Assembly: GCA_016935765.1 (NCBI GenBank)
Contig: JAFGQG010000020.1
Location: forward strand, 1 to 47,168
Origin: a bacterium
GTDB lineage: Bacteria > UBP14 > UBA6098 > JAFGQG01
DNA length: 47,168 nucleotides
Direction: 5' to 3'
Shown here: positions 1 through 47,168 of the stretch, in pieces
Layout: each line of letters starts with the position of its first letter
How positions within the stretch are numbered: position 1 is the stretch's first letter
The notes under the pieces: generated by a model
Seen by the model: the letters and a program-made list of their open reading frames with translations, nothing else
Database searches by the model: none
Told to the model about the DNA's origin: nothing
Position numbers and translations under genes: made by a program

Positions 1-163
1 ACGACGCCCTTCATGTATCCCCACTCCATTCTTGTCATTTTGTCCAGCGCATGAGAAATATAGACCCGATTTAAAGGGGATTACGACCGCCTGCCGTCTG
101 GGTGCTATCATCGCCTGCCGTCTGGGTGCATGAGAAATATAGACCCGATTTAAAGGGGATTAC
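1..163 (+). CRISPR. 3' end of a CRISPR-like array, cut by the window edge
   Basis: Bases 1-5 (acgac) match the last five bases of a 37-base repeat at 51-87, which ends GATTTAAAGGGGATTACGAC. A 34-base copy that loses the final gac is at 130-163. The intervals are 45 bases (6-50) and 42 bases (88-129). The second interval is itself an 18-base sequence duplicated around TATCAT. Repeat and spacer lengths fit CRISPR, and a truncated last repeat is typical of an array's leader-distal end. The repeat core is shared with the mini-array at 748-858. No cas gene is visible and only three copies are seen, so another interspersed repeat family is possible. Confidence 0.6.
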
Positions 164-165
164 CA

Positions 166-194
166 ATCCAAAATTTTGAAACAAAATTTTGGAT
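166..194. repeat. AT-rich hairpin, copy 1 of 3
   Basis: ATCCAAAATTTTG and its reverse complement form a perfect 13-bp stem around an AAA loop, three bases after the terminal repeat. The same hairpin follows the repeats at 859-887 and, with a shorter 11-bp stem, at 1828-1852. It could end array transcription, but no T-run follows, so a structural or mobile repeat unit is equally possible. Confidence 0.75.
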
Positions 195-654
195 ATAGCG
201 TTGGGAAAAAAACGGTTATTCTTGACTTTCTCCGGAATAAGCCTAATATATGATTGTGATTATGTCTGTAATACTAAAATCGATTTTCGTAAAATTTGAA
301 AAAGGCGAAATTGCCTGTAACTGTATGTAAGTAAATTAGTTATTTGATATTTAGTATTTTAATGGTTCTTTGAAAAAAGTACGCAAATACCCATTTTGAG
401 TTATTAGTTGAAGCGATTTTCGTAAATTTCGCTTTTGTACATTTTGGTACAACCGTAAGTTACTATATAGTAGTGAGTTATGAATGCACATTTTTTGTGC
501 TTATATGATTTTTACGAAAATCCCCAAAATTCCCAAAATGGTCTTTGATTTTCGTAAAACTATATCATTGTATATCAATGACATAACTAAAAATCAGCCA
601 TTTTTTCCTGGTTTTTAGAATCAAAATTAAGTCGATTTTCGTACTTTTTGACGT
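195..654. other. AT-rich noncoding stretch with five GATTTTCGTA(AA) motifs
   Basis: I see no credible gene. The motif CGATTTTCGTA(AA), allowing one change, occurs on the plus strand at 281-293, 414-426, 547-558 and 633-643, and inverted at 511-522. Spacing is irregular (about 85-135 bases) and the last copy lies about 12 bases before the leader at 655. This looks like a set of protein-binding sites; what binds is unknown. Confidence 0.6.
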
Positions 655-747
655 TTTTAGTGTAATGTTATGATTCATTTTAATTTACAACTGATTTTAA
701 TGTTTACTATGTTCTTTGACAATTTTATAAGTTATTGTAATATAAGG
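655..747 (+). promoter_or_regulatory. CRISPR-like leader with sigma70 promoter, copy 1
   Basis: This AT-rich sequence lies directly before the first repeat. It carries TTGACA (716-721), a 16-base gap and TAATAT (738-743), so transcription would start at about the first base of the repeat. Together with the beginning of the repeat it matches 1621-1732 at 104 of 112 positions without gaps. A conserved leader before the first repeat is what a CRISPR array has. The start site so close to the repeat is slightly unusual. Confidence 0.6.
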
Positions 748-858
748 TATTTAGCATTTAGACTCGATTTAAAGAGGATTACGACTCCACGCAATATTCT
801 CACTACTTGGCCTCTCATATTATTTAGCATTTAGACTCGATTTAAAGAGGATTACGAC
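748..858 (+). CRISPR. Minimal CRISPR-like array: two repeats, one spacer
   Basis: Two identical 38-base repeats (748-785 and 821-858) flank a unique 35-base spacer (786-820). The repeat ends CGATTTAAAGAGGATTACGAC, against CGATTTAAAGGGGATTACGAC in the array at the left edge. The CCC/GGG of one form and CTC/GAG of the other would pair around the eight-base GATTTAAA loop, a compensatory change that supports an RNA hairpin in the repeat. No cas genes are nearby. Confidence 0.6.
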
Positions 859-887
859 ATCCAAAATTTTGAAACAAAATTTTGGAT
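859..887. repeat. AT-rich hairpin, copy 2 of 3
   Basis: This is identical in stem and loop to the copy at 166-194 (13-bp stem, AAA loop) and starts one base after the second repeat of the mini-array. The fixed position after the repeats makes it part of the duplicated unit rather than of the toxin-antitoxin genes that follow. Confidence 0.75.
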
Positions 888-927
888 ATAGGGTAAAGAA
901 AATGCAAAAAAAAAACTAAAAAAAAGT

Positions 928-956
928 TTGTAAATTGAAACTGTTAGCATTATATT
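928..956 (+). promoter_or_regulatory. Candidate promoter of the first vapBC pair
   Basis: TTGTAA (928-933) and TATATT (951-956) are 17 bases apart and about 43 bases before the antitoxin start. The -35 box is weak, and no clear operator palindrome was found. Confidence 0.35.
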
Positions 957-998
957 AGATTTGCATAATTCCTAAACTTTTACACGCGGGAAGTTAAA

Positions 999-1190
999 AT
1001 GGAAAAAACATTGTTAGAATACAAAATTTATGAAATAGAGAAAGAACTCGAAAAGCTTAAATCTGTAATCGTTAATTCTAAAAGAAACAACAACAAAGGT
1101 TTTATTACACTTGCTGGAATATTGAAGAATGAAACAGATTTATCACTTGAAGAAATAAAATCTTTCAAATATAATGCCAAGGGTTTTTAA
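999..1190 (+). CDS. vapB: VapB-like antitoxin
   Basis: This 63-residue protein is most probably the antitoxin of the PIN toxin that starts at the next base. Residues 1-25 are rich in Glu, Lys and Leu and look like a short coiled coil. The tail, with a GFITLAGILKN segment, probably binds the toxin. No classical AbrB or ribbon-helix-helix DNA-binding fold is evident. A GGAAG ribosome-binding site lies a few bases before ATG. The layout resembles the antitoxin at 4465-4665 (short coiled coil, then a Gly-x-Leu/Ile-containing tail), but similarity is low. Function is assigned mainly from position and size. Confidence 0.65.
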   Translation: MEKTLLEYKIYEIEKELEKLKSVIVNSKRNNNKGFITLAGILKNETDLSLEEIKSFKYNAKGF

Positions 1191-1580
1191 TTGAAATATT
1201 TGCTTGATACTCACACAATATACTGGTTTTTTGAAAATCCTGATAAACTAGGAAGAAAAGCCCGTAAAATTTTAGAAACTAGAGGAAATCAATTTCTGAT
1301 CCCCTCTATCGTAATGGCAGAACTGAAATATATCTTTAGAAAATTTAAAATCCTTAATAAGTTTAAGAAGGTTTTTTCCGAAATAACTTCTGATTATAAT
1401 TGCATAATATTACCCCTTAATGAAGATATAGTTGAAAAAATGGATGCAAATCTGGAAATGCACGATAGTATTATCATAACCTCTGCAATTAATTATAAAA
1501 AGATTCAAAAAGAAGATGTAAAAATAATTACAAAAGATAAAATGATACAAAAAATTAGCCTTGTCGATACTATATGGTAG
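1191..1580 (+). CDS. vapC: VapC-type PIN-domain ribonuclease toxin
   Basis: A 129-residue PIN-domain protein predicted to cleave RNA when free of its antitoxin. The acidic metal-binding residues are visible: Asp6 in LLDTH, Glu44 in MAELK, Asp92 in MHDS and Asp116 in ITKD. Length is normal for VapC. The start is TTG, immediately after the antitoxin's stop codon, which implies translational coupling. The gene is followed within 40 bases by the second copy of the CRISPR-like leader. The toxin at 4665-5063 shares the Asp-Thr-His and IPxIVxAEL segments and is a divergent relative. Confidence 0.88.
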   Translation: MKYLLDTHTIYWFFENPDKLGRKARKILETRGNQFLIPSIVMAELKYIFRKFKILNKFKKVFSEITSDYNCIILPLNEDIVEKMDANLEMHDSIIITSAINYKKIQKEDVKIITKDKMIQKISLVDTIW

Positions 1581-1620
1581 CGTAGTTCTATATAAGGGGT
1601 ATTTTCCTATTATTTTATGA

Positions 1621-1713
1621 TTTTAGTGTAATGTTGTGATTCATTTAAATTTACAACTGATTTTAATGTTTACTATGCTCTTTGACAATTTTCTAATTTA
1701 TTGTAATATAAGG
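1621..1713 (+). promoter_or_regulatory. CRISPR-like leader with promoter, copy 2
   Basis: This is a near-duplicate of 655-747. The -35 TTGACA (1682-1687) and -10 TAATAT (1704-1709) with 16-base spacing are unchanged, while most differences lie outside the boxes. It again runs directly into the start of a repeat. Conservation of the promoter suggests both copies are, or recently were, used. Confidence 0.6.
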
Positions 1714-1825
1714 GGTTTAGCAATTAGACTCGTATCCAAGGCAGAGCCTTGGCTTGTAAAGAGAAGTTTTTGAAGAAAACTTCCAAAATCCCGGTGCTTC
1801 AGCTTCGAGATTAAGGATTAACGAC
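1714..1825 (+). repeat. CRISPR-like repeat split by two hairpin-forming inserts
   Basis: The repeat begins normally (TTTAGCAATTAGACTCG, to 1732), resumes as TAAAGAG (1757-1763) and ends as GGATTAACGAC (1815-1825). The first insert (1733-1756) contains CCAAGGC-AGA-GCCTTGG, a 7-bp hairpin. The second (1764-1814) overlaps a hairpin of GAAGTTTT and AAAACTTC with a five-base loop (1763-1783) and ends with GGTGCTTCAGC. A sequence like the second insert recurs at 2508-2561. The copy is probably inactive as a CRISPR repeat. Confidence 0.55.
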
Positions 1826-1827
1826 AT

Positions 1828-1852
1828 CCAAAATTTTGAGACAAAATTTTGG
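1828..1852. repeat. AT-rich hairpin, copy 3 of 3
   Basis: CCAAAATTTTG-AGA-CAAAATTTTGG has an 11-bp stem. It follows the broken repeat just as copies 1 and 2 follow theirs, and the second toxin-antitoxin pair comes after it. Confidence 0.7.
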
Positions 1853-1871
1853 GTAAATTAACATTTGTGTC

Positions 1872-1900
1872 TTGACACATTATATGAAATGTGTTAAATT
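1872..1900 (+). promoter_or_regulatory. Promoter and operator of the RHH/MazF pair
   Basis: TTGACA (1872-1877), a 17-base gap and TAAATT (1895-1900) form a good sigma70 promoter about 20 bases before the start codon. Between the boxes, ACACATT (1875-1881) and AATGTGT (1888-1894) form a 7-bp inverted repeat with a six-base centre. A ribbon-helix-helix dimer would fit such a site, so autorepression is likely. Confidence 0.7.
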
Positions 1901-1920
1901 GGCGTTAGGAGGTGAAAAAA

Positions 1921-2163
1921 ATGCCTGAAACAGCCTTAAAACGAAAAAGACTAAGTATCGACCTATCACCAGAAGAACATAGAAAAATTAAAGCATATTC
2001 AGTTATACATGACAAAACAATTAGAGAATATGTTCTTGAAGCCGTCCGGGAACAAATTAGAATAGAAGAAGATAAACATTTGAATAGTATTACTACTAAT
2101 ATTAGTACTGTTCTAAAGGAACTATGGGATAATAAAAAGGATGCATCCTATGACCAAATTTAA
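1921..2163 (+). CDS. Ribbon-helix-helix antitoxin
   Basis: An 80-residue antitoxin with an N-terminal ribbon-helix-helix DNA-binding fold: the strand KRLSIDLS, then helices SPEEHRKIKAYSVIHD and TIREYVLEAVREQI. The C-terminal part, rich in charged residues, would neutralise the MazF-like toxin encoded next. I chose ATG at 1921 over an in-frame GTG at 1912 because that GTG lies inside the ribosome-binding site AGGAGGTG, correctly spaced from 1921. The end overlaps the toxin start. Autorepression through the 7-bp inverted repeat upstream is likely. The pair follows the second leader-repeat-hairpin unit, as vapBC follows the first. Confidence 0.85.
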   Translation: MPETALKRKRLSIDLSPEEHRKIKAYSVIHDKTIREYVLEAVREQIRIEEDKHLNSITTNISTVLKELWDNKKDASYDQI

Positions 2164-2488
2164 ACATGGTGATGTTGTTCTTGTAGAAGTTGTATTCTCT
2201 GAAGGAACAGAAACTAAAAAAAGACCAGCCCTAATAATAAGTAGTGATGATTATCATAAAAGCCGTCAGGAAGTTATAATTTTAGGTATTACCAGTAATG
2301 TTAAAAGAATCTTATTTGGTGATACCAAGATAGATAGTTGGAAAGAAGCAGGATTGTTGTACCCTTCTGTTGTTGCGGGGATTATTCAAACAATAAAACA
2401 GAATATGATAGTCCAAAAACTAGGTGCTCTCTCAAAACAGGATTTAGAAAAAGTCAAATTGAATATTGGAAAAACAATAGGATTCTGA
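2150..2488 (+). CDS. MazF/PemK-family mRNA interferase toxin
   Basis: A 112-residue protein of the MazF/PemK fold, predicted to cut mRNA at short sequence motifs. Visible family features are the start FKHGDVVLVEVVFSEG, the KKRPALIISSDDYH segment with the conserved Arg-Pro, and a SVVAGIIQTIKQNMIVQKLGAL core strand region. The start at 2150 has AAGGA about nine bases upstream; an in-frame ATG at 2141 would sit almost on it, so it is less likely. The gene overlaps the antitoxin end by 14 bases, as expected for a coupled pair. Confidence 0.88.
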   Translation: MTKFKHGDVVLVEVVFSEGTETKKRPALIISSDDYHKSRQEVIILGITSNVKRILFGDTKIDSWKEAGLLYPSVVAGIIQTIKQNMIVQKLGALSKQDLEKVKLNIGKTIGF

Positions 2489-2507
2489 TATATAATTATA
2501 GCCATCT

Positions 2508-2579
2508 TGGAGTTTTAGAAGAAAAACTGCTAAAAGATCGGTGCTTCAGCTCAGAGATTAACCCGTTTTAAAGGGGACG
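2508..2579 (+). repeat. Relic of the hairpin element plus CRISPR-like repeat core
   Basis: Bases 2508-2561 resemble the second insert in the broken repeat (1764-1814), with a shorter hairpin AGTTTT/AAAACT (2511-2516 and 2523-2528) and the shared ending GGTGCTTCAGC..AGATTAA. It runs straight into CCCGTTTTAAAGGGGACG (2562-2579), which resembles the repeat core of the left-edge array. This appears to be a degraded fourth copy of the unit. Confidence 0.5.
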
Positions 2580-3106
2580 TTTTAATTTACGATTGACTAT
2601 TGATTATTTCCCCTAACTCCCCACTAAAAATGTTGAATGATTCTACTCCAAACAAGCGCAATTGATAAGCGTATTTGCATTTGAATAAGCTTGCTTTACT
2701 CTGGAGTAAGATCCCACGTGATAATTTTATTATAGGTTTAATACTTCCTATAAAGTTATCTTATGGTGATCCTTTGCATATCCACTTTACACTCTGGATG
2801 ACATTTTCGGGTGTTGGTGGTTCGAAGGGAATGGACAAAAACACCATCAAACCTAACACAAAAAAAAACGGGCATTAAATATATTTAGATAGCTAAATGA
2901 TATACAGTCTGAAAAAATAATGATGTGTTGATATGGTCAGAAGAAGGTTTTTTCTTTTTTTATATTAGCGTTTATCAGCGTTAATCTGCGGTTAATTTCA
3001 TTGACGAACAATTTTACATTTTTTCCCTTTTCACATACTTCTCAAATAATATATTATTCTTGAGGTTAATTTTTGCGATTAACTCTACGGATTTGAGGTT
3101 TGAACA
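2580..3106. other. Noncoding stretch between the TA island and mrfB
   Basis: I see no supported gene. A 67-codon open frame at 2675-2878 starts with TTG, has no clear ribosome-binding site and no recognisable domain. At 2967-2996 three imperfect 10-base units follow one another (AGCGTTTATC, AGCGTTAATC, TGCGGTTAAT). The remainder is AT-rich and could contain the mrfB promoter. Confidence 0.5.
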
Positions 3107-4210
3107 ATGCCAACTGAAGATAAAGAACGCGACGAACTGATAGAAAAACTATCCCAGAAGTGGAAGAAGCGCCTCAAAGAGGTCAGGGAGTACGAGATCA
3201 CTGATGAGGAGGATGGAAAAGGCGGTAAATTCGTGCCATCGGGTAGCAATATCGTACACCCGGGGGATTTTCAAAAAGCGGAACAGCTAAAGAATAAACT
3301 TAGAAAAAAGTACAAAGGCAAAACCTTCGATGATGTTTTTAATGGAACCGTGCTAAACACTCCTCACGGGATATGTTATCATATTGAAAGCCGGTTCAAG
3401 ATCGATTTCGATATTATTTCTCCGGAAAAGTTGAAAAAAAAGCTGCTAAACTCTATGAAGTTGATTTACGGCATTGGCGATGTAACTGAAACCATGCTTA
3501 AAAATGATGGTTATCATACAATTAAAGACCTGGTAAAACACCCCGTTTATAAAAAGAGGGCGGAGGAATGCCTTCGGTCTTTCGAAAGTGCTGATTGTTT
3601 GAAACTATCTGAGCTTGTGGGGCACTGGTATTCGAAATCCCACCCGTTATCACTGTTCACATCGGGTTTTCACAAGAAGGAGGATTTCATTTTCTTTGAC
3701 CTGGAGACTATGGGACTCTTCAACCGCCCGATAATCCTGTTCGGGATGGCGAGGGTCGAAGGGAATGAAATTGTTATTTCGCAGTATTTGCTTAGGGATT
3801 TTACGGAAGAACCCGGAGCGCTTTATGGCTTTATTAAAAACATGAACGAGCAGACAGCGCTAGTGACTTTTAACGGGAAATCTTTTGACGTACCTTACGT
3901 CGAGGAGCGGTTGGCTTATTATGGCATTCAGGGAAGTCTTCGGATCCCGCATTTTGATATCCTGCATTTCTCGCGTCGCGCCTGGAAGGGGAAATTCCCT
4001 GATTGCAGCCTGAGCACACTGGAGCGCTATCTCTTTGGTATTCAAAGGATTGATGACGTTCCTGGAGCACTTGTACCTGATTTCTATGACGAATTCGTCA
4101 GCACTAAAAATATTGGTACGTTGGTGCCCATCGTGGAGCATAACAAGCAGGATCTGATATCGCTGGCAAGATTGTTCGCAAAGCTGCACGAAGAGTGGGG
4201 GGAAGAGTAA
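3107..4210 (+). CDS. mrfB: MrfB/YprB-like DEDDh exonuclease
   Basis: A 367-residue RNase H-like exonuclease. The catalytic set is complete: Asp198 and Glu200 in FFDLET, Asp261 in FNGKSFD, and His345 with Asp349 in HNKQD, which is the DEDDh arrangement. A helix-hairpin-helix-like segment (about residues 118-160, LIYGIGDVTETML) precedes it. In Bacillus subtilis MrfB (YprB) works with the helicase MrfA (YprA) in excision repair of mitomycin C damage independent of UvrABC. The mrfA homologue is here too, just beyond a toxin-antitoxin pair. The protein ends 18 residues after the last catalytic residue, so the C-terminal tetratricopeptide region I recall in the Bacillus protein is missing. Family assignment is firm; the repair role is inferred. 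Confidence 0.85.
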   Translation: MPTEDKERDELIEKLSQKWKKRLKEVREYEITDEEDGKGGKFVPSGSNIVHPGDFQKAEQLKNKLRKKYKGKTFDDVFNGTVLNTPHGICYHIESRFKIDFDIISPEKLKKKLLNSMKLIYGIGDVTETMLKNDGYHTIKDLVKHPVYKKRAEECLRSFESADCLKLSELVGHWYSKSHPLSLFTSGFHKKEDFIFFDLETMGLFNRPIILFGMARVEGNEIVISQYLLRDFTEEPGALYGFIKNMNEQTALVTFNGKSFDVPYVEERLAYYGIQGSLRIPHFDILHFSRRAWKGKFPDCSLSTLERYLFGIQRIDDVPGALVPDFYDEFVSTKNIGTLVPIVEHNKQDLISLARLFAKLHEEWGEE

Positions 4211-4361
4211 CTTTATTAATTTTCAAAACCGTTAATTTGTAAAGTATAAAACGAATAACGAATAAGGAATACTGAATCAGGATTTTAGAAGTAAAAACCA
4301 GAAAGAAAGCAAAAAAAGGGAGTTCTTTACTATATTATTCCATTAATACTGGAATTATTTG

Positions 4362-4400
4362 TTGATTTTATTATTTGCTGTTTTATATTATAATATAAAA
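4362..4400 (+). promoter_or_regulatory. Candidate promoter and 20-bp palindromic operator of the second vapBC
   Basis: TTTTATATTATAATATAAAA at 4381-4400 is a perfect 20-bp palindrome. TTGATT (4362-4367), a 16-base gap and TATATT (4384-4389) could be the promoter, so a repressor on the palindrome would cover the -10 box. The centre is about 75 bases before the antitoxin start. The rest of 4211-4464 is AT-rich with no gene. Confidence 0.45.
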
Positions 4401-4464
4401 GTTTTGGAATATATAAATTTAACCATTTGACAATAGTAAGAGTAATTAACACGAGGTCAATATT

Positions 4465-4665
4465 ATGATACAAGATTCAGATAAAATAATAAGTGAAATT
4501 GAGAATATTCAGCAGAGACTAGAGTTATTGAAAAAGAAGCTTTCAAAGAGAGATAAAAAGCAGAAAGTGAAATTAGAGGGATTGTGGGATGGATGGAGTG
4601 TACCAGATGATTTTTTTAAAGAAGCAAAATTGGAGATATTTAAAACTTCTTATAATATAAAATAA
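4465..4665 (+). CDS. vapB: VapB-like antitoxin
   Basis: A 66-residue antitoxin. Residues 1-35 form a heptad-like coiled coil (IISEIENIQQRLELLKKKL). The C-terminal part, LEGLWDGWSVPDDFFKEAK, resembles the toxin-binding tail of VapB proteins, which often carry a G(I/L)W(K/D)G motif. A GAGG ribosome-binding site lies upstream. Its stop codon overlaps the toxin's start by one base, so translation is probably coupled. No DNA-binding fold is obvious; repression through the upstream palindrome is possible but unproven. Confidence 0.75.
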   Translation: MIQDSDKIISEIENIQQRLELLKKKLSKRDKKQKVKLEGLWDGWSVPDDFFKEAKLEIFKTSYNIK

Positions 4666-5063
4666 TGCCTGAACAATATTTTATCGCAGATACTCATGCT
4701 ATTTTATGGTTTATTGCAAGAGATAAAAAACTATCTTCCAAAGCGCACGATATATTTAAACTTGCTGAAGAAGGTGAAGTCGGAATTCTAATACCAACGA
4801 TTGTCCTTGCTGAACTTCTTTATATTACTGGTAAGAATAAGCCTCCATTAGAGTTAGAGCAGGTTATTTCTATAATTGAAGATGGTTCTGGGTTTTCGAT
4901 TGTTCCCTTTGATCTTGGTGTTTTTAAAATTATGATTGAGTTTTCTGGAGAGTTAGAGATTCATGATAAAATTATAGCTGCGACTTCATTAATTTATGAT
5001 GCAATAATAATTAGTAAAGACCAAGAACTCATAAGTATAAATACAGTAAAAACGGTCTGGTAA
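4665..5063 (+). CDS. vapC: VapC-type PIN-domain ribonuclease toxin
   Basis: A 132-residue PIN-domain RNase with the full acidic set: Asp9 in IADTH, Glu50 in VLAEL, Asp101 in IHDK and Asp119 in SKDQ. It shares the ADTH/AILWF start and IPTIVLAEL core with the toxin at 1191-1580, so the window holds two divergent members of one VapC subfamily. It sits between mrfB and mrfA, which are neighbours in Bacillus, so this pair probably inserted there. Confidence 0.9.
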   Translation: MPEQYFIADTHAILWFIARDKKLSSKAHDIFKLAEEGEVGILIPTIVLAELLYITGKNKPPLELEQVISIIEDGSGFSIVPFDLGVFKIMIEFSGELEIHDKIIAATSLIYDAIIISKDQELISINTVKTVW

Positions 5064-5144
5064 AATCTTCATTTATATTTATTTCTTTTTTATCTTAGAT
5101 TCCAGTTTAAATTCATAATATGAATCTAATATTGAATAAAACTT

Positions 5145-7469
5145 ATGGTTAAATACATAATAAACGAATTCAAGTTCAAACCGGAATTTGAGGACCGCAT
5201 CGAACATATTGAGATACTGCCTGAAAAGCAAACTCAATACAGCGAACTTGAACAGCAGTTACCCGAAAATCTGAAACTATTCCTTGATAGCAGGGGGATG
5301 AGGCTTTATTCTCACCAAAGTGAAGCACTCAAGGCACTCAGAGCGGGGAAGAATGTTGTGATAACAACGCCGACCGCTTCTGGGAAAACCATGGCTTTCA
5401 ATCTCCCGATATTTGAGTGTCTCGGCAAAAACGAGAACGCGACCGCGCTGTACCTGTATCCAACGAAAGCCCTGTCAAATGACCAATTTAAGACATTATT
5501 GGAATTAGAGAAGGAAAGCGGTTTGAAGCTGAAACCTGAAGTATATGATGGCGACACTCCGCAAAGCAGAAGACCCCGCATCAGGGCGAACTCACGAATA
5601 ATAATCAGCAATCCTTACGAGCTGCATTACGTTCTTCCATGGCACTATAAGTGGCAGAAATTCATGAGCAGTCTCGAGTTCGTGGTGCTCGACGAAGCCC
5701 ACCGCTACAGGGGAGTCTTCGGATCGAACATCGCTTTTCTAATCAGGCGTTTGAGAAGGATATGCAGCTACTACGGTTCGAACCCTCAGTTCATTATATC
5801 CACCGCAACCCTTGCAAATCCTATCGAGTTCAGTGAAAATCTTACGGGGCTAAGTTATGACCTGGTCGATGAAGACGGTTCGCCACGTGGGAGCAAGTAT
5901 TTTGTATTGTATAATCCCTATTTCGATGGCGTTGGTACTCTTTCAACTCATCAGGAGACGAAAAACCTGTTCAAGTTTTTTGTGAAGAGGGGTCTGCAGA
6001 CCATCTGTTTCACTATCTCGAGGAAGATGGCTGAGCTGATAATTTTCTGGGCGAGGAAGGAGTTAGAGCAATCGGACCCGGAGTTGCTCGAGCGGATCAC
6101 CTCTTACCGGGCGGGTTACCTTCCAGAGAAGAGAAGGGAGATCGAGACGAAGCTTAAGGAGGGATATTTGAAGGGTATAACTTCGACTAATGCGCTCGAG
6201 TTGGGAATAGACATTGGGTCTCTGGATAACGTGATAATTTCCGGTTTTCCGGGGACTATTATCTCGACCTGGCAGCAGGCGGGGCGCGCTGGCAGAGGCA
6301 CTGATGAATCCATGGCAATTTTGGTGGCTTTTCACGATCCGCTCGACCAGTACTTCATGAAGCACCCAAAAGCTTTGTTCGAGAAATCACATGAACACGC
6401 GATCATCGACATTAAGAACGATTACATTCTCTTCGGGCATTTGATGTGCGCGGCATCAGAACTCCCTCTCGACCTCGAGAAGGATGTCGTATTCTTTGGC
6501 GAAGATTTTACCAAAATGATCGAAGCGCTAAAGAAAGCCGGTCTGATAAGCGAAACGCCTAACGGGTGGGTATATTCAGGAAAGGGGAGAGCTACTGATC
6601 TCGTCAGCCTGGATAACGTTTTCGGGGATATCTACAAGGTTGTTTGCGAGGGAAGATTGCTGGAGACCATGGACAAAACGCAGGCATACCGGGAAGCCCA
6701 CAAGGAAGCAGTGCTGCTCAACCAGGGAGAAACCTATATCGTGGAGGAACTCGATCTCGAAAATACACTTGCTAGAGTTGTGAAAAAAGACGTCGATTAT
6801 TACACCCAACCGATGAAGGAAATTGATATTGAGATAATCAAACAATACAAGAGCCGGGAAATAGGGAAGTTTAGAGTATCGTATGGAAAAGTGGAGGTTT
6901 CTGAGCATTACATTGCATACAGGATAATGAGATATGACAAGATAGTTGGAACTGGTGAGATAGATCTGCCGCCCCTGAAATTTAAAACTGTGGGTTTGTG
7001 GTTCACAGTCCTCGAGTATTTTGAGGATTTGATCTGGGAGAAGCGGAAACTGGACCCGGATATTTATGAGAAATTCAAGGCTAAAACAGAGCGTGGATTG
7101 AAGAGAACGGTTTTCATGGGCGGATTGCATGGGGTAGAGCATGCCATGATCGGGATCATGCCGTTTCACGTGATGTGCGACAGGTGGGACATCGGGGGAG
7201 TGTCATCGATCGATCATCCCAACACGAAAGATCCTACTGTGTTTATCTACGATGGCTATGAAGGGGGGATCGGTCTAGCGGAGAAAGCATACTTCCTGGT
7301 CGATAAAATTGCGGACACTGCGCTGGAACTGGTTAGGGATTGCAAGTGCTATGATGGTTGCCCGGGGTGTATATATTCACCCAAGTGCGGAAGTTCAAAC
7401 GAGCCGCTTGACAAGAAGGCTACTATTGCTATCCTGGAATTATTGATGGGACTAATGAAAGAATCCTGA
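5145..7469 (+). CDS. mrfA: MrfA/YprA-like DEAH helicase with DUF1998 zinc domain
   Basis: A 774-residue superfamily 2 DNA helicase. Walker A is TPTASGKT (75-82), Walker B DEAH (183-186), motif III STATLANP, and the second RecA domain has GRAGR in QQAGRAGRG. The C-terminal third matches the DUF1998/MrfA type, ending in a four-cysteine cluster (CKCYDGCPGCIYSPKC) that binds metal in this family. In Bacillus subtilis MrfA with MrfB repairs mitomycin C lesions independently of UvrABC; the partner exonuclease gene is at 3107-4210. Length is close to that of the Bacillus protein. The role is inferred from family and gene pairing. Confidence 0.92.
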   Translation: MVKYIINEFKFKPEFEDRIEHIEILPEKQTQYSELEQQLPENLKLFLDSRGMRLYSHQSEALKALRAGKNVVITTPTASGKTMAFNLPIFECLGKNENATALYLYPTKALSNDQFKTLLELEKESGLKLKPEVYDGDTPQSRRPRIRANSRIIISNPYELHYVLPWHYKWQKFMSSLEFVVLDEAHRYRGVFGSNIAFLIRRLRRICSYYGSNPQFIISTATLANPIEFSENLTGLSYDLVDEDGSPRGSKYFVLYNPYFDGVGTLSTHQETKNLFKFFVKRGLQTICFTISRKMAELIIFWARKELEQSDPELLERITSYRAGYLPEKRREIETKLKEGYLKGITSTNALELGIDIGSLDNVIISGFPGTIISTWQQAGRAGRGTDESMAILVAFHDPLDQYFMKHPKALFEKSHEHAIIDIKNDYILFGHLMCAASELPLDLEKDVVFFGEDFTKMIEALKKAGLISETPNGWVYSGKGRATDLVSLDNVFGDIYKVVCEGRLLETMDKTQAYREAHKEAVLLNQGETYIVEELDLENTLARVVKKDVDYYTQPMKEIDIEIIKQYKSREIGKFRVSYGKVEVSEHYIAYRIMRYDKIVGTGEIDLPPLKFKTVGLWFTVLEYFEDLIWEKRKLDPDIYEKFKAKTERGLKRTVFMGGLHGVEHAMIGIMPFHVMCDRWDIGGVSSIDHPNTKDPTVFIYDGYEGGIGLAEKAYFLVDKIADTALELVRDCKCYDGCPGCIYSPKCGSSNEPLDKKATIAILELLMGLMKES

Positions 7470-7783
7470 TCAAGGGTCGTTCCTCCGAAGGAGGTGCTTC
7501 CCTGCTGATTGTTCCAATTGCCTTCAGTGACAGCCCGGTGTGAAGGAATGATTGAAGACCGAGGATTAACAATAGAAGATTTGAGAAGGGAAAAATAAAT
7601 TGCTACAAATGGGTATTCAACGAGGATTGAATCCAAGCAATATGTATTGCATCTTTTTGAAATGAACGGCACTATATGGAAATGAGTGGCATTATTTAGG
7701 AATGAATGGAAATTTGAGATTTTTTTAATTCTATTGAAATTAATACTCAAAAATCCAAAATACCTTCTCAGGCAACTTTTCTT
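7470..7783. other. Intergenic region between convergent mrfA and rdgB
   Basis: I see no gene. A short hairpin CCTCC-GAA-GGAGG lies shortly after the mrfA stop but has no T-run. At 7659-7709 a 20-base unit (GAAATGAACGGCACTATATG) is followed by a diverged second and half of a third copy. Neither has a known role. Confidence 0.5.
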
Positions 7784-8392
7784 TTAGGTAGTTCCCGATA
7801 ATATATTTTTGATAATTATCTCTTTAGCTTTTTGCAGCGCTTGCGCCCTGTGACTGATTTTATTTTTGATATCAGGCGCGAGTTCAGCGACGGTCTTGTC
7901 ATATTCAGGGAGGTAGAATACCGGGTCGTATCCGAATCCGTACTCACCTTTCGGTTCTAACGTAATTAATCCCTCAAGCGTCCCGCTGGCGAAAAAATAC
8001 ACATCATTTTTTGTGACGATTGCGATAGTGCAGACAAAACGCGCTTTTCTATCGTTTAGGGGAATTCCTTCAAGCTCGTGAAGCAGCTTTCTATAATTAT
8101 CTTCGTAAGTTACATCTTCGCCAGCGTACCTGGCGGAAAATATTCCCGGATCTCCATTTAGCGCATCAACTTCCAAACCAGAGTCGTCTGCCAGGGCTAT
8201 TAAACCTGTTTCGCGGTAAAATGTAGTTGCTTTCTTGAGCGCATTTGCCTCGAAAGTGTCGCCATCCTCTACCACATCGTAGATTTCAGGGTAATCGATA
8301 TGAGATTTTAAAGTTACAGGCAGATCTTGTAAAATATGTGTGATCTCCAGAATTTTATCCGAATTTCTTGTTGCTAATACGATTTCAGTCAT
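7784..8392 (-). CDS. rdgB: dITP/XTP pyrophosphatase (RdgB/HAM1 family)
   Basis: This 202-residue enzyme hydrolyses non-canonical purine triphosphates (dITP, ITP, XTP) to monophosphates, keeping them out of DNA and RNA. Family motifs are present in order: ATRNSDK at the N-terminus, LADDSGLEVDAL with catalytic Asp69/Asp70, FSARYAGE, GFGYDP (152-157) and the C-terminal SHRAQAL. Length is normal. It lies downstream of polA on the same strand, 230 bases apart. Both genes serve replication fidelity, but the gap argues against tight coupling. Confidence 0.95.
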   Translation of the reverse strand: MTEIVLATRNSDKILEITHILQDLPVTLKSHIDYPEIYDVVEDGDTFEANALKKATTFYRETGLIALADDSGLEVDALNGDPGIFSARYAGEDVTYEDNYRKLLHELEGIPLNDRKARFVCTIAIVTKNDVYFFASGTLEGLITLEPKGEYGFGYDPVFYLPEYDKTVAELAPDIKNKISHRAQALQKAKEIIIKNILSGTT

Positions 8393-8622
8393 GTTTCATT
8401 AATCCAAAATTCGTTTTTAAGGTTTACTGCATTGACTAATAATGTAATTTTAAATAAATCAAAGATTGTCACTAAAACTCTAAAACACAAAATCCCACAA
8501 ATAAGTTACTCCTTGATTTTTTTATTGTTACTTCTATTTTAGTAATTTCGAATCACGATATCTTAAGGACCGTCTTTGTTCTGTTTCTTTTTCTAATAAT
8601 CAATATACAATAATCAATTATT

Positions 8623-11343
8623 TCATCCATGCGCTTCCAGCCAGTTATTCCCGACCCCTATATCCACCTTTAGCGGTACAGATAATTTACATACACTCTC
8701 CATCTTGTCTTTAACGAGGGTTTTCAGTGTTTCCAGTTCATCTTCAGGAACATCGAACAGCAGTTCATCATGTACCTGGATGATCATCTTGGATTTGAGG
8801 TTTTTGTTTTGCAGCTCACTGTAAATATCTATCATGGCGATTTTGATTATATCCGCAGCGGTACCTTGAATGGGAGCGTTTATTGCGACCCTCTCCGCAA
8901 AACTTCGCTGGTTTTGATTGCTGGAATTGATCTCGGGCAGATAACATCTTCGGTTGAATAAAGTAGTTACATACCCGTTTTCTCGAGCTTGTTCTTTGGT
9001 TTTATCCATGTATTCCTTGATTTTGGGGTATCTTTCGAAATATTCCTTGATAAATATATCCGCCTCATGGATGCCCATATCTAATCGTTCTGATAGACCA
9101 TAAGGTGAAATACCGTAAATAATTCCAAAGTTCACGGTTTTTGCAATTCTCCTGTCATTTGAATCGATCGATTCCATCGGTTTATCCAATATCTGTGATG
9201 CTGTAAACGTATGAATATCCCTGTCTTCAATAAAAGCTTTTATTAAATTCTCGTCATCCGCGATATGGGCGACTACTCTAAGCTCGATCTGTGAATAGTC
9301 AGCAGATAAAAGGAGATTGTCTTCAGAGGAGGGAATGAACGCCTTCCTAATTTCCCTGCCATATTCGCCTCGTATAGGTATGTTCTGGAGATTCGGGTCA
9401 CTAGAGGAAAGGCGTCCGGTCGAGGTTACCGTTTGATTAAATGATGCGTGAATCCTATTGGTTTCAGGGTCTATAAGAATTGGTAATGCGTCAACATAGG
9501 TATTCTGGAGTTTTGCGTATTCACGGTATTTTAGGATCAAGCCGGGGATTGGGTTTTCGTTTTTCAGTTTTTGTAAGACTTCCACATCTGTTGAAGGTCC
9601 TGTTTTGACTCTTTTTATAACAGGTAATTTGAATTTTGTAAATAATATTTCCCTCAGTTGCTGAGATGAGTTAATATTAAACTGTTCACCTGCTGCTTCG
9701 TATATCTCCTTTTCTAATCTATCCATTCTTTTTTTGATGTCTTCAGACATATTTCTTAAAAATTCAATATCGAGTTTAACACCAGTAGTTTCTATATCTG
9801 CAAGAACAGATATCAACGGTATTTCAATATCATTCAATAATTGTGTTAGATTCAACTTTTCTATTTCTGGTTTCAGTTGTGTGTACAAACGTAGAGTAAT
9901 GTCGGCATCCTCACCGGAATAAACAGTCGCTTTATCCACAGGTACTTCCGCGAAGGATAACTCGCCTTTCTTAGTTTTTGTAACTTCACTATAGGATATC
10001 ATGTTATAATTCAAATACTTCAACGCGAGGTACTTAAGGTTATGGTGTCTTAGGTTGGGTTCTAATAAGTAAGATGCGACCATAGTATCGAATTCCAGAC
10101 CATTTAAATCAATACCGTATTTTTTCAGTACAATCATATCGTATTTTATATTATGCCCGATTTTCTTTATATCTTTGTTTTCAAAGATTGTTTTAAGGGA
10201 CTGCAAAGTAGAACCCATATCTACGTTATGATATGCTTTTTCGTCGGGAAACATATCCATGCTTTTATGTCCGAGAGGAATATAGTATGATTCTCCCTGT
10301 TTGTATGAAATTGATATCCCCACAAGTTCTGCCATAGTTGGATTTTTGCTTGTAGTCTCAGTATCGACTGAAATCAATTGCTGATTCTTGAGTAGATCAA
10401 TTAACCTCCTCACTGCCTCCTCATTTTTAATAGTAATATAATTATCCTCCTCAGCCTCCTCATATTGATCCAGCTCGAGTTGCTTAATAATCGAATGAAA
10501 CTCCAGCTCTTTCAGCATAGGATAAAGTTTATCATTATCAGCTTGCTTTTTTTTAATATCATCCACGTTCATTCTAAGTACGACGTCGGTTTTTATTGTA
10601 ACAAGTTCCTTTGATAAATATGCAAGTTCCTTATTTTCAGCTAATTTATTTCTCAGGTTTTCGTTCTCTACTTTATCCAGGTTGTTATAAATCTCATCAA
10701 GGGAATTGAATTGTTCAAAGAGCTTGAGAGCTGTTTTTGGACCGACACCCTGCACTCCTGGAATATTGTCTGATGAATCGCCTGTTAAAGCCATGAAATC
10801 GATAACCTTGTTTGGTGGAACACCGAATTTCTCGGAAGCGTTTGATATATCCCACCATTTTGGCTCTTTAGCACCTCTTCCAGGGTCGAGGATCTTAGTA
10901 TTTTCATCTATCAATTGGAAAAAATCCTTGTCGCTTGTAACTAAAACAGCTTCCAACCCTTCTTCAACAGCCTCCTTTGCGAGAATAGCCACAAGGTCAT
11001 CAGCTTCGAGACCTTCCTTTTCGATTACTGGGATACCCATGGTGTTAAGCAATTCCTTTAAGGTAGGGAGTTGTGCGCCAAGCTCGTCGGGCATTTTAGC
11101 GCGAGTGGACTTGTATTCGTCATATAATTTATGTCTGAAGGTTGGCGCGCGGGAATCAAAAGCAATAGCTATGTACTCAGGATTCTCGTCACGAATGATC
11201 TTAAGAATGGAATTTATGCTACCAAAAATAGCGCTTACATTTTCGCCTTTGGAATTGAACAAAGGATTCTTTATCATGGCAAAATGGGAGCGGTAAGCAA
11301 AAGCAGTCCCATCCAGTAAAAATATTTTTTTCCTTTCACCCAT
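8623..11343 (-). CDS. polA: DNA polymerase I
   Basis: A 906-residue polymerase for Okazaki-fragment processing and gap repair. Domains in order: 5'-3' flap nuclease (about 1-290, with DGTAFAYRSHFAM and TSDKDFFQL), 3'-5' proofreading exonuclease (about 300-500) and the polymerase domain (about 510-906). Proofreading appears intact: Asp327 and Glu329 in SVDTET, GHNIKYD and YSGED. Polymerase motifs A (ADYSQIELR), B (RRIAKTVNFGIIYG) and C (VHDELLFD) are all present. In the interdomain linker four copies of TGAGGAGG fall within about 60 bases (10405-10462), encoding Glu-rich stretches. The leader also carries this motif. Confidence 0.97.
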   Translation of the reverse strand: MGERKKIFLLDGTAFAYRSHFAMIKNPLFNSKGENVSAIFGSINSILKIIRDENPEYIAIAFDSRAPTFRHKLYDEYKSTRAKMPDELGAQLPTLKELLNTMGIPVIEKEGLEADDLVAILAKEAVEEGLEAVLVTSDKDFFQLIDENTKILDPGRGAKEPKWWDISNASEKFGVPPNKVIDFMALTGDSSDNIPGVQGVGPKTALKLFEQFNSLDEIYNNLDKVENENLRNKLAENKELAYLSKELVTIKTDVVLRMNVDDIKKKQADNDKLYPMLKELEFHSIIKQLELDQYEEAEEDNYITIKNEEAVRRLIDLLKNQQLISVDTETTSKNPTMAELVGISISYKQGESYYIPLGHKSMDMFPDEKAYHNVDMGSTLQSLKTIFENKDIKKIGHNIKYDMIVLKKYGIDLNGLEFDTMVASYLLEPNLRHHNLKYLALKYLNYNMISYSEVTKTKKGELSFAEVPVDKATVYSGEDADITLRLYTQLKPEIEKLNLTQLLNDIEIPLISVLADIETTGVKLDIEFLRNMSEDIKKRMDRLEKEIYEAAGEQFNINSSQQLREILFTKFKLPVIKRVKTGPSTDVEVLQKLKNENPIPGLILKYREYAKLQNTYVDALPILIDPETNRIHASFNQTVTSTGRLSSSDPNLQNIPIRGEYGREIRKAFIPSSEDNLLLSADYSQIELRVVAHIADDENLIKAFIEDRDIHTFTASQILDKPMESIDSNDRRIAKTVNFGIIYGISPYGLSERLDMGIHEADIFIKEYFERYPKIKEYMDKTKEQARENGYVTTLFNRRCYLPEINSSNQNQRSFAERVAINAPIQGTAADIIKIAMIDIYSELQNKNLKSKMIIQVHDELLFDVPEDELETLKTLVKDKMESVCKLSVPLKVDIGVGNNWLEAHG

Positions 11344-11543
11344 AGTTGAGATACTCCGTTAAATGAGGAGGAAACAAAAAGAGATGAGGAGGATAGAATA
11401 GAAAAACAGCCTCCTCAAAACAATAAGTATTTAAGTACTTCAATGGTTGTCCCGGAATATTCTTAATTTAACTGAAAAATCATATTCCAAAAAAGAATAT
11501 AAAAATTCAGAATATAAAAAGCCATGGAAAAACATGGTTATAC
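11344..11543 (-). promoter_or_regulatory. polA leader with one GAGGAGG and two competing CCTCCTC segments
   Basis: Read on the minus strand, TGAGGAGG (11410-11417) is followed by CCTCCTCA twice (11385-11392 and 11364-11371), the last ending 21 bases before the polA start. The first segment could pair with either of the other two, giving alternative hairpins. CCTCCTC is also the anti-Shine-Dalgarno sequence, so either segment could mask a ribosome-binding site. I could not place a convincing promoter here. Regulation is inference only. Confidence 0.4.
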
Positions 11544-13034
11544 TTACTTAGCATATAGCATTTTACCGGTTTTGGAACTCAAATCTTCAGCCTTGATGGA
11601 ATAAAAATAAATTCCGCTTGGGATACTACCCGGTTCCCAGGTGATGAAATTTGTGCCAACACCAATGTTTTCTATCATGTCGTTAGAAATGATTTTGCCA
11701 TTAATATCAGTTACAGTTAAATTTGCATCGTAGTATTCTCTATCCGAAATAATTGTAATAGTTGTTTTGCTGTTGAAAGGATTGGGATAGTTTGGTTCCA
11801 GAGAGAATTTGTCAGGTTTCCCGGCATTGGCGTAATCACTAATGCCAATATCAGCCGTTTCAACCGTGTCTCTTCCGTCGCAGAAACGGAAGAATGCTAT
11901 TTCATAACCACCAGTATAATCATAATCAAAGTTTGAGCCATCATCATATTTATGATCGTCGCTACCAATAGTGTGGGGAGTTCCTTCGATAACCACCTGT
12001 CGAACGGTGGGAACATTATTATTTGCGTCGGTATATGTAACATGGAAAAGGTCATCTGGATCGAGCAAGACGCTGATTTTCCCTATTCCCGGGTCTGTAA
12101 GTGTGGGCGAATTATTAGTTGCAAGGTTTTTTGCGTGAATTCGTTGATAAAAGTAGCATCCTTGTGTATCATCGGCAAGTATAACATCCTCAGCACTAAG
12201 TCCAGTGATTTTTAGGGTTTGTCCTGCACATGTTAAGTATCCACAAGTCCAGGTTCCAAATTCAGCGTCAGAGGTTATATCGCTGATATTACACCGCATA
12301 TAAAGGTCGTTTCCAGAAATTTGCGTATCGATATTCCCAATCCTGGTTGGCAAGCCTCCGCTTCCAGTTTGTCTGAACAACCCTGTTTCATAAACACCTG
12401 TGACGCCAATATAAGTAAGCGCATAGTAGATTTCAGCTCCAGCGTTGTCAGGGTTCTGAAAGCCGAACGAATAAGCATTCCAGTTAAAAAATGAGCCGAA
12501 AGTCCAATCGCCTGAATCGTTGGATAATCTAACATATAATTTATCACCTGAGAAGCCCACCCACGAGCCGGTTAAATCTAAATCATCTTCAGATGTTCCC
12601 TCCAGGTCCCCGCTTGCCTCATCACAAGTTTGCGCAAGGAGTCCGGTATTTGGCGGCCATTGATTGCTTGAATTATTCGGGGCTTCAGTTGCCCAGTTCG
12701 TTGCGGTTTTTGTTCGAAAATAGTAAGTTAGAGTTCCGGAAGCAGGTAAGTTCTTTGTGCACTGCCAGGTATCGACATAATCTGTGCTGCCAATGTTAGT
12801 CATTGCCTGGCTTGAGAATGCCGGTACTGAAGTGCTGTAAAAAAGGTTAGCGCCTGTTACTGTGGCTACCGATCCTTCAGGTTTGGCATCTACATTGAAA
12901 TATACATTACCGTCATTGCCCCTGGCTGAGCAGGTAGGATTATTAACGACCGGGTAGATTTGTGCCCATAAAGAGCCTAAGTAAAAGGTTGATAAAATGA
13001 AAATTAGTCCAATAAATACCATTTTTTTGTACAT
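11544..13034 (-). CDS. Secreted protein with T9SS sorting domain, function unknown
   Basis: A 496-residue protein with an N-terminal signal peptide (hydrophobic residues about 5-24, cleavage near LWAQ). The C-terminal 80 or so residues are a type A T9SS sorting domain: NYPNPFNSKTTITI, then a GIYFYSIKAEDLSSKTGKMLYAK end. It should cross the outer membrane through the type IX system and be anchored or released. The middle (about 30-400) looks beta-rich with many aromatic and Asn/Gly residues; I recognise no catalytic motif. It is the last gene of an operon with pcm, the barrel protein and nnr (16-base gap). Confidence 0.8.
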   Translation of the reverse strand: MYKKMVFIGLIFILSTFYLGSLWAQIYPVVNNPTCSARGNDGNVYFNVDAKPEGSVATVTGANLFYSTSVPAFSSQAMTNIGSTDYVDTWQCTKNLPASGTLTYYFRTKTATNWATEAPNNSSNQWPPNTGLLAQTCDEASGDLEGTSEDDLDLTGSWVGFSGDKLYVRLSNDSGDWTFGSFFNWNAYSFGFQNPDNAGAEIYYALTYIGVTGVYETGLFRQTGSGGLPTRIGNIDTQISGNDLYMRCNISDITSDAEFGTWTCGYLTCAGQTLKITGLSAEDVILADDTQGCYFYQRIHAKNLATNNSPTLTDPGIGKISVLLDPDDLFHVTYTDANNNVPTVRQVVIEGTPHTIGSDDHKYDDGSNFDYDYTGGYEIAFFRFCDGRDTVETADIGISDYANAGKPDKFSLEPNYPNPFNSKTTITIISDREYYDANLTVTDINGKIISNDMIENIGVGTNFITWEPGSIPSGIYFYSIKAEDLSSKTGKMLYAK

Positions 13035-13050
13035 ATTTTCTCCTTCCTCT

Positions 13051-14619
13051 TTAGATTACATCCAAATAACTTTCAAAAAAAATGTGGAAAGCTTCCGGTA
13101 GGAATTCGATTAAATCCGAAGCGATCAAAGAATGCTTTCCAATTTCTTCCGCGGCGAGGTCGCCGGCAAGACCATGCATATAAACACCCAACCTTGCTGC
13201 ATTGATAGGTTCGATCCCCTGTGCCAGGAAACCCCCTATCAAACCGGATAGTACGTCTCCGCTTCCGGCAGTAGCCATTCCATCGTTACCTGTAAGGTTC
13301 AAGTATATAGGAGAGTCCCCGGATACTATCACAGTTGGAGCGCCCTTGATGATCAGTATCCCATTGAATTTCCTAGCCCAGTTTCTACATTCTATCAACC
13401 AGTTCTTCTCGATATCAGGTATTGTTACATCCAGTAATCTCGAAAGTTCTCCGAGATGAGGTGTCATTACGAAATCCGCATTTATCTTCTCCCAAATTTT
13501 TTCATCTTCCTTCTTTGAGATTTCAGCCAGGCAATTAAGCGCATCAGCATCGAGAGTAAAAGGCACTTTAACTTTTGTTACCAGACGCTTGACCAGCTCT
13601 TTTGTTTCGTGGTGAGTGGATAATCCAGGTCCGAGTATAAGGCATTCAGCATCTTCCAGTAATTTCAGGATTTCACCGAGTCCTCTTAGAGAGAGTACCC
13701 GTTTTTTATTCACTTCAGGTAGTGGGTGCGTGATAACTTCTGTTAGTTTAACTTCCATGATGTCGTTCAGGCTTTTAGGGATACCAAGAATAGCGTATCC
13801 AGCGCCTGAGCGCAGGAAAGCTTCACCAGTTAAAGCGGCTGCCCCAGTGAAGCCCACAGAACCTGCAACGATTATACCTTTCCCAAAAGTTCCCTTGTGT
13901 CCATAGCCGGGCCTGAAGGGAACATGTTCCATTAGTTCCACGGAATCGTTTATTCTGATATCCAGTTCAGATTCCTCATTAATGAGGTCGGGAGGTATGC
14001 CTATATCTCCAACGATAAGCTTCCCAACATAGTCCCTTCCCGGAAACAATAGTTGACCAATTTTGGGGTATGCGAAAGTAACAGTTGAATCCGCTTCAAT
14101 AGCGACACTTGGAACTTCACCTGTGTCACCGTTGACTCCCGAAGGCATATCGACAGATACAATGGGAAGAAGTGCGGCGTTTACTGCTTCAATGACCCTG
14201 GCAAGCAATCCTTCAGGTGAACCGCTGAAACCGGTGCCGAGCATGGCATCGATTATTAAATGAGCGCTGCTAAGGTCAGGAACATCGCTTAATTCTTCGA
14301 TAGGAAGGTTGAGTTCGATAACCCTTTCGAGATTTGCTTTGGCATTTCCCTTTAGGTCAGCTTTTTTCCCTAATAATTTAAAATCTACTTCAAATCCTTT
14401 TTGTGACAGGTGCCTTCCAGCTACCCATCCATCTCCACCGTTATTCCCTCTGCCACAAATTACAGTTACTTTAGTGCCTCCAATTTCATTTAGAATATCC
14501 TCACTGACAGCAGCCACGTACTTTCCGGCTTTTTCCATCAAGTCCAATGCGGGAACTCCCAGACCGTTGATGGTCAAGTCGTCCAGTTTCCGCATTAAGT
14601 CGATTGTAACTACTCTCAT
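13051..14619 (-). CDS. nnr: Bifunctional NAD(P)H-hydrate epimerase / ADP-dependent dehydratase
   Basis: This 522-residue enzyme repairs NADHX and NADPHX, the hydrated damaged forms of the cofactors. The N-terminal YjeF epimerase domain (about 1-215) has GRGNNGGDGW (56-65), LIIDAMLGTGFSG and VDMPSGVNGDTGE. The C-terminal ribokinase-like dehydratase domain has KGTFGKGIIVAGS, LILGPGLS, VMTPHLGELSRL and GNDGMATAGSGDVLSG. This is the usual bacterial fusion and full length. It starts four bases after the upstream barrel gene ends. Grouped with pcm, it makes the operon partly one for damage repair. Confidence 0.96.
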   Translation of the reverse strand: MRVVTIDLMRKLDDLTINGLGVPALDLMEKAGKYVAAVSEDILNEIGGTKVTVICGRGNNGGDGWVAGRHLSQKGFEVDFKLLGKKADLKGNAKANLERVIELNLPIEELSDVPDLSSAHLIIDAMLGTGFSGSPEGLLARVIEAVNAALLPIVSVDMPSGVNGDTGEVPSVAIEADSTVTFAYPKIGQLLFPGRDYVGKLIVGDIGIPPDLINEESELDIRINDSVELMEHVPFRPGYGHKGTFGKGIIVAGSVGFTGAAALTGEAFLRSGAGYAILGIPKSLNDIMEVKLTEVITHPLPEVNKKRVLSLRGLGEILKLLEDAECLILGPGLSTHHETKELVKRLVTKVKVPFTLDADALNCLAEISKKEDEKIWEKINADFVMTPHLGELSRLLDVTIPDIEKNWLIECRNWARKFNGILIIKGAPTVIVSGDSPIYLNLTGNDGMATAGSGDVLSGLIGGFLAQGIEPINAARLGVYMHGLAGDLAAEEIGKHSLIASDLIEFLPEAFHIFFESYLDVI

Positions 14620-14623
14620 ATAA

Positions 14624-15562
14624 CTAGAAATCCGTGTAATTTATCGTGAATCTATGAATATTCCCCAGTGTTCCATAACTGCTGAAAGCATAGTCAACTG
14701 AGAATTTTTTATAATTGATACCGAAGCCGCCATTCATTCCATTGAAGAATTCGTTATCCGCATCCTCGTCGTCGATATGGGTTCTCTGCTGCCAGCCAAG
14801 TCTAAGGAAGAAATATGGTTTCCATTGAATTATTTCACCGCCTATTTTCAGCTTGAAGTTTTCATCTATGCCTTTGGAAAGCTCGGCGGAGAGCAGCAAT
14901 GGCAAACCGGTAAGTTTACTGGACGCGCCAATCTTTCCGAGAAGGGGAAGTTGGTCTTTATGGCTTTCAGTTAATCCCTTTTTCTGGAAGCCCATATTCG
15001 CAACAGCAGCGCCGATTCGAGTCCTCTTCCGTTTTGATTCCCACATCGCCCCCAGATCGACGGCAAAACCGTAAGAGTTAAATGTGTCAACATTGAAATA
15101 TACGAATTTTGGGGTTAAACCAACTGATATGTTGTATTTTGCTTCCTTGCTGACGGTGACCGCGAAGAGAAGATCATTTGCTCCGAATTCACCAAGTTCG
15201 TTACCATAATCGTCGGTTCTGGTCATATCACCGTAGTTAATGAAATTGAAATAACTTCCGATTCTCCAATCCGATATCGGTTGATAATAGCCGATGAATC
15301 CTCCGTTTATCCCGGCGAACATGGGTGAGAACGTTGATGTTATCCCTCTTTCCTTGTTGAAAAAGAGGGCGGCGGGATTTGTTGCAAAACCATCTGGGGA
15401 GTTTGCAAGACCGACATAAGCGCCTCCCATACTCGCGGATTTTGCGCCTAATTCAAGCTTCAGGAATTGGTAGGTCGCGGTTCCCGCATCAGAGTAAATA
15501 CTCGTTGAATGGACCATCGAAAAGGAAGCTAAGACCATTAATGTGAATATTATTTTTTTCAT
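14624..15562 (-). CDS. PorV/PorQ-family outer-membrane beta-barrel
   Basis: A 312-residue barrel with a signal peptide (1-19, ending VHST). The family signature follows: LGAKSASMGGAYVGLANSPDGFATNPAAL. Alternating strands run to a C-terminal NIHRFTINYTDF with terminal Phe, typical of barrels folded by the BAM complex. In Porphyromonas PorV and PorQ are parts of the T9SS attachment complex; this shorter copy is closer in size to PorQ. It lies one base after pcm and four before nnr, so it is co-transcribed with them. Which of the two Por roles it has cannot be told from sequence alone. Confidence 0.8.
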   Translation of the reverse strand: MKKIIFTLMVLASFSMVHSTSIYSDAGTATYQFLKLELGAKSASMGGAYVGLANSPDGFATNPAALFFNKERGITSTFSPMFAGINGGFIGYYQPISDWRIGSYFNFINYGDMTRTDDYGNELGEFGANDLLFAVTVSKEAKYNISVGLTPKFVYFNVDTFNSYGFAVDLGAMWESKRKRTRIGAAVANMGFQKKGLTESHKDQLPLLGKIGASSKLTGLPLLLSAELSKGIDENFKLKIGGEIIQWKPYFFLRLGWQQRTHIDDEDADNEFFNGMNGGFGINYKKFSVDYAFSSYGTLGNIHRFTINYTDF

Positions 15563-15563
15563 A

Positions 15564-16235
15564 TTAATTTAATTGCTCTTTTAAGGTTTCCGCTTGTCCC
15601 ATCATCGGGACAAAAATAACGCTCGTTATGTATTTTTCTTTATAATTATCGTTATCAATTTTATCGATAAGGATCAACTCCTGGGACCATGTGCCGCGCG
15701 GTAAAATGAATTTTCCTCCTGCTTTCAATTGCTCTAAAAGGGGAGGGGGAGTAGCTTTAGGCGCTGCTGTTATGATTATCTTGTCAAATGGAGCCTCTTC
15801 TTCCCATCCGAAAAAACCATCACCGATCCTGTAATTGATATTTGTGTAATCCAGGGATTCTAATAAGGATTTTGCCCTATTTGACAGCCTGGGATGGTTC
15901 TCGATAGTGAAAACTTCACCAGTAACCTCTGCGAGAATTGCCGCCTGATACCCGGATCCCGTACCAATTTCCAGTACCTTGTCCGTATGCTGTGGTTCCA
16001 GCATCTCAGTCATCAGCGCTACTATATAAGGTTGGGATATCGTCTGCCCCTCGCCAATCGGGACCGGATGGTCCTCGTAGGCTTCAGAAGCCGAAAACTT
16101 GCCAATAAATTTGTGCCGCGGCACTTTCCTGAAAGCTTCAAGAACCACAGGATTCGAAATGCCTCTTGCCTCGAGTTGTGCCTTTACCATCTTCTCTCTT
16201 AACGATTCGTACTTTTTTTCATCTTTTTCAAACAT
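15564..16235 (-). CDS. pcm: Protein-L-isoaspartate O-methyltransferase
   Basis: This 223-residue SAM-dependent methyltransferase starts repair of isoaspartyl residues in aged proteins. It has the YESLREKMVKAQLEARGI start common in bacterial Pcm, VPRHKFI, the signature PIGEGQTISQPYIVALM, and motif I VLEIGTGSGYQAAILAE. The upstream part including YESLREK is conserved in relatives, so the start at 16235 is kept, although the predicted promoter then leaves a leader of under ten bases. It is the first gene of the operon with the barrel, nnr and the T9SS-exported protein. Confidence 0.95.
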   Translation of the reverse strand: MFEKDEKKYESLREKMVKAQLEARGISNPVVLEAFRKVPRHKFIGKFSASEAYEDHPVPIGEGQTISQPYIVALMTEMLEPQHTDKVLEIGTGSGYQAAILAEVTGEVFTIENHPRLSNRAKSLLESLDYTNINYRIGDGFFGWEEEAPFDKIIITAAPKATPPPLLEQLKAGGKFILPRGTWSQELILIDKIDNDNYKEKYITSVIFVPMMGQAETLKEQLN

Positions 16236-16248
16236 AAAATTAAACCTA

Positions 16249-16276
16249 AATTTATAAAGAGAACCAGATAAGTCAA
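16249..16276 (-). promoter_or_regulatory. Promoter of the pcm operon
   Basis: On the minus strand TTGACT (16271-16276), a 16-base gap and TAAATT (16249-16254). The -10 hexamer TAAATT also occurs in the promoters at 1895 and 22782. Confidence 0.55.
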
Positions 16277-16326
16277 GATTTCTTTTTATTTCTGTCGCTA
16301 GATTTCACTGGAGTTTTTAATTAATA

Positions 16327-17517
16327 CTATAATCGAGCCATGACTATAGATCTGATCTGGTCTTTATTTAGATCAACCGGATTGTTTTTAATCCCCGTTT
16401 TACTTAAAATGCAATTCAAATCAGATTCCAGGATTCCAAATTCCCCAAGTCTGGGTATGTTCAACGATAAAACCCATTCATTAAGTTTATTTATTAGCAG
16501 ATCGAGGTAATGCTTTTGACCGTAAATTTTGTAATTCGTTTCATCGGCAAAGAGTTTGCCCACTTCAGCGTATTTAATTAGTAGTTGGCGGTTTGAACCG
16601 GTTTTTTTAAGGAGTTGAATGTTCAATTCAGTCGCGGCGTTAGCTAGTGTTCCACAAATAACGCCGTGGGGGATCTCAAATAATCCTCCTATCGCGGAAG
16701 CTAATCCGTGAATTATGCCTAACCCAGCATTTGCTAAGGTTATTCCCGATAATAAAGCTCCGTAAGACATTGCGTTTCTTACGCTTATATCCGATCTTCC
16801 GTTCGTGCAGGCTGGTATAAGGTTTCCAATTACCATCTTCATGCTACTTAAAGCAAGGGCATCGGTCAATGGATTAGACGCAGTTGATGTGTAGGATTCA
16901 AGCAGTTGAGTGAACGCGTCTAAACCTGAAGCTGCTGTTATCCCCGGTGGACAATCCAGTGTTAACTCCGGATCGATAATAGCGATATCAGGGACGAAAT
17001 TATCGTGCCTCAGCGATTTCTTGAATCCTTTCGGTCCGATCTTGCTTAGTACCGCATTTTTGGTTGCCTCGCTTCCGGTCCCCGCAGTTGTTGGAACAGC
17101 GATGAACGGTACCTTTTTACCGTTGTGAGAAATCCCTTTGCCAACTCCCTCAAGGTAATCGATAACTGAAGCATCCTGGGTCAACATGGCTGAAATCGCC
17201 TTTCCTGCATCTATTGCGCTGCCTCCGCCTATACTCACTACTAATTCTATCCCAATTTCCTTGAATTTATCAACTGTATGGTCAACCATGTCAGGGGAGG
17301 GCTCACCCTTCAACGTCACATGATGATATGCAACATTTATACTCTTCAGTAAATTTAAAAGCGATTTGAATTTAGGATGCCTCTCAAGAGTGCCCGTTCC
17401 AGTTACAAAGAGCACATTTTTACCGAAACTTGGGATTATGTCTGAAAGGGTTTCAAACTTCCCAGCGCCAAAATGAATCCTGGGTGTTCTTGCGAATGTA
17501 AAACCAGGTATCACCAC
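16327..17517 (-). CDS. Iron-containing alcohol dehydrogenase
   Basis: A 396-residue group III, metal-dependent dehydrogenase that should interconvert alcohols and aldehydes or ketones with NAD(P). The nucleotide-binding GGGS is at 97-100 and AVPTTAGTGSE at 140-150. Metal ligands would be Asp200, His270 and His284 (HGLASAIGG, IPHG). The position usually holding the fourth ligand, His in DxxTH, is Gln204 here, as in a sizeable subfamily. Substrate unknown. It overlaps the preceding small monooxygenase-like gene by seven bases, so the two may act in one pathway. Confidence 0.92.
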   Translation of the reverse strand: MVIPGFTFARTPRIHFGAGKFETLSDIIPSFGKNVLFVTGTGTLERHPKFKSLLNLLKSINVAYHHVTLKGEPSPDMVDHTVDKFKEIGIELVVSIGGGSAIDAGKAISAMLTQDASVIDYLEGVGKGISHNGKKVPFIAVPTTAGTGSEATKNAVLSKIGPKGFKKSLRHDNFVPDIAIIDPELTLDCPPGITAASGLDAFTQLLESYTSTASNPLTDALALSSMKMVIGNLIPACTNGRSDISVRNAMSYGALLSGITLANAGLGIIHGLASAIGGLFEIPHGVICGTLANAATELNIQLLKKTGSNRQLLIKYAEVGKLFADETNYKIYGQKHYLDLLINKLNEWVLSLNIPRLGEFGILESDLNCILSKTGIKNNPVDLNKDQIRSIVMARL

Positions 17518-17819
17518 TGATTTCTCTCCAGAGGGGCGATTACATCATGAGGAATACCTTCTCTAGGTTGCGCCATCCAATCAGCAACGGTCCGTCTCCA
17601 TTTTAGGTAGTGTTCGGTCATTTTATGCTCAGCCGCGGCTTCAGGTGATTCGTAAGCCTCATAGAGTGTGAATCTCTTCCGATCATCCTTTTGCTGTAAA
17701 ACATCGAATCTCATGTTTCCCGGTTCCAGTATCGAGTTTTTATGGTTTTCTATCGTTGCTTCAATAAAATCGTCTATATACTCTTCTTTAACATATACAT
17801 TTACGCAGGTTACTATCAT
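17511..17819 (-). CDS. Antibiotic biosynthesis monooxygenase-fold protein (LsrG/YgiN type)
   Basis: A 102-residue protein of the dimeric alpha-beta barrel (ABM) fold: start MIVTCVNVYVKEEYIDDFIEA, the NHKNSILEPGNMRFDVLQQKDD segment, and YEAYESPEAAAEHKMTEHYLKW. Relatives include quinol monooxygenase YgiN and the autoinducer-2 breakdown protein LsrG. The sequence does not decide between these roles. The start lies inside the last codons of rsmB, whose end supplies a GGAGG ribosome-binding site, and its own end overlaps the alcohol dehydrogenase. Confidence 0.85.
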   Translation of the reverse strand: MIVTCVNVYVKEEYIDDFIEATIENHKNSILEPGNMRFDVLQQKDDRKRFTLYEAYESPEAAAEHKMTEHYLKWRRTVADWMAQPREGIPHDVIAPLERNQW

Positions 17820-19161
17820 TTTTTATGCCTCCTTTGACTTTAGTAAGTTTTGCACAAAAACTCCCATCAAAATTGTGTTTGAGAGGAAAAGTCGACACGC
17901 ATCCTTCAGGCGTAATGAAATCTTCAGGAATCTCATTCGGTGGTTCCACAAGATTAAATCCATTACTTACAAGGAATCGTACTTGTTCTTCATTTTCTTC
18001 GGGTTCGGTTGTACATGTGGAATAAACCAGTATGCCATTATCCTTCAATAAATTAGAAGTGTTAGTGAGTATCTGTTTTTGGACTTGGGCAAGTTGAAAT
18101 ATGTCTTTTTCCTCTCTAAAAAGCTTGGCTTCAGGATATCTTCTAAGCACTCCGAGTCCCGAACACGTAGCATCTACTAATATTTTATCATATTTTACCT
18201 TACTTGTAAAGTTTTTTCCATCAGCTGCTACTATTAACGGAAATCCATCGGTCATTCTGTTTATATTCTCCATTGTTTGCTCTATCTTTGCAACACTTGA
18301 GTCAATACCAAGAAGGATTTCGCCCTCTCTCATAAATTGACTTATATGTGTTAATTTTCCTCCTGGAAAAGCGCAAATTTCCAGTATTCTCTCCCCGGGA
18401 CGTGGATCAAGCAGGAGAACCGGTAGTTTTGATGCGGGATCTTGTATAGTAAATAAACCCTTGTGGAATTCATCAGTTAAAGGTATAACGGAAGCCTGTT
18501 CGATATTATAAAAATCATCGAAGAATACATTGCGTGTTAGGGTGAGATTGTAGCTTTTTAAACTTTTTAGAAGGTGGGAGGGTGTTGTCCTTTCAAGATT
18601 TATGCGGATAGATAAGGGAGGGGACGCATTGTTCAGAGCGCAGAGCTTCTCACATTCACTATACCCGATTCTATTAAGCCACCTTTTTAACAGCCATTCC
18701 GGGTGTGAATATCTTATCGATAAGTATTTAAGAGGTTCTTTTTTGCTTGATGGCAGATTAACACTCTTATGGTTTTCTGCAATGTTCCTTAAAGTAGCAT
18801 TGATGAATCCACAGAGATAGTCCTTTGTCCATTTTTTGCAGATTTTTACTGATGTGTCGATAATAGCGTAGGCAGGAGTTTTATCTAAAAAGAGAATCTG
18901 GTACGTAGCCATTCTTAATAAATTCATAGCTTCAGTCTGGATCGGCTTTTTCTTCTTCTTGAAACTGTTGATGATATGATCAATTAGTGTAAGGTTCTTT
19001 AATGTGCCATTAACAATACTAACAATAAACCTTCTATCGGTTTCAGAAAAACTTGAGTTATATATTCTTTGAGTAAGGAGGGTATGACTTGAGTTTTTTC
19101 TGTTGAGTACCGATGAAATGATTTTAAACGCGTTCCACCGGGTTTCTAATGATTTTTCCAT
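17788..19161 (-). CDS. rsmB: 16S rRNA m5C967 methyltransferase RsmB
   Basis: A 457-residue RNA cytosine-5 methyltransferase. Residues 1-140 form a NusB-like RNA-binding domain; the catalytic domain has motif I EICAFPGGKLTH (261-272), motif IV DATCSG (330-335) and motif VI YSTCT with nucleophile Cys383. Motif IV is DATCSG rather than the usual DAPCSG; the second catalytic Cys333 is kept, so activity is expected. It overlaps the radical SAM gene upstream by 38 bases and the ABM gene downstream by 32 bases. Specificity for C967 is by family. Confidence 0.92.
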   Translation of the reverse strand: MEKSLETRWNAFKIISSVLNRKNSSHTLLTQRIYNSSFSETDRRFIVSIVNGTLKNLTLIDHIINSFKKKKKPIQTEAMNLLRMATYQILFLDKTPAYAIIDTSVKICKKWTKDYLCGFINATLRNIAENHKSVNLPSSKKEPLKYLSIRYSHPEWLLKRWLNRIGYSECEKLCALNNASPPLSIRINLERTTPSHLLKSLKSYNLTLTRNVFFDDFYNIEQASVIPLTDEFHKGLFTIQDPASKLPVLLLDPRPGERILEICAFPGGKLTHISQFMREGEILLGIDSSVAKIEQTMENINRMTDGFPLIVAADGKNFTSKVKYDKILVDATCSGLGVLRRYPEAKLFREEKDIFQLAQVQKQILTNTSNLLKDNGILVYSTCTTEPEENEEQVRFLVSNGFNLVEPPNEIPEDFITPEGCVSTFPLKHNFDGSFCAKLTKVKGGIKNDSNLRKCIC

Positions 19162-21721
19162 CTTTCACCTCACCCCAAATCTCTCCCAATGGAGTAAAAA
19201 TTTTGGTGTTTTCCCGGATCAGTTGTTCTTCTCTTTTTATATTAAGCCTGGCTATGTCATCTTTCCCGAAACCAGCGGCTTCAAGAAAAGTGTCAGGTCT
19301 TAGGGTTCTCTTTGGCTTGTTCTCTAAAATAAGATGGAGAATTGCCGCTCCGTTATCTTTTTCAAGCGCGATCTCCAGGATAAATTCAGTTATATTTATT
19401 GGCTTATCTTTGATAGTCAATATTTTGGGTATACCATTTTTGAACTCCATCAAGCGCTCTTCGGAATATGGAACAGTCAATTCAACTGTATAGTAGGAAT
19501 AGTTTATTTCCGAGAATAGGGAATTTTTTATATCAGGGACTTGTTTGTATTCGATGATCCTGATATCTTCGGGTAAAGCTTCCTGTAGTTTGGTTATCAT
19601 AATATTAGCTAAAGGGCGAGTAAATTGCAGATCCATGTATTCCGCTGAGCTGGAAAAACCGAGCGGAAGAGGCTGAGAAAACGCGATCTTGGGGCGTTGA
19701 GTAAATCCCGAACTATATGCTATTGGCAGGTCGCTTCTTCTTACTGCCCTGGTTAACAAGCGAATTAACGAAAGATGTGAAAGAAAACGTAGCCTGCCTT
19801 CCTTCGAATACTTGATCCTTAAATAACTTCTATATACAATAGCCGATTTTGATTTTCTTGCTGTTCTTCCCCAATTCAAAGTGTCCTTGGATTTATATTC
19901 TATTTGTTTCTTAGCTTTCACCATCTTTTCAAAGTCACATTTATTACAGTTTTGACACTCGATAAGCCTGCAATCTGGAGTGGTGGTTTCATGATACGCT
20001 AATTCCTTTTCCTTCAGCAGGTATTCCTTAGTCGCCCCAGAAGAAATATGTGACCAGGGCAGGGGAATTTCAGTGTCTTTAGCCTTTAGATAATTATTTG
20101 GTTCTACGCCTAGTTCATTAAAAGTATCTAACCATAAACTAATATCGAATCTCTCAAACCACGCATCGAGATAAGCTCCTTTCCGCCATGCTTCATATAT
20201 GACATCGAATAGTCGCCTGTCTCCACGGCAAAAAACCCCTTCAAGGTATGAAATGTCGGGATTTCTTGTGTCGAATTCAATTCGAGAATTTCTGATATTA
20301 TGCATTATTAACTTATATCTTTCAAGTACTTCATCATTGGATATTTGCCGTTCCCATTGAAAAGGCGTGTGTGGTTTTGGAACAAAGGGAGAAATTGACA
20401 CCTTGATATTGAAATTCGAGCTTCTTATGGAACTTTGAATCTTCTCTATTAAGCTTGCCGATTCTTCAAGATCTGCTATTGTTTCTGTTGGTAAACCTAC
20501 CATGAAATAGAGTTTTATTTTTTTCCAGCCCATTCTATTTGCACTTACTATAGCATCAATCATTTCGTCTTCATTCAGGGGTTTATTGATAACTTTTCTA
20601 AGTCTTTCGCTGCCTGTTTCAGGAGCAAAGGTCAAAGCGCTCTTTCTGACTTCTTTTACAAGGTCTAACAAATAATCCTGGGTGCTGTCAGCTCTTATGG
20701 ATGGTGTGGCAACTGAGATCACCTTATCCCTGGAAATGACTTTCAAAGTCTGTGCAAGTTCCTTGATGGCACTGTAGTCCGGAGTTGAAAGGGATAGAAG
20801 ACTCAGCTCTCTCCATCCTGTTTTTTCAATTCCTGTTTCTATTTCTTGAATGATGTCGTCGGGATTTTTTTCCCTTAACGGTCTATATATATATCCGGGC
20901 ATGCAAAATCGGCAGCCCCTCGTGCATCCGCGCATTATCTCTATATCCAAGCGGTCATGCGTAATCTCAAGCCAGGGTAGAATTGGCGGATTCGGGTAGT
21001 TTTCAAGAAGCAGGTCCTTAACATAATAACTTCTGACCGGCACAGACAGTCCGTTTTTGGTCTTCATACCTGCGAATTTGCCTTCTTCATAAGTGGGTTC
21101 ATAGAACGATGGAACATATAAACCTTCCCATTTGCACAATTCCAGAAGGATTTCATTTTTGCTCATGTTTCTATTTTCCCTGATGAATTCCAGGACTTCG
21201 GGTAGAAGTCCTTCCGCGTCACCAAGGTAGAAAATGTCGAATATTGGTGCGAGTGGTTCAGGATTGAAAGCGCTCGTACCACCTGCTATGAGTATTGGGA
21301 GTGTTTCACCGCGTTCGCTCGCCCTTATTGGAACCCCTCCAAGATGCAGCATTTCCAGTATATTAGTGTAGGTGAGTTCATAATGGAGTGAAAAACCGAT
21401 GACATCGAACTCGTTGAGTGGTCTCTTGGATTCAAGACTGAATAGCGGAATGTTTTTTTCCTTCAGCTGATCGCGCATGTCAACCCAGGGCGCGTAAAAC
21501 CTCTCACAAAGAAGCTTTTCCATTTTATTTATAATGTGGTAAATTATTCGGCCTCCAAGGTGAGAAGCCCCAAGCTCATATACTTCAGGGAAACAAAGAG
21601 CAAATTTAAGCATACCGGCGTCTGGTGTTTTCCTGATACTGCCTAATTCCCCACCGATATACCTCTCTGGTTTCTGTACCAATAATAGTATATCCTCAAT
21701 TCGTTTTTCTATATCTTGCAT
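19124..21721 (-). CDS. B12-type radical SAM protein fused to DUF2344 (TIGR03960/TIGR03936)
   Basis: An 865-residue fusion. The first 600 or so residues are a radical SAM protein with an N-terminal B12-binding-like region and the cluster motif CTRGCRFC. A short cysteine-rich link (CRLIECQNCNKC) leads to a C-terminal DUF2344 domain with RFLSHLSLIRLLTRAVRRSDLPIAYSSGF. Fused or adjacent genes of these two families are widespread in bacteria, often near ribosome or RNA genes. The reaction is not established; RNA or ribosome modification is a guess from context (rsmB next to it, ftsY before it). The fusion is full length. Confidence 0.9.
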   Translation of the reverse strand: MQDIEKRIEDILLLVQKPERYIGGELGSIRKTPDAGMLKFALCFPEVYELGASHLGGRIIYHIINKMEKLLCERFYAPWVDMRDQLKEKNIPLFSLESKRPLNEFDVIGFSLHYELTYTNILEMLHLGGVPIRASERGETLPILIAGGTSAFNPEPLAPIFDIFYLGDAEGLLPEVLEFIRENRNMSKNEILLELCKWEGLYVPSFYEPTYEEGKFAGMKTKNGLSVPVRSYYVKDLLLENYPNPPILPWLEITHDRLDIEIMRGCTRGCRFCMPGYIYRPLREKNPDDIIQEIETGIEKTGWRELSLLSLSTPDYSAIKELAQTLKVISRDKVISVATPSIRADSTQDYLLDLVKEVRKSALTFAPETGSERLRKVINKPLNEDEMIDAIVSANRMGWKKIKLYFMVGLPTETIADLEESASLIEKIQSSIRSSNFNIKVSISPFVPKPHTPFQWERQISNDEVLERYKLIMHNIRNSRIEFDTRNPDISYLEGVFCRGDRRLFDVIYEAWRKGAYLDAWFERFDISLWLDTFNELGVEPNNYLKAKDTEIPLPWSHISSGATKEYLLKEKELAYHETTTPDCRLIECQNCNKCDFEKMVKAKKQIEYKSKDTLNWGRTARKSKSAIVYRSYLRIKYSKEGRLRFLSHLSLIRLLTRAVRRSDLPIAYSSGFTQRPKIAFSQPLPLGFSSSAEYMDLQFTRPLANIMITKLQEALPEDIRIIEYKQVPDIKNSLFSEINYSYYTVELTVPYSEERLMEFKNGIPKILTIKDKPINITEFILEIALEKDNGAAILHLILENKPKRTLRPDTFLEAAGFGKDDIARLNIKREEQLIRENTKIFTPLGEIWGEVKDGKIIRNPVERV

Positions 21722-21723
21722 GC

Positions 21724-22641
21724 TTATTTCCCAATAATATCCTCAACAAATTCTTCAGGATTGAATTCTATTAAATCTTCGAGTTTTTCGCCAATGCCCA
21801 CATACTTAACAGGAATATTGAGTTCTTTTTTAATGGCAAGGACTATACCCCCTTTAGCGGTGCCATCAAGTTTTGTAAGTACTATTCCCGTTATATTCAA
21901 CGCTTGATTGAAAGCCTGCGCCTGGAGAATACCATTTTGCCCGGTGGTGGCATCGATAACCAGTAGAATTTCATGGGGAGCTCCCTCGTGCTTTTTGGAG
22001 ATGACACGCTGAACTTTTTTCAGCTCTTCCATAAGATTGCTTTTTGTATGAAGTCTTCCAGCCGTATCGATTATTACGCAATCATAACCCTTGAGAATAG
22101 CTTTTTCAACAGTATCGTAAGCTACAGAAGCAGCATCAGCGCCAGCCTGGCTTTGCACTATATCCGCACCAAGACGCTCCGCCCATACGCCAAGTTGCTC
22201 CTGGGCTGCAGCCCTAAAAGTGTCGGCAGCAGATATCAATACCTTTTTTCCCTCCTCCTTGAACCTATACGCTAATTTCGCTATTGTAGTGGTTTTCCCC
22301 GTTCCATTCACACCAGCGATCAGGATAACCTCGGGGGGTGTAATATCCTTTAAAACAGACTTATCATAATATAATATTCTCTTCAATTCTTCCTTTAGAA
22401 GTACGTATATCTCGCCAGAATCCCGGGTTTTCTGTTCCATTACCCTATTTTCAAGATCATGGATGATCTCCAGTGTGGCTTTGACTCCGATATCTGACGT
22501 TATTAGGATTTCTTCCAGCTCTCCCAGGAATCCAGAATCTATGTTTTTTTTGATACCGACTAATTCCCCAATCTTTGTTAGAAGGGATTTACGGGTTTTA
22601 TAAAGCGAATCTTCAAGTTTTTTTCTCTTAAATAATCTCAT
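21724..22641 (-). CDS. ftsY: Signal recognition particle receptor FtsY
   Basis: A GTPase that docks ribosome-nascent chain-SRP complexes at the inner membrane. The NG domain is complete: GVNGTGKTTTIAKLA (G1), DTFRAAAQEQL (G2), IDTAGRLHTKSNL (G3), LTKLDGTAKGG (G4). The long acidic A domain is absent; the N-terminus is a short basic helix (MRLFKRKK), as in many bacteria. I place the start at 22641 (305 residues), because an in-frame ATG at 22665 lies about three bases from the predicted transcription start and 22641 has AGGT at suitable distance. First gene of the five-gene operon. Confidence 0.95.
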   Translation of the reverse strand: MRLFKRKKLEDSLYKTRKSLLTKIGELVGIKKNIDSGFLGELEEILITSDIGVKATLEIIHDLENRVMEQKTRDSGEIYVLLKEELKRILYYDKSVLKDITPPEVILIAGVNGTGKTTTIAKLAYRFKEEGKKVLISAADTFRAAAQEQLGVWAERLGADIVQSQAGADAASVAYDTVEKAILKGYDCVIIDTAGRLHTKSNLMEELKKVQRVISKKHEGAPHEILLVIDATTGQNGILQAQAFNQALNITGIVLTKLDGTAKGGIVLAIKKELNIPVKYVGIGEKLEDLIEFNPEEFVEDIIGK

Positions 22642-22675
22642 ATTAATTACCTGGATCTCAACCAATAAACTTGGT

Positions 22676-22703
22676 AATATATAAACTTTACTAAAAATGG
22701 CAA
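22676..22703 (-). promoter_or_regulatory. Promoter of the ftsY operon
   Basis: On the minus strand TTGCCA (22698-22703), a 16-base gap and TATATT (22676-22681). Between this promoter and the divergent one lies TAAAAATC-GT-GATTTTTA (22723-22740), an 8-bp inverted repeat that could be an operator shared by both directions. Confidence 0.5.
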
Positions 22704-22758
22704 AACATATTTTATATTTATCTAAAAATCGTGATTTTTATATATTATTTGGAAATAC

Positions 22759-22787
22759 TTGACTTTTCAACGTTGTACCATTAAATT
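22759..22787 (+). promoter_or_regulatory. Promoter of the papain-like peptidase gene
   Basis: TTGACT (22759-22764), a 17-base gap and TAAATT (22782-22787), about 38 bases before the start codon, with GGAG as ribosome-binding site. Confidence 0.6.
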
Positions 22788-22825
22788 ACTAACAAATGAA
22801 AAAAAATAACAACATGGAGTAATAA

Positions 22826-24331
22826 ATGAAAAATAAATTACGTTTTATCGTGGTTTTAATTGCTGTTACAGTTTTTTATGCTCTTTCTTTAGGACAAGGA
22901 TTATATGAAACTGTGAATGAATCTGGTCGTTATGAACCATCAGTTGCGAAACTGCAAATGATTAAAGAGGCTATCAGTAGTAAAAATGCTGAGTGGACCG
23001 CGAAAATGCCAGGAAATATTCCTGAATTGATGCCTGTTCCTGATTATGGATATGAACGCGATTACTTTCGGCATTTTTATGATGCTCGCTCCAAGGATGT
23101 GCCGGATCATTTCGATTGGCGTGATCATGAGGGAGCAAACTGGCTTGGGTCCGTAAAAGACCAGGGCGCTATGGGAAGCTGTTGGGCTTTCGGCACCTGC
23201 GCTTGTATCGAACCCAAAATAAAGATCCATGCTGGTGATCCAGCACTGCCCGTGGATCTTTCGGAGAGTTACCTTGTGAATTGCAGCGATGCCGGCTCCG
23301 AAGATGGAGGATGGCAAAGATACGCTGCCGCCTACATAATGGAAAATGGCATCGTTGATGAACAGTGTTCACCTTATGTTGATTACCCATTACCATGTTC
23401 CCTGATGTGCTACGACTGGGAAAGCCGATTGACCTACATAGACAGCTACGACTGGGTGTTCAGCCACAACCTTGAAGTTTATAAGCAGGCGATAATGGAA
23501 GGTCCGCTTGCTGCTTCGATCGCGGTTTACGAAGATTTCTTTTATTATGAGTCCGGGGTATATGAATACACTTATGGAGAGTTAAGTGGAGGACATGTTG
23601 TTCTTATCTGCGGTTGGGATAATGAGGATAGTTGTTGGATAGGTAAAAACTCGTGGGGAACAGATTGGGGAGAAAACGGGTATTTTAAAATCAAGTGGGG
23701 GGAGTGCTGGATCGAAATCGACCAGATGAGTGTCGAGGTCTCGCACTATCCACCCTATGGATTCCCTGACCCGCAGAGACCGGGAAATAGTGTGGTCATA
23801 AATCATGGACCAATAAATTTCAACTGGTCTAACCTGGATAGGGCTGCAAATTACGAGATCATGGTGGCAAGGGACGTCGAGTTTAGAAACATAGTCTTCT
23901 ATGAAACAGGTCTGCCGGAAAGTTACTTCTCCTACTCCGGTGAATTGGATAGAGGCATTCATTATTGGCGCGCGAGAGGCTGTAACGATGATGGATGCGG
24001 TTCATGGTCTTCCGGGTACACATTCTTCTATACCGCCACCGGTATCGATGAAGTTATTCAACCCGATAATTATCAATTATCATGGAAAGCATTTCCCAAT
24101 CCTTTCAATAGTACGGTTACTATTTCAGTGGTCCTGCCAACTAAAAAACCCTTGAACGTTTCGATATATAATTTATGGGGAGAAGAGATAAAGGAATTCT
24201 ATAACGATGGTGCTAAAGAAGGTTTGATCGAATTTACATGGCAGCCTTGTGAGCTATCCACTGGCATATACCTGTATAAAATTGAAACTCCTGATGAATC
24301 GTACGTGGACAGGCTCTATTACCTGAAATAA
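22826..24331 (+). CDS. Papain-family (C1A) cysteine peptidase with T9SS sorting domain
   Basis: A 501-residue exported peptidase. A signal peptide (1-24, ending LSLGQ) is followed by a short propeptide-like region, then the papain fold with all catalytic residues: Gln113 (oxyanion hole), Cys119 in GSCWAFG, His257 in GGHVVL and Asn275 in GKNSWGTDWG. A fibronectin-like stretch (about 310-400) follows. The C-terminus (about 415-501) is a type A T9SS sorting domain with FPNPFNSTVTIS and a final RLYYLK. It should act outside the cell or on its surface. It stands alone, divergent from ftsY. Confidence 0.92.
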   Translation: MKNKLRFIVVLIAVTVFYALSLGQGLYETVNESGRYEPSVAKLQMIKEAISSKNAEWTAKMPGNIPELMPVPDYGYERDYFRHFYDARSKDVPDHFDWRDHEGANWLGSVKDQGAMGSCWAFGTCACIEPKIKIHAGDPALPVDLSESYLVNCSDAGSEDGGWQRYAAAYIMENGIVDEQCSPYVDYPLPCSLMCYDWESRLTYIDSYDWVFSHNLEVYKQAIMEGPLAASIAVYEDFFYYESGVYEYTYGELSGGHVVLICGWDNEDSCWIGKNSWGTDWGENGYFKIKWGECWIEIDQMSVEVSHYPPYGFPDPQRPGNSVVINHGPINFNWSNLDRAANYEIMVARDVEFRNIVFYETGLPESYFSYSGELDRGIHYWRARGCNDDGCGSWSSGYTFFYTATGIDEVIQPDNYQLSWKAFPNPFNSTVTISVVLPTKKPLNVSIYNLWGEEIKEFYNDGAKEGLIEFTWQPCELSTGIYLYKIETPDESYVDRLYYLK

Positions 24332-24361
24332 AAAAACCCCCGGCGGGATGCCGGGGGCTTT
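24331..24361. terminator. Bidirectional rho-independent terminator
   Basis: CCCCCGGC-GGGAT-GCCGGGGG (24337-24357) is a perfect 8-bp GC stem preceded by an A-run and followed by CTTT. It starts right after the peptidase stop codon and serves the convergent gene on the minus strand as well. Confidence 0.93.
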
Positions 24362-24386
24362 GAACAGGAGGGAGTAATACGCCAGA

Positions 24387-25100
24387 TTATTTCATATATA
24401 TAAGCTTACCCTTAGTAAGGTAATGTCCGTCAAGGTTGAATCTATAGAAGTAATATCCTGTTGACACGGATTTGCCAAGATCATCCTTGGTGTCCCAAGT
24501 AACTTCGTGGGTTCCCTCTGAATAAGACCCATCAGCCAAAGTTTTTACCAATTTCCCTTCTATGGAATAAATATTTATATTCACATCAGCAGTTTGTGGA
24601 ATGCTGAATTGTATTGAAGTTTCCGAATTGAAAGGATTAGGATAAGAATATACTTTCATGCTTTTTATTTTATTGATTTCATTAATTCCAACTTCAGGGT
24701 CTTCTCCGGTAAAACCTTCGCCTCTATCCACAGTCTCGCCGTTGTGGGTTGTCTCCCAACTATAAAAGAAAACAGGACTGGTAGTATGGATAACGAAACC
24801 ACCCTGTGTTCCTCCTGGAGGAATACCTTCACCTTCTGTAACCCAGCCAGCCGCATTTTCCGTGTGACCGTACCCGGTGCCAGGACCTGTCCATGGCGAT
24901 TCGATTCCAGTAATTTCAGCGCCCTCTACCCAAACGTGGAAATCATTGATATTAGTGCCTGATGTATTTGTCACTTCGAACTCAACACTGAAAGGTGGAC
25001 CATCCGGCGATACAGTAACCCTTACTTCATCGGCTAAAACGAAGCTGCTTAACGCGGTCAGGATCAAGCTTGTTAAAACGATTGTTAGTGCCTTTTTCAT
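24387..25100 (-). CDS. Small secreted protein with T9SS sorting domain, function unknown
   Basis: A 237-residue exported protein. I place the start at 25100 (MKKALTIVLTSLILTAL, a clean signal peptide, cleavage near VLADE) because AAGGAGG lies upstream; the frame stays open to an ATG 51 codons earlier, without signal-peptide character. Residues 25-140 look like a beta-sandwich (VRVTVSPDGPPFSVEFEVTN); no catalytic motif is seen. The T9SS domain starts at about 155 with YSYPNPFNSETSIQF and ends KGKLIYMK. Its promoter region contains a perfect 18-bp palindrome. Confidence 0.82.
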   Translation of the reverse strand: MKKALTIVLTSLILTALSSFVLADEVRVTVSPDGPPFSVEFEVTNTSGTNINDFHVWVEGAEITGIESPWTGPGTGYGHTENAAGWVTEGEGIPPGGTQGGFVIHTTSPVFFYSWETTHNGETVDRGEGFTGEDPEVGINEINKIKSMKVYSYPNPFNSETSIQFSIPQTADVNINIYSIEGKLVKTLADGSYSEGTHEVTWDTKDDLGKSVSTGYYFYRFNLDGHYLTKGKLIYMK

Positions 25101-25235
25101 TTTTCCTCCTTGGTTTTGGTTTCTTGTTTCTTTCGCCCTTATGTATTTCAATTTCCGTGCCAAAAACTGTAACAATATATGTAGCAATATGTTATGAAAA
25201 AGGGTTAAAAATATAAAATAATGTTTAGACGCAGG

Positions 25236-25253
25236 TTGGGGAATATTCCCCAA
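25236..25253. promoter_or_regulatory. Perfect 18-bp palindrome, candidate operator
   Basis: TTGGGGAATATTCCCCAA is perfectly symmetrical and lies 136 bases before the start of the small T9SS-exported protein. A second half-site, TGGGGAATAAT, follows at 25268-25278. Such symmetry suggests a dimeric repressor or activator; I could not assign a regulator. Confidence 0.55.
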
Positions 25254-25394
25254 AACTTAGGGGGTTGGTGGGGAATAATCTTTAAAACTGCTAACCCTGG
25301 ATCGAAATCACGCTTTTCTTACTCTTAATGGTTCTAAGTATTCATTATTATTATGACCCAGAATATCACATAAAAAACCATCGAACTATTTAAA

Positions 25395-26036
25395 CTAGAA
25401 ACTCAGTACCAGGTTTGCCACTATGCTTTTGTTCTTTAAGTCCAATCCCGGTTCGAAGCCCAGAGAAACCTGTTTCCCGTACTTATACCGCACCCTGTCG
25501 CGTTTCTCTTCTATTACCTTAATACCATGGATCCAATCATATACTATTTCTCCGCCGATCAGGAGAATCCCCGTAGTTATCAATGCAACCTGTGGAAGCC
25601 CCATTTCTGAATCTTTCTCTAGCTTTTTCAATTTGTATTTCACTACCGACTCCTCGATTTCATAGGGTATCATTTCATATCTTATTCCATCGAGGTCCAC
25701 AGTAACGTAATCAGTTTCTTTATAAGTCTCAGACTCGTCTATCAGAGCAGCGCCGGTTATAATAGAAGTAATACCCAGGGCAGAAGCCCCAACTAGCCAC
25801 CAGCCTGTTCTTTCTTCTCCGCCATAGAAATGCACCATCCCCGGGATCGGTATGGAACTGAACAACAAAGCTAAACTGACTCTTCTATTGGCGTCACGGT
25901 ATTCATCAAACGTCATCTCCCCAGGAATGGAGTGGAAAGGTGTTTCATTCAGAAGGTCGCCTCCTGCCTGAGCCATAAGCCGCGAGAAGAATATTAAGGT
26001 TAAAAAAATAGGCAATACAACTTTTGATTTAAGCAT
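25395..26036 (-). CDS. Small envelope protein, distant relative of the PGAGEYY paralogues
   Basis: A 213-residue protein with a signal peptide (1-22, ending RLMAQ) and two hydrophobic segments (about 52-115 and 150-172). PIPGMVHFYGGEERTGWWLVGASALG is a variant of the PGAGEYY-aromatic pattern of the two genes at 27466 and 28339, and resembles DUF5683-type proteins. The end IVANLVLSF, with terminal Phe, suits outer-membrane insertion. Its start overlaps the radical SAM gene by eight bases with a GGAGG site inside it, so the two are coupled. Function unknown; it could be an outer-membrane or periplasmic partner of the T9SS. Confidence 0.7.
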   Translation of the reverse strand: MLKSKVVLPIFLTLIFFSRLMAQAGGDLLNETPFHSIPGEMTFDEYRDANRRVSLALLFSSIPIPGMVHFYGGEERTGWWLVGASALGITSIITGAALIDESETYKETDYVTVDLDGIRYEMIPYEIEESVVKYKLKKLEKDSEMGLPQVALITTGILLIGGEIVYDWIHGIKVIEEKRDRVRYKYGKQVSLGFEPGLDLKNKSIVANLVLSF

Positions 26037-27450
26037 TTTTACCTCCTTGGATTAAATCCTTGACAATATTGTTATTTGATGTTATGATATTTCCTTCTCT
26101 CTGGTTAGAGTTTAAATACCTGACCAATTCTCTTAGTTTTTTCTCCCATTTGAACGGTTCATCAAACCGCCAGTTCCATAGTGTATTGTTATGAAGTAGA
26201 GGTTCTCTGTCTATAGGATAACTCATGAATTCCCTATATTCATCAAAACCTGGAGTGCCGGGAATCAATGAGAGATAGGCAAGTTCTATCCTGACACCCA
26301 ACCTGTGGGTAAGCAGAATAGAGTCAAAAAGCATGTCAATATCCTGCCGGGGAAGCCCGGTTATAATATACGCCCTTAATTGGTTTTTCCTGAAACCCGC
26401 CTTTCTCAGCGCTTCAACCGCACCGGTAAATGCTTTTTCTGAAACCGGTTTTTTAAAGACCCGTTCGGTACCAAATCCTTCGAAGCTTAATCTTATCTCC
26501 TTGAATCCAGCCTTTCTAAGCCTTTGAGCTACCTCATGGGTGATATCGCTTACTTGAAGCCCATTAGGAACATGGAAGTTCACTTTGAAATCCGCCTTTA
26601 TTACTCTTTCCAGCAGAGGAATTATATGTTTCCCTGGATTGGATAACAGGGCATCATCGTAAATTGCGAAGTTCGTCACGCCATAATTCTCCTTATAGGT
26701 TTCGAGTTCGTCAATGATGTGATTTATATTCCTCTGCTCGAAGTTAGGTTGAAGGATTTTAGAAGCGCAAATACCGCAATTATAGGGGCACCCCCTTGAA
26801 GTTAGCAGGGCAATACTATCCAATTGCGGGTACAATTCATAAGCAGGATAAGGGGAGTCATCGAGTGTTGTAGGGACTTTAAAATTGGAATTGTACCCGG
26901 TCAGGTCATCGATCTGATCAAGACAATTCTGATCAAATTGACCGGGAATTACAGTGCAATCCTGGAAATTTTCTATGGCATGTTCAGGGCAAAGTGTCGG
27001 GTAAATCCCGCCCAATACTATCGGAGTTCCATGAAAATGCTCTCTTATTATGTCTGCAGTGAATCTTATACCCGGGTACCAGTAAGTCATTTGAGATGTT
27101 ATTAAGAAAGCATCCGGGATTTTAGTTTTTTTAAGTTCATTCAATTGTTTTTCAAAATCAGGAACAGCTATTCCGTAGCGGTAAAAAATTCGAGAAAAAC
27201 TAGCTAAAATTTCAGGTTTTTCTATTTGTTGCATTCTGATATGCCCGTTTCCAAATCGGGTCCGGGAAGGGAATTTAAAGCCAGGGGAGGAGTAACTATA
27301 TGATAAGCAGTCTATAAGGCTAACTGAATAACCTGCTTTTTTCAATATTGATCCTATGTATAGCAACCCAAGGGGTTTTGACCATAAATCGTGGGCAGCG
27401 AAATCTGTTGCCCAGGGATTGATCAAACAAATTGCCGGATGGTTTTTCAT
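26029..27450 (-). CDS. B12-binding-type radical SAM enzyme
   Basis: A 473-residue protein. Residues 1-190 form a cobalamin-binding-like Rossmann domain (PLGLLYIGSILKKAGYSVSLIDC; no DxHxxG motif, as in many relatives). The radical SAM domain has the [4Fe-4S] motif Cys221-x3-Cys225-x2-Cys228 in SRGCPYNCGICAS. Enzymes of this group methylate or rearrange unactivated carbons in lipids, cofactors or peptides; the substrate cannot be told. It sits among envelope genes in the T9SS cluster, 15 bases after the preceding gene and overlapping the next, so a surface protein, lipid or glycan is a plausible but unproven target. Confidence 0.9.
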   Translation of the reverse strand: MKNHPAICLINPWATDFAAHDLWSKPLGLLYIGSILKKAGYSVSLIDCLSYSYSSPGFKFPSRTRFGNGHIRMQQIEKPEILASFSRIFYRYGIAVPDFEKQLNELKKTKIPDAFLITSQMTYWYPGIRFTADIIREHFHGTPIVLGGIYPTLCPEHAIENFQDCTVIPGQFDQNCLDQIDDLTGYNSNFKVPTTLDDSPYPAYELYPQLDSIALLTSRGCPYNCGICASKILQPNFEQRNINHIIDELETYKENYGVTNFAIYDDALLSNPGKHIIPLLERVIKADFKVNFHVPNGLQVSDITHEVAQRLRKAGFKEIRLSFEGFGTERVFKKPVSEKAFTGAVEALRKAGFRKNQLRAYIITGLPRQDIDMLFDSILLTHRLGVRIELAYLSLIPGTPGFDEYREFMSYPIDREPLLHNNTLWNWRFDEPFKWEKKLRELVRYLNSNQREGNIITSNNNIVKDLIQGGKNA

Positions 27451-27465
27451 CCCAACTTTAAACGC

Positions 27466-28290
27466 TTAGAATTTCTTGGATAGTGTAAGTTTAAAACCTG
27501 TTTGCCCGTTAGGCTGATTTTCCAAATTCAATTTGAGTGAGAGGATAGTTTCACTCTCATCCTGAAAGCGGGATATTCTCAATACATTTATACCGCTTAA
27601 GAGTCTATTCAAAACAGCGAAACCAATCATTATATTTGAATTTCTGAAGGATTTCTCTGCGTTATGCCTAAGGTCCTTATAATAAAGCCTATCGTCGTTC
27701 GAATTCCATTTCCAATACCAGTATGGGGTTTCAGGGTATAATTCGTCTTGGTTCCTTTCCAGAAGATAAGTCCAGTAATTGTATTCTTCAATATCATTAT
27801 ATATGCTGATGTTCTGGAAATAATCCTTATCTTTTCCATTCGGGTTGATACCTGCATGATCAACCGCCCATGATTTGTATCTATCTTCTTCCCAAGTGCC
27901 GTATATTTGGAATCCGATGAAAGTTGTCCAGATCGCTCCTTCGGCAATCCAGAACAATTTTGCGTTGTTTTTCGCTCCAAGGTAGTATTCGCCTGCTCCA
28001 GGCAGCAGCAGGGATAGAAGCAATGCCCTGCTTGTTTTCTTTTTTCTCGTTCCACCTTCCTCCTCAAATTCCTCCTCAAATATACCCTTTTCATTCGTCG
28101 ATTGAAATGAGGAGGAAAACGGTGCAAGAAATGAGGAGGTTACTGTTCGTTGTTCAGGCATATCTGATTGAGCGTATAAAAACCTGCTTTCAAAATCATC
28201 TTTTTTCAAAACCAGGCTTTCCCCACTGAATAACATCACGGGGATAAGGATAACACAAGCAAATATGCTTATTAAAATTGCATTTTTCAT
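27466..28290 (-). CDS. Envelope protein with PGAGEYY motif, paralogue 1
   Basis: A 274-residue protein with a signal peptide (1-23) and an acidic stretch (IFEEEFEEEGG) before the core motif SRALLLSLLLPGAGEYYLGAKNNAKLFWIAE, which resembles DUF5683-type membrane proteins. A hydrophobic pair follows. The end GFKLTLSKKF has a terminal Phe. It aligns in layout with the gene at 28339: LLSLxxPGAGEYY, an aromatic-rich middle with YWTYLL/YWDWLL, and a similar C-terminal half. The four copies of the octamer TGAGGAGG or its complement at 28059-28139 all lie in its first quarter. Function unknown. Confidence 0.72.
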   Translation of the reverse strand: MKNAILISIFACVILIPVMLFSGESLVLKKDDFESRFLYAQSDMPEQRTVTSSFLAPFSSSFQSTNEKGIFEEEFEEEGGTRKKKTSRALLLSLLLPGAGEYYLGAKNNAKLFWIAEGAIWTTFIGFQIYGTWEEDRYKSWAVDHAGINPNGKDKDYFQNISIYNDIEEYNYWTYLLERNQDELYPETPYWYWKWNSNDDRLYYKDLRHNAEKSFRNSNIMIGFAVLNRLLSGINVLRISRFQDESETILSLKLNLENQPNGQTGFKLTLSKKF

Positions 28291-28338
28291 CTACGATAGT
28301 TCCTTGTTCAAAATTAGCATTATTAGTACACAAACATA

Positions 28339-29268
28339 TCAGAACTTATAAGTTATTGCGATTTCAGGATATACTTCACCATGTTTATATGCCAGCCTGG
28401 GTTTGACATTGATCCTCGTAAAGCCGCCTTCGAATCTGTCATTGAAGCGCTTTGCTGACCAGGCAGCATCGAAAGCACTCAGGATATGGTTTACAATAGA
28501 AGCGCCAATGAAATACTTTGCGATTGAATACATGTCATTTGCGTCTTTTCTCATGGAAGCATATTCTTTCCTGTTTGCGCTTACTTCTAAATTGAAAATT
28601 GTCACCAGACTATCCTTAAATTCGTCACGATTGGTCATGAATGGGTTCCATTCCATAATTAAAGTATCTTTGTCAGCTTCAGTAAAATCATCCCAACCGA
28701 CGAGAAACCAGGCATATTTACCAATCATTTCATAGTAGTCATGATCTTTGTCATGCGGAAGTATTTCCGTTGCCCACGTGCTTTCAGGGCTTTCCCACCA
28801 GGTAGTATCTTTGCCGGATTCTAAAAGCCAATCCCAGTAGTCATCTTCGATCCAATGTTCGTCCGCGAAAGCCTCGTATTCGTCTGTTTTATCATCACCC
28901 TTTCCCAGAAAGGAGAAATAACTAACCCAGAAGGCGATCTCTGCTGCTGTGAAAACACCGCCCTTAATCCAGGATTTGCAGTAATATTCACCAGCACCTG
29001 GAATAACGAGCGATAATAAAAAAGCTTTCTTTGTGGATTTTATAGCCTTTGATGAAAAAAGTTGAGTTTCCTCCTCCGTAGGGATCTGCGCTAATTCCCC
29101 AACCTGCCAATCGAACGATTTCTGCAGTTCTCCGAAACTATTCCGAACGATTTTACCTGTTGCTTCCCCGTCGCCTTCAGGGTCGCCATAAACCGGGGTT
29201 AAGGTGGGTAAAAGAAAGCAAAATGAAACTAATATGACTAATAATATTATCGAAGTAGGTTTTTTCAT
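28339..29268 (-). CDS. Envelope protein with PGAGEYY motif, paralogue 2
   Basis: A 309-residue protein from the start at 29268, which has GGAAGG just upstream and begins a signal peptide (MKKPTSIILLVILVSFCFLLP). An ATG 11 codons earlier (29301) is less likely. The core AFLLSLVIPGAGEYYCKSWIKGGVFTAAEIAFW parallels the gene at 27466, and the last residues PEIAITYKF again end in Phe. The duplicated genes lie in tandem 48 bases apart. Function unknown; co-occurrence with porU and porV suggests a role in surface export or anchoring. Confidence 0.72.
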   Translation of the reverse strand: MKKPTSIILLVILVSFCFLLPTLTPVYGDPEGDGEATGKIVRNSFGELQKSFDWQVGELAQIPTEEETQLFSSKAIKSTKKAFLLSLVIPGAGEYYCKSWIKGGVFTAAEIAFWVSYFSFLGKGDDKTDEYEAFADEHWIEDDYWDWLLESGKDTTWWESPESTWATEILPHDKDHDYYEMIGKYAWFLVGWDDFTEADKDTLIMEWNPFMTNRDEFKDSLVTIFNLEVSANRKEYASMRKDANDMYSIAKYFIGASIVNHILSAFDAAWSAKRFNDRFEGGFTRINVKPRLAYKHGEVYPEIAITYKF

Positions 29269-29363
29269 TTGGACCTTCCTTTCAATATTTAAGGGATTCA
29301 TTTTTTGTAATCATTTTATTTAGCATAATATATGATATCACATAAACCTTTAAAACATAAAGG

Positions 29364-32300
29364 TCATTTTATTAACGCAATTTTGCAAAAATGAACTTCA
29401 CTTTTACCGCCCTTTTGAGCTTCTATCTGACAAATATATACTCCTGATGGAATTCCTACAGAATCCCACCTGTATTCGTTGAATTCGTGCTCTTTTCCAG
29501 TGATATTTTCCTCCATGATCAAATTACCAGTCTGATCAAAAATTCTCAATTTAAGTTCTGCGGGTTTATTCAGGAAATACCTGATCTCAGTGTACCTGTC
29601 AGTGGGATTTGGGTAATTGAAGAACGATGAGATGAAATCCTCTGAGATGTTAGCTGTTGATGTTGGTAGGTTTCCCAGAAAAATGTTTTGGTGCAGTGAT
29701 GAGTAACCCCACATTCGCCAGCAATTATTTTCGAGAGAGCCTTCCATGTTCCAGATGAATAACGCGCCTTCCAGGCTGCCGGAAACCAGGCTGATGCTGG
29801 TTGAAGTGTCTATATTGCCGATAGCTGCTGACGCGTCAATGCCGCCACACGCCATTGGAAATCCTTCAACCCTCGCACCATTATGATGAAACGCGTACAT
29901 GTTCGCAACACCGTCACCAATTATTATTTCAGGTTCATCATCATTATCGATATCGGCAGTGATGGGTCCGGCAGTAAGAGTGCTATCGAATTTGATCGGA
30001 AAATTTGAGACCATCGCTCCACTATGATGAAACGCATAGAGTTTTTTCCCTCCTGTAAATATTATCTCGAGGTCTCCGTCCGCGTTAAGGTCTGAGAAAA
30101 CCGGTACACTTACATTGGCGACTTCATCAAAGAATCTTGGGAAACTTCCGTAATATTCCCCGTCAAGGTCCATGATGTAGATAGCTCCTTCAGCGCTTAC
30201 ACAGGCTAATTCTAATATATCGTCATTATTTATATCGCCTGCGATCAAGGTTGATATGTAACCGTGGGGCAATTCTTTTTGCCAGATGGTGGAGTCGCCA
30301 AAACCAATTTTAAAAAGCCTGGCATAGCGCTGCTGGGCAAGCAGATAGAATGTGTTGTCGTCCATGGGTATCACTCCGGAGATAATCCCCCTGACGTCAC
30401 CTTCGTCCAGAATGTCTCCATCGCCCGAAATTATATACCATTTTCCATTGGAAGCTCCAACGAAAATTTCAAGTAATGAGTCCGATGCGTCGAAATTCGC
30501 GATTACGGGAGGGTAGTAGAAATGTCCGTTCAATCGAAGCGGAAATCCAGGTAGAACGTCGGCATAACCAGATTCGTCCCGGTCTTCGCATTCCCAAGCA
30601 TAGACAAGACTACCGGAAGTAGCAGCAACCACTTCCATAACTCCATCGCCATCTATGTCGCCAATAGTTGGAATAGTGAAATACGTATTTTCCCTGTAGT
30701 AGAAAGAAGGAAGGGGATAGAGTGCCGTATCGCCTGTATAGCCGATGATTCCGAGTGTATCTGCATTAGGAATGATCTTCTCGCCATTTCCGAACCATCC
30801 TAAAACGAAGCTCTCCATAGTCGTGAAGATCTCTTCTGTGCCGTCTGCGTTGCAATCAGCCAGTACGATGGGGTCATCCAAAGCCCAGCCGGTAATTCTC
30901 ATTGTAGCCGGGTTGCACTTCGAAGAGGTTATCCTTAAATCCATTTTTGTAGCAGGCGCGGAGATACCGGTTATCGAGACGCCGGTTTGCCCCCCGAGAT
31001 TGCTTTCAGTTGAGGGAATAGTGAATGGCGTAAACTCCGTTACATTACCTTCCCAGTAATAATCGAGGGAATCGCCATAGGTTATGTATATTCCAAGGTC
31101 CTGAGGTCCTTCTGCCTCCTCAAGGTCGATAAACCTCCTCATATCGTCCCACTGAAGAGTGTTATTGTCGAAATTGTTTTGCCCGTTCCCTACATAATCC
31201 ATATACGCGATAGCTTCATCGACGTGCCATATTAACAGTCCAGAGCCAGGGAGAAGGTAATCATATTTGGGTATGAAATTTTCATCGTCATCGACAAGAC
31301 CCAGGAAAACACCGGTGTTCGGATCCTGTTTGAGAAAAAGCTCCTCATTTCCGGGATTATATTGCCTGTTCTCGATCAGGAAATATTCGTATTCATTTAT
31401 TGGCACTTTGATGATAGTGGTATCATTCACATCATTGTAAATTTCACAGGCGGTAATTGAGAAACTTTCCTTATCGCAATTCCATTCGTGAATTTCTTCC
31501 CAGCCTAGGTAAGCCCGACCCCATGGTGAGGGATAACCCGGGATTGCCCCGAAAACCGGTAGGGTATCAAGATATACAATAGAGGTATCAATGAGAGTAC
31601 CCTCAATATTGATAAGAGTTTCGGGATAGAAAGGCAGATAGACTCCGAACATGTGACCGTTATCCATCAGAGAGAAGTATCCGACCTGGGTAATGAAATT
31701 ATAAGTAGAATAGAGGTCGACCAATCCGAGCTGGTGACCGAATTCGTGTATAAGTAGCCCATTAAGAGCGATAAATTGCCCGTCCTGGGAGGCGTATTCG
31801 GGGATGATCAATCCGTCTGTTATGATGCCATCCACAACTGGCTCGGAATAGGTGATGAAAGCGGTTGGAAGGTCGTCAGGGCTTGGAACGAAGGTTTCCG
31901 GGTCCCATTCCTCGTAATAGGAACCGATATCGTTTTGCCAATCAGCTCCGGCATGAAATAATAGATAAGCATCGTAATCGGATAAATTGACATCGCCACT
32001 TTCAGAGACCAGGTTCCAGGCATCAATGAAAAAGCTTGAAACACGCGCGGTAATATCATCGCCAAACCAGCTATTGGGACCATAGTAAGCCATGCTGTCA
32101 GGAAGGCGGTAAGCATCGTTATTGCCTTCGGGGTAGATGTCCCATTCAACAATGAGCTGGCTATCTGAGATGGCGGTGTAGTAATTGCTGAGCGCGCGTA
32201 AATGTGAGTCGAAGTAAACCTTGTCATGCGGAGTTCTATCGAAAGGCGTTGGGGATTCTTCAGAGGGCGAAAGGTCGAAAATCCCGGGACCGGTGCTTCG

Positions 32301-32576
32301 CGGATTCGAATCGGGCTGAAATTCAACCCTTACCACACATATCCTTAAACGTGCTGGTGCGTGCGTGTACGTTTTTGGCAAACCCCAGGGATCATCCCTG
32401 TCGATCGACAGCAGATTCCGGGTTGACCTGTCATCCTCAAAATGCCGCCATTGCTGTGAAAACTCACTCTGTACCGGTTTCCGGCTTATCAAATGTGTTT
32501 GAGCAGTAATACTGCAAACTGCTAAAAACAATACAGCCAATGATATCGCCGCTCTTGTTAGTTTATGTATTCTCAA
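29364..32576 (-). CDS. M6-family metallopeptidase with T9SS sorting domain
   Basis: A 1070-residue exported protease. After a signal peptide (1-25, ending SITAQ), the M6 (immune inhibitor A-like) domain carries the zinc site HEFGHQLGLVD, with His277, Glu278, His281 and the downstream Asp287. From about 560 to 960 several FG-GAP/VCBS-like repeats appear (GDIDGDGVMEVV, SDLNADGDLEIIFT, ADIDNDDEPEIIIG), with Asp-rich calcium-binding loops and probably a propeller. The C-terminal 90 residues are the T9SS domain, with NYPNPTDRYTEIR in place of the usual YPNPFN. It is the third gene of the porU cluster, likely a secreted or surface peptidase. Confidence 0.93.
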   Translation of the reverse strand: MRIHKLTRAAISLAVLFLAVCSITAQTHLISRKPVQSEFSQQWRHFEDDRSTRNLLSIDRDDPWGLPKTYTHAPARLRICVVRVEFQPDSNPRSTGPGIFDLSPSEESPTPFDRTPHDKVYFDSHLRALSNYYTAISDSQLIVEWDIYPEGNNDAYRLPDSMAYYGPNSWFGDDITARVSSFFIDAWNLVSESGDVNLSDYDAYLLFHAGADWQNDIGSYYEEWDPETFVPSPDDLPTAFITYSEPVVDGIITDGLIIPEYASQDGQFIALNGLLIHEFGHQLGLVDLYSTYNFITQVGYFSLMDNGHMFGVYLPFYPETLINIEGTLIDTSIVYLDTLPVFGAIPGYPSPWGRAYLGWEEIHEWNCDKESFSITACEIYNDVNDTTIIKVPINEYEYFLIENRQYNPGNEELFLKQDPNTGVFLGLVDDDENFIPKYDYLLPGSGLLIWHVDEAIAYMDYVGNGQNNFDNNTLQWDDMRRFIDLEEAEGPQDLGIYITYGDSLDYYWEGNVTEFTPFTIPSTESNLGGQTGVSITGISAPATKMDLRITSSKCNPATMRITGWALDDPIVLADCNADGTEEIFTTMESFVLGWFGNGEKIIPNADTLGIIGYTGDTALYPLPSFYYRENTYFTIPTIGDIDGDGVMEVVAATSGSLVYAWECEDRDESGYADVLPGFPLRLNGHFYYPPVIANFDASDSLLEIFVGASNGKWYIISGDGDILDEGDVRGIISGVIPMDDNTFYLLAQQRYARLFKIGFGDSTIWQKELPHGYISTLIAGDINNDDILELACVSAEGAIYIMDLDGEYYGSFPRFFDEVANVSVPVFSDLNADGDLEIIFTGGKKLYAFHHSGAMVSNFPIKFDSTLTAGPITADIDNDDEPEIIIGDGVANMYAFHHNGARVEGFPMACGGIDASAAIGNIDTSTSISLVSGSLEGALFIWNMEGSLENNCWRMWGYSSLHQNIFLGNLPTSTANISEDFISSFFNYPNPTDRYTEIRYFLNKPAELKLRIFDQTGNLIMEENITGKEHEFNEYRWDSVGIPSGVYICQIEAQKGGKSEVHFCKIALIK

Positions 32577-32619
32577 TTCATATCCTTTTTATAATCGATG
32601 AGTGATTTAATTAATAGAG

Positions 32620-35058
32620 TTAGAACCTTACCAGGAGTGAAAATCTCATAATATTTGACAGGGGGAGAGTGCTATCGTCATCGCCGACCTGTTCAGGAAT
32701 ATAGGCGAAGTCGAACTGGTAATTCGTGTATCTTAATCCAGCGCCGAATGTCATGTAGTGTGTGCCTTTCCAGCTATCGCTTGCGGGATCATAATGGTAA
32801 TCATAGTCTATAAGGTAACCTCCACGCAGTGAGATTAAATTCGAGTATGTGTATTCTACGCCAAGGTTTTTCACCATTTCTCTTGCTTCTCTTTCCAGGT
32901 CTTCCCCACCGATATCGATCAGGTCCTTGTTGATATCCGCCGCCAAAGTAAGAACATTGTATTCGGTGTTGAGCACTTTATATGCCAAACCAAGTTTCAG
33001 GTTACGTGGAAGCGGATCCCTTTGTTCATAATCGATATAATGTATCGAAGGACCGACATTTTGGACTGTAAGTCCAGCGGATAATCCGTCTATCCATGGG
33101 AATTGATAGTGCAAACCTCCATCCACAGCGAACACGGTAGCGACACCTGTTCCTTCTTCTCTACCAACCCTGATATTTCTTGGTACGAGGTGACTATGAA
33201 TAACTTTAAAATTCATACCCAGAGCGAGGTCTTCGATAATTGTAGTTCCATAGGACAATCCGACTGCGAGTTCATAAGAATGAAAAGTGCCAAGAATTTC
33301 ACCGCTTTCATCAGTCCAGATGTTTTCACCTTCAGAGATGAATATAATGCTGCCACCAAAAGTTCCCCAGCCTTCCAGGTAGTAGGTTGTTGAGAAAAAT
33401 TCGTAGTAAATGTCGTCTGCGAGTGTTGGCAGCCATTGAACATGCATGAAAGTGAGTTCTTTGTTTCCCTTGGAATATACCTTTACTTCGTCGTCGGTTT
33501 GAAACCAAAAATCCTTGCCTATACCAACGATATTATGTACTTCTTCTTTGTGCAGACCGGAAATGTCATAGTATTTGAAGCGGTCGTCCTTGGATTTATA
33601 TATCAGGGTACCGTACTCCGTTCCCACAAGAATATTATTACCGGGACCAGCGCTAACGCAATAAGATTCAGCGCTTGCAGGATTGGAAGGGTATTCGATA
33701 ACGGTGCCTGCCTTGATTGAAGTTTCGTTTAGTTGGTTATACACCCTAATTTTGGATGTAAGTTTTTCCTGCAAAGCGGATTCGAGTTCAGGCCATTTCT
33801 TGGAAACCCAATCGCTAATATTTGCTTCTGCATCAATGTTCTCCGAATTGTAGCCATAATACGTCCATTTCGCGCCATCAAAACTCTTTATGCCATACTC
33901 GGTTCCGAACCATACTGTTAAGTTCTCATCCTGGTAAATAGAGTTGATATCTCCTTCAAATGCCAGTTTGTACGGTATCTTTATTTCCTTGTCTTTGGGC
34001 ACGGCATTGAAGTCCGGATCCTGAACGCTGTTAGCTGCCATTAGTTCAGCAGCGATAAGTTCTCTCTTTCTAGTGCCGCTAACTGGGAAAATTTCCGTGG
34101 TTATATCCATCCACGTTTTTTCGGGAGTAACAGTATAGGTATAGTATCTCTGCCAGTCCCTGCCTTCGTAGATTGCCAGGTCTTTACCCGCTGCCGCCCA
34201 AGCCTTATATGGGGAAACCACGTATAGCGCATTGATATCATTTCCAGGCATTCCTTCGACCGTCGAATATCTTACCCATTTTGCGCCACGTTTTACGTAC
34301 AAACCATCGTCAGTGCCTACCCATATTCCTCCGCTTTCATCCTCTACCATAACCCTTACAAAATTGTCTTTGGGGCTACCAGAATTATCAACTTTATCCC
34401 ATTTGTCTTGATATGAATACAGACCATTGTTTGTACCAACCAACAGGGCTTTCTTATTGCTGATGCATAATGCGGTTATTGAATCTGGTATGAACGATGA
34501 AAATGGTATTTTTATTTTTATTTCGCTGGGTAGAGTATCGTAAATGCTTGAAACCGGTAACTTGTTGTAATTTATGATCTTGGGAATAATGGAACTGTTC
34601 ACTATCGAAGAATCTATCGTAGCAAAATTCACGTATGCTTCAACTACATCTTTTAGGGTTTCACCTTCAATGGTGGTATATTCTTCATAGTCTTTCCATT
34701 CGTCTTTCCTTTGAACGTAAAGCTTGTTCCCTGCGGTCATCCACAAGTTATGCTTTTTATATCCCTGCTGGAAAACACTTCCTTTGGTTAATCCTATCGC
34801 GTCAATTTTTTCAGCTGGGGGAGCTGGAAAGGAATACCATTTACTCGAAAGGGGATACAAGCCCAAGCCAGCTGGATTCCAATATGCCGCTGTAGCGTCA
34901 TCAGCAATTGCAACGAAAGCTTCACCCATACCTGTGGGACGAGCGCCCGGACCAATTAATAAAAAGAGCACTCCAGCCCTGGAGCGGTCAGCATAAACAT
35001 TACTTATCAATAATAGCAATATTAAAACGACTGTTAGGTAAATAAAACGTGTTCTCAT
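32620..35058 (-). CDS. porV: PorV-like barrel with inserted beta-propeller
   Basis: An 812-residue protein. After a signal peptide (1-23) comes the PorV signature GARPTGMGEAFVAIADDATAAYWNPAGLG (38-66). Residues about 100-545 are replaced by a two-component-regulator-type beta-propeller: repeats such as LLVGTNNGLYSYQDKW, IWVGTDDGLYVKRGAKWVRY, VWFGTEYGIKSFDGAKWTYYG. The barrel resumes at about 545 and ends IMRFSLLVRF. The two barrel parts together (about 370 residues) equal a normal PorV. It lies 15 bases after porU, the same order as in Porphyromonas (porU-porV), where PorV shuttles cargo to PorU. The assignment to PorV rests on that neighbourhood and the signature. Confidence 0.8.
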   Translation of the reverse strand: MRTRFIYLTVVLILLLLISNVYADRSRAGVLFLLIGPGARPTGMGEAFVAIADDATAAYWNPAGLGLYPLSSKWYSFPAPPAEKIDAIGLTKGSVFQQGYKKHNLWMTAGNKLYVQRKDEWKDYEEYTTIEGETLKDVVEAYVNFATIDSSIVNSSIIPKIINYNKLPVSSIYDTLPSEIKIKIPFSSFIPDSITALCISNKKALLVGTNNGLYSYQDKWDKVDNSGSPKDNFVRVMVEDESGGIWVGTDDGLYVKRGAKWVRYSTVEGMPGNDINALYVVSPYKAWAAAGKDLAIYEGRDWQRYYTYTVTPEKTWMDITTEIFPVSGTRKRELIAAELMAANSVQDPDFNAVPKDKEIKIPYKLAFEGDINSIYQDENLTVWFGTEYGIKSFDGAKWTYYGYNSENIDAEANISDWVSKKWPELESALQEKLTSKIRVYNQLNETSIKAGTVIEYPSNPASAESYCVSAGPGNNILVGTEYGTLIYKSKDDRFKYYDISGLHKEEVHNIVGIGKDFWFQTDDEVKVYSKGNKELTFMHVQWLPTLADDIYYEFFSTTYYLEGWGTFGGSIIFISEGENIWTDESGEILGTFHSYELAVGLSYGTTIIEDLALGMNFKVIHSHLVPRNIRVGREEGTGVATVFAVDGGLHYQFPWIDGLSAGLTVQNVGPSIHYIDYEQRDPLPRNLKLGLAYKVLNTEYNVLTLAADINKDLIDIGGEDLEREAREMVKNLGVEYTYSNLISLRGGYLIDYDYHYDPASDSWKGTHYMTFGAGLRYTNYQFDFAYIPEQVGDDDSTLPLSNIMRFSLLVRF

Positions 35059-35073
35059 TTCTACAACCTCCGT

Positions 35074-38000
35074 TTATTTAATTTTTCCAATTTTCGTAAA
35101 TTCGCTTATATCTCCATAATCGCTTTTACCAAAAACCTTTACGAGATATACTCCATTGGCGATATCTTCGCCATCTTTATCTTTGCCATCCCAATATACA
35201 TTATTAAAACCTATTCGTGAAGATATTTTTTTAATATTCTTAACTAATTTTCCGGAAAGCGTAAAAACCGAAATATCAACTTCGGCTTCAACAGATAACT
35301 CAAATGTTATATTTACACCGTTTTTAAAAGGATTCGGATACGGGAGTAGTTTTTCGATCCTGAGTTCCTTCGGTGTAATTTCGAATTCAACGATTTCAGT
35401 ACTGGAATTTCCGCAATTGTCCCATGCTGTAACATGCATTATGTGATATCCCTGTGACAAGTTTTCCAGTCGATATGAGATGGTTCCGCTCGTATAACTG
35501 TTCAAGGTGTATTTAAACTCAGGGGACAGGTTTACTGTATTGAAATTATCCCTGTCAAGTATCATTGTAATGCAATGACCAAGCGCTCCTGTGATGTTGA
35601 TTCCTGTTTGGTCCTCAATCTTGATGATGAGTAGGGGGTCAGGATTGACGTAGTCACCGGATTGAAAAGTTTCGCTTTCGAGGAAAACCTGGATCTCCGG
35701 ACCCATCGAGTCACCTTCGCAGATACTTGTGGTGCTTTCACTGATAATGAGCGAGTCTCTTCCACCAACGGCATCTTCGTAGTCATTGTAGGCATATACA
35801 ATTATCTTACCTAATGAATCACCAAGTGAAACGTCCACAGGAACATTGAAGCTGCATTCAAATGCGCCGTCTTCGACTTCGACTTCGCCATTGAATATCA
35901 TGTTACCAGGTTTCCGATAATTGATAATTATCTCATATTCGTTTTCTCCATGAACGATAACATCCGGGGAGACGTATGTTTTATCGTAAATGGAATCGAA
36001 CACTTTGATCAGGGCAGTACCCTGGAATGTATTATAATGTTCATCGTTCTTGTAAATTCTACCATGGATTTGGCAGAAACCCCCAGCGTTAATATAGCTG
36101 GGATTCATGGAGGTAATTCTCGCGTCCCACCTTGGCAAGCCCAGAACGAGGGCTGGATCCCCGAACAAAATATAGCTTGAACCTGAGAGGCTGTTTGCTT
36201 TACCGTTAGCGACAGCCCAGCCTAGCGGTTCTGTTTCATCCTGGATGAAGAGTTCGTAGTAAACACCCCTGTTGAAACTTTCATTATCGGGGGCTCCCGT
36301 TCTGGCAGTAGCGCCAAGCGATGCGATGCTCCCACCGCCATTCCTCCTGAACAATTCTTCGCAGATACACTGTCTCAAAGGGTAGTAATATTTTCCAACC
36401 TCACATGATGCAGCCAGGAATAAGGGAGCGATATAATCGTTGTAAAGCATTTGGATGTCGGAGTTGCCATCGAACATAGCCTCGTGGGATAGCAGATGGT
36501 AATTACCATGTCCCATCCAGTTGGCGACCATCACGCCCTCATTAATATAATCGATGAAATCTTCGCGTGCTGCTGGTTTTAATCCCGAGCTGATCCTGGG
36601 GTATTCGATTAAATATAGGGGGAGGATCTCGCCGTACCTCGGGACCCTGTTCCACAACTCGTCCGTATCCCTGGTATGGGCTTCAGCAAGGCTAAGGTCG
36701 TCCATCGCCAACCCCTTATACTCGTCATCCGCGCATAGAAGGTACTTATTACGCCAGTCCCCGAATATCGGATTTTGCTGGTACTGGATAATCTTATCCA
36801 TCATTACCCTGAGATCGAACTGGGAATTCGCCGGCAACCTGCCAATCCCTATGTCAGGATATGAACTCGAACCAGCAACGATGTTGCCATACCAATCATC
36901 AGTGAAATTGTTCGCCTTTCCGCATGGTGGGAAATAAACTTCTGGACTATTCAGGATGTTGTTGTAATCGTAATTCCCGTCACCGACAAATACGGCATAC
37001 ATAGGTGGCTCATTCCAGAAATCATAAGCGTATCTCAGGAAATCCCGAATAGCTGTCAGGTCCTTCAAACCACCTCCGAATTCATCATATACTTTATCAA
37101 GGGTAACGCTTATCACGGAGAGACTATCGTAAGTTTCCCTGAATTCAATCAGTTGTGAAGGGTCGCAGTAATCGCCATATTCGAACATCTGTGGATATAT
37201 GATGACGTATTCGCCTCGATTTGTAGTGTCCCTTAAACCTGCAAGTTCTGCTTCTTCGAACGAAACAGGTGATTTTACCTTGGAAGGTGTAAGCCCATAG
37301 ATACGCTGCGGACCGCAAGTATCAGTGAAAATGTAACTTATTACACTGCCTACACCTCCCTCGGTGATATTGTCGAATTTTCTCACATTAAAACGATCAG
37401 TTACGTCGAATAAAAACATATCATCAGGAATATTACTTATTTCATATATGACATTTCGAATGCTATCTCTATAAGCAAAATCGATTACGCTGTCTTGAGC
37501 ATTCAAATAGAATTCATACTCGACCTCAAAATAATCAGTTGAAGCAGTATTATTGAATCTATATTCGATCTCATTGCTGCCAGCGACCAGTTCATTTGAA
37601 ACGAAGGCGTCTGCTGTACCACTGAATGTCGCTGTTTCATCGTTAACATAAACGCTGCTGGAGGTAGGGCTGGAACTGAAATAAGCTTCGGTGTTCCGTA
37701 CGATCTTATCATCGCTGAGCCAGAAAGTCTTTGTCTGAAATTCACCCCATAACCATTGCATTTTTGTTATCCAGACGTAGTCGTATTCCCAGTGCTTCAT
37801 TGTCCAGCCGGTAGTAATTATGGTGTCATAATCCCATTCCGCCGTTATTGAGGGAATCCTTTTAGCCGCTTCCGGAAAACTGCCGTTGAAGGTCAGCCAG
37901 TAAACGTTGTTTTCCGCGAGGAAGTGCTTGAAATATCGGAAGTCGCCATCATCTTCTATTTCCCATCCATTCAGGGAGTTACCCCAGAACATGAAATAGT

Positions 38001-38979
38001 CGCTCTCGTCGAAGCTGTTATCGCCTTCACCAACCGTGTAGAGAGGCACCTCTTCAAACTCGGGAAACTCGTGCTCGGTGAAATCAGACGGCAACTCCTT
38101 GCCCCCAAGATTGAAAAGGCGAAGGCTGGAGTAGTCGATTGATCCCGGCGATATACCGTGACTGGTCAGATAATTATAGTCAATCTTGTATATGCCGTCA
38201 TCCTCCAGCGAAATCTTGTACCACGCGCTTGAATGGCTGAAAATATTCTGGTCTTCTTCCTGCTTGGCTCGCTTTTTTCTGTAGTTTTTCGCCACTTCAT
38301 AATTTACCAGGAGGTTTTTATAGACTTTTTCCAGATTCTTCTCGTCAACAAAAGAACCTTCTTTTGAACCAACAAATTCTATAGTTACCTTTAAGTAGTC
38401 CATGGAAAGCATTTTCCTGGTAACCGGATTAAACCTTGTTGGAAAAATAATTAATTGACCAACTCGTTGTGATCGGATAAAGCCTTCACCATTGTATTTA
38501 TACCAGGATACCGGATATAGCCCGTTTACCTTATATACCGATGGGTCTTCAATAAGAACTGATTTATAGGGAGTTATCTCGTTGGTTTCATCGTAAACGA
38601 GGGTTTCTGCGGGAATAATATTGATGTTTTCAATCTCTTTAAAAGTAACGGAATCTAAATGAACGATCACAGATGCTTCGAGAGGCACTCCGAAAGTTAC
38701 AGTATGAAATGGAAGGCTGGGTTTTGCGACTTCGGATGTTAAATAGTAACCTGGTATATCAATATCGTCGTATTGGACCTGATTGTAGGTAAGTTGTTTT
38801 TGAGTGAATGGAGGGGGGGTAACCTCTACAGTGATATTCTGAGGTGTTGAGCTGATTATGCTTGTTGCCGCATAAGTGGTGGATAATAATGCAAGTATGG
38901 CGACTTGCAGTATGAAACTAATTTTCAAAAGCAATATTATATGGGATAAGTATACTTTCAAATTAGGGGAATTACACAT
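35074..38979 (-). CDS. porU: PorU-like T9SS sortase, C25 gingipain fold
   Basis: A 1301-residue protein. Signal peptide about 15-37, then a beta-rich N-terminal half, and the C25 cysteine peptidase domain at about 590-960. The dyad is His824 in WMGHGN and Cys859 in LAASCEVGKYY, as in gingipains and PorU. A beta-rich linker follows, and a C-terminal sorting-like domain begins at about 1217 (YPNPFKNGVNITFE). PorU cleaves the sorting domain from T9SS cargo and attaches the protein to the surface lipid; keeping its own sorting domain is normal for PorU. The adjacent PorV-like gene favours PorU over an exported gingipain, but the alternative remains. Confidence 0.86.
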   Translation of the reverse strand: MCNSPNLKVYLSHIILLLKISFILQVAILALLSTTYAATSIISSTPQNITVEVTPPPFTQKQLTYNQVQYDDIDIPGYYLTSEVAKPSLPFHTVTFGVPLEASVIVHLDSVTFKEIENINIIPAETLVYDETNEITPYKSVLIEDPSVYKVNGLYPVSWYKYNGEGFIRSQRVGQLIIFPTRFNPVTRKMLSMDYLKVTIEFVGSKEGSFVDEKNLEKVYKNLLVNYEVAKNYRKKRAKQEEDQNIFSHSSAWYKISLEDDGIYKIDYNYLTSHGISPGSIDYSSLRLFNLGGKELPSDFTEHEFPEFEEVPLYTVGEGDNSFDESDYFMFWGNSLNGWEIEDDGDFRYFKHFLAENNVYWLTFNGSFPEAAKRIPSITAEWDYDTIITTGWTMKHWEYDYVWITKMQWLWGEFQTKTFWLSDDKIVRNTEAYFSSSPTSSSVYVNDETATFSGTADAFVSNELVAGSNEIEYRFNNTASTDYFEVEYEFYLNAQDSVIDFAYRDSIRNVIYEISNIPDDMFLFDVTDRFNVRKFDNITEGGVGSVISYIFTDTCGPQRIYGLTPSKVKSPVSFEEAELAGLRDTTNRGEYVIIYPQMFEYGDYCDPSQLIEFRETYDSLSVISVTLDKVYDEFGGGLKDLTAIRDFLRYAYDFWNEPPMYAVFVGDGNYDYNNILNSPEVYFPPCGKANNFTDDWYGNIVAGSSSYPDIGIGRLPANSQFDLRVMMDKIIQYQQNPIFGDWRNKYLLCADDEYKGLAMDDLSLAEAHTRDTDELWNRVPRYGEILPLYLIEYPRISSGLKPAAREDFIDYINEGVMVANWMGHGNYHLLSHEAMFDGNSDIQMLYNDYIAPLFLAASCEVGKYYYPLRQCICEELFRRNGGGSIASLGATARTGAPDNESFNRGVYYELFIQDETEPLGWAVANGKANSLSGSSYILFGDPALVLGLPRWDARITSMNPSYINAGGFCQIHGRIYKNDEHYNTFQGTALIKVFDSIYDKTYVSPDVIVHGENEYEIIINYRKPGNMIFNGEVEVEDGAFECSFNVPVDVSLGDSLGKIIVYAYNDYEDAVGGRDSLIISESTTSICEGDSMGPEIQVFLESETFQSGDYVNPDPLLIIKIEDQTGINITGALGHCITMILDRDNFNTVNLSPEFKYTLNSYTSGTISYRLENLSQGYHIMHVTAWDNCGNSSTEIVEFEITPKELRIEKLLPYPNPFKNGVNITFELSVEAEVDISVFTLSGKLVKNIKKISSRIGFNNVYWDGKDKDGEDIANGVYLVKVFGKSDYGDISEFTKIGKIK

Positions 38980-39074
38980 GACATTTACCTTGTTCCATTC
39001 ATTACAGGTTTATTTTACAAACTTGTAGCAATCTACAAATAATTCCCCTTTAAAAATTTTCAATTTAAAATAAG

Positions 39075-39147
39075 TGGAGCCTAGGGGACTTGAACCCCTA
39101 ACCTCTACGCTGCCAGCGTAGAGCTCTCCCAATTGAGCTAAGGCCCC
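39075..39147 (-). tRNA. tRNA-Ala(GGC)
   Basis: A full 73-base cloverleaf: 7-bp acceptor stem with the G3-U70 pair that marks tRNA-Ala, D-arm GCTC/GAGC, anticodon stem CTACG/CGTAG with loop CTGGCAG (anticodon GGC), and T-arm AGGGG-TTCAAGT-CCCCT. The discriminator base is A, and CCA is not encoded. It lies 95 bases upstream of porU on the same strand. Confidence 0.98.
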
Positions 39148-39165
39148 ATCATCTTATTGTGCAAT

Positions 39166-39193
39166 AACATAATTTTAATAAATCAATTGTCAA
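39166..39193 (-). promoter_or_regulatory. Promoter of tRNA-Ala
   Basis: On the minus strand TTGACA (39188-39193), a 16-base gap and TATGTT (39166-39171). The start site would be about 10 bases before the tRNA. Read-through could also serve the porU cluster. Confidence 0.6.
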
Positions 39194-39212
39194 GAAAAAA
39201 CTAAATAATCAG

Positions 39213-40658
39213 TTATATATATACCTCGGTCACTACCTTATTATAAAGGTTGAATTTGCGCATTAAGCCCTCACTTGAAAAAAGCAGGCTTTTTTTGCCG
39301 TCGAATACGATCTTTCCATTCTGTATAACAATAATTCTTTTAGCAAAACTATTTAGAAACTCAAGGTCATGTGATGCGGCGATAATGGTTTTCCTTTCTT
39401 CTATCAGCTTTTTGCACACATTCACCAGTGTGGAAATGGACCTGTAATCCAAGCTTATGGTGGGTTCATCGAGAAACAGGATCTCGGGTTTTGTGGCGAG
39501 TATGCTTGCTATACCTACTTTTCTCTGTTCACCCAGGCTAAGAGTAAAAGGTGATCTTTCGAAGTATTGTTCAGGGATACCTAGTGTATTGAGAATTTCT
39601 TTAGCCGGTTCAAGGTAATTTTCGATATCCAGGTTTTTAGGACCAAATGTAACATCGTCGATCACGGTCCTCGTGAACAATTGTTTTTCAGGAAATTGAA
39701 AAAGTACAGAATTCCTTTCTTTTATCTCGATATTTCCGTCAATGGGTTCAACCAATTGCCCCAGAAGCTGGAGTAACGTTGTTTTTCCTGACCCTGTAGA
39801 TCCGACTATGCCAACCGGCTCTCCTTTTCGGAAAACTAAATCATCAATGTTCAGACTGAATTCTCCATCGTAGTTAAAACGCAGGTTCCTGGCTCTAACA
39901 GCAATATCTTCATTTTGCTCGACCTCAAGATTATGAGTAGTATATGTTGCTTTGTCTGATAGGTACTTTAAGTCGGGAGTGTCGATAATACCTTCAGGAA
40001 CGCCGTCATATATGATTTCCCCATCTTTAAGTTGTATGACCCTATCCGAATCCAGGATTTCATCTTTCTTCTGCGTTATATTTATAATCCCAACGTTATT
40101 GCGTTTGTGAAGTTCCTCGATAAAGCCCATCAGTTTCGATTTTCCGCTCCAATCAAGATAAGAAGTGGGTTCATCAAGGATTATGAATTTCGTATCCATC
40201 GTTAGAATTGAAGCTAACGCCAGGAGTTCTTTTTCACCACCCGAGAGTTGTACAGGCATTACATTTCTACGGTTCATAAAGTTAAAGAAGTTCAGTGCCC
40301 ATTCAACTTTCTCATTTATTTCATTAGATGAGAAAGCAAGGTTTTCAGGACCGAAAGCTAACTCATTTTCAATCGATGTAGTAATTATTTGATTTTCGGG
40401 ATTTTGAAATACGAAACCGACCATTTTCCTTATATCAAACCTGTTCGTTTCCTGGTCAGTTTCTAAAGAGTTCACTAATACCTTGCCTCCAGATGGAATA
40501 AATATCCCCGCCAAAATCAGCCCCAAAGTAGTTTTACCTGATCCGTTATTGCCAACAAGAGCGATTCTCTCAGTAGGGTTTATTCTCAAGCTGATATTCT
40601 TAAGAATATAATTCTGTGAATCATCATACTTATAGCAGACGTTTTCCGAAATTATCAT
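39213..40658 (-). CDS. Fused double ECF-type ABC ATPase
   Basis: A 481-residue protein with two complete ABC ATPase domains of the EcfA/CbiO type in one chain. The first (about 1-235) has GNNGSGKTT, signature LSGGEKE and Walker B FIILDEPTS; the second (about 250-481) has GSTGSGKTT, signature LSLGEQRK and LFLDEPTIS. Such pairs drive energy-coupling-factor importers of vitamins, cobalt or nickel. No EcfT or substrate-binding S gene is in the window, so the substrate is unknown; partners must be elsewhere. Both domains look catalytically intact. Confidence 0.88.
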   Translation of the reverse strand: MIISENVCYKYDDSQNYILKNISLRINPTERIALVGNNGSGKTTLGLILAGIFIPSGGKVLVNSLETDQETNRFDIRKMVGFVFQNPENQIITTSIENELAFGPENLAFSSNEINEKVEWALNFFNFMNRRNVMPVQLSGGEKELLALASILTMDTKFIILDEPTSYLDWSGKSKLMGFIEELHKRNNVGIINITQKKDEILDSDRVIQLKDGEIIYDGVPEGIIDTPDLKYLSDKATYTTHNLEVEQNEDIAVRARNLRFNYDGEFSLNIDDLVFRKGEPVGIVGSTGSGKTTLLQLLGQLVEPIDGNIEIKERNSVLFQFPEKQLFTRTVIDDVTFGPKNLDIENYLEPAKEILNTLGIPEQYFERSPFTLSLGEQRKVGIASILATKPEILFLDEPTISLDYRSISTLVNVCKKLIEERKTIIAASHDLEFLNSFAKRIIVIQNGKIVFDGKKSLLFSSEGLMRKFNLYNKVVTEVYI

Positions 40659-40787
40659 AAAGCCTCCAAAATCTTCAAAAATACCATATGAATAAGCTAA
40701 GTCAAGTTTAATAGTACTAATTGGTACAGACCTTGGTCAGTGGGAGTTTTACAATTGATGGATTAGGATATTATGCTCTCTTAAAAA

Positions 40788-40813
40788 ATCCTTGCGTACA
40801 AGGATATTATAAT
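40788..40813 (+). promoter_or_regulatory. Promoter with 7-bp inverted repeat before the GAF-PAS gene
   Basis: ATCCTTG-CGTA-CAAGGAT (40788-40805) lies immediately before a perfect TATAAT (40808-40813), in the spacer of the promoter, and no good -35 box is seen. This layout suits a regulator that binds between -35 and -10, as MerR-type activators do, but no such regulator is encoded nearby. Confidence 0.5.
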
Positions 40814-40858
40814 ATAAAATGATTAAGTTATTTATATAAAAACTAAAAAAAGCAGGAC

Positions 40859-42592
40859 ATGGGACAAGATAAAGCAAACAAGAGAATTGAAGAATTAAGG
40901 GCCGAACTGGAGAGAATCCGGAACGAAGCTGCAGAGGAAAAGAAGACTCTACTATCAAAAACTCAGAAGCTTGTCACGTTATTTGCGGTATCAACGAGGC
41001 TTCAAGAGGTTTTATCCCTTGAGGATGAACTCAATACGATAGCGAGTGGTATTTCACAGGCGCGGCTATACAGGAGAGCGATTATTTCATTATTTGACGA
41101 AGATTGGAATAGGATAAATTTTGGTTACACTGGTTTGACTTCGAAGGAAATTGAGCAGCATAAAAGTTCTAAGAAAATTAACAAAGCGATGTGGAAACGC
41201 ATTTTTTCTTCAAAATATAAAATAAGCAGGTCTTACTATATACCGCACGATAGCGACCTATCAGATGAGATTCAGGGTTTGCCAAGCAAACGTAAAGCGG
41301 ATCAGTTTCAGGGTTGGGATCCTCAAGATCTGCTGTTTACACCGCTTAAGAATAAGAATGGGAAGATCTTGGGAGTGCTTTCCGTTGATGATCCTCACGA
41401 TGGTTTAAGACCGACCGAGAACAGCCTCCAGATTCTTGAGTTATTCGCAAAGGAAGCGGCTTCAATAATTGAAAGGAACGAACTATACAATAATCTTGCT
41501 CAGGCGGAAAACTATTTTAAAAAGCTTGTTCAGACCTCAGGAGACATCATATTTTCTTCTGACTATAATGACAGAGTTGTAGTTTTCAATAAAGGCGCGG
41601 AGGATATTTTAGGATATAAATACGAAGATGTGAAAAATAAATCAATAATTGGATTTTTTTCAAATGAAAATGATGCCAGGGTAATTTTGGATAATCTGAA
41701 CCAGGATGGTAATATAAGGGGCTATGAAACCAAATTGAATACAGTTAAAGGTGAAGAGATTCCAGTTAGTCTGACTGCTACCCTGTTATATGATGAAGAT
41801 GAGAATGTGATAGGCGCGGAATGGATAAGCAAAGATTTGAGGGAACTGAAAGGTCTGCAGGAAAAAGTTATCGAAATGGAGCGAAAGATTGTCGTCCAGA
41901 AGGTGGTTATCGGTTTAGCTCATAGGGTAAACAATTACTTGCAGGAAATCTTAATATTGGAAAAAACTCTGGAAGATTTGTTTTCCACTTGTGAATTGCG
42001 TGAGGGAGACGATACAATATCCAGTGAAATAAATAATAGCTTAAATGAACTTCGGTCTTCTGTTTTAAAGATAAAGGAGATCACCAACCAGTTGAAGGAA
42101 CCGACTAATAAGCTGGAGGAGGTGAACTATATTGGTGATCTGCCAATGATAAGCATACCGGAGGTATCTGTTGAAAGGGCTTTTGATACGCCAGCAAGAT
42201 CAAAAATTGAGTGTTCAGGGAAGCAGGTTTTAGTGGCTGATGATGATTCAATAGTGAGGGATGGGATCGCGAAGTATTTATTTAAAAAAGGTTTTTGTGT
42301 TGATACAGCTAAGGATGGAAGAGAGGCGATCAAAAAGATCAATATGAATGAATATGAAATAGTCGTGTCTGATATAAAGATGCCTCATAAGAGCGGTTAT
42401 GATGTTTTTGATGCTGCAAAGGACAAAAATGCTGAAACCTGTGTTGTTCTAATTACTGCGTTCGGTTATGATCCAAATCACGCGATTGTAAAAGCTGTAA
42501 AAAGGGGTTTGAAAGGGATTTTCTTGAAGGAGAAGCCTTTGGAATGCGAGAGGCTTTATGATATTATTGAAAGGAATCTTCGGAAGGATTAG
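40859..42592 (+). CDS. GAF-PAS-DHp-REC signalling protein without ATPase domain
   Basis: A 577-residue cytoplasmic sensor. A coiled coil (1-40) precedes a GAF domain (about 40-205), a PAS domain (about 215-335) and a histidine-kinase-like dimerisation helix with GLAHRVNNYLQEI (His355). A receiver domain (about 455-577) follows, with Asp461/Asp462, phosphoacceptor Asp505 in SDIKMP and Lys559. The roughly 35 residues between the DHp helix pair and the receiver cannot hold a HATPase domain, so the protein should not phosphorylate itself from ATP. It may act as a phosphotransfer relay or as a partner of a separate kinase. It stands alone; output and ligand are unknown. The ribosome-binding site is poor. 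Confidence 0.85.
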   Translation: MGQDKANKRIEELRAELERIRNEAAEEKKTLLSKTQKLVTLFAVSTRLQEVLSLEDELNTIASGISQARLYRRAIISLFDEDWNRINFGYTGLTSKEIEQHKSSKKINKAMWKRIFSSKYKISRSYYIPHDSDLSDEIQGLPSKRKADQFQGWDPQDLLFTPLKNKNGKILGVLSVDDPHDGLRPTENSLQILELFAKEAASIIERNELYNNLAQAENYFKKLVQTSGDIIFSSDYNDRVVVFNKGAEDILGYKYEDVKNKSIIGFFSNENDARVILDNLNQDGNIRGYETKLNTVKGEEIPVSLTATLLYDEDENVIGAEWISKDLRELKGLQEKVIEMERKIVVQKVVIGLAHRVNNYLQEILILEKTLEDLFSTCELREGDDTISSEINNSLNELRSSVLKIKEITNQLKEPTNKLEEVNYIGDLPMISIPEVSVERAFDTPARSKIECSGKQVLVADDDSIVRDGIAKYLFKKGFCVDTAKDGREAIKKINMNEYEIVVSDIKMPHKSGYDVFDAAKDKNAETCVVLITAFGYDPNHAIVKAVKRGLKGIFLKEKPLECERLYDIIERNLRKD

Positions 42593-42743
42593 GGGAAGCG
42601 ATTGGGTTATTATAGCGTTTTTTAGTTGCAACCGTATAATGTTTTCAGTTTCGAGTTACCTTATTCTAAACCTTTGGTGGTTTCCTCACACCACGTTTAA
42701 AGGAAATTAATCAGTAGATAGTGAATTATATAATAGATGTGGA

Positions 42744-44351
42744 TTAATCGCGAATTATATCTAATAATTTCCACCGGTTTTGCCTGTACATCAATCCCAT
42801 TACCCTCAGGGAGAGCATCAGAAAGTAGAAATATAGTATTTGCCCGAAGAAATTAAGGATTATATTTCCAGTCATCCCAAAAGCGGTTCTAACGAAGATT
42901 ATAGGAATGGCTATTATAATAATGAATACAATATGCAGCATGTACTGCCCGATTATCCTTATAATTGTATTGATCATAAGTTTCGGATTTAGTACGTTGA
43001 CGAAATTTACTTCATACAGCGAAAATATTATAACTATCGGTTCGATGAATAAAAGCCAGGGAACGGCTGCAAATAGGATGAATATCCCCAGGAAATAAGT
43101 TTTAGTGAAAAGCGCAATGATTCCGAGCAGAACGAAGGGGGAACCGTAGAAGAGCAAGCCAATAATTATTTTAAGGGTAGGGATCAAACCCTCTGTCCAG
43201 TAGGAGAAATCCCATTCGGGAGGGTGGTCCTTTCCATCCACGGACTCAGTTAGAACCCTGTAAAGAAAAGGAAGTCCCCAGCCCAGGTACAGCATGACGT
43301 AAATGATAAGACCAACAATGCTGAATACCGATAATCTGGTCAGAAGTTTCAGGATTCCCATAGCTAATGGGAAAATGAATGTTGCAATTCCCCCTTCCAG
43401 AAATGGATATTTTATCACAAGGTTCACGAAGTTATTAAAGTATGGTTCTTCCTTCTCGACATACCTTGATTCCTTTAATTCCTCCTCGTTGGCTATTTCC
43501 TTTAGCTTCATTGCTAAAGCGGGATGGAACGGGTTTCCTTCGAGAGCGGTTCTCAAAGAATTAAGCGCTCTATATCTATCATCAACCTTCATGCATATTT
43601 CCGAAAATTCGAGGGCAAGCTCAACGCTATATGGGTCAAGTGCAAGCTGGTCAGCAAGTTCAGAAAACTTTTCTTCTGTTTTGGGGTCTAAATTGGTTGC
43701 ATCTGTCAGCTTAGCTCCTATCGCTGATTTAGTCACCTTAGGAAAATTTTGAGAAGAAGCTGTAGCAGTAATCGATGGTTTTTCTCTATTAATCCATTCT
43801 GATTCTTCTGAAGTAGTCTCGTCTTTCGAAGTAACCTGTGCTTCAGAAGTAACTTGTTCTTTTGGATAAGTCTCTTCCTTTTCAACCGGTTTATTCTCTG
43901 TTTTCTCCGGAAGTTTCACGGCGTTGAAAAGGACTTTAAGGTGAGTGTCTCCAGCTTTCAACCACTTTTTAGTTTCAGGATTATAAACCAGTGTATTCGG
44001 TTTGAATTCACCTTTTTCAATAAGTTTGACAAGTTCATCAGGTGATTTTTTCTCAAAATTATCTCCCAGAGTCTGGACGTAGTAACTATCCAAATGAGGA
44101 AGGTATTCCGATGGGGGTTCGATATCCTGAGTGGGTTTAGTTGGCTTTTCTGATTTCTCTTCGAACAAATACTTCAGGGAGGTTTGTCCAATCTTAACCC
44201 AGGTTTTATGAACTGGATGGTAAATGAGTGAATTCAAAGTCAGAGTTCGAGATGAAGCAAGATCCTTTAATTCATTGATAGAATACTTAGTATAATTAGA
44301 CTGCCCTTCTAACTGAACGTAATATTTCTTTTTGTCTTCTGTAGAATCCAT
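42744..44351 (-). CDS. Membrane protein with two GYF-like repeats and DUF4013-like domain
   Basis: A 535-residue protein when started at 44351 (MDSTEDKKKYYVQ). The frame is open 33 codons further upstream, but that part is a hydrophobic run without repeat homology. Two GYF-like (DUF4339-type) repeats come first, each beginning YYVQ and ending W.K.G.T.LK.LF, then a low-complexity Glu/Thr/Lys-rich linker. The last 230 residues have about six membrane helices of DUF4013 type (EPPEW..WTEG pattern as HPPEWDFSYWTEG). Such GYF modules bind proteins, so this may be a membrane adaptor. Function unknown. It is convergent with the signalling gene. Confidence 0.7.
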   Translation of the reverse strand: MDSTEDKKKYYVQLEGQSNYTKYSINELKDLASSRTLTLNSLIYHPVHKTWVKIGQTSLKYLFEEKSEKPTKPTQDIEPPSEYLPHLDSYYVQTLGDNFEKKSPDELVKLIEKGEFKPNTLVYNPETKKWLKAGDTHLKVLFNAVKLPEKTENKPVEKEETYPKEQVTSEAQVTSKDETTSEESEWINREKPSITATASSQNFPKVTKSAIGAKLTDATNLDPKTEEKFSELADQLALDPYSVELALEFSEICMKVDDRYRALNSLRTALEGNPFHPALAMKLKEIANEEELKESRYVEKEEPYFNNFVNLVIKYPFLEGGIATFIFPLAMGILKLLTRLSVFSIVGLIIYVMLYLGWGLPFLYRVLTESVDGKDHPPEWDFSYWTEGLIPTLKIIIGLLFYGSPFVLLGIIALFTKTYFLGIFILFAAVPWLLFIEPIVIIFSLYEVNFVNVLNPKLMINTIIRIIGQYMLHIVFIIIIAIPIIFVRTAFGMTGNIILNFFGQILYFYFLMLSLRVMGLMYRQNRWKLLDIIRD

Positions 44352-44509
44352 TTCTATATATTGGTTATATTTTAATACAATTGTCAATCTAAATTTGTTT
44401 TCATAGAAAATGCAAGAAAAAAATAAAAAAATTAGTAGGAAAATTAACAAAATTTGATTATTTTCAGAAATTCTTCAGTATATGTCGAGTATAATTCTAT
44501 TAAAATTAC

Positions 44510-44580
44510 TTGACATTTTTTGTAAAAATTTTATTTAAAAGTTTTTATTATTTGAAAATAATAATAAGTAGAATTATAAT
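44510..44580 (+). promoter_or_regulatory. Tandem promoters of nfnAB
   Basis: The proximal promoter is TTGAAA (44552-44557), a 17-base gap and a perfect TATAAT (44575-44580), 80 bases before nfnA. The distal one is TTGACA (44510-44515), a 16-base gap and TATTTA (44532-44537). No riboswitch fold was seen in 44352-44660, which otherwise is AT-rich and geneless. Confidence 0.65.
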
Positions 44581-44660
44581 CAATAACAATGAAACATGTT
44601 TTTAAAACACAAAATAAGTAATATTTTTACGCAATGAAGAAGCGATGGAGAAGATAGCAA

Positions 44661-45488
44661 ATGTATGAGATTATCGAGAAAAAAGAATTAGCTCCCCAAA
44701 TTAAACTGATGGTCATCAAAGCTCCGGAAGTTGCTGCAAAGACCCTGCCGGGAAACTTTGTAATCGTAATAAAGGATGAGAAAGGGGAGAGAATACCGTT
44801 AACTGTTGCTGACACAAACATTGAGAATGGGACACTGACCATAATTTTCCAGGAGGTAGGTAAATCCACTTTTGATTTTGGGAAGTTGAATGTCGGTGAC
44901 TTTTTCAGGGATTTAGTTGGGCCTCTGGGCAAACCATCAGAAATTGAAAACTATGGCACGGTAGTATGCGTGGCTGGTGGTGTAGGCGCTGCGCCAATTT
45001 ATCCTATCGTTAAAGCGCTGAAAAAAGAGGGTAATAAGGTAATTACGATACTGGGAGCCAGGTCGAAAGAGCTCCTCATTCTTGAAAACGAATTAGGTGA
45101 ATATTCCGATGAACTGCATATTACAACGGATGATGGCTCTTATGGCAGGAAGGGATTTGTTTGTGACGCACTCGAAGACCTGATCAACAGAGGAATTAAT
45201 ATAAACAGGGTGATTTCAATTGGTCCTACTATCATGATGAAGGCGGTTGTGGATATTACCAAGAGAGAAAATATCGATACTATTGTGTCGTTGAATTCTA
45301 TCATGGTGGATGGCACCGGTATGTGTGGCGCTTGCAGGGTAGAAGTGGGGGGAGAGACGAAATTCACTTGTGTGGACGGACCTGAGTTCGATGGGCATCA
45401 GGTTGATTTCGATATGCTTATGAAGCGTTTGAAGATGTATGTCCCACAGGAAGAAGAAGCATTAAAGCATTATCAAAGGAAGAATTAG
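44661..45488 (+). CDS. nfnA: NfnA, FAD/NAD-binding subunit of NADH-dependent ferredoxin:NADP oxidoreductase
   Basis: A 275-residue ferredoxin-NADP reductase-type protein. An FAD-binding barrel comes first (IPLTVADTNIENGTLTII), then an NAD-binding domain (VVCVAGGVGAAPIYPIVKAL, ITILGARSKE), and near the C-terminus the [2Fe-2S] ligands in MVDGTGMCGACRVEVGG followed by FTCVDGPEFDGHQVDFD. With NfnB it bifurcates electrons from NADPH to NAD and ferredoxin, or runs in reverse. It ends two bases before nfnB. Homologues are also annotated as dihydroorotate dehydrogenase or sulfide dehydrogenase subunits; the pairing with a GltD-like gene and no pyrD favours Nfn. Confidence 0.9.
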   Translation: MYEIIEKKELAPQIKLMVIKAPEVAAKTLPGNFVIVIKDEKGERIPLTVADTNIENGTLTIIFQEVGKSTFDFGKLNVGDFFRDLVGPLGKPSEIENYGTVVCVAGGVGAAPIYPIVKALKKEGNKVITILGARSKELLILENELGEYSDELHITTDDGSYGRKGFVCDALEDLINRGININRVISIGPTIMMKAVVDITKRENIDTIVSLNSIMVDGTGMCGACRVEVGGETKFTCVDGPEFDGHQVDFDMLMKRLKMYVPQEEEALKHYQRKN

Positions 45489-45490
45489 TT

Positions 45491-46888
45491 ATGGCAAAGA
45501 TAGACTTAGATAGGACACCGATGGTAAAACAGCCCCCTGAAGAGAGGGTAAAAAACTGTAACGAAGTAGCGTTGGGCTATACTGAGGAGATGGCAATAAA
45601 GGAAGCCAATCGCTGTATTCAATGCAAGAAGCCGTTTTGCATTGATGGCTGCCCGGTTGAAATCGATATTCCCGGTTTTATTGGGTTGATAGCAGAGGGG
45701 GATTTGGAGGGCGCAATTCGGAAGATGAAGGAGAAGAACGTTTTACCTGCTATTTGCGGTAGAGTTTGTCCCCAGGAGGAGCAATGTGAGAAGGTTTGCC
45801 TGCTTGCGAAGCAGGGCGCTCCGATAGCGATTGGGCGACTGGAAAGGTTTATCGCGGATTGGGAGGCGAAACAGGGTGAAGTGAAGATACCGGCTAAGCA
45901 TTCCCCGACGGGCAAGAAGGTCGCGGTTGTAGGTTCCGGACCTGCTGGAATAACTGTAGCTAGCGATCTCGTGCAGCTCGGGCACGAAGTTACAATGTAC
46001 GAAGCTCTCCATGAACCCGGTGGAGTACTGATATACGGCATACCGGAATTCAGGCTTCCCAAAGCAATAGTAAAAAGGGAAGTGGATTATGTGCAGAAAC
46101 TTGGTGTGGATCTGAAATTGAATGCTGTCATCGGGAAACTGAAAACAGTCGATGAGTTGCTTGAGGATGTAGATGCAGTGTTCATAGGTACAGGCGCTGG
46201 ATTGCCATGGTTCATGGAGATTCCCGGAGAGAATCTAAATGGTGTTTATTCAGCGAACGAATATCTAACCAGGGCGAATCTAATGAAAGCTTACCGTTTT
46301 CCGGAATACGATACTCCAATAGTAAGAGGAAATAGGGTAGTGACTATTGGTGGTGGAAACGTTGCGATGGATTCTGCAAGGACAGCCCTGCGCCTTGGAG
46401 CTGAGGAATCTATAATAATTTACCGCCGCTCAAGGAAAGAGATGCCGGCTCGTGATGAGGAGATAGAAAATGCTGAGGAAGAGGGAGTGATCTTCCACTT
46501 TCTGACGAATCCCGTGGCGTATCATGGTGATGATAGCGGCTGGGTGAGGGAGGTTGAGAGTATCAAAATGGAACTTGGCGAGCCGGATGCTTCTGGAAGG
46601 CGGAGACCGGTGCCAATCGAGGGTTCGAATTTCAGAATGCCCATCGATGTTGCGGTGGTAGCTATTGGGAACAGCCCGAACCCGTTGATCGGACAGACTA
46701 CCCCCGGTTTGGAGACGCAGAAATGGGGGAACATTATGGCTGATGAAGAGACCGGCAAGACTTCGAAGAAAGGCGTCTGGGCTGGTGGAGATATCGTGAC
46801 CGGCGCGGCTACCGTTATTCTCGCGATGGGAGCAGGAAGGAAAGCGGCTAAATCAATGGATGAGTATTTGCGGACAGGGGAATGGTAG
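45491..46888 (+). CDS. nfnB: NfnB, FAD/NADPH-binding iron-sulfur subunit of the Nfn complex
   Basis: A 465-residue GltD-like protein. The N-terminal region has cysteines for two [4Fe-4S] clusters (CIQCKKPFCIDGCP; ICGRVCPQEEQCEKVC). The flavin domain follows with GSGPAGITVASDLVQLG, and the NADPH-binding domain with GGGNVAMDSARTALRLG; GVWAGGDIVTGAATVILAMGAGRKAA ends the fold. It forms the NfnAB complex with the preceding gene. The glutamate synthase small subunit is the alternative, but no GltB gene is present. The pair implies anaerobic ferredoxin-based redox balance. Confidence 0.92.
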   Translation: MAKIDLDRTPMVKQPPEERVKNCNEVALGYTEEMAIKEANRCIQCKKPFCIDGCPVEIDIPGFIGLIAEGDLEGAIRKMKEKNVLPAICGRVCPQEEQCEKVCLLAKQGAPIAIGRLERFIADWEAKQGEVKIPAKHSPTGKKVAVVGSGPAGITVASDLVQLGHEVTMYEALHEPGGVLIYGIPEFRLPKAIVKREVDYVQKLGVDLKLNAVIGKLKTVDELLEDVDAVFIGTGAGLPWFMEIPGENLNGVYSANEYLTRANLMKAYRFPEYDTPIVRGNRVVTIGGGNVAMDSARTALRLGAEESIIIYRRSRKEMPARDEEIENAEEEGVIFHFLTNPVAYHGDDSGWVREVESIKMELGEPDASGRRRPVPIEGSNFRMPIDVAVVAIGNSPNPLIGQTTPGLETQKWGNIMADEETGKTSKKGVWAGGDIVTGAATVILAMGAGRKAAKSMDEYLRTGEW

Positions 46889-46927
46889 AGAGTATCATCG
46901 TTCTTAAGTTCTGATTTGGTTAGAGAT

Positions 46928-46959
46928 AAGGTTTAAAAACCTTGTATATACTTTTTTTT
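46928..46959 (+). terminator. Probable terminator of nfnAB
   Basis: AAGGTT-TAAA-AACCTT (46928-46943) forms a 6-bp stem, and an eight-T run follows after eight bases (46952-46959). The stem is short and the T-run distant, so this is uncertain. Confidence 0.4.
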
Positions 46960-47168
46960 ATTTCAAAATAAAGTTACTTGTTCAATAACCTACGGTTTGT
47001 TTTCATGCGTTGTCCCCCTCCCCATTTCGCCCCGCGAAGCTCGGGGCACTTACCCCCTGCACCCCGTGAGATACTTTAAATCTAATTGAAATGATTTGTT
47101 TGATAAATCACTAGACTTAAGCGAACAGTTATCACTTGAAGATGCAGAAATTGTAGATGTTGAAATAA
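46960..47168. other. Noncoding right end
   Basis: A 6-bp GC-rich hairpin, GCCCCG...CGGGGC, lies at about 47030-47047, in a C-rich stretch unlike its AT-rich surroundings. From 47090 to the edge one frame is open (LFDKSLDLSEQLSLEDAEIV) with a possible TTG start at 47096; it could be the start of a small gene but is too short to assign. Confidence 0.3.

Follow-up and report, generated by a model that had tools for sequence, protein, structure and literature searches.

The left end of this contig carries what is probably (we put it at roughly 0.7) the end of a decayed, duplicated, cas-less (orphan) CRISPR locus, situated inside an insertion hotspot for toxin-antitoxin (TA) genes. The window, that is the whole stretch of DNA analysed, is an entire contig (G000:C80) of 47,168 bases from a draft assembly of 3.98 Mb in 200 contigs (89.9% complete), so the assembly holds no sequence to its left. 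Its first five bases, ACGAC (positions 1-5; all coordinates are on the forward strand unless stated otherwise), correspond to the terminal part of a further CRISPR repeat, which indicates that the contig breaks within an array. The first 2.5 kb are AT-rich, with a GC content of 27-36%, whereas most of the remainder has about 40-45%.

Four repeats of two related types follow. Repeats A1 (49-87) and A2 (128-166) are 39 nt long, and repeats B1 (748-785) and B2 (821-858), which are identical, 38 nt; both types share TAGACYCGATTTAAAGRGGATTAC, and the repeats carry the 8-nt handle ATTACGAC. We took as CRISPR-like any direct repeats of about 21-48 nt with spacers between them that are unique and similar in length. 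Here, three spacers are visible, all unique: s0 (6-48, 43 nt), s1 (88-127, 40 nt) and s2 (786-820, 35 nt), giving repeat periods of 73, 79 and 82 nt. With up to two mismatches, the 17-nt repeat core occurs five times in the 47 kb, against 0.02 expected, and the repeat is absent from every other contig of the assembly. Types A and B differ by one C-G stem pair that became T-A on both sides (CCC/GGG to CTC/GAG), a compensatory change that is a single event in a short stem, and single-repeat folds are no better than shuffles. A2 is a degenerate end repeat in which the final three bases have changed from GAC to CAA. Repeat length and period, unique spacers, the contig start at a repeat end, the paired stem change, the handle and an adjoining leader thus make it likely, as far as sequence can tell, that these are CRISPR remains, and the earlier description of CRISPR-like repeats with leaders is well supported. 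That description had named a left unit at 51-194; its repeats and hairpin are real, but they belong to the last part of an array whose beginning is lost at the contig edge.

One point against our reading is that no spacer has an identified target. s0 has no match in IMG/VR (exact 27-mer) and none in phage records, s1 has none in IMG/VR or phages, and s2 gave no credible match there either, a weak test for a host so poorly sampled; to our knowledge, most spacers of most CRISPR arrays lack a known match. The search for self-targeting or TA-targeting spacers yielded nothing convincing: on the reverse strand s1 reaches 20 of 39 matches, a score attained by none of 60 shuffles, yet the figure carries no correction for the six tests made, and the match includes no long word. 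s1 also contains an internal 18-nt duplication (88-105 and 112-129), the second copy of which extends into the first bases of repeat A2.

The first B repeat is adjoined by an AT-rich leader (leader 1, 635-747) with a promoter-like TTGACA-16-TAATAT at 716-743, and leader 2 (1601-1713), its copy, has a promoter-like site at 1682-1709; the promoter scan was permissive, returning 31 sites against 15.7 in shuffles. The earlier note had matched leader plus repeat start at 104 of 112 positions, which BLAST bears out (655-766 versus 1621-1732, 93% over 112 nt, 104/112, E 4e-42). The homology extends leftward beyond 655 and 1621 to 635 and 1601, so that the duplicated block spans 132 nt (635-766 and 1601-1732) at 89% identity. 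A BLAST search with 655-766 found no third copy in the 3.98-Mb assembly, and candidate extra copies within 195-633 were rejected as no better than shuffles. Upstream of leader 1, we noticed a cluster of motifs that had been overlooked: all five copies of GATTTTCGTA in the 47 kb (0.28 expected) lie within 282-643. Four are direct, at 282, 415, 547 and 634, spaced by 133, 132 and 87, the fifth is inverted (513-522, reverse strand), and the last copy sits where the duplicated leader begins.

A 29-nt AT-rich hairpin with a 13-bp stem closes each group of repeats. Its recurrence, described before, is confirmed genome-wide: with up to three mismatches there are only three copies, at 166-194 directly 3′ of A2, at 859-887 directly 3′ of B2, and, with one change, at 1826-1852, each just 3′ of the last repeat of its unit. 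Its folding energy is far lower than that of shuffled sequences (z -4.5). We rejected it as an intrinsic terminator, as there is no terminator-like site in 1-3200.

The two units that pair a leader with a hairpin are preserved to different degrees. Of the one or two repeats per unit reported earlier, unit 1 indeed has two, but unit 2 has a single one (1714-1825), and this is not intact. Its parts (1715-1732, 1757-1763 and 1815-1825) are split by two palindromic inserts, which the first reading had missed: TATCCAAGGCAGAGCCTTGGCTTG (1733-1756) interrupts the repeat after GACTCG, and a 51-nt double hairpin (1764-1814) interrupts it after TAAAGAG. The resulting stacked hairpins fold below shuffles (z -3.3). 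The first hairpin of the 51-nt insert, GAAGTTTTTGAAGAAAACTTCCAAAAT, has relatives on six other contigs (C198, C163, C27, C82, C197 and C190), most of which then carry a second, variable palindrome. Taken singly, their E-values (0.002 to 0.13) are weak; it is the shared two-hairpin plan that carries the case. This family, GAAGTTT..AAACTTCCAAAAT followed by a variable palindrome, comprises 1764-1814, 2511-2561 and loci L012, L015, L016, L018, L019 and L020. Since relatives occur on other contigs and only one of the six, the C82 copy, is inside a long open frame (161 codons, stop to stop), the insert looks, by sequence, like a dispersed extragenic hairpin element.

A relic at 2508-2579, proposed earlier, is real. 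It consists of a copy of the unit 2 insert (2511-2561; 82% identity, second hairpin included) followed by the repeat core ACCCGTTTTAAAGGGGA (2561-2577; one mismatch), and is not the leader relic it might have been: a leader copy there (TTTTAATTTACGATTGA) was rejected, the comparison of the relic with unit 1 giving p of about 0.07. As the relic is a second insert copy plus repeat core, related noncoding DNA in direct orientation flanks each of two TA pairs.

These pairs differ, as had been claimed, and Pfam supports the assignment to type II for all but one of the four genes. Behind unit 1 lies a VapC toxin with a PIN domain (1191-1580, 129 aa; PF01850, E 1.7e-9), which has no sequence match among solved structures. 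It is preceded by a 63-aa open reading frame (999-1190) without a Pfam family match, which we call VapB-like from its size and position before VapC. Unit 2 is followed by a ParD-type (RHH) antitoxin gene (1912-2163; PF09386, E 1.5e-10) and a PemK/MazF toxin gene (2141-2488, 115 aa; PF02452, E 2.1e-14); activity is predicted from these domains and the small antitoxin frames upstream. The permissive scan placed promoter-like sites between hairpin and TA pair in both units, at 928-956 in unit 1 and at 1872-1900 in unit 2 (TTGACA-17-TAAATT, overlapped by the inverted repeat ACACATT/AATGTGT). This suggests that neither pair needs the leader.

The surroundings also hold TA genes apart from the repeats. 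A third, VapBC-like pair (4465-5063), composed of an open reading frame at 4465-4665 and a PIN protein at 4665-5063, has neither leader nor repeat; two of the nine PIN matches in the genome are found here. The third pair separates an RNase H-like exonuclease gene (3107-4210) from a DEAH-box helicase gene (5145-7469, TIGR03817-like), which we take to be, perhaps, an MrfB/MrfA pair. The two genes overlap in the nearest relative, G001 (L054), the only same-family genome compared, where another gene lies 7 bases upstream of them and the corresponding site contains neither CRISPR nor TA genes. In the source contig, TA genes are found both upstream of the exonuclease gene and between it and the helicase gene. 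That TA genes gather here with or without CRISPR parts weakens any specific link between the two. Further along the contig are several predicted secreted proteins (11544-13034, 22826-24331, 24387-25253 and 29364-32576) with YPNPFN-type C-terminal tails, a feature of many FCB-group bacteria.

Models for Cas1, RAMP and Cas6 (PF10040) found zero matches in the 90%-complete assembly and worked in control genomes; the cas models searched were these three. The locus is therefore filed as an orphan array only, since a complete CRISPR-Cas locus calls for cas genes in the genome. With about 10% of the genome unassembled and the contig ending within an array, such genes may be located in the missing part. 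The Cas6 search was positive in two class relatives. In one of them, G006, which has Cas6, arrays with the repeats GTAAGACCTATTCGACATTCCCACGGGGAATTGAAAG and GTCGCAATCCCCTATTAGCCGAGGAAAGTTTTGAAAC are both truncated by contig ends (L055 and L056); one array adjoins several cas-type genes in a row, which we recognised by inspecting the frames rather than with models. Class relatives carry arrays built from other repeats, and we saw no leader similarity. Our own repeat is absent from all 16 class relatives, from GTDB contigs (exact degenerate patterns) and from IMG/VR contigs, and a plasmid search returned short weak hits only. The leader has no match in the other 116 of 117 genomes, barring one hit in G025 (E 5e-4) that lies inside a 617-aa coding frame and was rejected as chance.

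A living CRISPR locus is an unlikely competitor. Here, the array would continue leftward, with cas genes in the unassembled part; units 1 and 2 would be secondary arrays of short length, with the TA pairs as neighbours. The contig does begin inside a repeat, much as the G006 contigs end in arrays, one of them beside its cas-type gene row; B1 and B2 are identical and leader 1 is intact. Against this stand the missing Cas1, RAMP and Cas6, the differences between repeats A and B, and the destroyed repeat of unit 2.

Readings that bind repeats and TA genes together fare far worse. An integron-style mobile cassette array, with leader-repeat-hairpin as recombination site and TA pairs as cargo, would explain why related noncoding blocks flank each of two TA pairs with different cargo. 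We hold it to be very improbable: we recognised no recombinase gene in the window, the repeats show spacers and a CRISPR period, the unit is missing from the plasmids, phages and relatives searched, and the third TA pair nearby has no such site. The proposal of repeated integration at leader-proximal repeats, one of two put forward in the earlier note, finds no support, as we recognised no integrase or cas gene here and the TA pairs sit after the hairpin, off the repeat boundary; the other, in which TA pairs lie between the pieces of a fragmented array, is the better fit. Equally doubtful is that leader-repeat-hairpin and type II TA pair form one module in which repeat RNA, or the direct repeats themselves, makes the TA pair guard the CRISPR locus against deletion; a working CRISPR-TA coupling is unlikely. 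The weakest candidate, in which protein toxins would take part in an addiction module like CreTA and a guide RNA from the unit 1 mini-array would direct a Cas effector to repress the TA operon, matches the leader-repeat-spacer-repeat plan of a two-repeat creA beside a toxin (PMC8501985) and is scarcely credible given that no spacer matches at nt 1-5 and 7-11, in five registers, anywhere in 1-5100 beyond the spacers themselves, s2 shows no excess complementarity to the TA region, the required Cas6 was not found, the unit 1 repeats are not degenerate, and each toxin is a protein that comes with its own antitoxin and predicted promoter.

A decaying orphan locus thus remains our preferred reading. 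The changed end of A2, the split repeat of unit 2 and the insert copy after PemK all argue for decay; the identity of B1 and B2 argues against it. With the leaders 93% alike and their promoter-like sites kept, the decay could be a recent one, or leader 1 could still be in use. The leader-repeat-hairpin end of the array is present as a direct duplication, and we envision that both leaders formerly served spacer uptake and transcription. TA modules of type II, self-contained and with their own predicted promoters, would have come between the copies, and dispersed hairpin elements would later have inserted into the second copy's repeat, ending its use; the order of these events is our reconstruction. 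Recombination between leader 1 and leader 2 would delete 966 bp together with VapBC and leave a stable toxin behind. The TA pairs may therefore slow the loss of the locus, with toxins counter-selecting TA loss by recombination between the direct repeats. If TA pairs do protect the locus from deletion, this would be a protein-based counterpart of CreTA, although nothing found requires it. The locus is not evidence for a new regulatory system.

Among known systems, CreTA (type VIII TA; PMC8501985, PMC9458426) likewise places one spacer between two repeats next to a toxin gene. Its spacer seed (nt 1-5 and 7-11) is complementary to the toxin promoter (PMC8501985), whereas here no spacer has such a seed match, no cas genes of the Cas6/Cascade kind were found, and the unit 1 repeats are intact. 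CreTA has an RNA toxin under CreA control; the toxins recognised at this locus are PIN and PemK proteins with protein antitoxins (one of ParD type by Pfam), a difference from CreTA that the earlier note had already drawn correctly. VapBC and ParD/PemK(MazF) type II modules share with the pairs described here the small paired open reading frames, the PIN and PemK domains and their own predicted promoters; only the location is unusual. The locus also resembles orphan CRISPR arrays, which are common (PMC12814883), and multiple arrays that share leader and repeat within one genome, which also combine repeats, spacers and a leader in several short arrays. What sets this locus apart from them is that its copies lie within 2.6 kb, are interleaved with TA genes and include one repeat broken by inserts. 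It thereby illustrates how an orphan CRISPR locus might erode, through leader duplication, short arrays, hairpin elements in repeats and intervening TA modules.
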